Source of the DNA: an uncultured Planctomycetaceae bacterium
GTDB taxonomy: Bacteria > Planctomycetota > Planctomycetia > Pirellulales > Thermoguttaceae
Assembly: GCA_947307005.1 (NCBI GenBank)
Contig: CAMZHY010000002.1
Coordinates: forward strand, 1-37,464
DNA: 37,464 bases
Direction of reading: 5' to 3'
In this document: positions 1 to 37,464 of the stretch, piece after piece
Layout: the number at the start of each line of letters is the position of its first letter
How positions within the stretch are numbered: position 1 is the stretch's first letter
Translations under genes and position numbers: made by a program
Notes under the pieces: model-generated
The model's input: only the letters and a program-made list of their open reading frames with translations
Told to the model about the DNA's origin: nothing
The model's database searches: none

Positions 1-1899
1 GAACGATCCGTAGTTTGACGCGGAACTGTCGACGAGGTTCGAACGTCCTTCGAGTCCCGTGACGTACTCCACGCCCTCTGTTTCGAGCGCGAGACGGTAG
101 CATTTGCGCATGACGTCGCGGGTTCGGAAAAGGGACGCGGAGTCCGGGAGCTGAATCGAACCGCGCAGCATGCCCTTGTCCTGGACGGGGACGAATCCCG
201 TCGGCGTCGATCGGAAATAATCGGCGGTTAAATAGAGGAGACCCCCGTAGAGAACGAGAACGATTATCGCGACGCGCAAAAGCCCGGCGACGACGGCGAC
301 GTAGGCCGACGTCGCGAGTTTAAAGACGCCGTTGAAGAGTTTGAAAAAGGGACCTAGCAGAACGTCGACGAGCCAAGTGATCGGATCGCGGCGCGCCCCG
401 CGAGGAATGAGGAAACACGCGCAGAGCGCCGGGCTTAACGTCAGTGAAACGAAACAGGAGATCAGCGTTGAAACGGCGATGGTTAGCGCGAACTCGCGAT
501 AGAAGGCGCCGACCAGTCCCGGAACGCAGGCCGCCGGAATAAAGACCGAAGCAAGGACGAGCGCGATCGCGACCAGCGCGCCGGAGACTTCGTCCATCGC
601 TTTTCGCGCCGCGTCGCGAGGCGACAGTCCGTTTGACATGTGCCGCTCGACGTTTTCCACGACGACGATCGCGTCGTCGACGACGATTCCAATCGCAAGG
701 ACGAGTCCGAAGAGAGAAAGATTGTTCAAACTGAAACCGAACGCGTACATCGCCGCGCACGACCCAATGAGCGAAATCGGAACGGCGAGGAGCGGAATGA
801 TCGCGGCGCGCCAGCTTTGTAGGAAGAGAAGAACGACGATCGCGACGAGAATCGCCGCCTCGACGAGCGTCTTCTTGATTTCCCGAATCGACTCGCGAAT
901 ATACGGCGTCGTGTCGTACGTGTAGACGTATTCGATTCCCGGCGGGAACGACTTCGCCATTTCGTCGAGTTCTTCCCGGATGCGGTCCGCTGTCTCGACG
1001 GCGTTGGCGTCCGGTAGCTGATAGATTGACAGCGTGACCGACGGCAGCCCGTTGAACGCGCTCGTCACCGTGTTGGCGAGCGCGGCGAGTTCGACGCGCG
1101 CGACGTCGCGCAGGAGCGTGACGCGTCCTTGATCGTCCGTTTGAACGACGATATTCTCAAATTCTTCCGGCTCGACAAGGCGCCCTTTCATATCGATGGG
1201 ACGCTGGAAAACGATCGGTTCGTCGATTGGCGGATCGCCGACGGAACCCGCCGCCACCTGCTGGTTCTGCTCTTTAATCGCTTTGACGACGTCGCCGGAG
1301 TTGAGTTTTCGCGCCTCCATTTTCGCGGGGTCAAGCCATACGCGCATCGAATACGCTTTTTCACCCCAGATCGACGTGTCGCCAACGCCGTCGACGCGCG
1401 CGATTTCGTCGCGAACGCGGTGCGAGACAAAGTTGCTCAAGTATACCTGATCGAATTCGCGGTTTGGCGAGATGAAGTTGATCTGCATGAGAACGGTCGG
1501 CGACCTTTTGCGGACGGTCACGCCGACCTTTCTGACGTCTTCCGGCAGTTTAGGCGTCGCGAGCGCGACCCGGTTCTGAACGTGCACGAGCGCCTCGTCG
1601 AGATTCGTCCCCGTTTCGAAGACGACGCTTAGACTCATTTGACCGTCGTTGGCGCTGCTGGACTCCATGTAAAGCATGTTTTCCACGCCGTTGACTTGGT
1701 CTTCAATGAGTTCCGCGACCGTTTCGGCGACGACGCGGGCGTTCGCGCCGGAATAGCTGGCGCGAATATTGATCGTCGGGGGCGCGACGTTGGGATATTG
1801 CGCGAGGGGCAGCTGAAAATAGGCGACGGCGCCGATGAGAACGATAAGAATCGAAAGAACGCTCGCAAAAATCGGGCGATCGATGAAGAATTTCGCCAT
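1..1899 (-). CDS. RND efflux transporter permease, HAE1/AcrB family (partial, runs off left edge)
   Basis: Not in the ORF track because it has no stop in the window. Reverse strand from CAT at 1897-1899 reads MAKFFIDRPIFASVLSILIVLIGAVAYFQLPLAQYPNVAPPTINIRASYSGANARVVAETVAELIEDQVNGVENMLYMES, the classic HAE1-RND N-terminus. It lies directly downstream of an adaptor gene. Confidence 0.95.
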   Translation of the reverse strand, partial: MAKFFIDRPIFASVLSILIVLIGAVAYFQLPLAQYPNVAPPTINIRASYSGANARVVAETVAELIEDQVNGVENMLYMESSSANDGQMSLSVVFETGTNLDEALVHVQNRVALATPKLPEDVRKVGVTVRKRSPTVLMQINFISPNREFDQVYLSNFVSHRVRDEIARVDGVGDTSIWGEKAYSMRVWLDPAKMEARKLNSGDVVKAIKEQNQQVAAGSVGDPPIDEPIVFQRPIDMKGRLVEPEEFENIVVQTDDQGRVTLLRDVARVELAALANTVTSAFNGLPSVTLSIYQLPDANAVETADRIREELDEMAKSFPPGIEYVYTYDTTPYIRESIREIKKTLVEAAILVAIVVLLFLQSWRAAIIPLLAVPISLIGSCAAMYAFGFSLNNLSLFGLVLAIGIVVDDAIVVVENVERHMSNGLSPRDAARKAMDEVSGALVAIALVLASVFIPAACVPGLVGAFYREFALTIAVSTLISCFVSLTLSPALCACFLIPRGARRDPITWLVDVLLGPFFKLFNGVFKLATSAYVAVVAGLLRVAIIVLVLYGGLLYLTADYFRSTPTGFVPVQDKGMLRGSIQLPDSASLFRTRDVMRKCYRLALETEGVEYVTGLEGRSNLVDSSASNYGSF

Positions 1900-1915
1900 G
1901 GTTCGCTCCTTTCGA

Positions 1916-3172
1916 CTATCGCTCGAGCGACCACTGATAAATGTTGTCGTTCGTCGTCGATCCGTCTTCGAGAACGTACGTTCCATCCTCGCGGAGAATC
2001 TGCGTCGTCGATTTTGTTTCCAGCTCAAGGGGGTCGATCTTAACGCCGGGGCGAATTCGCAATAGATTGTCGACGACGACGCGTTCGCCCGGCTCGAGCC
2101 CTTCCTTCACGACGCGCATGTTGTCGTCCTGAAGAGGTCCAAGGACGATTGGACGCGACTCGATCCCGTTTGCCGACGTAAGAACGTAGACGCGCTTGAC
2201 GTTTTGGTCGGTGACGATCGCTTCTTCTGGGACGAGAACGGCCTCGTATTCCGGGGACGTGGGGAAGAGAACGCGAACGCGCAAACCGGGCACGAGCGGA
2301 CGGAGACCGTCGGCGCCGACGGGATTTTTCGCGACGGATCTGAATTCCAGCGTTCCAGTTGTTTCGTTGAGGGAGGGCTCGGAGAAATCGACGTTCGCTT
2401 CGTAGTCGAAACCGCCGTCTCCGACGGCGAACTTGACGGTTAGTCCTTTGCCTCCCTGACTAAGACCGGCGAGTTGTCGACGAAAAACGAGCAGCGTTCG
2501 TTCGTCGACGTCGAAATAGACGTGAATCGGATCGACGGCGACGACTTTGGTGAGGAGCGTCGAGCCTTTCGTAACGAGATTGCCGACGGTGATTTGCTCG
2601 CGGCTGACGACGCCGTCGATCGGAGAGCGAATCGTCGCGTAGTCGAGATCAATTTCCGCAAGTTCGGCGGAGGCGAGAGCCGCGTTCAACTCCGCCTGAC
2701 GCGCGTCGCGCTCCGCGACGGCGAGTTCAAGCTGTTGCTGCGACGTCGCGTTCTTCTCAAACAATCCCTGCTGTCGTTTAAGCGCCGCTTCAAGTCTTTC
2801 TAAATCCGCGCGCTTTGCCGCGACGTCGGCGCGTTCTTCGTCGACCGTCGCCTTATAAACGCGTGAATCGAGCGTGAAGAGCGCGTCCCCTTTATGGACG
2901 AACGAGCCGGGCGTAAAGTTAATCGTTTCGAGATAGCCCGTGACCTGCGCGAGCACGTCGACCGACTCAACCGCCGCCGTCCTGCCTGTCAGTTCGTCGT
3001 AGTCCGTAATCTTGCGCGTCGTCGTCGCCATCACATGCGCGGGAATCGCTTCCTCCGCGTTTTGCGCGTCGCGCTCGTCTTCTTCATGACGCGGTCTGAG
3101 TTTGTCGCACGAGGTTGAAACGACGACGAGGGAAAGGAATATCAAAAACAGAAAAGGAAGGCGCTTTTTCAC
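1916..3172 (-). CDS. RND efflux periplasmic adaptor (membrane fusion protein), predicted lipoprotein
   Basis: 418-aa ORF. Signal peptide with lipobox-like VSTSC; barrel-sandwich/hairpin sequence (GYLETINFTPGSFVHKGDALFTLD, DYATIRSPIDGVVSREQITVGNLVTKGSTLLT). 16 bp upstream of the permease. Confidence 0.95.
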   Translation of the reverse strand: MKKRLPFLFLIFLSLVVVSTSCDKLRPRHEEDERDAQNAEEAIPAHVMATTTRKITDYDELTGRTAAVESVDVLAQVTGYLETINFTPGSFVHKGDALFTLDSRVYKATVDEERADVAAKRADLERLEAALKRQQGLFEKNATSQQQLELAVAERDARQAELNAALASAELAEIDLDYATIRSPIDGVVSREQITVGNLVTKGSTLLTKVVAVDPIHVYFDVDERTLLVFRRQLAGLSQGGKGLTVKFAVGDGGFDYEANVDFSEPSLNETTGTLEFRSVAKNPVGADGLRPLVPGLRVRVLFPTSPEYEAVLVPEEAIVTDQNVKRVYVLTSANGIESRPIVLGPLQDDNMRVVKEGLEPGERVVVDNLLRIRPGVKIDPLELETKSTTQILREDGTYVLEDGSTTNDNIYQWSLER

Positions 3173-3387
3173 GATGTTTCCCGTGTTCTTGGGCGTTGAT
3201 TCTGATTTTAGATCGCGTCGAAACGCGACGACGTTTATATTCGTAAACCTATTCGAGCGACGTTAAATTAAGGTATGAACTAAGGACGATTATAGCGATG
3301 TGATTTCTCGTTTCAATGAGAAATACAGAGTTTTTTACTCGGCGTTTAATAAAAAACTTAAGAAGCGCGGCATAGAATAGTCTTTCG

Positions 3388-5802
3388 CTATTCTTCAGCC
3401 GCGCCGCCGCGCCTGCCGCCTCTGTTTCCGTTTTCGCGCGTTCGGCGGAGCGCGTCAAGCGCGTTTTGCGTTCTGTCGGTCGCGCTTGAATTGTCGGCGG
3501 CGTTTGAGTCGTCGACCGCGTTGTTAGCGGCGTTTCGAGACGCGTTAGAGCCGTTTCTGTTCGTTCGAGCGCCGTTGCGAGCCGCCGTTGCGGGAGCGTC
3601 GTTTTCAAAGGACGGCGCGGCGGAGTCCTGGGCGGTCGCGGGGTTTTCTTCCGTCGCGTCGTTTGCGTCGGACGCGCCGCTCAGTCCTCGATTTCTCGTT
3701 TGTCGCGATTCTCGCGACGTCCGAAGCGCGTCGAGGAGTCGATCGCGACGAGATTGCGTTCCGCCGCCGGTCGCGTTTTCGCCGCCGGACGCGTCTGGAA
3801 CCGCCGCTCCAAGCGTCGCGTCGTTTGGTAAAGCTCCCGTTGCGCCGCCGTCGCCGAGCGCCGCGTCCGGCGCGTTGAAGTCCGTCGAACCGAGGGACGC
3901 TCCGTTGGAGCTTGTTTCGCCGAATCCCGCGCTAAACGCGTCGATTGGCGCGGGATTGAGTCCGTCGACGCCTGTTACGCCAGCCGCCGACTCGGCGGCG
4001 TCGAGCGACGCGAAGACGTCGTCCGACGTTCCCATATAACCGCTCTTTTCGCGCTCTACCTCGATGAAGCCCGTCGCCGCGCTCCAGTCGAGTTCGCCGA
4101 CGGACGCGTCGGCGCTTAGGGCGTCGCCCGTCGTAAGACCGCCCAGGAGCGTCGCGTCGGAGAATCCCTTTCCGAGCGTTGAAAGGTCTTTGTAGAAGAC
4201 TTGACGCGGCGGTTCCGTCGTCCCGTCGACGACGACTTCGGCGCGCTCCGTCTCGTTGGAATGGTCGAGGAAACCGACGATCTGCCCGCGATAGACGTCG
4301 CCGCGCGCCGTCGTCTTGTCGTAGAGGTTTTTCATCGCGTCGAGGGAAACCAGTCCCTTCGTATAGAGCCACGTCGCGTGACGGTAATCGTTGGGAATCG
4401 CGCGTCCGATTTCGGGGCGTTCCGAAAGAATACGCTGGACGTCGGCGGTCGCGAGACCGGGGATCGCCGCCAAGACGGGACGCGGCGCCGCGTTGACGTT
4501 GACGCGCCCGACGATTGTGGTTGATTCGCTCGTCGAAGCGTAATCGAGGAACGTCATGAGCTTCGCGGCGTTCGACGCGTCTCTTGAGTCGCGGATCGGC
4601 GAGTCGTAAGCGACGTTTCCCACGACGACGCGCGCGCCGACGATATCAAGGGGCGTCTTTAACGTCGTCGTCGCGGCGACGGAGTCGTCAATCTGAGCTT
4701 GCGCGAGGTTTCCGACCGTCGCGTTAGTCGTCGTCGCGCTTTCGTCGGTCGCGCCCCTTCTTCCCGAATTTTGAAGATATCCGGATTGTCGTCCGCGCCG
4801 CTGCGTTCCGCGAGGAGACGCGGACGCGGTTGCGTTCCGCTCGTTTGCTTCCGGACCGTATTGCCGATAAAGGACGATAAACTTGGCGACGTCGTCGCCG
4901 ACGCGCGGCGCCAACTCCTGATAAAGGAAATTCAGATTGTCGCCGTTTAAATTGACGCGCGCTTCGCCTCGAGGATCGTCGTCTTTTTCCGCGCTAAAGA
5001 CGGTGAGAAGCGTGGTCCATGGAACGGAGTCCGTCGCCGCGGCGTTTCGGCTTGCCGTCGGCGTTGAAAGAAGCGAGCCGCCGTAGCCGCCGCTTGATTC
5101 TTCAACGCCGATAGTTTCCGCGTTGTAAGTAAAGTTTTCGTCGGAACCGTAGAGCTGCGCGCGCGTGACGCCTCGCGCGAGCAGGAGTTCTTCAAGGAAA
5201 ACAGGAGTCGCGTTTCGGGGACTGTACGGGAGCTTTGCGTTTGCGTAATATCGCGCCTCGGCCCCGTTTTGACGCGCCTGTTCGTCCGGGTCGATCCAGT
5301 CGAGGATCGAATCCGCCGCAATCGTCGTCATGCCCGGAAGTTTCATCAGCGCCGTTCGCCCCGCGCCGGGCGACTCCTTGTCCCATTCCAACACCGTCTG
5401 AAGATTGAGCCGCGTCGACTCGTCGACGAGTCCGTAGCGAATCCCGTCGATTTTCGAGTCCTCGAGTTTCGGCGAAAGGATCGTGAAACGCGACGTGTCG
5501 GCGCCCCCTTCTTCTTTTGTTAGGAGAGGTTTGGCGCAGAAATATTCGTCGTTATTATAGAGACCGCCGTTTCGTTCGCGCTCTTCCTCCGTTTGTTCGA
5601 CGCACCCGATGAGATAGACGACCGCGGACCTAACGACGCCGGTTGTCAGTTCTTTGCGTCCTCGCGTCGCCGTCGCTTCGTTTTCCGTCTTCATGAGCGT
5701 GAGGAGCGCCGCGCCGCTAAGCGCGAGCGCGGTCAGGACAAGCGTGACGATCAGGAGCATGACGCCGCGCCGTCGAGAAGGGGGAAGGGGTGTGTGTCTC
5801 AT
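3388..5802 (-). CDS. Type II secretion GspK-like protein with long low-complexity C-terminal tail
   Basis: 804-aa ORF. Prepilin-like N-terminus (RRRGVMLLIVTLVLTALALSGAALLTLMKTE); helix-hairpin-helix-like segments (LMKLPGMTTIAADSILDWIDPDEQ, VLAAIPGLATADVQRILSERPEIG) typical of GspK. C-terminal ~200 aa is Asn/Ala/Ser/Arg-rich. Confidence 0.8.
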   Translation of the reverse strand: MRHTPLPPSRRRGVMLLIVTLVLTALALSGAALLTLMKTENEATATRGRKELTTGVVRSAVVYLIGCVEQTEEERERNGGLYNNDEYFCAKPLLTKEEGGADTSRFTILSPKLEDSKIDGIRYGLVDESTRLNLQTVLEWDKESPGAGRTALMKLPGMTTIAADSILDWIDPDEQARQNGAEARYYANAKLPYSPRNATPVFLEELLLARGVTRAQLYGSDENFTYNAETIGVEESSGGYGGSLLSTPTASRNAAATDSVPWTTLLTVFSAEKDDDPRGEARVNLNGDNLNFLYQELAPRVGDDVAKFIVLYRQYGPEANERNATASASPRGTQRRGRQSGYLQNSGRRGATDESATTTNATVGNLAQAQIDDSVAATTTLKTPLDIVGARVVVGNVAYDSPIRDSRDASNAAKLMTFLDYASTSESTTIVGRVNVNAAPRPVLAAIPGLATADVQRILSERPEIGRAIPNDYRHATWLYTKGLVSLDAMKNLYDKTTARGDVYRGQIVGFLDHSNETERAEVVVDGTTEPPRQVFYKDLSTLGKGFSDATLLGGLTTGDALSADASVGELDWSAATGFIEVEREKSGYMGTSDDVFASLDAAESAAGVTGVDGLNPAPIDAFSAGFGETSSNGASLGSTDFNAPDAALGDGGATGALPNDATLGAAVPDASGGENATGGGTQSRRDRLLDALRTSRESRQTRNRGLSGASDANDATEENPATAQDSAAPSFENDAPATAARNGARTNRNGSNASRNAANNAVDDSNAADNSSATDRTQNALDALRRTRENGNRGGRRGGAAEE

Positions 5803-5814
5803 GCGCGCGTCTCC

Positions 5815-7671
5815 TTAATCGTCGAGGTACGCGCGTCGGAGCGCCGCCAGTTTGTAGAGCGTCGGTTTGGGACGACCGTGAGCGTCGAGGAGTCCCGAGG
5901 TCGGCGTAAAATCTTCCGGCGCGTCGATTTCGGCGGAATAGGAGACGCTTTCCGATCGCGAGGCGAAGGACGCGTCGGAAGAGGCGAGGTCGATTTCGTC
6001 AAAGATTTCGTCGTCTTCAGCAGCGTCCGTGTAGAAGAAGTCGTCTTCGTTTTGCCGTTCTTCCTCCGATTGGGCGGACAGACGCGCGTCGGCGTCCATA
6101 AGAACCTGTTCGAAAGGAGGCGTCGATTGCGCGCCGTCGAAAACGCTTACGAGTTCCAAGTATTCCTCGTAGCTCATGGGCTGGACGTCGAGCCACCGGG
6201 TCCAAAAGAGTTCGTCGATCGCTTTGCATGCAAGAGCGCTTGAATAGAATCGGCGCGCGAGTTCCTGTTGAACTTGAGCGCTCCAGAGCTGTTCCTCAAG
6301 CGTTTTGATTTCGTTAGAGTTTCGGAAGAAAAAGGAGCGTAGCGACTTATCCGCGAAGGCGGCGGCGAACTGTTCCGACGAATCGGGCGAGCTGGGCGCC
6401 GTGAAGGGCGCGGCGCTAGGACAGGACATGGCGACGGCGAGCTTAACGCCAAACGTCCGCCATCGATCGAAAAACCGGTGCAGTTCCATGGGATCGCGCG
6501 GCGCCGTCGTGTTGGGGACGAGTCCGAAATTCGCTTCGACGTAGAATCCGTCGAAGACGCGGCGCGCCGCGAGCTTCGCGGCAAGGTCTCCGCCGTAAAC
6601 GAGGGGGGGATCGCGAAATCGCGAAGCGTCGCCGAACGCCTGTTCGATTCCGAGAAAAACCTCCGCGTTCGGAAGGTTGTTTCGTATAAATTCGGCCGCC
6701 TGCATCGCGCTGGAGAGACGGAATTCAAGCGTCGTGAGATTCGGCGCGGTTTCGACGTTTGAGGCGACGACCCAGCGATTGACGCGATTTCCCAACGCTC
6801 CGACGGCGGATTCGACGTAACTCATGTAATCGCGCCGAAGCGTTTCCGCGCTGAGCGACGACGATTGAAGTCTCGAAGGAATATCCGTTCCCCAACGCGT
6901 CAAAGGACCGAGCGTCGCGCGGAGATCGCGTTCGCGCGCTCTGTCGAGCGTCTCGCCGACTCGAGACCAGTCGTATCGAAAACCGCGTTCGACGTCGCGC
7001 CAGTTGACGCGGAGGTTGATCGTTTGAAAGAGCGGCTCAAGTTTAGGACGCGAGCGAGTCGTTTTTGAACCCGCGAAAAGCGCGTCGTAAGGGACCGTCC
7101 AGTTTTCTCGCGGCGTGGTCGAGAACCCAAACCGAGAGACCCACGAGGCCGTTCTGCGTCGCGCCGCGAGCGTTTGGTTCAGGTACTGTTCGTTGAGGCG
7201 GCGCGCGATTTCGCACAGCGCCGTGAAGAGCGAAATGGTCGCCGCGTCGTAGTCGGGGGAGTCCGCGTCGGAGGTGACGAGAACGGAGAATTTCTGAACG
7301 GCGCGCCGGATTTGTCCCTTCAGCCGTTCCGGAGTCGAAAAGCCCGAATAGGACCATTCCGCTCGTTTGCGCTGAATCCTCGAAATCTGACCGCGACAGA
7401 GTTCGAGATAAAGAGATCGGGGGCGACAATCGAACGGGAGCGTTTCGGTCGAGGCGTAGAAGAACCCTTCGCGAGAGTTCGAGCATGGAATGTAGAACGC
7501 GCCCGAGCCTTCCATCTTGGCGCTGACGACGAGCCGATTTCGCGTTTTGTCAGACTCGTCGACGCGAATCGAGGTCGGAACGGGTCTACGGCCTTTCGCG
7601 ACGACGAATCCTCGCCGCGCGAGCGCCCCCGCGATTTGGTTTTTCGGATAGAAGAAAAAGAACTCGCTCAT
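5815..7671 (-). CDS. GH10-like (endo-xylanase-fold) protein with degenerate active site
   Basis: 618-aa ORF. LRVNWRDVERGFRYDWSRVGETLDRARERDLRATLGPLTRW resembles the GH10 beta3/beta4 region; VNRWVVASNVETAPN lies at the acid/base region; FDGFYVEANFGLVPNTTAPRDPMELHRFFDRWRTFGVKLAVAMSCPS resembles planctomycete GH10-like proteins. 12 bp upstream of the gspK-like gene. Confidence 0.6.
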   Translation of the reverse strand: MSEFFFFYPKNQIAGALARRGFVVAKGRRPVPTSIRVDESDKTRNRLVVSAKMEGSGAFYIPCSNSREGFFYASTETLPFDCRPRSLYLELCRGQISRIQRKRAEWSYSGFSTPERLKGQIRRAVQKFSVLVTSDADSPDYDAATISLFTALCEIARRLNEQYLNQTLAARRRTASWVSRFGFSTTPRENWTVPYDALFAGSKTTRSRPKLEPLFQTINLRVNWRDVERGFRYDWSRVGETLDRARERDLRATLGPLTRWGTDIPSRLQSSSLSAETLRRDYMSYVESAVGALGNRVNRWVVASNVETAPNLTTLEFRLSSAMQAAEFIRNNLPNAEVFLGIEQAFGDASRFRDPPLVYGGDLAAKLAARRVFDGFYVEANFGLVPNTTAPRDPMELHRFFDRWRTFGVKLAVAMSCPSAAPFTAPSSPDSSEQFAAAFADKSLRSFFFRNSNEIKTLEEQLWSAQVQQELARRFYSSALACKAIDELFWTRWLDVQPMSYEEYLELVSVFDGAQSTPPFEQVLMDADARLSAQSEEERQNEDDFFYTDAAEDDEIFDEIDLASSDASFASRSESVSYSAEIDAPEDFTPTSGLLDAHGRPKPTLYKLAALRRAYLDD

Positions 7672-7903
7672 CGATTTACGTCCGCACCTTGTCCGAGTTC
7701 GCCGCGCGCCTTTCCGAGATCGCGCCGAAACCTCCGGACGATTGACTGAATATATCGAGAACGACCGATTTAATCAATTGGCGCGGCGATGAGAATGATA
7801 AAAAAACAACGATCGACCTTTAAATTGGTAAAATATTCCGACAATTTAGGAAAATTTGACCGAATTGTTGCAGTCCCGACTGGAATTGAAGATTGCGACC
7901 TTG

Positions 7904-7909
7904 TATAAT
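7904..7909 (+). promoter_or_regulatory. Possible -10 element upstream of the Gfo/Idh gene
   Basis: Perfect TATAAT in an AT-rich intergenic stretch. No well-spaced consensus -35 is visible, so the call is weak. Confidence 0.3.
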
Positions 7910-8052
7910 AAGCGTAATATTCAAAAGTAAGGCGTCTGTTTTCAACGACGCCGCGTTAGGAGCAAGGGGCGTCCGGCGTCGGGTCGTTTGTTTGAAGACC
8001 TTCGGACGCGCGTTCCTCGCCGTTTTGACTCAAAACATTCAGGAGTTTTTCC

Positions 8053-9567
8053 ATGAGTATGCAAACTTCTCGTCGTGATTTCCTCAAGGCGTCGACCATC
8101 GCCGGCGTTGGTTTCATGGTTGGCGCTGGCAACAGCGTTAAAATCGCTCGCGCGTCCGCGCTTCAAGGGTTGGCGATCGCCGGTATTGGCGTCGGCGGCA
8201 AAGGCGCCAGCGACATCACGCAGGCGAGCTATTACGGCAAAGTCGTCGCGATCTGCGACGTCGATCGCAACACGCTTGCGGGCAAGGCGAAGGAATTCCC
8301 CGGTTGCAAGACCTACACGAACTACAAAGACCTTTACGCCGAAATGATGGACAAGATCGACGCCGTTACGGTTTCGACCCCCGACCACATGCACACGATC
8401 ATCACGGCGGAAGCGATCAAGAACGGAAAGCACGCGTATACGCAAAAGCCGCTGACGCGCTCGATCGGCGAAGCTCGTTATCTTGGCTATCTCGCGAAGA
8501 AGTACGGCGTCTGCACCCAGATGGGCAACCAAGGGTCCACGCTTGACGCGATGCGTCGTTGCGTCGCCCAGATTAAGGCTGGCGTGATTGGCGAAATCAA
8601 GGCGGTTCACATTTGGACGAACCGTCCGATTTGGGCGCAGGGACCGGACCGCGCCGAGACGATGGAAAAGTTCATCGCGAAGACGAAGGCGGAAGAGGAC
8701 GACGAAGAAGTCGCCAACGAACTCATCGACGAGAAGAAAAAGCAGGTCGAGGCCGCTTTCAAGAATCTCGATTGGGACGCTTGGATTGGCGTCGCGCCGA
8801 AGCGCGAATTCTGGCCCGGCATCTACCACAGCTTCCAGTGGCGCGGCTGGTGGGACTTCGGTTCCGGCTCCCTCGGCGACATGGCTTGCCATACCGCCAA
8901 TATGCCGTACGGCGCTTGCGACCTGAAGTTCCCCACCGAGGTCGTCGCCGAATCGTCCGGACATGACTTCGACTCCTTCCCCGCCTCCAGCAAGATCTGG
9001 TTCCAGTTCCCCGCGACCGAAAACCGCGGCGCGATCGAAGTCACTTGGTTCGACGCCAGCACGAAGCCCGACGCTTCTCTCTTCGAAGAATACGGCATTA
9101 CGAACCCGACCAACTCCGGCGCGATCATCATCGGCGACAAGGGCGTCGCTTACAGCCCGGACGACTATGCCAACAGGTATGAACTTCGCGCCAAGGGCGG
9201 CGACAGACTTACGGAAATCGACGGCGTCGAATGGCGCAAGGCTCCTGAGGACGAACATTCCAGCGATTTCGACGCTCGCAACAAGCTCGAATGGGTTACC
9301 GCGATCAGCGAAAACAAGCCGGAACTCTGCTGGTCCAACTTCCCGAATTTCGCCGGTCCTCTCACCGAGACGATCCTCCTCGGCAACCTTGCCGTTTGGG
9401 CCGCCCCGAAGGCTGGCGAACGCGGCGAAACGATCAAGTGGGACGCGAAGAAGCTCCAGGTTACCAACCTTGCCGAACTCAAGACCCCCGGCGTCGCCGA
9501 ACTCGTTCGTCCGGAATACCAGAACGGCTACGAAAAGATCGACTGGTCCTTCATCGACGAGACCTGA
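8053..9567 (+). CDS. Gfo/Idh/MocA family oxidoreductase with Tat signal
   Basis: 504-aa ORF. Twin-arginine signal SRRDFLKASTIAGVGFMVGAG; nucleotide-binding GIAGIGVGGKG; YTQKPLTRS at the EKP position; MGNQGS. Confidence 0.93.
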   Translation: MSMQTSRRDFLKASTIAGVGFMVGAGNSVKIARASALQGLAIAGIGVGGKGASDITQASYYGKVVAICDVDRNTLAGKAKEFPGCKTYTNYKDLYAEMMDKIDAVTVSTPDHMHTIITAEAIKNGKHAYTQKPLTRSIGEARYLGYLAKKYGVCTQMGNQGSTLDAMRRCVAQIKAGVIGEIKAVHIWTNRPIWAQGPDRAETMEKFIAKTKAEEDDEEVANELIDEKKKQVEAAFKNLDWDAWIGVAPKREFWPGIYHSFQWRGWWDFGSGSLGDMACHTANMPYGACDLKFPTEVVAESSGHDFDSFPASSKIWFQFPATENRGAIEVTWFDASTKPDASLFEEYGITNPTNSGAIIIGDKGVAYSPDDYANRYELRAKGGDRLTEIDGVEWRKAPEDEHSSDFDARNKLEWVTAISENKPELCWSNFPNFAGPLTETILLGNLAVWAAPKAGERGETIKWDAKKLQVTNLAELKTPGVAELVRPEYQNGYEKIDWSFIDET

Positions 9568-9614
9568 TCTCTTTTCCGCGAGCTAACGGCTCGCTCGTTT
9601 AAAACGTAAAAATA

Positions 9615-9653
9615 ATCGACCCGTCCTCTTCTGGGGGACGGGTCGATCTTTTT
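9615..9653 (+). terminator. Rho-independent terminator, probably bidirectional
   Basis: 12-bp perfect stem atcgacccgtcc / ggacgggtcgat (9615-9626 and 9636-9647) followed by cttttt; located after the oxidoreductase stop. Confidence 0.9.
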
Positions 9654-9713
9654 ACGGCGCGACGCGAACGTCGGACGTTCTCCATTGAGGAACGCGACTT
9701 GACGCGCGTCGGT

Positions 9714-11015
9714 TCACTTGGGCCGGCGGCGTTTGAGGAGTCGGCTCGTTGAGTCGGCGCGACGGTCTTCCTCCGGATCGGCGTCGCGAGAGAACGAATT
9801 AGGACGCGTCCGGTCGTCGTTGCGACGGCGGAGCGTCAGCGTTTCGCGACGCTCGAAGTCGCGAGGGGCGTCGTCGCGTGGATCGTCGCGCCGCGTCGTT
9901 TCCGGCTCGTCGTAGTCCGACGTTCTTCTGCGTCGCAGTCCAAGCGTCTCGCGGTTGGCGGACGGGGCGTCGCGCCGCGCGATTGGCTCTCTTGGGGGCG
10001 TTCTTCGGATCGGTTCCTCGCGTCGGGAGTCGTTAAAGGAAAAACGGAAGCGCGAAGCGAAACTCCCGCGTTCGCGCGGCGCCGCTTGACCGTAGTCGTC
10101 GTCTGTCGGCGAGGGCGTCGAACCGCGTCCGCCAAGCGTGATCACGTCTTCGGGCCATCGACGTTCCACCTCTTTGACGGCGCGCGCGACTCTTTCGCGA
10201 GCGTCTTCCGGCGAAAGACCGTGCGCTCTGCCGATTGTTTCGGCGTTGTCGCTCGCTTCGTGCGTGAAATAGAAGTGAATCGCCTCCGGATTGCATAAGA
10301 CTTCAATCGCGGAGCCCGAACAAAGAACGGAACCTCGATCGATCACATAGGCGCGTTCGGTGATTTTGAGCGTGTTTGCAATCGCATGGTCGTTGATAAT
10401 AATGGCGATTCCCGTATCGGCGAGTTCAAGGACGGCGCGTTGAATTTTGCTGATTGTTTCCGGGTCGCATGCAGCGAAAGGTTCGTCAAGCATGAGAATT
10501 TTCGGATTGCCGGCGATCGCGCGCGCAAATTCGAGACGCCGCCGTTCGCCGCCGGAGAGTCCTCCGGCGCCGCCGTTTCCGACGACGCGGTTGTGAATTG
10601 GACCTTTGACGGGATCTTCCCAAAGATCGTAGCGCTTCAGAATCTCTTCGCACATTGGGCGACGTTCGCGCCTTGGAATTCCGTAGAATTCGAGCGCGCC
10701 GTAGAGATTCTGCTCGACCGTCAACGCGCCGAAGAGGCTGTGTTCCTGCGGAAGATAACCAAGTCCCGCCTTGCAGCGTCGGGACATGGTCCAACGCGTA
10801 ACGTCTTGGCCGTCGAGTAAAATCGTGCCAGCCGTCGGTTTCGTAAGACCGCAGATCATGTGAAAACTGGTTGTCTTGCCCGCGCCGTTCGCGCCAAGAA
10901 GACCGATGATTTCTCCCGGATAAACTTTGATATCGACGTCGTGAACCGTCGTAACCTTACCGTAGCGCTTAGTGAGTCCCCTTGCCTCAAGCACCGGCTT
11001 GTCGCCTCTTGTCAT
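9714..11015 (-). CDS. lptB: LptB-like ABC transporter ATP-binding protein with Arg/Asp-rich C-terminal extension
   Basis: 433 aa. Walker A GANGAGKTT; signature LSGGERRRLEFARAIAGNPKILMLDEPFAACDP; LptB-like spacing. The final ~180 aa are a charged low-complexity tail. Confidence 0.8.
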   Translation of the reverse strand: MTRGDKPVLEARGLTKRYGKVTTVHDVDIKVYPGEIIGLLGANGAGKTTSFHMICGLTKPTAGTILLDGQDVTRWTMSRRCKAGLGYLPQEHSLFGALTVEQNLYGALEFYGIPRRERRPMCEEILKRYDLWEDPVKGPIHNRVVGNGGAGGLSGGERRRLEFARAIAGNPKILMLDEPFAACDPETISKIQRAVLELADTGIAIIINDHAIANTLKITERAYVIDRGSVLCSGSAIEVLCNPEAIHFYFTHEASDNAETIGRAHGLSPEDARERVARAVKEVERRWPEDVITLGGRGSTPSPTDDDYGQAAPRERGSFASRFRFSFNDSRREEPIRRTPPREPIARRDAPSANRETLGLRRRRTSDYDEPETTRRDDPRDDAPRDFERRETLTLRRRNDDRTRPNSFSRDADPEEDRRADSTSRLLKRRRPK

Positions 11016-11102
11016 TGTTTCCCTCCTTGTATTCCAGGACGCGCTAAGAAAAAATGACGCGTCGATTTTCGGGCGGCATTCTACTGAAATTTTAAACAGG
11101 CG

Positions 11103-12785
11103 TCAAGAATTGGATTCCGTCGCGTCGCCTTCGGTCGCTTCCTTGCTTTCGCGTTTCCATTTTGCCGTCGCAATAATCGAAAGAAGGAGCAGCGCCGCCG
11201 CGACGACGGTAAAGAACGCGAGCGCGTAACGCGCGACGACGTTTCCTTGATACTCGTAATACCCTTTCTCGACGTTTTTGATAAACCAGAAGACGATAAT
11301 GATCGTCATGTAGGGGAAAGAAACGTATTTCACGAGCTTAGGGACGAGATTGAGCGCGCGCGTTTGCGCCCCGCACTCCAATTCCGACCGAAACGCGGGA
11401 ACGCCCCAGACGAACGCGACAAGGAAGATCTGGAGAATGGCAAAGACAAACATGACGACTCCTGAAATCCAGAAGTCGCATATCTCTAGCGCCACAAGGT
11501 CTTTGGTGAACCAACAGACGAAAAACGTTCCTACAAGATTCGCGCACCCGACAATGAACGCGCTCGACTCCTTGCTTCGTTGAAAAACTTCTTGAAAGAG
11601 CGCGACCGTCGGTTGAAGCAGCGAGACGGACGTTGTGATCGCCGCCGTGAAGAGGAGCAGATAGAACGCCAGACCTACGAATTGTCCGCACTGGGTTTGC
11701 CCAAAGACATTCGCCATCGCGGAGAACCCAAGCGCGTAGGTTGAGTGAAAATTAACGCCCGCGTTTTGACCGAGGAACATGACGACGGGCGGAATCGTCA
11801 TGAGACCGCCTAGGACGACTTCGCAGAATTCGTTGATTGACGTCGAGGAGAGACTGGAAAGGGCGACGTCGTCTCGTTTGCGGAGGTAACTCGCGTAGGT
11901 CGTTATACAGCACCAACATAATGAAAGCGTAAAGAATATCTGCGCCGTTGCCGCGAGCCAGACGTCGGGATTCTTTAACGATTCCCAGAGCGTCGTTTGG
12001 CCGATGACGATTCCTCTTGAACTGAAAGCGTCGCGCGTTGGATTCCACATGAATCCCAACCCGTCGAGGAATCCGCGCCCTTCGATTCCCGTCGGATTGC
12101 CGAGCGTTACGACGCGAACGATAACGAGCAACGAACACGCTAAGACGAGCGGAGCGGCGAACTTGCATACCTTTTCGATTCCTCCGGCTATTCCGCGGCT
12201 GATGAGCAGCATATTGCCGAGCGCGCAGAAAACCGTCGCGAGAAGGAGCGGCGACGACGAGAGACGAAAGAGCGATCCGTCCGCGTATTTCCCGATCATG
12301 CGGTTAAAGAACTGCATGTATTCCTCGGGAGCGTCGAAACGTAAGCCCGGATCGACGTCGTTGAAAAAGGAAAAACCGAGACCGATCGGCTCAAACATTC
12401 CGCCGAGATATTGCAGCGCGTAAAGGACGCACCACGCTTCAATGAAGACGTAGTACATGCTGATGGCGAAAGGAATGATCGTCATCAGACCTCCGACGAT
12501 TCCCCAGCAACGTTTTCGACCGCTTGCGAGGTAAAACACCCCCATTTGCGACCGCGCTCCGTTGCGACCGCCGAAACGACCGAGCGCCCACTCGCTCGCC
12601 GCCAACGGAATTCCAACGAGAAGAAGCGAGATCAAATATGGGATCATGAACGCGCCGCCGCCGTTTAAAACGACTTGGCCCGGAAAACGGATAAAGTTGC
12701 CGAGTCCCACGGCGCTTCCCGCGACTGCGAGGACCACCCCGAGTCGCGATCCCCAGTGGTCGCGTTTTCTTGTCTGTCGCGTCAT
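11103..12785 (-). CDS. Sodium-dependent transporter, NSS/SNF family (copy 1)
   Basis: Start revised from 12887 to Met at 12785: MTRQTRKRDHWGSRLGVVLAVAGSAVGLGNFIRFPGQVVLNGGGAFMIPY, the conserved NSS TM1, aligned with the N-termini of copies 2 and 3. Confidence 0.93.
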   Translation of the reverse strand: MTRQTRKRDHWGSRLGVVLAVAGSAVGLGNFIRFPGQVVLNGGGAFMIPYLISLLLVGIPLAASEWALGRFGGRNGARSQMGVFYLASGRKRCWGIVGGLMTIIPFAISMYYVFIEAWCVLYALQYLGGMFEPIGLGFSFFNDVDPGLRFDAPEEYMQFFNRMIGKYADGSLFRLSSSPLLLATVFCALGNMLLISRGIAGGIEKVCKFAAPLVLACSLLVIVRVVTLGNPTGIEGRGFLDGLGFMWNPTRDAFSSRGIVIGQTTLWESLKNPDVWLAATAQIFFTLSLCWCCITTYASYLRKRDDVALSSLSSTSINEFCEVVLGGLMTIPPVVMFLGQNAGVNFHSTYALGFSAMANVFGQTQCGQFVGLAFYLLLFTAAITTSVSLLQPTVALFQEVFQRSKESSAFIVGCANLVGTFFVCWFTKDLVALEICDFWISGVVMFVFAILQIFLVAFVWGVPAFRSELECGAQTRALNLVPKLVKYVSFPYMTIIIVFWFIKNVEKGYYEYQGNVVARYALAFFTVVAAALLLLSIIATAKWKRESKEATEGDATESNS

Positions 12786-12814
12786 TTGCGTAGCGCTCCG
12801 CCGCTCTCTTTTCG

Positions 12815-12952
12815 TTAACGTTCCGTCGATTCTTCGGGCGCGTCCGCGTCCTGCGTTTCTCGCGTTACGACGAGTTTGTAACAACACCAGCCAAAGAGTC
12901 CGATAACAATGGCGAGCGACGCCGTCATGCTAACCCAACCGCCCCACGTCAT
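12815..12952 (-). CDS. Small membrane protein, candidate NSS transporter small subunit (MetS-like)
   Basis: 45-aa ORF absent from the supplied track: MTWGGWVSMTASLAIVIGLFGWCCYKLVVTRETQDADAPEESTER*. Single hydrophobic helix with a charged C-terminus, ending 29 bp before the revised start of NSS copy 1 on the same strand. Confidence 0.7.
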   Translation of the reverse strand: MTWGGWVSMTASLAIVIGLFGWCCYKLVVTRETQDADAPEESTER

Positions 12953-13025
12953 GCGCGTTCTCCTGTTTCTTTACGTCGAAAGGCGACGTTCCTAGCGTAA
13001 ACTTACGAATTATCCTGAGCGTTTG

Positions 13026-14717
13026 TCAAGACCTTGAATTGTCTTCTTTTTCGGTCTGAATACCGTATCCGTCTGAAATTCCCTCGGCGCGCCATCTCCG
13101 TATTGTCACGACGGAAAGCGTGAAAAGGAACGCTAGCAGCAAGAGGAAAAATCCAATGGAAAGCTGCGCGACGTAGTCTTGCATTGTCGCGAGAACGCGT
13201 CCTTTGAGGTTTTTCGACGCCCAAAAAATGGCGATGACGACGAGGTAGGGGAAGGAGAGGTATTTTACCACGAAGGCGAGGAACGTCGGCGGTTTGATCT
13301 TTGATCCGAGCGCGATTTCTTCCCGGAGCTTTGCGGTTCCCCAGACGAACGCGGCGAGACCGGTCTGGAATATGGCGAAGAGGAAGGGCGCGAAGTTCGC
13401 AAACCAGAAGTCATACGTGTCGAGCGCCGTCAATCCCTTGGTAAACCAAATCACAATGAACGCGCCGACGAGATGAATCGCAGCTCCCAGCAAGACGCTC
13501 GCGCCCCGAGAGCATCGAAACGCCTCGCGGAAGAAAGCGACGACCGGCAGCACGAGAGACATGGAACTCGTGACGGACGCGGAGAAGAGGAGGAAGAAAA
13601 AGACGAATCCGCAGAGTTGCCCTAACGGCATGAGTTCGAAAACGTTCGGCAGGACGATGAACCCGAGCTGGAACGACGAACTGAAACCGTCCGCCGCCCT
13701 CGATCCGAGGAACATGATTGCGGGAGGAATCGCCATGAGACCGCCGAGAACGACTTCGCAGAATTCGTTTGTCGCCGTCGCGGAAAGACCCGAAAGCGCG
13801 ATATCGTCCTTCGGACGCACGTAGCTTGCGTAGGTGCAGACGGCGCAGATGCAGATCGACACGCTGTAGAAAATCTGCGCCGTCGCCGCCAGCCACGTTT
13901 CCGGATTGAGAAGCGACGTCCAGACGCTTGCGCGTCCAATAATTTCTCCCGACGCGTTATAGACGTCGCGCGTCGGGTTCCACATGAAGCCCAGACCGTC
14001 GAGGAAACTTTGTCCCGGACGACCCAGCGGATTGCCGAGCGTCGCGACGCGGATAATCATAATGAGCGCGCATAGAAGAATCAGGGGCGCCACGCGTTTG
14101 CTGAATTTTTCAATTCCTTTCGACACGCCGCGATAAACGAGAAGAAAATTGATTGCGACGCAGAAGATCGTCGTCGCCAGCAGCGGCGCGCCCGCGCGGG
14201 AGAATAGCGCGCCGTTTTGATTCGCGCCCGTCGTCGCGTTGAAAAATCGCTCGTACTCGTCGCCGCTTCCTAGACGCATTCCCGCGAAATCGCCGGACCC
14301 GAGCGTGAATCCCAATCCGATTGGCTCCAACATTCCGCCGAGATATTTGAGCGCGTAAAAAAGACACCACGCCTCGACGAAAATATAGTACATGTCAATC
14401 ACGAAAGGAACGCACATGCTCATGCCGCCGACGATACCCCAGCCTCGTTTGCGTCCGCTCGCGACGTAATACATCCCCAGCGGGGAATGATAGCCATGGC
14501 GTCCGGCGAAGCGCCCTAGCGCCCACTCGCTCATCGAAATGGGGATTGCGACGAGCAGCAGCGAAACGACGTAGGGAATCATGAACGCGCCGCCGCCGTA
14601 GTTGACGACCTGACCGGGGAATCGCAGAAAGTTGCCGAGTCCGACGGCGCTTCCCGCGACTGCGAGAACGACGCCGATTTGTGATCCCCAGTGTTCGTGT
14701 CGAGGCTTGTTGCGCAT
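13026..14717 (-). CDS. Sodium-dependent transporter, NSS/SNF family (copy 2)
   Basis: Start revised from 14897 to Met at 14717 (MRNKPRHEHWGSQIGVVLAVAGSAVGLGNFLRFPGQ); the longer start would overlap copy 3. Confidence 0.93.
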   Translation of the reverse strand: MRNKPRHEHWGSQIGVVLAVAGSAVGLGNFLRFPGQVVNYGGGAFMIPYVVSLLLVAIPISMSEWALGRFAGRHGYHSPLGMYYVASGRKRGWGIVGGMSMCVPFVIDMYYIFVEAWCLFYALKYLGGMLEPIGLGFTLGSGDFAGMRLGSGDEYERFFNATTGANQNGALFSRAGAPLLATTIFCVAINFLLVYRGVSKGIEKFSKRVAPLILLCALIMIIRVATLGNPLGRPGQSFLDGLGFMWNPTRDVYNASGEIIGRASVWTSLLNPETWLAATAQIFYSVSICICAVCTYASYVRPKDDIALSGLSATATNEFCEVVLGGLMAIPPAIMFLGSRAADGFSSSFQLGFIVLPNVFELMPLGQLCGFVFFFLLFSASVTSSMSLVLPVVAFFREAFRCSRGASVLLGAAIHLVGAFIVIWFTKGLTALDTYDFWFANFAPFLFAIFQTGLAAFVWGTAKLREEIALGSKIKPPTFLAFVVKYLSFPYLVVIAIFWASKNLKGRVLATMQDYVAQLSIGFFLLLLAFLFTLSVVTIRRWRAEGISDGYGIQTEKEDNSRS

Positions 14718-14760
14718 GAGGAGCCTTTCAGGTTCTAATGACGACGCGTTTAAAAAGTCG

Positions 14761-16425
14761 TTAGCGTTCAGTCGCGTCGGCGTCGGCGATTCGTCGCCAC
14801 CGTTTTGCGGCGCCCGTTGCGAGCGCAAGGGTCGCAATTCCAACGATCGACATGAAGACGAGCGAAATCTGCGCGACGGGACTGTTTGCGATTTCATGAA
14901 TCCGCGTTCCCATGTTTCGACAACTCCAGAAGAGAACGACGAGAATCATATAGGGAAACGAGACGTATTTAACGACGGTTACGAGGAAGAGGGGCGGTTT
15001 TATGCGCGAACCTCGCGCAATTTCCGAACGCAGCGCCGGCTCGCCCCAGACAAAACAGACGACGACCGTCTGAATAATCGCGGTTACGAGCGGTAGGAAG
15101 TTCGCGACCCAAAAGTCGAAGACGTCGAGCGCGCCTAGTTTTAGCGTATACCAGCAAATCACGAGCGTCCCGACGAGGTTGACCGTCGCCGCGACCGACG
15201 CGCTTCGTTCCCGCGTCCACCCTCGCGATTCTTGGAGAAGCGCGACCATCGGCTGGATCATCGAAACGGAGCTTGTCACGGCGGCGAGCAGGAGGAGGAA
15301 GAAGAAGAGGAATCCCCAGAATTGTCCGAACGGCATGAGACCGAAGACGTTCGGAAGAACGACGAATCCAAGCGCGAAAGAAGACGCAAAGCTTCCCGAC
15401 GCGCGCGCCCCGAGGAACATAATCGCCGGAGGAATCGACATGAGTCCGCCGAACCCAACCTCGCAGAACTCGTTCGTCGCCGTCGCGGCAAGACTCGAAA
15501 GCGCGACGTCGCCGCGCGGTTTGACGTAGCTTGCGTAAGTGCAGACCGCGCCGAGGCAGATCGAAACGCTGAAGAATATTTGCGACGTCGCCGCAAGCCA
15601 TACGTCGGGATTCGCGAGCGTCTCGCAGACGCCGACGCGAACAACCTCGCCCGACGCCGTCGCGACTTCGCGCGTCGGGTTCCACATGAATCCCAGTCCG
15701 TCGAGAAAGCTCCGGCCCGGGAGTCCCGTCGGATTGCCGAGCGTGATAACGCGGATAATGACCGCGATTGAACAGAGGAGAATGAGCGGCGCCGCCGCTT
15801 TACAGAAGCGTTCGATTCCTCGCGAGACTCCGCGATAGACGAGAAGGAAGTTGATTCCCGCGCACGCGAGCGTCGCAAAGAGCGCGGTCGAGGTTTTCAG
15901 CGAGAAGAGCGCGCCGTTCTTGCCAATTCCCACGAGCGAACCGAAAAAGTTTTCATATCCTTGAGCGTCGTCGAAGAACAGTCCCGGAGGCGAGCTGGGC
16001 GCGACGGAAAAACCAATTCCGAGCGGCGCGAGCGCTCCGCCGAGATATTGCGCCGCGTAGACGAGACACCACGCTTCAATGAAGACGTAGTACATCCCAA
16101 TGATAAAAGGCGCGACCGTCGCGAAAGACCCCATCGCGCCCCAAAACGCGCTGCGATTCGACGCCGAATAGTAGACGCCCGCGGGAGAATGATACCCATG
16201 GCGTCCTCCGCTCCGTCCTAGCGCCCATTCCGCCGTCGCGAGCGGAATCGCGACGACTAAGAGCGAGACGACGTAGGGAATCATGAACGCGCCGCCGCCG
16301 TTGCCGACGACTTGTCCCGGAAACCTCAAAAAGTTTCCAAGCCCGACGGCGCTCCCCGAGACGGCGAGAATCACGCCGAGCTGCGATCCCCATCGATCTT
16401 TTTTTCTTGCGTCGGTTGTCGTCAA
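14761..16425 (-). CDS. Sodium-dependent transporter, NSS/SNF family (copy 3)
   Basis: 554-aa ORF: MTTTDARKKDRWGSQLGVILAVSGSAVGLGNFLRFPGQVVGNGGGAFMIPYVVSLL. Confidence 0.95.
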   Translation of the reverse strand: MTTTDARKKDRWGSQLGVILAVSGSAVGLGNFLRFPGQVVGNGGGAFMIPYVVSLLVVAIPLATAEWALGRSGGRHGYHSPAGVYYSASNRSAFWGAMGSFATVAPFIIGMYYVFIEAWCLVYAAQYLGGALAPLGIGFSVAPSSPPGLFFDDAQGYENFFGSLVGIGKNGALFSLKTSTALFATLACAGINFLLVYRGVSRGIERFCKAAAPLILLCSIAVIIRVITLGNPTGLPGRSFLDGLGFMWNPTREVATASGEVVRVGVCETLANPDVWLAATSQIFFSVSICLGAVCTYASYVKPRGDVALSSLAATATNEFCEVGFGGLMSIPPAIMFLGARASGSFASSFALGFVVLPNVFGLMPFGQFWGFLFFFLLLLAAVTSSVSMIQPMVALLQESRGWTRERSASVAATVNLVGTLVICWYTLKLGALDVFDFWVANFLPLVTAIIQTVVVCFVWGEPALRSEIARGSRIKPPLFLVTVVKYVSFPYMILVVLFWSCRNMGTRIHEIANSPVAQISLVFMSIVGIATLALATGAAKRWRRIADADATER

Positions 16426-16494
16426 GCGCGTTCTCCCATGCGTTTGATTGACTTGAAATTGGCCATTATTCCAGAAGAAGGGACGCGAACGGCG

Positions 16495-18675
16495 CTAGTT
16501 GAGTTCGCTCGCCTCTTCCCAGTGCTCGTAGAGACGTTTGATCGCCTCTTCTTCCTCTTGTATCTGAAGCTGCAACTCCTTCATTTTCGCTCCGTCGCGG
16601 ACGACTTCGGGCTTCGTCATATCTTCGGCGAGCGTTTGCATATGCGTTTCGCGAATGAATATTTCGTCTTCGATTTCAGAGACTTTGCGAAACGGAAACT
16701 TGCGTTTGCGTTTTTCCGTCTTTGGCTTGACGCGCCCCTGCGCTTCCTTGAAATTCTGTTCCGCGTACTTGGAAGGATCGCCCTGCTTGTAGCTTGGAAC
16801 GCCGTTCGTCTTTCGCGCGACGTCGGAGTCGGAATCGAGGTTTCTGACGGCGCCTTTGTTTCGTCCTTTTCCGGGCGCGGGCTTCGGCGTCGCCGACGGA
16901 GTTTGGGCGGCGCCCTTGTTCTTTGACGGCGCCGTTTTCTCGAGCGACGAACGGCGCGACATGTTGGAATTCGCCGACGTTTTCGTCTCGGGCTGGATTT
17001 TGCCCGGTACGAACGGGACGTCGAGCGCGTTCGGGAGGAACGGATCCGCCATGAGACCGCGCGAAACCATATGACGGAACGTGGAGTAGTTTCCGTCGAC
17101 GATCTTATAGGTCGCGTTGGGCTGAAAGACGAGGAGTTTGTCCGCGACTTGGTCGACAAAATAACGGTCGTGACTGATGAAAATCACGCTTCCGCCGAAA
17201 TTTTTCAACGCTTTTTCGAGCGCTTCGCGCGCCCAAAGGTCGAGGTGGTTCGTCGGTTCGTCGAGGATAAGAACGTTCGGATCGTCCGCGGCGAGTTTAG
17301 CGAGCGCCGCGCGACATCGCTGGCCGCCGCTAAGATTGCAGACTTTTAGCAGCTGCTGGTCTCCGACGAGTCCAAACGCGGCGAGGAGCCTCCGTCGCGC
17401 AAGGTCTTCAAAGACCTTCTTCTTCGGACGAATCGCGTCGACGACGGGAATTTGATCGTCGACGACGCGAAGCTGCTGATCGAAATAGCCGACCGCGACG
17501 CCTTGACCGAAACGGACGGAGCCCGAATCGGGCGTTTCTTCGCCGAGCAGACATCGCAGGAACGTCGTTTTACCGCACCCGTTAGGGCCGAGAATCGCCC
17601 AACGTTCGCCGCGCTGAACGTCGAAGGCGACGTTGTTGAAAAGTTTGCGTTCGCCGTAGCCCTTCGAGAGATTGTCAATGCGGAAAACAAGGTCGCCGGT
17701 TCGGGACGCGGGAGGGAAGGTCATCGGAGGCGAGGTTACGTCGCGCGGGAGCTCGGGCGGCTCCGCTTCGAGACGTTCAAGTTTCTTACGGCGGTCTTCC
17801 GCTTGCGGCGCCGTGTTCTTGCCGTAATGATGACGGCGGATGAAATCTTTCGCCTTCTCGACCTCTTCGACCCATTTCTCGTACGTCTTCGTTTGCACGG
17901 CGAGTCGATCCGCTTTAAGCGTTTGATACTTGGTGAAGTTTCCCGGGTAGTCGTCGACCGTCCCCGCGTAAAGCTCGAACGTTCTGTTGGTCACGCGATC
18001 GAGGAAGTATCGGTCGTGGCTTACGAGGATAATCGCGGCTTTGGTCGTTTTAAGGAAGTCTTCAAGCCATTCGGTCGCGGCGAGATCGAGGTGGTTCGAC
18101 GGTTCGTCGAGAAGCATGATTTCGGGCTCTTCGAGGAGCAGTTTGGCGAGTCCCAATCGATTGAGTTCGCCGCCGCTGAGAGCCGAAACGCGCTTGTCGA
18201 AATCGTCTTCCGTGAAGCCGACGCCGAGGAGGATGCGTTCGACGCGACGCCCAATGTTATAGGCGTCTTTGCGCATCAGTTCTTCGTGCAGGTGGTCGTA
18301 CCGTCGAACGAGTCGGTCGCGCTCGGCGTCGTCGAGAGACGGATCCGCGATTTTTGCGACGATTTCTTCCGATTCTATCAGCGCTTGATGGAGCGCGTCG
18401 AGCGCTTTGCGTCCCGATTCGACGACGGTCTCCGTTGGATCGACGGTCGGACGCTGTTCAAGATATCCGAGCGTCGCGCCGCCAAAGAGTTCAAAACCGC
18501 CCTTTTCCGTTTCTTCGCGTCCGGAAAGAATATTCAACAGAGTCGTCTTACCGCATCCGTTCGGACCGACGAGACCGATTTTGTCCCCTTCGCGAACCTG
18601 AAAGGTCACGTCGGAGAGGACCGGCTCCGGGCCGAAATGTTTTCTAAGATGTTCGACGTTGAGTATGACCGCCAT
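16495..18675 (-). CDS. ABC-F family ATP-binding cassette protein
   Basis: 726 aa. Two ABC domains (GPNGCGKTTLLNILSG / GPNGCGKTTFLRCLLG; LSGGELNRLGLAKLLLEEPEIMLLDEPSNHLD / LSGGQRCRAALAKLAADDPNVLILDEPTNHLD), ABC-F linker between them, C-terminal charged linker and coiled coil. Confidence 0.95.
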   Translation of the reverse strand: MAVILNVEHLRKHFGPEPVLSDVTFQVREGDKIGLVGPNGCGKTTLLNILSGREETEKGGFELFGGATLGYLEQRPTVDPTETVVESGRKALDALHQALIESEEIVAKIADPSLDDAERDRLVRRYDHLHEELMRKDAYNIGRRVERILLGVGFTEDDFDKRVSALSGGELNRLGLAKLLLEEPEIMLLDEPSNHLDLAATEWLEDFLKTTKAAIILVSHDRYFLDRVTNRTFELYAGTVDDYPGNFTKYQTLKADRLAVQTKTYEKWVEEVEKAKDFIRRHHYGKNTAPQAEDRRKKLERLEAEPPELPRDVTSPPMTFPPASRTGDLVFRIDNLSKGYGERKLFNNVAFDVQRGERWAILGPNGCGKTTFLRCLLGEETPDSGSVRFGQGVAVGYFDQQLRVVDDQIPVVDAIRPKKKVFEDLARRRLLAAFGLVGDQQLLKVCNLSGGQRCRAALAKLAADDPNVLILDEPTNHLDLWAREALEKALKNFGGSVIFISHDRYFVDQVADKLLVFQPNATYKIVDGNYSTFRHMVSRGLMADPFLPNALDVPFVPGKIQPETKTSANSNMSRRSSLEKTAPSKNKGAAQTPSATPKPAPGKGRNKGAVRNLDSDSDVARKTNGVPSYKQGDPSKYAEQNFKEAQGRVKPKTEKRKRKFPFRKVSEIEDEIFIRETHMQTLAEDMTKPEVVRDGAKMKELQLQIQEEEEAIKRLYEHWEEASELN

Positions 18676-18840
18676 TGACGCTCCCCAAAGAGTGATTTCA
18701 TGCGACGCGCTTCACGATGCAAACGCGTCGATTTTCACATTGACGTTTTCTCCTAATTCTATCAGGAAAGGCAAGTTTAACAAGAGCGCGACCGTTCCGC
18801 GAAGAACGCTTGAGGGCGTTCGCGTTCCGAAAAAACGACG

Positions 18841-18869
18841 TTGCGTCATAAGAAAAAATAGGGTATTCT
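18841..18869 (+). promoter_or_regulatory. Candidate sigma70-type promoter upstream of the kpsF/kdsD-like gene
   Basis: TTGCGT (18841-18846), 17-bp spacer, TATTCT (18864-18869), in the divergent intergenic region. Confidence 0.4.
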
Positions 18870-18939
18870 CGCCTCGTTATCCGGCGGATATTGTTTTCGC
18901 CGGGGGGGTGGACGCGACTATCGGAAAGGACGCGACGTC

Positions 18940-20082
18940 ATGACGAGAGAAAACGACCTGCAAAGAGCGACGCTTCGGTTCCCCGGAAACTCGGCGACGT
19001 CGGACGTCGTTTCCATTGAGGGAACGCTCGCCCTCAAGCGGCGCGAGTATGTTCAAGAGTGGACGGGGAGCGACGCCGACGCGTTAAGCTACGCGAAGAG
19101 CGTCGTCCGCTCGGAAGCCGCCGCGATTCTTGGTCTTGTCGACGCGTTCGATTCTCGATTCTGCGAAGCGGTCTCGCTCGTTCTTGAATGCCGCGGACGC
19201 CTTGTGACGACGGGAATGGGCAAGGCGGGGTTAATTGCGCGCAAGATTGCGGCGACCGCCTCGTCGACCGGCTCGCCGAGTCATTTCGTGCATCCGGGCG
19301 AAGCGCGTCACGGGGACCTTGGCGCGATAACGCCGGACGACGTCGTTCTCGCGTTTTCCTACAGCGGCGAAACGGAAGAAGTTAAACGTATTCTCGGTCC
19401 CCTTGCGTCGCGCGGCGTTCCGATCGTCGCGATCGTCTCGACGGCGGAGAGCGCGCTTGGTCGCGCGGCGACGGTCGCGCTGGAAATCGGCAAGATCGAA
19501 GAGGCGGATTCGCTCCGGCTTGCGCCCAGTTCAAGCGCCGCCGCGATGCTTGCGATGGGGGACGCGCTCGCGTTAACCGTCAGTCGTCTGCGCGGGTTCC
19601 GCTCCGAGGATTTCGCTCGATTTCATCCCGGCGGCGCGCTGGGACTGAGTCTTAGCCGCGTTTGCGAGCTCATGCGCCCTCTTGAACAGTGTCGCGTCGC
19701 GTCGGACGCGACGTCGGTTCGCGACGTTTTTACGTCGTGCCGCAAACCTGGGCGTCGCGCGGGAGCCGTGCTGCTCCTCGATCATTCGGGAAAACTTTCT
19801 GGGATTTTTACGGACAGCGATCTTGCTCGGCTCTTTGAATCGCGTCGCGAAGACGCGCTCGATCGGCCTATTTCCGAAGTAATGACGCCGTCGCCGATTG
19901 CAATTTGCGCCGACGCGACGATGAAAGAGGCGGTCGAAATCCTCTCGAAACGAAAGATAAGCGAACTCCCCGCGCTCGACGAAGAAGGACGTCCCGTCGG
20001 AATTCTCGACGTGACCGACGTCGTCGCGTTCATGCCGGAACGAAAAGAAGAAAAAGAGACTTCCGACGATTTACGCGCTTGA
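18940..20082 (+). CDS. kdsD: KpsF/GutQ family sugar-phosphate isomerase (arabinose-5-phosphate isomerase), SIS + CBS domains
   Basis: 380 aa. SIS domain TGMGKAGLIARKIAATASSTGSPSHFVHPGEARHGDLG; FSYSGETEEVKRIL; LAPSSSAAAMLAMGDALAL; FHPGGALG; two CBS repeats at the C-terminus. Confidence 0.93.
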   Translation: MTRENDLQRATLRFPGNSATSDVVSIEGTLALKRREYVQEWTGSDADALSYAKSVVRSEAAAILGLVDAFDSRFCEAVSLVLECRGRLVTTGMGKAGLIARKIAATASSTGSPSHFVHPGEARHGDLGAITPDDVVLAFSYSGETEEVKRILGPLASRGVPIVAIVSTAESALGRAATVALEIGKIEEADSLRLAPSSSAAAMLAMGDALALTVSRLRGFRSEDFARFHPGGALGLSLSRVCELMRPLEQCRVASDATSVRDVFTSCRKPGRRAGAVLLLDHSGKLSGIFTDSDLARLFESRREDALDRPISEVMTPSPIAICADATMKEAVEILSKRKISELPALDEEGRPVGILDVTDVVAFMPERKEEKETSDDLRA

Positions 20083-20095
20083 ACAAGAGAACGAA

Positions 20096-20170
20096 TGGGC
20101 TGTGTTGGATTCGAACCAGCGACCTTCTGGGTGTAAACCAGACGCTCTAACCAAACTGAGCTAACAGCCC
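20096..20170 (-). tRNA. tRNA-Val(TAC)
   Basis: Reverse strand GGGCTGT TA GCTC AGTTTGGTTA GAGC G TCTGG TTTACAC CCAGA AGGTC GCTGG TTCGAAT CCAAC ACAGCCC A. Full cloverleaf, 75 nt, anticodon TAC. Confidence 0.93.
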
Positions 20171-20305
20171 TTACGTTTGAGACATTGTAGTGTGAAAAAC
20201 GCTTGCGTCAACCTGTCGACGTCGATATAATTTCCTCATCGGCGGGGCGCTGGCGCGCTCTTGGAACAAGATTGCGCAATTCAGGAAAACGGCGGACGCG
20301 CGACG

Positions 20306-20821
20306 ATGCATACGGTCTGGGCGAAATCTTTGGACGGCGGACGCATGGCGGCGACTCACGCGCTCGGGCTTATTATCGCCGGAGTCGTCGTGGCGTTTGC
20401 GATTTCTCAGTTTCGATACTACTTTGCGCTGACGAAGTTCTCAGAATCTCAGTTTCCAGGCGAGACGGAACGCGATCGCCATTTCTTTAAGCGTCAAGCG
20501 TGGCGACGCGTTCAAATTGCGGCCCTTTCTGGAATCGCAGGCGGTTGCATGCTCGCCGGACTCTTTGTTCCTTACGGAAGCTATCCCCGACTTTTCGCGC
20601 TCTTCTGGGTCGCGGTTGGACTCTTCGGCGTTTGGGTCGTCGCGCTTGCGCTCGTCGATTGCGTCGCGACGTGGCTGCATTTCGCGGAAGAACGGCAGGT
20701 TAACGAGGCGAAGCGACTTGCTCTTCGCTACAAAATCGATAAATTCCAAAAGGACGCGCTCCACGCTCGCGACGAACTCGAACGCGCCGACGAGAACTCA
20801 GACAAGACGGATCGCAAATAA
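20306..20821 (+). CDS. Hypothetical membrane protein with 2-3 predicted TM helices and charged C-terminus
   Basis: ORF 20261..20821; ATG at 20306 preferred (MHTVWAKSLDGGRMAATHALGLIIAGVVVAFAIS...). Hydrophobic segments GLIIAGVVVAFAI, IAALSGIAGGCMLAGLFV and LFALFWVAVGLFGVWVVALALV. Confidence 0.65.
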   Translation: MHTVWAKSLDGGRMAATHALGLIIAGVVVAFAISQFRYYFALTKFSESQFPGETERDRHFFKRQAWRRVQIAALSGIAGGCMLAGLFVPYGSYPRLFALFWVAVGLFGVWVVALALVDCVATWLHFAEERQVNEAKRLALRYKIDKFQKDALHARDELERADENSDKTDRK

Positions 20822-20856
20822 CGCGTCCGCAATTTTACGACGTCAAGTGATTGGTC

Positions 20857-21600
20857 ATGGCGACATCATCGAAAACGCTACCGTCAAATTTTCTGTTTCG
20901 CTTTCGCTTTTTTTGTCGACGGTGGGACGCTCCTTCGCCGCGCTCCGTCGAACCGGAGACGCTCGACGCCTCGTTCCGCGTTCCTATATGGTCGTTGGTT
21001 TCCAAAAGCGACGACGCGATGGAACGACGGATGCAGGAGCCGGTCGAGTCGGTTGGCGTCAATGAGAAAAACGCGGATCTTTTTGATTTTCGAATCGGTT
21101 GGTCGCCCGACGGGCTTATCTTGACGATTGTTTCGTCTGGAAAGGACGAGCAGCCGTGCTGGCCTCGGTCGGCGCTGGAAAGAGCGGATTCGCTGAGGCT
21201 CTGTCTCGATATGAGAGACATGAGAGACGCGCGCCGCGGGACGCGTTTTTGCTACAAATTCGCGTTCTTCCCGCTGATTGGCGAATCGACGCGGTCCGCG
21301 AGGCCGCTCGCGCAGTGGCTTCCTATCAATCGCGCGCGCGAAGTCCCGACGGGAGTCGACGTCGATTCTTTCGTCATGGCTTCGCGACTGAAAGACGACG
21401 GTTATTCTTTTACCGCTTTCATTCCCGGCGCGTTTCTCAACGGCTATGATCCCGGCTTTTTCGATCGCTTCGGGATGCATTTTACGCTTTCGGACTCCCC
21501 TCGCGGCGTCTTTACGCTACAACACGCCCCGCCGATTCCTTATGAAGACGATCCAAGTCTGTGGTCGTCCTTCGTCATGACGGACGCTAAGGAAGACTAA
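20857..21600 (+). CDS. CBM9/DOMON-like fold hypothetical protein
   Basis: ORF of ~247 aa. FDFRIGWSPDGLILTIVSSGK ... ADSLRLCLDMRDMRDARRGTRFCYKFAFFP resembles the CBM9-like/DOMON pattern. ATG at 20857; the listed start at 20851 is TTG. Confidence 0.6.
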   Translation: MATSSKTLPSNFLFRFRFFCRRWDAPSPRSVEPETLDASFRVPIWSLVSKSDDAMERRMQEPVESVGVNEKNADLFDFRIGWSPDGLILTIVSSGKDEQPCWPRSALERADSLRLCLDMRDMRDARRGTRFCYKFAFFPLIGESTRSARPLAQWLPINRAREVPTGVDVDSFVMASRLKDDGYSFTAFIPGAFLNGYDPGFFDRFGMHFTLSDSPRGVFTLQHAPPIPYEDDPSLWSSFVMTDAKED

Positions 21601-21623
21601 TTCGACTCGTCGCGTCGACGTTG

Positions 21624-21665
21624 TAAAAAAAGAAGGCGTTCTCCAAAGGAAGGAGAACGCCTTCT
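21624..21665 (-). terminator. Rho-independent terminator for the downstream LolD-like gene
   Basis: 14-bp perfect stem agaaggcgttctcc / ggagaacgccttct (21631-21644 and 21652-21665). An A-run at 21625-21631 gives a T-tract on the minus strand. Confidence 0.9.
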
Positions 21666-21689
21666 TGACGTTGTTTTGAACTTTGAAAT

Positions 21690-22388
21690 TCATTCCGCCC
21701 TAGAGGCGTCTTGTTCGGCGAGTTTTCGTTTCGCGACGAGATTGACGTCGGTCAGAAGGTCGACGCGGCTAAACTGCTCCGCGACCGCGGGAGAGTGCGT
21801 GACGAGAATCAGCGCGACGTTTTCGTCGCGGCACGTGTTGCGCAGCATGTCGACGACGATCTGCTGGTTGCCGACGTCGACGTTTGCGGTCGGCTCGTCC
21901 GCGAGCACAAGTTTCGGATTGTTCGCGAGCGCGCGCGCGACCGAAACGCGCTGCTGCTCCCCGACGCTCATTTGACTCGGCTTGTGGTGGAGACGCTTTC
22001 CAAGTCCGACGCGCTCCAAAAGATCGACGGCGCGCTTCTTGTCGTGACGTCCTGCGAACGCCATCCCGAGTTGGACGTTCTCAAGCGCCGTAAAGCCCGG
22101 CAAGAGATTGAACGTCTGAAAAACGTAGCCAATGCGACGCGCGCGAAACTGATCGCGTTCCGATTCCGTGAGAAGCGGCGTGTTCCACCCGTCGATGAGA
22201 ACCTGACCGGACGTCGGTCGAAGAATGCCCGCGATAATGTGTAGCAACGTCGTTTTACCGCACCCTGACGGACCGATCACGACCACCTGTTCTCCCGCGT
22301 CGACGCTCCAGTGGGGCACGTCGAGAATTGGCAATTCTTCTCCGCTTGGTTCCTGATACGATTTCTTGAGATTCTTCAGTTCTAACAT
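21690..22388 (-). CDS. ABC transporter ATP-binding protein, LolD/MacB-type
   Basis: 232 aa. GPSGCGKTTLLHIIAG, YVFQTFNLLPGFTALENVQLGMAFA, MSVGEQQRVSVARALANNPKLVLADEPTANVD. No adjacent permease in the window. Confidence 0.9.
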   Translation of the reverse strand: MLELKNLKKSYQEPSGEELPILDVPHWSVDAGEQVVVIGPSGCGKTTLLHIIAGILRPTSGQVLIDGWNTPLLTESERDQFRARRIGYVFQTFNLLPGFTALENVQLGMAFAGRHDKKRAVDLLERVGLGKRLHHKPSQMSVGEQQRVSVARALANNPKLVLADEPTANVDVGNQQIVVDMLRNTCRDENVALILVTHSPAVAEQFSRVDLLTDVNLVAKRKLAEQDASRAE

Positions 22389-22500
22389 CTCGACTCCTGC
22401 GCGCTACGTCGGTCGCGACGCGCGCCGTTATATAAAGACGCGTCTTGCGACCCAACCGTTCCCATTTTACACAAAGACCCCTCTTTTTTCAAGCGCTTCT

Positions 22501-22529
22501 CCCGTCGCCGTCGCGACGGGATTTTTTTC
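22501..22529 (+). terminator. Terminator-like hairpin with no upstream plus-strand gene
   Basis: cccgtcgc-cgtc-gcgacggg then atttttttc: 8-bp GC-rich stem, tetraloop and T-run. Confidence 0.65.
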
Positions 22530-22738
22530 AAAAGTTTTATTATTATTTGGTCGATTTTTGCCTATATTGCGTAAATTTTTTATATTAACCCAAAATAACG
22601 ACGCAGTTTCTTCCTCTTCGCATAAAATTGAAGTCAAAGAGGAACTCCAAGGGACGACGCGCGTTCTAAAATCGGGGATATTTCGACGTTCTCGCTCTTA
22701 GAACGACGTTTTGTCGCTTGCTTGTCGAGCGTTTTTGG

Positions 22739-22766
22739 TTGATAATATTGACAAATTGGATAAAAT
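22739..22766 (+). promoter_or_regulatory. Candidate promoter for the surface-protein gene
   Basis: TTGATA (22739-22744), 16-bp spacer, TAAAAT (22761-22766) in AT-rich DNA, about 117 bp upstream of the start codon. Confidence 0.4.
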
Positions 22767-22882
22767 ATGCGCGTCCGACGTCGTTTCAAATTTCAATCGA
22801 CGTTAGACGGTCGCCGTAATCAAGCGCCTTGCGCGCGTCGGAATTTGCGGACTCCGCGAGTCCGAGACGTTATTGAAGGGAA

Positions 22883-25800
22883 GTGAAAATGGATTTTTCA
22901 TCGGCATTTCGTCGTCTTTTCAGTCAGAAAACGCGCCGTGAATCAGGACGTCGCGAGGATGGGTCGGTCCGTCGTCTTCGCCTTTTTGAAACGCTTGAAG
23001 CCCGTCAGATGCTCGACGCCGCGTCTATTTATGAAACGCTTCCCGAGATTATCACGATCGCGGAAACGGACCAGACGTATCACTACGCGATCGAAGGTAA
23101 GAGTTCTGAAATTATCGACGCGAGTTCGGTCAACGGCTTGACCGCGTCCCTTCCTGAAGGACCGCAGGTCGCCTTTACCGTGTTGGAGACGAAGACGAAC
23201 GGCGCCGTCTCGACGCTCGGCGAAGTCGTCGTCCAGCTTTTCAGCGCTCCGAACGAGGCGCCTGTTTCTTCGAATCATTTTCTCGATCTTGTCGCCGACG
23301 GATACTACGACGGGCTGTCGATTCACCGAATTCTTTCCGATTTCATGTTCCAGGGCGGCTCGCCCGAGGGCGACGGAATCGGCGGTTCCGGACTCTCGAT
23401 TGTCGACGAGCATTCCGACGTTCTCACGCACAGTCGTCGTGGGACGGTCGCGTATGCGAACAATGGACCGGGCACGAGCGACGCGCAGTTTTACGTGATG
23501 TTCGACGCGGCGAAGTATTTGGACGGCTCTTACAACGTCTTTGGCTACGTCGTCGACGGTTACGACGTCGTCGATTACCTTGAGACGGTCGACGTCGTCG
23601 AGAACGCGAGGGGCGAGAAGTCCGTCCCCGTCGATTCTTATACGTTTTCCAACTTCCACGTCGTCGATGCGAACGACGTTTCGAGCGGCGTTTTACGGCT
23701 TGTCGCCGACGAAAATGCGAGCGGTTCGACGACCGTCTCGCTTATGACGACGTTCGCGTCGGGCGAGTCGGAGATGCAGGAAACGACGGTTTACGTCGGG
23801 AACGAAGGTCTGGCGGACTATATTCGGGCGACGCTCGATGAAATCGACTTCGATATAACCGCCGGCGAGTCGATCGCGGTTAGCCTTCCGAAAGAGTTCG
23901 GCGGTTACGACGTAACGTACGCGATCTCCGTCAATGAAGACGCGGCGCGTTACGGACTGACCACGGCGTTTACGCCGCCGGCGTCGAATCCCGACGCCCA
24001 AGATCCGTGGACCGATTTTACGATTAAGACGGACAGGGCGGGCGCGCAGACGTTGAATCTGTCGATCGTCGCGAAGGTCAACGAATCGATTTACGCCGGC
24101 ACGGTCGACAAGAGCGAGTTCGACGAGAGCGCTTACGGCGGAAACTATCAATTCTATGAGGACACTCGCACGGAAACCGAGTACGAATACGACTCGGCGA
24201 CCGGTCAGTTCAAACCGATTGTCAGCGATATTCCCGTCGTTCACGTCTACAAAATTCTCAACCTTTCGGCGACGGCGACGCAAGACGTCGTCGTTTCTCC
24301 CGTTACGCCGGAGGTCTCGATGGTCGCCGATTCCGTCGCGAATTACGACGGCGTCATGTACACGGCGTCGAGTTTTCTCAACGGCGACGTCGTCTTTTCA
24401 ATCGACGTTTATCGCTTTGACGAGCCGCCTATGCAGGACGACGAACTCCTCGTCGCGCTCGACGGCGAGCAGTACGCGTATAGTCGCGCTTATCACGCCT
24501 ACAACGAGGAAACGGGACTGGATCGCTATGAAATTAAACTCAGTTTGGACCATGAGCTTACGGAAGGCGCTCACACGCTGACGGTCCAAGACGCGCAGAG
24601 CGCGCCGACGCTTGGCGAATCGGCGGTCCTGAAGTTCAATTACGATCCGACTTCGCTTGCGTTCGTCGATTTTCCGTCGACGGTAACCGCGAGCGTCGGC
24701 GTCGCCGGATCCGTCAATCTTGCGACAAACAAGACGGACGCCGACGGGTCGCAGCGCGACGACGTCGCGTTCTCGTTCGTCGATTCGACGGCGGTCAGCT
24801 CGTTCCTCACCCTTTCGGAAGACGGCGTCCTTCAATGGATCGCGCCGACCGAGGCTATGATCGGAACTTACGACGTCGTCGTGCAAGCGACCGACGCGCT
24901 CGGCCGCGTCGCGACGAGCCCGATGACCTTCACGGTCGCCGGAGCGTTGACGTTCGCCGACTTCGACGACGTCGACGCCGCGACTGGCTCCGCCTATCTT
25001 GGACAGGTTTCCGCCTACGACGCGTCGGATCCCGAAGCCGTTGTTCGTTACGAGCTTGTCGACGAGACGAATCTTGTCATTAATCCGACGACCGGCGTTC
25101 TCTCCTGGGCGATTCCGAGCGATTACCTTGCCGGCGGCGTGAAGACGCGCCTTTACGATTTCACGGTCAAAGCGACGAAGATGGTCGAGCAAGAGGACGG
25201 AAGCTACGTCGATTCGGAAGGAGCGTCCGTCTCGAAAAAGTTCACGCTGACGATTACGAACGCCGCGTTTGAAGAAGACGCGACGCTTCTGCCGACGTGG
25301 AAGACGATCGAACCGCAGACCGCGACCGCGGGGACGCCGATTACCGTCGCGACCGTCGAAACGGCCCCGGCCGGCGTAACAGCCGTCGAATATCGCTTTA
25401 CGACCGACGCCCCCGAGGGAATGTCGATCGACTCGAACGGCGACGTCAAATGGACGACGACCGAGGATTATTTCGGCAATACGACGACGCCTTCCCGAAC
25501 GTATAACGTCGGCGTCGCAGCCCGGTCGATTGTCGGCGCGACCGACAAGACGATCGACTATACCGACTCGACGGAAACGTCCTTGACGATCAAACTCGTC
25601 AACCCGAAATACGAGGAAGCGGAACCCATTCTCAACGACCTCGCCGCCGACGAACTCGTCACGCATACCGACGCGACGTTTACGGCGACGATTACCGCGA
25701 CCGATCCGAACGGAACCGCCGACCGGATCGTCTACGCGATAGTGAACCAAACGGTTCCCGAAGGCATGACCCTCGACGCGACGTCGGGCGCGTTGACGTG

Positions 25801-26926
25801 GAATATCGGCGCCGATTATCTTGCTGAAAACGTCAGCGCGCAAGTTTTCACGCTGACCGTTAAAGCGACGAAGCAGACGCGCGGCGAGGACGGAGCGTAT
25901 GTCGACGGCAAGCATGCGACGAAAGAGTATGAAATCCTCGTCGCCAATTCCTCCGCGACCACGCTGGAAAAACCGACGATCGCCCCCGTCGCCGCGCAGA
26001 CCGTCGAAGCGGGGAAGAAACTCGAGTTCACCGTTTCCGCGACGCTTCCGGAAGGTTCGCAGGCGAAGGGCGTTCGCTACGACTTTGCCGACGACGCCGT
26101 CGTTCCCGAGGGAATGTCGATCGACGGAACGACGGGCGCCGTAACGTACGAAGTTCCAAGCGATTATTTCGCGACCGTCGAACCGGACAAGGATTCCGTG
26201 ACGACGAAGGTTGCGATTCAGGCGCAGACCGTCGTTTCCGAAACCGTCGACGCGGACAATTTCGGCGGTTCCGCGACGACCGAGGTCGAAATTACCGTGA
26301 CGCGTCCCAAAGAAGTCGACCCCGCCCTCGACACGTGGCAGGGATGGTTCAACAAGTGGCTCGATATGACGCAGGAGCGATACGATTCTCACGCGTCGAA
26401 TCTTTCGACGTATCTCAGCGCGTATCTCGCCGCCGTCGAGGCGCGCAACGCTCAAATCGCCGAGGCGGTCGCCAAATATCAGGCGGGCGAGTCGTCGATG
26501 ACGGAACTCCTTAAAGCGCGTACCGAAGCGCAAACGACCTTCAACGGAGCGACGGCAACCGCGCTGTCGGAACTCGAAACCGCCGACGCCGCCGTCGAGA
26601 CGAAGTACGCCGAGACGGTCGCGACGATGAACGAAGCGTATCAGCGTCTGGACGAAGCTAATAAAACGCCCGACGACGCCAAGGAGCAAACGAAGAAGGC
26701 GACCTCCGACGTTAATTCGGAACGTCTCGCGAATTGGACGGGCAATTCGAATTTCCGCCTCCATAATAAAGCGACGGACGTTCGCGTCGGACTTGACTGC
26801 CAATCCGCGATCAAAATGTGGCGCGCTGGATATTCGGCGATGTATTCCGGGAGTCGTATCTACGAAGCGATTTATTCCGATCCGAGCTTTATCGACGACG
26901 TCGCGACGGAAGTCGACGCGCAGTGA
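22883..26926 (+). CDS. Large surface/exported protein: LEPR-like N-terminal motif, cyclophilin-type PPIase domain, cadherin/Ig-like repeats, C-terminal helical region
   Basis: 1347 aa preceded by gaagggaagtgaaa RBS-like sequence. RRLRLFETLEARQMLDAA motif; cyclophilin core IHRILSDFMFQGGSPEGDGIGGSG ... GTVAYANNGPGTSDAQFYVMFDAAKYLDGSYNVFGYVVDG; repeated 'PEGM(S/T)(I/L)D..(T)G.(V/L).W..P.DYF/L' motifs. Confidence 0.9.
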   Translation: MKMDFSSAFRRLFSQKTRRESGRREDGSVRRLRLFETLEARQMLDAASIYETLPEIITIAETDQTYHYAIEGKSSEIIDASSVNGLTASLPEGPQVAFTVLETKTNGAVSTLGEVVVQLFSAPNEAPVSSNHFLDLVADGYYDGLSIHRILSDFMFQGGSPEGDGIGGSGLSIVDEHSDVLTHSRRGTVAYANNGPGTSDAQFYVMFDAAKYLDGSYNVFGYVVDGYDVVDYLETVDVVENARGEKSVPVDSYTFSNFHVVDANDVSSGVLRLVADENASGSTTVSLMTTFASGESEMQETTVYVGNEGLADYIRATLDEIDFDITAGESIAVSLPKEFGGYDVTYAISVNEDAARYGLTTAFTPPASNPDAQDPWTDFTIKTDRAGAQTLNLSIVAKVNESIYAGTVDKSEFDESAYGGNYQFYEDTRTETEYEYDSATGQFKPIVSDIPVVHVYKILNLSATATQDVVVSPVTPEVSMVADSVANYDGVMYTASSFLNGDVVFSIDVYRFDEPPMQDDELLVALDGEQYAYSRAYHAYNEETGLDRYEIKLSLDHELTEGAHTLTVQDAQSAPTLGESAVLKFNYDPTSLAFVDFPSTVTASVGVAGSVNLATNKTDADGSQRDDVAFSFVDSTAVSSFLTLSEDGVLQWIAPTEAMIGTYDVVVQATDALGRVATSPMTFTVAGALTFADFDDVDAATGSAYLGQVSAYDASDPEAVVRYELVDETNLVINPTTGVLSWAIPSDYLAGGVKTRLYDFTVKATKMVEQEDGSYVDSEGASVSKKFTLTITNAAFEEDATLLPTWKTIEPQTATAGTPITVATVETAPAGVTAVEYRFTTDAPEGMSIDSNGDVKWTTTEDYFGNTTTPSRTYNVGVAARSIVGATDKTIDYTDSTETSLTIKLVNPKYEEAEPILNDLAADELVTHTDATFTATITATDPNGTADRIVYAIVNQTVPEGMTLDATSGALTWNIGADYLAENVSAQVFTLTVKATKQTRGEDGAYVDGKHATKEYEILVANSSATTLEKPTIAPVAAQTVEAGKKLEFTVSATLPEGSQAKGVRYDFADDAVVPEGMSIDGTTGAVTYEVPSDYFATVEPDKDSVTTKVAIQAQTVVSETVDADNFGGSATTEVEITVTRPKEVDPALDTWQGWFNKWLDMTQERYDSHASNLSTYLSAYLAAVEARNAQIAEAVAKYQAGESSMTELLKARTEAQTTFNGATATALSELETADAAVETKYAETVATMNEAYQRLDEANKTPDDAKEQTKKATSDVNSERLANWTGNSNFRLHNKATDVRVGLDCQSAIKMWRAGYSAMYSGSRIYEAIYSDPSFIDDVATEVDAQ

Positions 26927-27012
26927 TCGAACGATCGTAAAGCGCGGCGCCTAGAAAGCGGGGCGTCGAGCGACCTCCCCAAAAACGGGCGACCGTCGAG
27001 TTGCCGTTAACG

Positions 27013-27050
27013 AAAAAGCGCGAGAAGACTGAATCTTCTCGCGCTTTATT
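27013..27050. terminator. Bidirectional rho-independent terminator between convergent genes
   Basis: 14-bp stem aaagcgcgagaaga / tcttctcgcgcttt (27015-27028 and 27034-27047) with T/A-rich flanks. Confidence 0.88.
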
Positions 27051-27063
27051 CGTTTTGACGGCG

Positions 27064-29163
27064 CTATTCCGTCGTCGTTTTGTCTTTATCCTGAACTTCC
27101 GTTTTGACTTTCTTGCGAATCTTCGAAGAACTCTGGCGTTCGGTATAGGGGAAATAAACGATATCCGCGCCAATTTTCCGCAGCTGTTTCTGTTCCATTT
27201 TCCAGTAATCGTTATTGCGGTAATCGTCGCCGGAGAAGAAGCAGTCAAAGGGACGGCGTTTTATTTCTTCCAATCGGGAAGGAGTGTCCTCAATGCAGAC
27301 GACTTCGTCGACGCCTTGAACGGCGGCAAGAATCTGCATCCGTTCCTCCAGCGGAATAATCGGTTTCTTTTTCTTGTATTGCCATACTAATTCGTCGCTT
27401 AAAACGGCGACGCGAAGATATCCGCAATGTTCTTTGGCGCGCTGGATCAGTCGCAGGTGCCCAATATGGAACATATCGAACACCCCCATGAGCAGACCAA
27501 CGGGGTAATACCCTTCTCGCCGAATCTTTCGACTTGCCAGCAACGTTTTTCTTCGTCGCTCGATCGCCTCTCGGTCGACCTCAGACCAGCGGTAGACTTG
27601 GCGCAGCGTGTCGCTCCGCCGCGTTTTTTTAAGGAAAGCTCTCTCGCGCTCCTCGTACTCCTCCCAGCGCGCTTCAATGAGATAACGCCGCTTCATTTCC
27701 TCTAAGGGCGCCAATTGTTCAAGTTCCGGGACGCGCCAATACGCGTAGCGTAAGGCGCGGAACAGAACGTAGCCCGCCGGACAGTTCGGCTGGACGAACT
27801 CTTGGTCGAAATATAACGGCGTCCCGTCGACCCAGAAGACGTTAAATGGCGTCATGTCGATATAGCCGTTTTCAAGGACGACGTCCGCCGCGCGGTCTCC
27901 GGTTTGAACGTGCGGCGAGGAGCGAAGAATATCGCGCTCAAGTTGGTCGTAGATCGCCAACAACGAATCTCTATCTTGGAGACGTTCCAAATATTCCAAT
28001 AGCGTCGATTCCTTCCGTCGCGGCATGCGAATAACGCCGTTCTTGAGAAGGTCTTGTTCGATAACGGGAAGTCCTTTAGCGCGAAGCTCTTCCTGAGTTT
28101 TATATAGCCGTCGCAACGTCGCCGCGCCTTCGGGGTAGAGGGGCGCCTTTTCCACGACGCCGTCGGCGTAAAGTCGGACGACGGCGCTTCGTTTCTTTCC
28201 TCGATCGGCGGATAAAACGACGCGGTCGACGGCGCCGAGGGAATCGCGCGTCGCATAGTCCTCCGACGCCGTATACAGGATCATTGCGTAATCCGCCATG
28301 GCGGGCGCCAGCCCCTCGCGGAACAGCGCGTCGTAGAGCGACTGTCCGGTTTCTAAAAGCGTCGGACTGTTCCAGGGGTCTAACGTAAAAAGTCGGTCGT
28401 CCAAACCGCGTCCGGGCTGTTCGCGCTCCGTGTAGATCGCCAGCGGGAAGAACGCGTTGGGGAAGGGATAGAAACAGCGTCGCGGACTCAGACCCGCGCG
28501 AAGAGCGAAAGCGTCGAACTCAGCGCGAGAGTATAACCCTTTTACACCGCCGTCGACGGCGGAAAACGGGACTGTCGCCCTGTCGTCCACGCCGCCGCGC
28601 CAGTAGCGCAGACCAAAGCGATTGTCGAAGCCCGCCAGAAGAAATCCGTCGTTTTTCAGCAATCTTGCGCACTGAGACCAAAGCGCGTCTTCTCTTCCGA
28701 TAAAGCCCTTAGGCGTTCGGGCGAGGACGATCCCGTCGTACGGCTCTTCCGGTTCAAGACTGAGTAAATCTTGACGCAACACTCGGAGTCGTTTCGACCG
28801 TTCGTAACGTCGTTGGAGCGCGTCGGCGCGAATTTCGTTCCACTCGACGGCGTCGACGCTTGCGCCGACGCCAAGCAGTCCGCCGGTCAACGCGCCGAAG
28901 CCGGCGCCCAGTTCCAGAATCCGACAGTTCCTGGGCAAAGGGAGCCAGCCGAGGAGTCCCCGGCGAAGGCTGGAAAGACTCCAGTAGGTCGACGGATCCT
29001 CGCAATTCGCGATAGCTTTGTCGTAATCCGGCGTTTTCGCGTCCGATATAATCTGCGCGATATATTTGTCTCGTTGAAGATTCACAGTCTCTGCGTTGTT
29101 TCTCTTGTCGACGAAGTCCGTTTGCGAACCTTGTCGTCGTTTATGGTTCCGAACAATGCGCAA
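27064..29163 (-). CDS. Fusion protein: class I SAM methyltransferase + kinase-like (APH/choline-kinase type) + TagD-like cytidylyltransferase
   Basis: 699 aa. MTase motif ILELGAGFGALTGG; kinase-like VVEKAPLYPEGAATLRRL ... YIDMTPFNVFWVDGTPLYFDQEF (DxxxxN then D); nucleotidyltransferase GVFDMFHIGHLRLIQRAKEHCGYLRVAVLSDELV ... SGDDYR ... YTERQSSSKIRKKV. Confidence 0.88.
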   Translation of the reverse strand: MRIVRNHKRRQGSQTDFVDKRNNAETVNLQRDKYIAQIISDAKTPDYDKAIANCEDPSTYWSLSSLRRGLLGWLPLPRNCRILELGAGFGALTGGLLGVGASVDAVEWNEIRADALQRRYERSKRLRVLRQDLLSLEPEEPYDGIVLARTPKGFIGREDALWSQCARLLKNDGFLLAGFDNRFGLRYWRGGVDDRATVPFSAVDGGVKGLYSRAEFDAFALRAGLSPRRCFYPFPNAFFPLAIYTEREQPGRGLDDRLFTLDPWNSPTLLETGQSLYDALFREGLAPAMADYAMILYTASEDYATRDSLGAVDRVVLSADRGKKRSAVVRLYADGVVEKAPLYPEGAATLRRLYKTQEELRAKGLPVIEQDLLKNGVIRMPRRKESTLLEYLERLQDRDSLLAIYDQLERDILRSSPHVQTGDRAADVVLENGYIDMTPFNVFWVDGTPLYFDQEFVQPNCPAGYVLFRALRYAYWRVPELEQLAPLEEMKRRYLIEARWEEYEERERAFLKKTRRSDTLRQVYRWSEVDREAIERRRKTLLASRKIRREGYYPVGLLMGVFDMFHIGHLRLIQRAKEHCGYLRVAVLSDELVWQYKKKKPIIPLEERMQILAAVQGVDEVVCIEDTPSRLEEIKRRPFDCFFSGDDYRNNDYWKMEQKQLRKIGADIVYFPYTERQSSSKIRKKVKTEVQDKDKTTTE

Positions 29164-29176
29164 GAATCCGGCGGAA

Positions 29177-30082
29177 TCAGACGTTGGCGAAAGGCGTCGG
29201 AGATCCGTTTTCGCCGTTTACTTCATCCGCGTCTTGAGTTAGATAATGCGTATAATCCCGATGCGCGTCAAAAGTAACGCCGCCCAAAAACTCTTGGTGT
29301 CCCTTTCGTTTTTCGACGGGGGGCGGAGTCATATAATCTCTGTACATAAGGCGTAGTAATTTGTCGTAAGCGACTGGCGCGACGAAAGATTTTCCCGCAA
29401 GCTCGACCCTTGTATAGTCGACCCAGTCGGCGGCGTCGAATTTGGGGGTAAAAGCCGAAACGTCGAGCGTGCAACACTTTTTCTTACGCTCAGGGGAGAC
29501 GCACGCCAATCGAAACAATCCCATGCTCAAGACGCGCCGCAACCCCCTCGGCAGCAGAGAACACGCCTTGCCGAGAAATCGCGCGCGTTTCTGTTCGGGA
29601 TAGCCGGCCACTCTCCAGAAATCGACGCAGCGTAGCGCGCTCGCCAGACCTAACGTCGTTCGCTGCAACCGATAGCCGATCCGCGTGTTGGCGACGCCGA
29701 TCATTGGATAGATATCGAGCGCGATTCCGTGGTTAATCTGGAGCTTCGACAGTTCTTTGCGCATATACGTCGTTCCCTTTCGGTACATGCGCATCCAAAG
29801 CCACGGATGCTGCGGAGTGTTCCCGAGATCCTGAATCGCGTACTTTTCGCCCAGTTCCTTTTGGGCGATCTTAAAGAACCGGCGATAGTCTTCGATCGGC
29901 GTCATGAGATCGGCGTCGTCGTCCCATGGAATAAAATCATGTTCCCGAATCGCGCCAAGCAACGTTCCGCAATAGATAGAATAACGCAGGTTGTGTCGTT
30001 GGCACAATGCGTCGATATCCTCAAGCATTTCGAGCAGCGTCGCATGCAATTCGCCAAGTCCATGCTCCGTCGCTTGTGTCAT
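29177..30082 (-). CDS. LicD family phosphotransferase
   Basis: 301 aa: EMLEDIDALCQRHNLRYSIYCGTLLGAIREHDFIPWDDDADLMTPIEDYRRF, the diagnostic LicD N-terminus. 13 bp upstream of the fusion gene. Confidence 0.93.
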   Translation of the reverse strand: MTQATEHGLGELHATLLEMLEDIDALCQRHNLRYSIYCGTLLGAIREHDFIPWDDDADLMTPIEDYRRFFKIAQKELGEKYAIQDLGNTPQHPWLWMRMYRKGTTYMRKELSKLQINHGIALDIYPMIGVANTRIGYRLQRTTLGLASALRCVDFWRVAGYPEQKRARFLGKACSLLPRGLRRVLSMGLFRLACVSPERKKKCCTLDVSAFTPKFDAADWVDYTRVELAGKSFVAPVAYDKLLRLMYRDYMTPPPVEKRKGHQEFLGGVTFDAHRDYTHYLTQDADEVNGENGSPTPFANV

Positions 30083-30530
30083 GTCGCGTCCCTTATTCTA
30101 GCGCAAGCGTTTCGTCGTTGAGAATCGGGCGCGGCGACGTCAAGAGTTCCGTCGGCGGCCGTTCGTAAGGCGTCGTTGAAGATTCTTACCACGCGAACGA
30201 AGGGGTGCGTTCGACGGGGTCCGAATTGCGGGAGATAGAGGGCGGGGCCCTTCTAAAAGCCGTCCTTCTTGAAGGAAAGTTCGTCTTAAAAAAAGACCAA
30301 ACTCCCCAGCGTCGCATATTTTATTTACATTCTTATATGAATCAAGGAAGACGTCAAGTTTTCCCCATTTGATTTACGAGACGTCAAAGCGTTGAGATTC
30401 TCTTTCGCCGTCGTGAACGACCTACGGCTGAGAACGCTTTCTTTTCAGAAACGGTCGGCGTTCGAAAGGATTCGGCCCTTCCTCCCCGACGAGACGTCCT
30501 TTACGTTGAAAATCCTTTGTAAAGGATTGA

Positions 30531-32930
30531 TTAAGTTCCCGTCGGCATCGCTTGTTTGATCATATCGTCATAATAAAAATTATCGACGTCATATAGATTG
30601 ATAGAAGCGCACAGATTAAAGAACAATTCCTTGTCCATTGTTTCCACCGACCGACCGTCGCGATACAGCCGATCAAAGAACGCGTCAAAGTATTGGCGCG
30701 CGTATTCGTGAATTTTTTGAATTCGATCCATCACTTTCCGGGATCTGACTTCCTCCGCAAGAACAATGGTTCCGCCGTCGCCGACGTAATCGAGCGACGG
30801 TTCCGGAGAGGTGAAGTATCCCTCGATCTTCATCAGCGTGTCAAAACTCATCAGATCGTTATCGAGAAAATAGCGGATATTCTCGTCATACTTCGAGACG
30901 TGGTTGGGGAGTCCAACGTAGTATCCGTCCATTTTTATGATGTTTTTGTCCAGCATCATCTGGGCGTTGCCTTCCGAAACGAAATCCATGATCGCGCATT
31001 TTTTCCCCTGCAATCCCTCGCGAGCCAAGTAGTTCCGGTAGTTTTCGCGGTATTGTTCCGCTTCCTCGCGAATCGTCTGTTCGTGCATGAAATAATAATC
31101 TTTCGACGATTCGCCGCCGTAAGGAAGCAGTTTTTCTTCCGGAATTCGAAACAACTGACGCAACTGCCTTGGCGGATCGTTTTTGAAAGGTAAAGTGAAG
31201 AAATAATTGAGCAGTTTAAAATTGTCCATGACGGTTAAAAGAGCCGCGCGCCGATTCAGATAAAAGTATTTGCTCGGCGGCAATTCTTCTGGAAATCGAC
31301 GTTGCAACCGGTCGTAAACGTCCTGAGGCATCCAGCCGTCTCTTGAAGAAAAGAGGAAATAATCGTATCCTTTCCCCTTCAGTTCGCCGATCGCCCACAG
31401 CAGATACCCGACAACCAGCGGCGCGACGATCATATTGGCGATCCGAAGATCGTCGTTGGGCGCAAAGGGATCGTCAAACCCGAAAGCGACTCCTAGCCCT
31501 AAAATCTTACGCTCCGTAAGATTGAGATTCCTTTCAAAAATCTCCGCGTAGCCGTTCTTCTTAGCTGTTTCTAGACCGCTCGGGACGTAAAAGGCGTCCA
31601 GACCGAACTTTTGGGCCGACATATAATCTGAGAAATAATTGTCTCCGACGTGCAGGACCGATTCGCCGTTTTTCCGAAGTTCTCGTAATTCTTCGAAGAG
31701 CCCCTCGTGCTTGAATACTCTAAATTCGTTGGAGATAATCAGCGTTTGGTATCCCGTTATCCCGTTTTTTTCCAAGAGATCTCGCATAAAAGCGGGGTCC
31801 AGATACATGTCGCTAACGAGGGCGATCGTTTTGTTTCGGCTTTTGGCGTGTTCAAAAACTTCCGTCATACTGCGACGGGGAAAGATAACGTCGGTTTCCG
31901 TTTGCAGTTCGGTCCGACGTAAAGTTTCGATCGTCTGATCGTCGTATTTACAGTTCTCTTTCAGCCAGTCGTACATTTCGTCCAGGGTAAGTCTCGGAGA
32001 AACCTTCTGGATATGGGATCTGGCTTCCGCAAACCCGCTAACGCCCGTCTGTTCTTCCACCATCTCGAAGACGTCGTTGGGATTCAGAACTGTTCTTTTG
32101 ATCAACGTGTCAAAGACGTCAAAGGAAATAACGTCATGCTGATCGATAGCTTCTAAGAGTTGATTTCGATCAACATGGTAGTCGGCGTCGTCGGCGGCGG
32201 TCGAGACTTTGAATTGAAAAACAAAATATCTGAGCAAACGCGAGTCAAAACCGTATTCTCGCGGGATGATCCCGTCTCTCAGAACGTCTCGACCGATATG
32301 AATGATTCTTTTCCCCGGATAGCTCTCTAGTAACTGCAGAAAAAAGGGTCCGCTGTCCACGCCTTCGAGCGCGCTTCCTTCGACGGCGATTCCTTCCCTT
32401 ATAAGGGAATCGATTTGCTCCTTATTTTCCCAGAGGAAAAGGACCGTTTTCCCCTGGCTTTTTAACCAATGATAGAGGATGAGAAACCTGCGTCTCAGCA
32501 CCCAACGTCCCTTTGTTGCGATATAATCCGCCGCAACGTTGGTCATCGACAGGGAAACGACGTCGTATTCCGCGAGCATTTCTTTCCATTGAGGAATCGT
32601 TACGTGTTCCTGCTCGATCAGTTCGCGTCGCGTTTCGATCATATCGACGCCCAAGATATCGAAGAGCGGAGTTCCCTGTTTCTCGCAAGATTCGCGGATG
32701 GCGTTGTAATCCGGTTCGCCTTCTCGCCGCCGATCGGTTAAGATCACGAGCTCGGCGTCTTTGGGCGCTTCGGAAGCCTCCGGTTCCAGGACGCGATAGA
32801 AGTGATAATCTGAATCAAAACGGCGCGTTATCGCGTCTAGATATTCGCCGGGATACAGCGCGATTCGCCGTCCCTTGAAGCGACGGAAACGCTCGTCAAA
32901 ATTTTGCAGGATATAATCCAATTCCGTCAT
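30531..32930 (-). CDS. Large HAD-superfamily protein of glycan-biosynthesis type
   Basis: 799 aa. HAD motif I DVISFDVFDTLIKRT; motif II-like IALVSDMYLD; motif IV-like HVGDNYFSDYMSAQKFGLDAFYV; followed by a ~340-aa C-terminal region. Confidence 0.85.
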   Translation of the reverse strand: MTELDYILQNFDERFRRFKGRRIALYPGEYLDAITRRFDSDYHFYRVLEPEASEAPKDAELVILTDRRREGEPDYNAIRESCEKQGTPLFDILGVDMIETRRELIEQEHVTIPQWKEMLAEYDVVSLSMTNVAADYIATKGRWVLRRRFLILYHWLKSQGKTVLFLWENKEQIDSLIREGIAVEGSALEGVDSGPFFLQLLESYPGKRIIHIGRDVLRDGIIPREYGFDSRLLRYFVFQFKVSTAADDADYHVDRNQLLEAIDQHDVISFDVFDTLIKRTVLNPNDVFEMVEEQTGVSGFAEARSHIQKVSPRLTLDEMYDWLKENCKYDDQTIETLRRTELQTETDVIFPRRSMTEVFEHAKSRNKTIALVSDMYLDPAFMRDLLEKNGITGYQTLIISNEFRVFKHEGLFEELRELRKNGESVLHVGDNYFSDYMSAQKFGLDAFYVPSGLETAKKNGYAEIFERNLNLTERKILGLGVAFGFDDPFAPNDDLRIANMIVAPLVVGYLLWAIGELKGKGYDYFLFSSRDGWMPQDVYDRLQRRFPEELPPSKYFYLNRRAALLTVMDNFKLLNYFFTLPFKNDPPRQLRQLFRIPEEKLLPYGGESSKDYYFMHEQTIREEAEQYRENYRNYLAREGLQGKKCAIMDFVSEGNAQMMLDKNIIKMDGYYVGLPNHVSKYDENIRYFLDNDLMSFDTLMKIEGYFTSPEPSLDYVGDGGTIVLAEEVRSRKVMDRIQKIHEYARQYFDAFFDRLYRDGRSVETMDKELFFNLCASINLYDVDNFYYDDMIKQAMPTGT

Positions 32931-33117
32931 CGTTCTTTATGAAAACCTAATTGCAAAGTCTTTCGACGATTCGCTTCTCAATGTCGCTAAAATTCTGATT
33001 TCTACCGCAGTCTTTCCCAAAACAAAACGATTGGTCGCCGACAAACGACGGTAATATTCGTGAAACGATAAAGTCGTTCCGTCGTTTTCTTTGAAAAATA
33101 AAATGGGCGCCTTGAAT

Positions 33118-34398
33118 TCAGTTTGCCCATGGAGGGAATGCGGCGGAAAGCTTTCGATGGGACATGCAGGGGATATTTCGCTTCTCTAACAAGGCGCTGA
33201 TCTCTTCCCAGACGGTTGGATTGGTCGCGACGATAACGACGGCGTCGTCGGGAATCGCCGTTTCGTCTAATCCTAGAACGTTCCTGCCCATAACGACCGA
33301 CGGCGCGTTCTCCGGTTCGTTGGTCAAAAAGCCTCCCATAAGAACGTTGTAGCGTTCCAACATTTCACAAGTCGTCCGACCCAGAGGACCGACCCCGTAA
33401 ACATACGCGACTCTGTATTTCCGAATCTCTTCAAGAGCCTCTGGATTGATGGAATAACGTCCGTTTTCACCCAGGTCTAAACGAACGTGGGCCATGAAGT
33501 ACCGATATATCGTTTTATCGGGTTCTTTAACGAAGGCTTCCTCCAGGTTGTATTTGTCTTTGAGCATCTCGTAAATGGAAATCGCGCAATTATACATATT
33601 GACGACGTTGGCTTCCGCCGCGTAAACATGCAATCCCCGTTTGGCGATGAACTCGTTCATGTAGTAGATGTTCATCAGGTATCCATGCAAATTTTTCGGC
33701 GTTTTCGGACTGGTCATGACCGAATTCGAACGGATTCGCAACGTGAAATACTGTTTTCGAACGTATCGAACTCTCTTGGCGGTAAGCGTCCCCGCAAACG
33801 CGAAAAATTCGTCCTCGTGTTCGCAACCTTCTACGTTGCGGACGCCGTTTTGCTGAAGAGATTCCTTGCGCCAGAAGATTCGTTGGGGATAGCTCGTCCA
33901 TTCGTACTGACGGATAAAGTCTTCCATCAGCTCGATTCCAGTGACAACTTCGTCTCGGTATTTCCCCTGTCGCAGAGAGAACGGCGGGACGTGGGCCTTT
34001 CTTAACTCTTCGCTCTCATAATGTTCTTTGCTGTCAAAGAAGATGGCGTCGAGATTGTCTCGATCCGCTAAACAGGAGAGTTCCTCGAGCGTTTCCGGTT
34101 CGATCATATCGTCGGAATCCAGAAAGTAAAGGTATTTCCCGGTCGAGCGCTCCATGCCGCGGTTGCGCGCGAATCCCTGTCGGCGGTTTTCGGGGAGATG
34201 GACGGGCTTTACCCTGTCGTCGCGCGAGGCGTATTCGTCTAGTATTTTGCCGCAACGATCGGGGGAGCAGTCGTCGACGGCGATGATCTCAATATCGCGT
34301 AGAGTTTGATTTAACACGCTGTCAAGACAAGCGGAAAGGTACTTTTCCGTATTATAGACCGGAATAATAACGCTGACTTTGGGATTTGACGAATTCAT
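33118..34398 (-). CDS. GT2-family glycosyltransferase with C-terminal Rossmann-like domain (copy 1)
   Basis: 426 aa: KVSVIIPVYNTEKYLSACLDSVLNQTLRDIEIIAVDDCSPD ... FLDSDDMIEPETL; C-terminal YVYGVGPLGRTTCEMLERYNVLMGGFL ... AVVIVATNPTVWEEISALLEKRNI. Confidence 0.93.
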   Translation of the reverse strand: MNSSNPKVSVIIPVYNTEKYLSACLDSVLNQTLRDIEIIAVDDCSPDRCGKILDEYASRDDRVKPVHLPENRRQGFARNRGMERSTGKYLYFLDSDDMIEPETLEELSCLADRDNLDAIFFDSKEHYESEELRKAHVPPFSLRQGKYRDEVVTGIELMEDFIRQYEWTSYPQRIFWRKESLQQNGVRNVEGCEHEDEFFAFAGTLTAKRVRYVRKQYFTLRIRSNSVMTSPKTPKNLHGYLMNIYYMNEFIAKRGLHVYAAEANVVNMYNCAISIYEMLKDKYNLEEAFVKEPDKTIYRYFMAHVRLDLGENGRYSINPEALEEIRKYRVAYVYGVGPLGRTTCEMLERYNVLMGGFLTNEPENAPSVVMGRNVLGLDETAIPDDAVVIVATNPTVWEEISALLEKRNIPCMSHRKLSAAFPPWAN

Positions 34399-34526
34399 TT
34401 TTCAATCGACAGTCGAGTTGTTTTTTCTTCACGATCAAGATCGTTAGACGGAGTGGAACCGCAGGTCTGACGCTAACGAAGTAGGCTTCCTAAGAGGGGG
34501 CTTTAATGGGCGAAACCGATTCGTCC

Positions 34527-35828
34527 TCAATCAATCCGTCGGCTGCGCGCGTCGTGTTCGGTTTCCCACGAGGGAGCCGTCACCGTTAGATTAACAACGT
34601 GAAGATTTTTCTTCGCCAGCATTGCGGCTACATCTTTCAAGACGCCCGCCTTTGTCGAGACGACAAGGACGGCGTCGTCTGGAAGTTCCGTTTTTTCTAT
34701 GCTCAGAACGTTTCTGCCCATGAGAACCGACGGCGCGTTTTCCGCTTCCGGCGCCAGAAATCCACCGATGAGAACGTTGCGCCATTCCAGCTTTTGACAA
34801 GTTTCCTGAGCAAAGAGGTCGACGCCGTAAATATACGCGATTCGATATTTCCGAATCTCTTCCAGATCGCTGGGATTCATGGCGTAGATTCCGTTCTCGC
34901 CGCGCATTAACCGAATATAATCTTCAAAGTGTCGATAAACGGTTTTATCGGGTTCTTTGAAGAACGATTCTTTTAGATTGAACTTGCCCTGAAACTGCTC
35001 GTACAACGTCATAACGCAGTTAAACATTATTGCGACGCCCATTTCCGCGCCGTATGTGCGCAGACCGCGATCCGCGATGAACTCGTTCATGTAGTAAAAG
35101 TTCATCAAGTATCCGTGAAAGTTCTTTGACGATTTCGGACTGGTCATGACCGAATTCGGACGGATTCGCAATGTGAAATATTGCTTCCTGACGTATCGGA
35201 CCCTTTTGGCGGTGAGAATTCCCACAAACGCGAAGAATTCGTCCTCGTGCTCGCAACCTTCCTTGTAACGAATGTTATTCTCTTGCAGAAACTCCCTTCG
35301 CCAGAATATTCGTTGAGGATAGCAGGTCCATTCGTTTTGACGGAGAAACTCTTCCAGCAATTCGTTTCCGGCGACGACTTCGTCTCGATATTTCCCCTGT
35401 CGAAGCGAGAAGGGAGGAACGTAGATTTTTTTCAGCTCTTCGCTCTCGTATTTTTCTTTGTTGTCAAAGAAGATCGCGTCGAGGTTCTCTTGATTCGCCA
35501 AATTCGAGAGTTCTTCGAGCGTTTCCGGTTCGATCATGTCGTCGGAATCCAGAAAATAGACGTATTTTCCGGTCGCTTGCTCTAGACCGCAGTTGCGCGC
35601 GTAACCTTGGCGTCGGTTTTCGGACAAGCGGATTATTGTCATCCTGTCGTCGCGTTTGGCGCGTTCGGTCAGAACCGCGCCGCTTTGGTCCGAAGAATAG
35701 TCGTCAACGCAGATAACTTCTATGTTGCGTAGCGTTTGGTTCAAGACGCTGTCCAAGCAAGCGGGAAGATATTTTTCCGTGTTGTAAACGGGAATAATCA
35801 CGCTGACTTTAGGGCTTGACGACGACAT
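34527..35828 (-). CDS. GT2-family glycosyltransferase with C-terminal Rossmann-like domain (copy 2)
   Basis: 433 aa, clearly paralogous to copy 1 over its length (KVSVIIPVYNTEKYLPACLDSVLNQTLRNIEVICVDDYSSD; FLDSDDMIEPETLEELSNLA). Confidence 0.93.
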   Translation of the reverse strand: MSSSSPKVSVIIPVYNTEKYLPACLDSVLNQTLRNIEVICVDDYSSDQSGAVLTERAKRDDRMTIIRLSENRRQGYARNCGLEQATGKYVYFLDSDDMIEPETLEELSNLANQENLDAIFFDNKEKYESEELKKIYVPPFSLRQGKYRDEVVAGNELLEEFLRQNEWTCYPQRIFWRREFLQENNIRYKEGCEHEDEFFAFVGILTAKRVRYVRKQYFTLRIRPNSVMTSPKSSKNFHGYLMNFYYMNEFIADRGLRTYGAEMGVAIMFNCVMTLYEQFQGKFNLKESFFKEPDKTVYRHFEDYIRLMRGENGIYAMNPSDLEEIRKYRIAYIYGVDLFAQETCQKLEWRNVLIGGFLAPEAENAPSVLMGRNVLSIEKTELPDDAVLVVSTKAGVLKDVAAMLAKKNLHVVNLTVTAPSWETEHDARSRRID

Positions 35829-36189
35829 TTTTCTTCAGCAACCGAGTATTATGACTTTTTCACACCGTCGACGCATTTCCCCGTCTTCTAAAAAGACGCG
35901 TCGACGAGCGTCGCCGGGGAATTAATGCGGCGAGGCGTTTGTGTATTTTGGGGTGGGATCGCGAACAAGAAGTTACTGGGCGATCGGCGATTAAAACTAA
36001 CGCGCCACAAACATTATAAGGAGTCCTGTTCTTTGACAAGGGGCTTGGCGTGGATCGCGTCTTACAAGAGAGACCTGGAGGCGTCGGTTATATGCGATTG
36101 ACGTCGCTAGTAATCGCAACGTTCTAAGAATGCTTCGGGCTTTTGGCGCCTTGGGTTTTGCGTGAAATAGAAAATGAATAATTCCCGCG

Positions 36190-37150
36190 TCAACTCGCCC
36201 ATGGAGGGAACGCCGCGGAAAGTTTGCTATGAGACATGCAACGGATATTTCACTTCTCCAACGCGGCGCGTATTTCTTCCCAGAGAGCAGGTCTGGCCGC
36301 GACGATAACGATAACGATAACGATAACGATAAAGATAACGTCGTTTGGTATTTCCGCCTCTTCTATTTTCTCCACGCTTCTTCCCATGAAAATCGTCGGC
36401 GCGTTTTCCGATTCATTCGTCAAAAATCCTTCGATAAGAACGTTGTAGCTTTCTAACGCTTTGCAGACGGCGCGCCCGAGAGGACCTGTTCCGCAGACGC
36501 GCGCGATTCGATATTTCCGAATTTCTTCCAGCGCCTCCGAATCAACGGGGTAGAGTTCGTTTTCAACGCGTTCAAGTGGGAGACGGTTAAGAAAGCGTCG
36601 GTAAATGGTTTTATCGGGTTCTTTGAAGAAGAAATCCTCGAGGTTGAATTTGTCCTTCAGCGTCTCATATAGAGAAAGGGCGCAGCGACACATATTAGCG
36701 ACGTTGGTTTCCGTTCCGTAAGTATGCAGACCGCGCTTTGCGACGAACTCGTTCATGTAGTGGATATTCATTAGGCGCCCGTGAAAATTGATCGGCGATT
36801 TCGGGCTGGTCATGATCGAATTCGGACGGATCCGCAATGTGAAATACCGTTTTCGGACGTATCGAACCCGCTCGGCGGCGAGAATTCCGGCAAACGTAAA
36901 GAACTCGTCTTCTTGCACGCAGCCTTCAAGGTAACGGATTCCATTTTGTTGAAGAAACTCTCTGCGCCAGAACGTTCGTTGAGGATAGCAGGTCCATTCG
37001 TCCCGTCTGAGAAACTCGTCCAACAATTCGGTTCCGGTTGCGACTTCGTTTCGGTATTCTCCCTTTCGGAGCGAGAAGGGGGCGCATGGACTTCTTTTAA
37101 CTCTTCGTTTTCATATGTTTTTGTAAATAGCGACGTCGAACTGAAAATAT
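36190..37150 (-). pseudogene. Decayed GT2-family glycosyltransferase (copy 3), N-terminal GT-A domain missing
   Basis: ORF 36250..37026 matches the middle and C-terminal parts of copies 1/2. Homology continues past its stop (NIRCMSHSKLSAAFPPWAS to TGA at 36190-36192) and, in another frame, upstream (TYENEELKEVHAPP near 37100). Confidence 0.88.
36304..36339 (+). repeat. Hexanucleotide tandem repeat (GATAAC)6, one unit imperfect (GATAAA)
   Basis: gataac gataac gataac gataac gataaa gataac. On the minus strand it encodes alternating Val/Ile in the third GT2 copy. Confidence 0.95.
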
Positions 37151-37375
37151 TTTTTGCAATTTGTCTTAGAGAATTGAGTTTAGACATGGATCCGACGACT
37201 TCGCACGGTTGCAGACGCCGTTTAATCGACGGTAAACGAAACGGTTTAGGAAACGCCAATATCGCGAGTTTGTCCGGTCGTTTTTCAGGAACGCGGGCGA
37301 CAATCACTCCCAACGGTTGAATATGACAAGACGAGACGGCGATTGCTCGCCGTTTTTGGAAGAAAACCAGATAGA

Positions 37376-37406
37376 AAAAAACGCCGGTTTTTCAACCGGC
37401 GTTTTT
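37376..37406 (-). terminator. Bidirectional terminator downstream of tRNA-Ile
   Basis: aaaaaacgccggtt tttc aaccggcgttttt hairpin flanked by A- and T-runs. Confidence 0.88.
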
Positions 37407-37409
37407 CAG

Positions 37410-37464
37410 TGGGCGCACATGGATTCGAACCATGGACCTCGTCCTTATCAGGGACGCGCTCTAA
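37410..37464 (-). tRNA. tRNA-Ile(GAT), partial (5' end beyond right edge)
   Basis: Reverse strand ...TTA GAGC G CGTCC CTGATAA GGACG AGGTC CATGG TTCGAAT CCATG TGCGCCC A; anticodon GAT. Confidence 0.88.

Follow-up and report, generated by a model that had tools for sequence, protein, structure and literature searches.

Three NSS transporter genes lie in tandem in the window (the whole stretch of DNA that was analysed, 37,464 nt), and a short reading frame stands between two of them. The locus raises the question of whether this frame is a gene and, if so, which of the transporters its product serves. All four frames are on the minus strand, and the order of transcription is NSS3 (14761-16425, with an assumed TTG start), NSS2 (13026-14717), the small gene (12815-12952) and NSS1 (11103-12785). 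The three transporters are of the LeuT type: each matched PF00209 and showed the LeuT fold with the Na+ site residues retained, and the identities to LeuT were 34% (NSS1), 36% (NSS2) and 35% (NSS3). They have 12 TM segments, and their likeness to Aquifex LeuT includes TM12; the AlphaFold model of NSS2 (pLDDT 85) showed the LeuT fold with its last helix at residues 515-545. At the positions equivalent to LeuT 253, 254, 259 and 359 in the substrate site, NSS1, NSS2 and NSS3 carry F/Y/F, T/S/S, W/I/L and L/L/M, respectively, and their substrates therefore probably differ. Downstream of the cluster, an LptB-like ABC protein is encoded at 9714-11015 (minus strand); its C-terminal extension of ∼180 residues is rich in Arg, Asp and Glu.

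The small frame starts with ATG (minus strand, 12952 to 12815), which is preceded at a distance of about 8 nt by a Shine-Dalgarno-like AGGAG (12960-12964). It is separated from the NSS2 stop by a spacer of 73 nt (12953-13025), and no terminator-like site was found when the minus strand of this spacer was scanned; the small gene would be cotranscribed with the NSS cluster. On the other side, the start of NSS1 was placed at the ATG at 12785 because the LeuT alignment begins just after that codon, and a longer GTG-initiated frame that overlaps the small frame is not needed. The sequence-only reading had described a 45-residue, single-helix membrane protein encoded at 12815-12952, 29 bp upstream of NSS copy 1 on the same strand. 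This description held: the frame is on the minus strand with the translation given, the gap to the NSS1 ATG is 29 nt, and a helix at residues 3-36 was predicted by AlphaFold.

The same reading had named loss of the frame in relatives, or a non-coding substitution pattern, as grounds against a gene, and neither was seen. When the small ORF was used in a tblastn search against 60 related genomes (mostly ruminant-gut and other metagenome assemblies labelled Thermoguttaceae or planctomycete), 18 other genomes of the same genus were matched (E 5e-21 to 8e-7), together with several genomes of the same family. The frame was thus kept in all 19 assessable genomes of the genus; the sole member in which it was not seen, G013, has a contig that stops inside the NSS gene and is not assessable. 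Compared with the nearest relative (G006) over a 31-codon core, the small gene showed six synonymous differences and one non-synonymous difference, with six of the seven at third codon positions, and omega was about 0.04, a sign of strong purifying selection. Five pairs pooled gave a pS of 0.55 and a pN of 0.08, which is the pattern of a coding sequence. The small ORF is a real, conserved coding gene, and its 45-residue membrane protein is missed by gene callers.

A profile iterated from the small ORF over small ORFs near NSS genes grew to 39 entries, with the consensus MTxGGWIxMTxSxGxVxGLFxWCCxK; a tail motif resembling HxHxxxDIDTxD was frequent in family members from other Planctomycetota. 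The profile matched 68 of 392 Planctomycetota genomes (E<=0.01), and an NSS gene was present in 136 of the 392 (E<=1e-20), about half of the NSS-bearing genomes being without a recognisable family member. At each of the 29 further loci that were inspected, the match closely followed an NSS gene of the same strand, starting between -4 and +134 nt relative to the NSS stop; in most of them the offset was -4, an ATGA overlap. Such an overlap is typical of translational coupling. Family matches 3' of NSS genes were also found on contigs labelled PVC group, Verrucomicrobia, BRC1 and UBP16. At one locus (L228, genome G326), the small gene after the NSS gene seems to be frame-shifted after ∼22 residues, by sequencing error or decay.

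These distributions bear on the possibility that the small membrane protein works on its own, for instance as a toxin-like or stress peptide, and neighbours NSS genes by chance. Its size and single helix would suit such a role, and nothing further speaks for it; all inspected homologs, from many families and several phyla, adjoin NSS genes, and some planctomycete NSS proteins lack a small gene beside them and instead end in a fused helix of this kind. A chance neighbourhood is accordingly most improbable. Among 204 NSS C-termini, the small-family profile detected the fused helix in L205 (...VILSAAILIIVTGLGWCFYKAI; E 5e-5) and L204 (E 0.002), and a C-terminal helix was found with the MetS profile in the NSS proteins of L180, L194, L189 and L208. 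Three further Planctomycetota NSS proteins (L206, L210 and L211) bear a C-terminal helix that is MetS-like or like the small protein.

Hardly more credible is a leader or coupling ORF that would control NSS1 through being translated, while its peptide had no function. A short ORF shortly before NSS1, whose own Shine-Dalgarno sequence is weak, is what such control would look like. However, purifying selection acts on the amino acid sequence, which is conserved phylum-wide, the small gene comes last, downstream of NSS, in most species, and the helix is also found as a fused part of NSS proteins.

The partner of the small protein was sought in the synteny of the genus, where the genes flanking the locus are constant, ABC-F on one side and lptB-like on the other. 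Four orders were observed: NSS-small (L095, L097, L103 and L105), NSS-NSS-small (L090, L091, L094, L098 and L109), small-NSS-NSS (L101, L102, L106, L108 and L110, with which L092 and L099, both cut after the first NSS gene, were grouped) and NSS-NSS-small-NSS (the window, L096 and L107). A quick NSS tree places duplications inside the genus, with NSS-small as the arrangement of the nearest lineages that have a single copy; the small gene likewise follows NSS in single-copy relatives both inside and outside the genus. Because those nearest lineages are NSS-small, the small gene is in its ancestral place relative to NSS2, and by synteny NSS2 is the positional equivalent of its ancestral partner.

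The sequence-only reading had instead proposed a specific partnership with NSS1, which the synteny did not uphold. A subunit dedicated to NSS1 would be in keeping with the interval of 29 nt, which leaves no room for another gene, and with the one genus lineage in which the small gene lies solely upstream (small-NSS-NSS). However, single-copy lineages in and outside the genus place it after NSS, and here it is NSS2 that precedes it; the lineages that are sister to the three copies show NSS-small; and a single small gene is retained at any NSS copy number. Dedication to NSS1 is thus quite unlikely. The observation from which the proposal had started, that just one of the three tandem transporters has the small ORF, is right as to position, since the cluster holds a single copy, but that copy sits between NSS2 and NSS1. 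Conservation of the ORF upstream of orthologous NSS genes, suggested as a check, was found as a linkage that is mostly downstream, with a solely upstream position in that one lineage.

Exactly one small gene was present per cluster in the genus, whether one, two or three NSS copies were there, and in the small-NSS-NSS lineage it was kept even though it is solely upstream of the NSS genes. One small gene whatever the copy number suggests a shared subunit, and the simplest reading of the gene orders is that the small protein is common to the NSS paralogs. In the window, it would most likely serve NSS2 first and may be common to NSS1 and NSS3. One contig labelled uncultured Ruminococcus (L035) carries an NSS protein that is identical over its C-terminal 476 residues to planctomycete NSS (L033 and L096), and this contig is probably misbinned.

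MetS is the small subunit of the methionine/alanine importer MetPS of Corynebacterium glutamicum. MetS and MetS-like NSS small subunits (NF033493/NF033494, PF16951) share with the small protein a length of ∼30-60 residues, one helix, a short N-terminus and a gene directly 3' of an NSS gene. The window small protein differs from them in scoring below the curated cut-offs, in having GGWxxM..S...V..L..WCxxK in place of the WGG/GGL core, and in its LeuT-type partners, between or before whose copies the gene may sit. When the small protein was compared with the Pfam and NCBIfam models, nothing exceeded a cut-off, and none of the small protein and 32 relatives reached one; the best of these 33 members against NF033493 gave E 0.059. 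PF16951 likewise gave no match above its cut-off in the 60 relatives, all of its matches there being below it. Two other hits to the small protein, TIGR02588 (E 0.016) and NF005999 (E 0.047), were rejected as hydrophobic chance matches far below their cut-offs. NF033493 and PF16951 gave no hit to the window small protein, and since membership calls for a score beyond the cut-off of the family model, it is not assigned to the curated MetS families.

Recognised MetS genes also occur in Planctomycetota, likewise downstream of NSS; the annotated MetS genes used for comparison were drawn from a plasmid collection. A planctomycete MetS (MTYGAWIMLVVGTLITLGGLSVCIGIALRHK) and the family member L157 (MTTGGWIIMLLSLSVIIGGFAWCLWRVFKST) aligned without gaps, and L157, which scored 20.3 bits against a curated MetS model with a cut-off of 25, is an intermediate matched by both the MetS and the small-family models. 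In hhalign, the small family and MetS were aligned over 29 ungapped columns with a probability of 90% and a score of 24.8, whereas 200 column shuffles reached at most 19.1 and 200 within-helix shuffles at most 20.9. Iteration from the MetS profile over a pool of NSS-adjacent ORFs collected all 65 family members and reached the window small protein in round 4 at E 7e-8, a value valid for this small and enriched pool alone; 0 or 1 of 420 envelope-shuffled decoys was collected.

These results can be set against a convergent origin, in which the protein is an NSS subunit but unrelated helices were recruited to the same place. The failure of the curated MetS models would be explained in this way, and a helix of 30 residues is low in information, with hydrophobicity common to both families. 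The ungapped register over 29 columns, the intermediate recognised by both models and the failure of the shuffled controls all argue for common descent, and convergence is unlikely. The small protein has detectable homology to MetS, a single helix within 30-60 residues and same-strand adjacency to NSS, and on these sequence grounds it is placed in a divergent branch of the wider MetS superfamily, outside the curated families. The proposal that it is a MetS-type NSS small subunit thus stood as regards NSS linkage, NSS-helix fusions and transitive homology to MetS, and fell short at the curated models; the suggested HMM comparison failed at those cut-offs and succeeded above shuffled controls in the profile-profile and iterative searches. 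Taken together, the small gene is, with a probability that we put at roughly 80%, a functional gene for an accessory subunit of LeuT-type NSS transporters, from a divergent MetS-superfamily branch that has no curated model. Counting against this reading are the missed curated cut-offs and the lack of a recognisable family member in about half of the NSS-bearing Planctomycetota genomes.

The AlphaFold prediction for the small protein was confident in the middle of the helix and low in the tail. Conservation along the helix was one-sided (G5, W6, M9, S12, V16, L19, C23 and K/R26; permutation p 0.001 at 100 degrees, with the peak near 105 degrees), and C23 was present in 56 of 56 family sequences. 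Such one-sidedness is expected of a helix that packs against a protein surface. Nothing meaningful was found when the PDB was searched with the small-family profile.

The fusions bear on the orientation of the helix, as do variants in which the product of the gene after NSS (L198, L203 and L237) has a likely signal peptide, then an ectodomain of ∼100 residues, and ends in a MetS-like helix with weak helix scores. Fusions and variants alike fit an N-terminus outside and a C-terminus inside, and we infer this topology from the positive-inside rule and TM counts made by eye. L199, L200 and L202 perhaps represent the same ectodomain-bearing variant. All 91 NSS proteins with a recognised partner extended past TM11 into TM12, and none of the 13 without TM12 had a partner, in a non-random sample; the simple hydropathy rule that was used put a few 11-TM proteins in the wrong class.

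The small protein is probably a small subunit of the neighbouring transporters, for which we infer both physical interaction and an effect on transport. It would cross the membrane once, the N-terminus being outside and the K/R-flanked tail cytoplasmic, and its conserved face (G5/W6/M9/S12/V16/L19/C23/K/R26) would pack onto the lipid-exposed side of a 12-TM transporter. The most likely site is near TM12, a helix present in partner transporters and absent from those with 11 TM segments. Bound there, the small protein would stabilise the transporter or adjust its transport. Since LeuT itself was purified and its structure solved many times with no second subunit, the LeuT fold cannot strictly depend on such a helix, and a stabilising or modulatory role for the small protein is more likely than an essential one.

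To our knowledge, there is no small subunit for LeuT. It is conceivable, though doubtful, that a small single-helix subunit, overlooked by gene callers and by structural studies, is the normal companion of LeuT-type 12-TM NSS transporters as a class, perhaps of LeuT too, and that one such subunit can be shared among paralogous transporters. In mammals, ACE2 and collectrin are single-pass partners of the NSS-fold SLC6 transporters B0AT1 and SIT1; the single-pass partner of an NSS-fold transporter and the ectodomain variants of Planctomycetota (L198, L203 and L237) recall this arrangement as an analogy of design only. Annotation routinely overlooks small membrane subunits. With the present protein, subunits of the MetS kind would reach the LeuT-type transporters, which have no known subunit and serve as the structural model of human neurotransmitter transporters; the function of such a helix can be tested directly in the naturally fused proteins and in the clusters where a single small gene accompanies up to three transporters. 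In the portions of the literature on NSS small subunits that were available, the MetPS work (doi 10.1021/bi801206t), as cited in PMC2807442 and PMC5105988, was all that was found.

Outside these groups, in Acetoanaerobium noterae, an unannotated ORF of 35 residues with a single helix (MTGAALGFLVITWGIVFSVVGISLKAILDSEKKKK), for which no match was found on comparison with NCBIfam, was observed 14 nt after a LeuT-like NSS gene (L131:3111-3218, plus strand).
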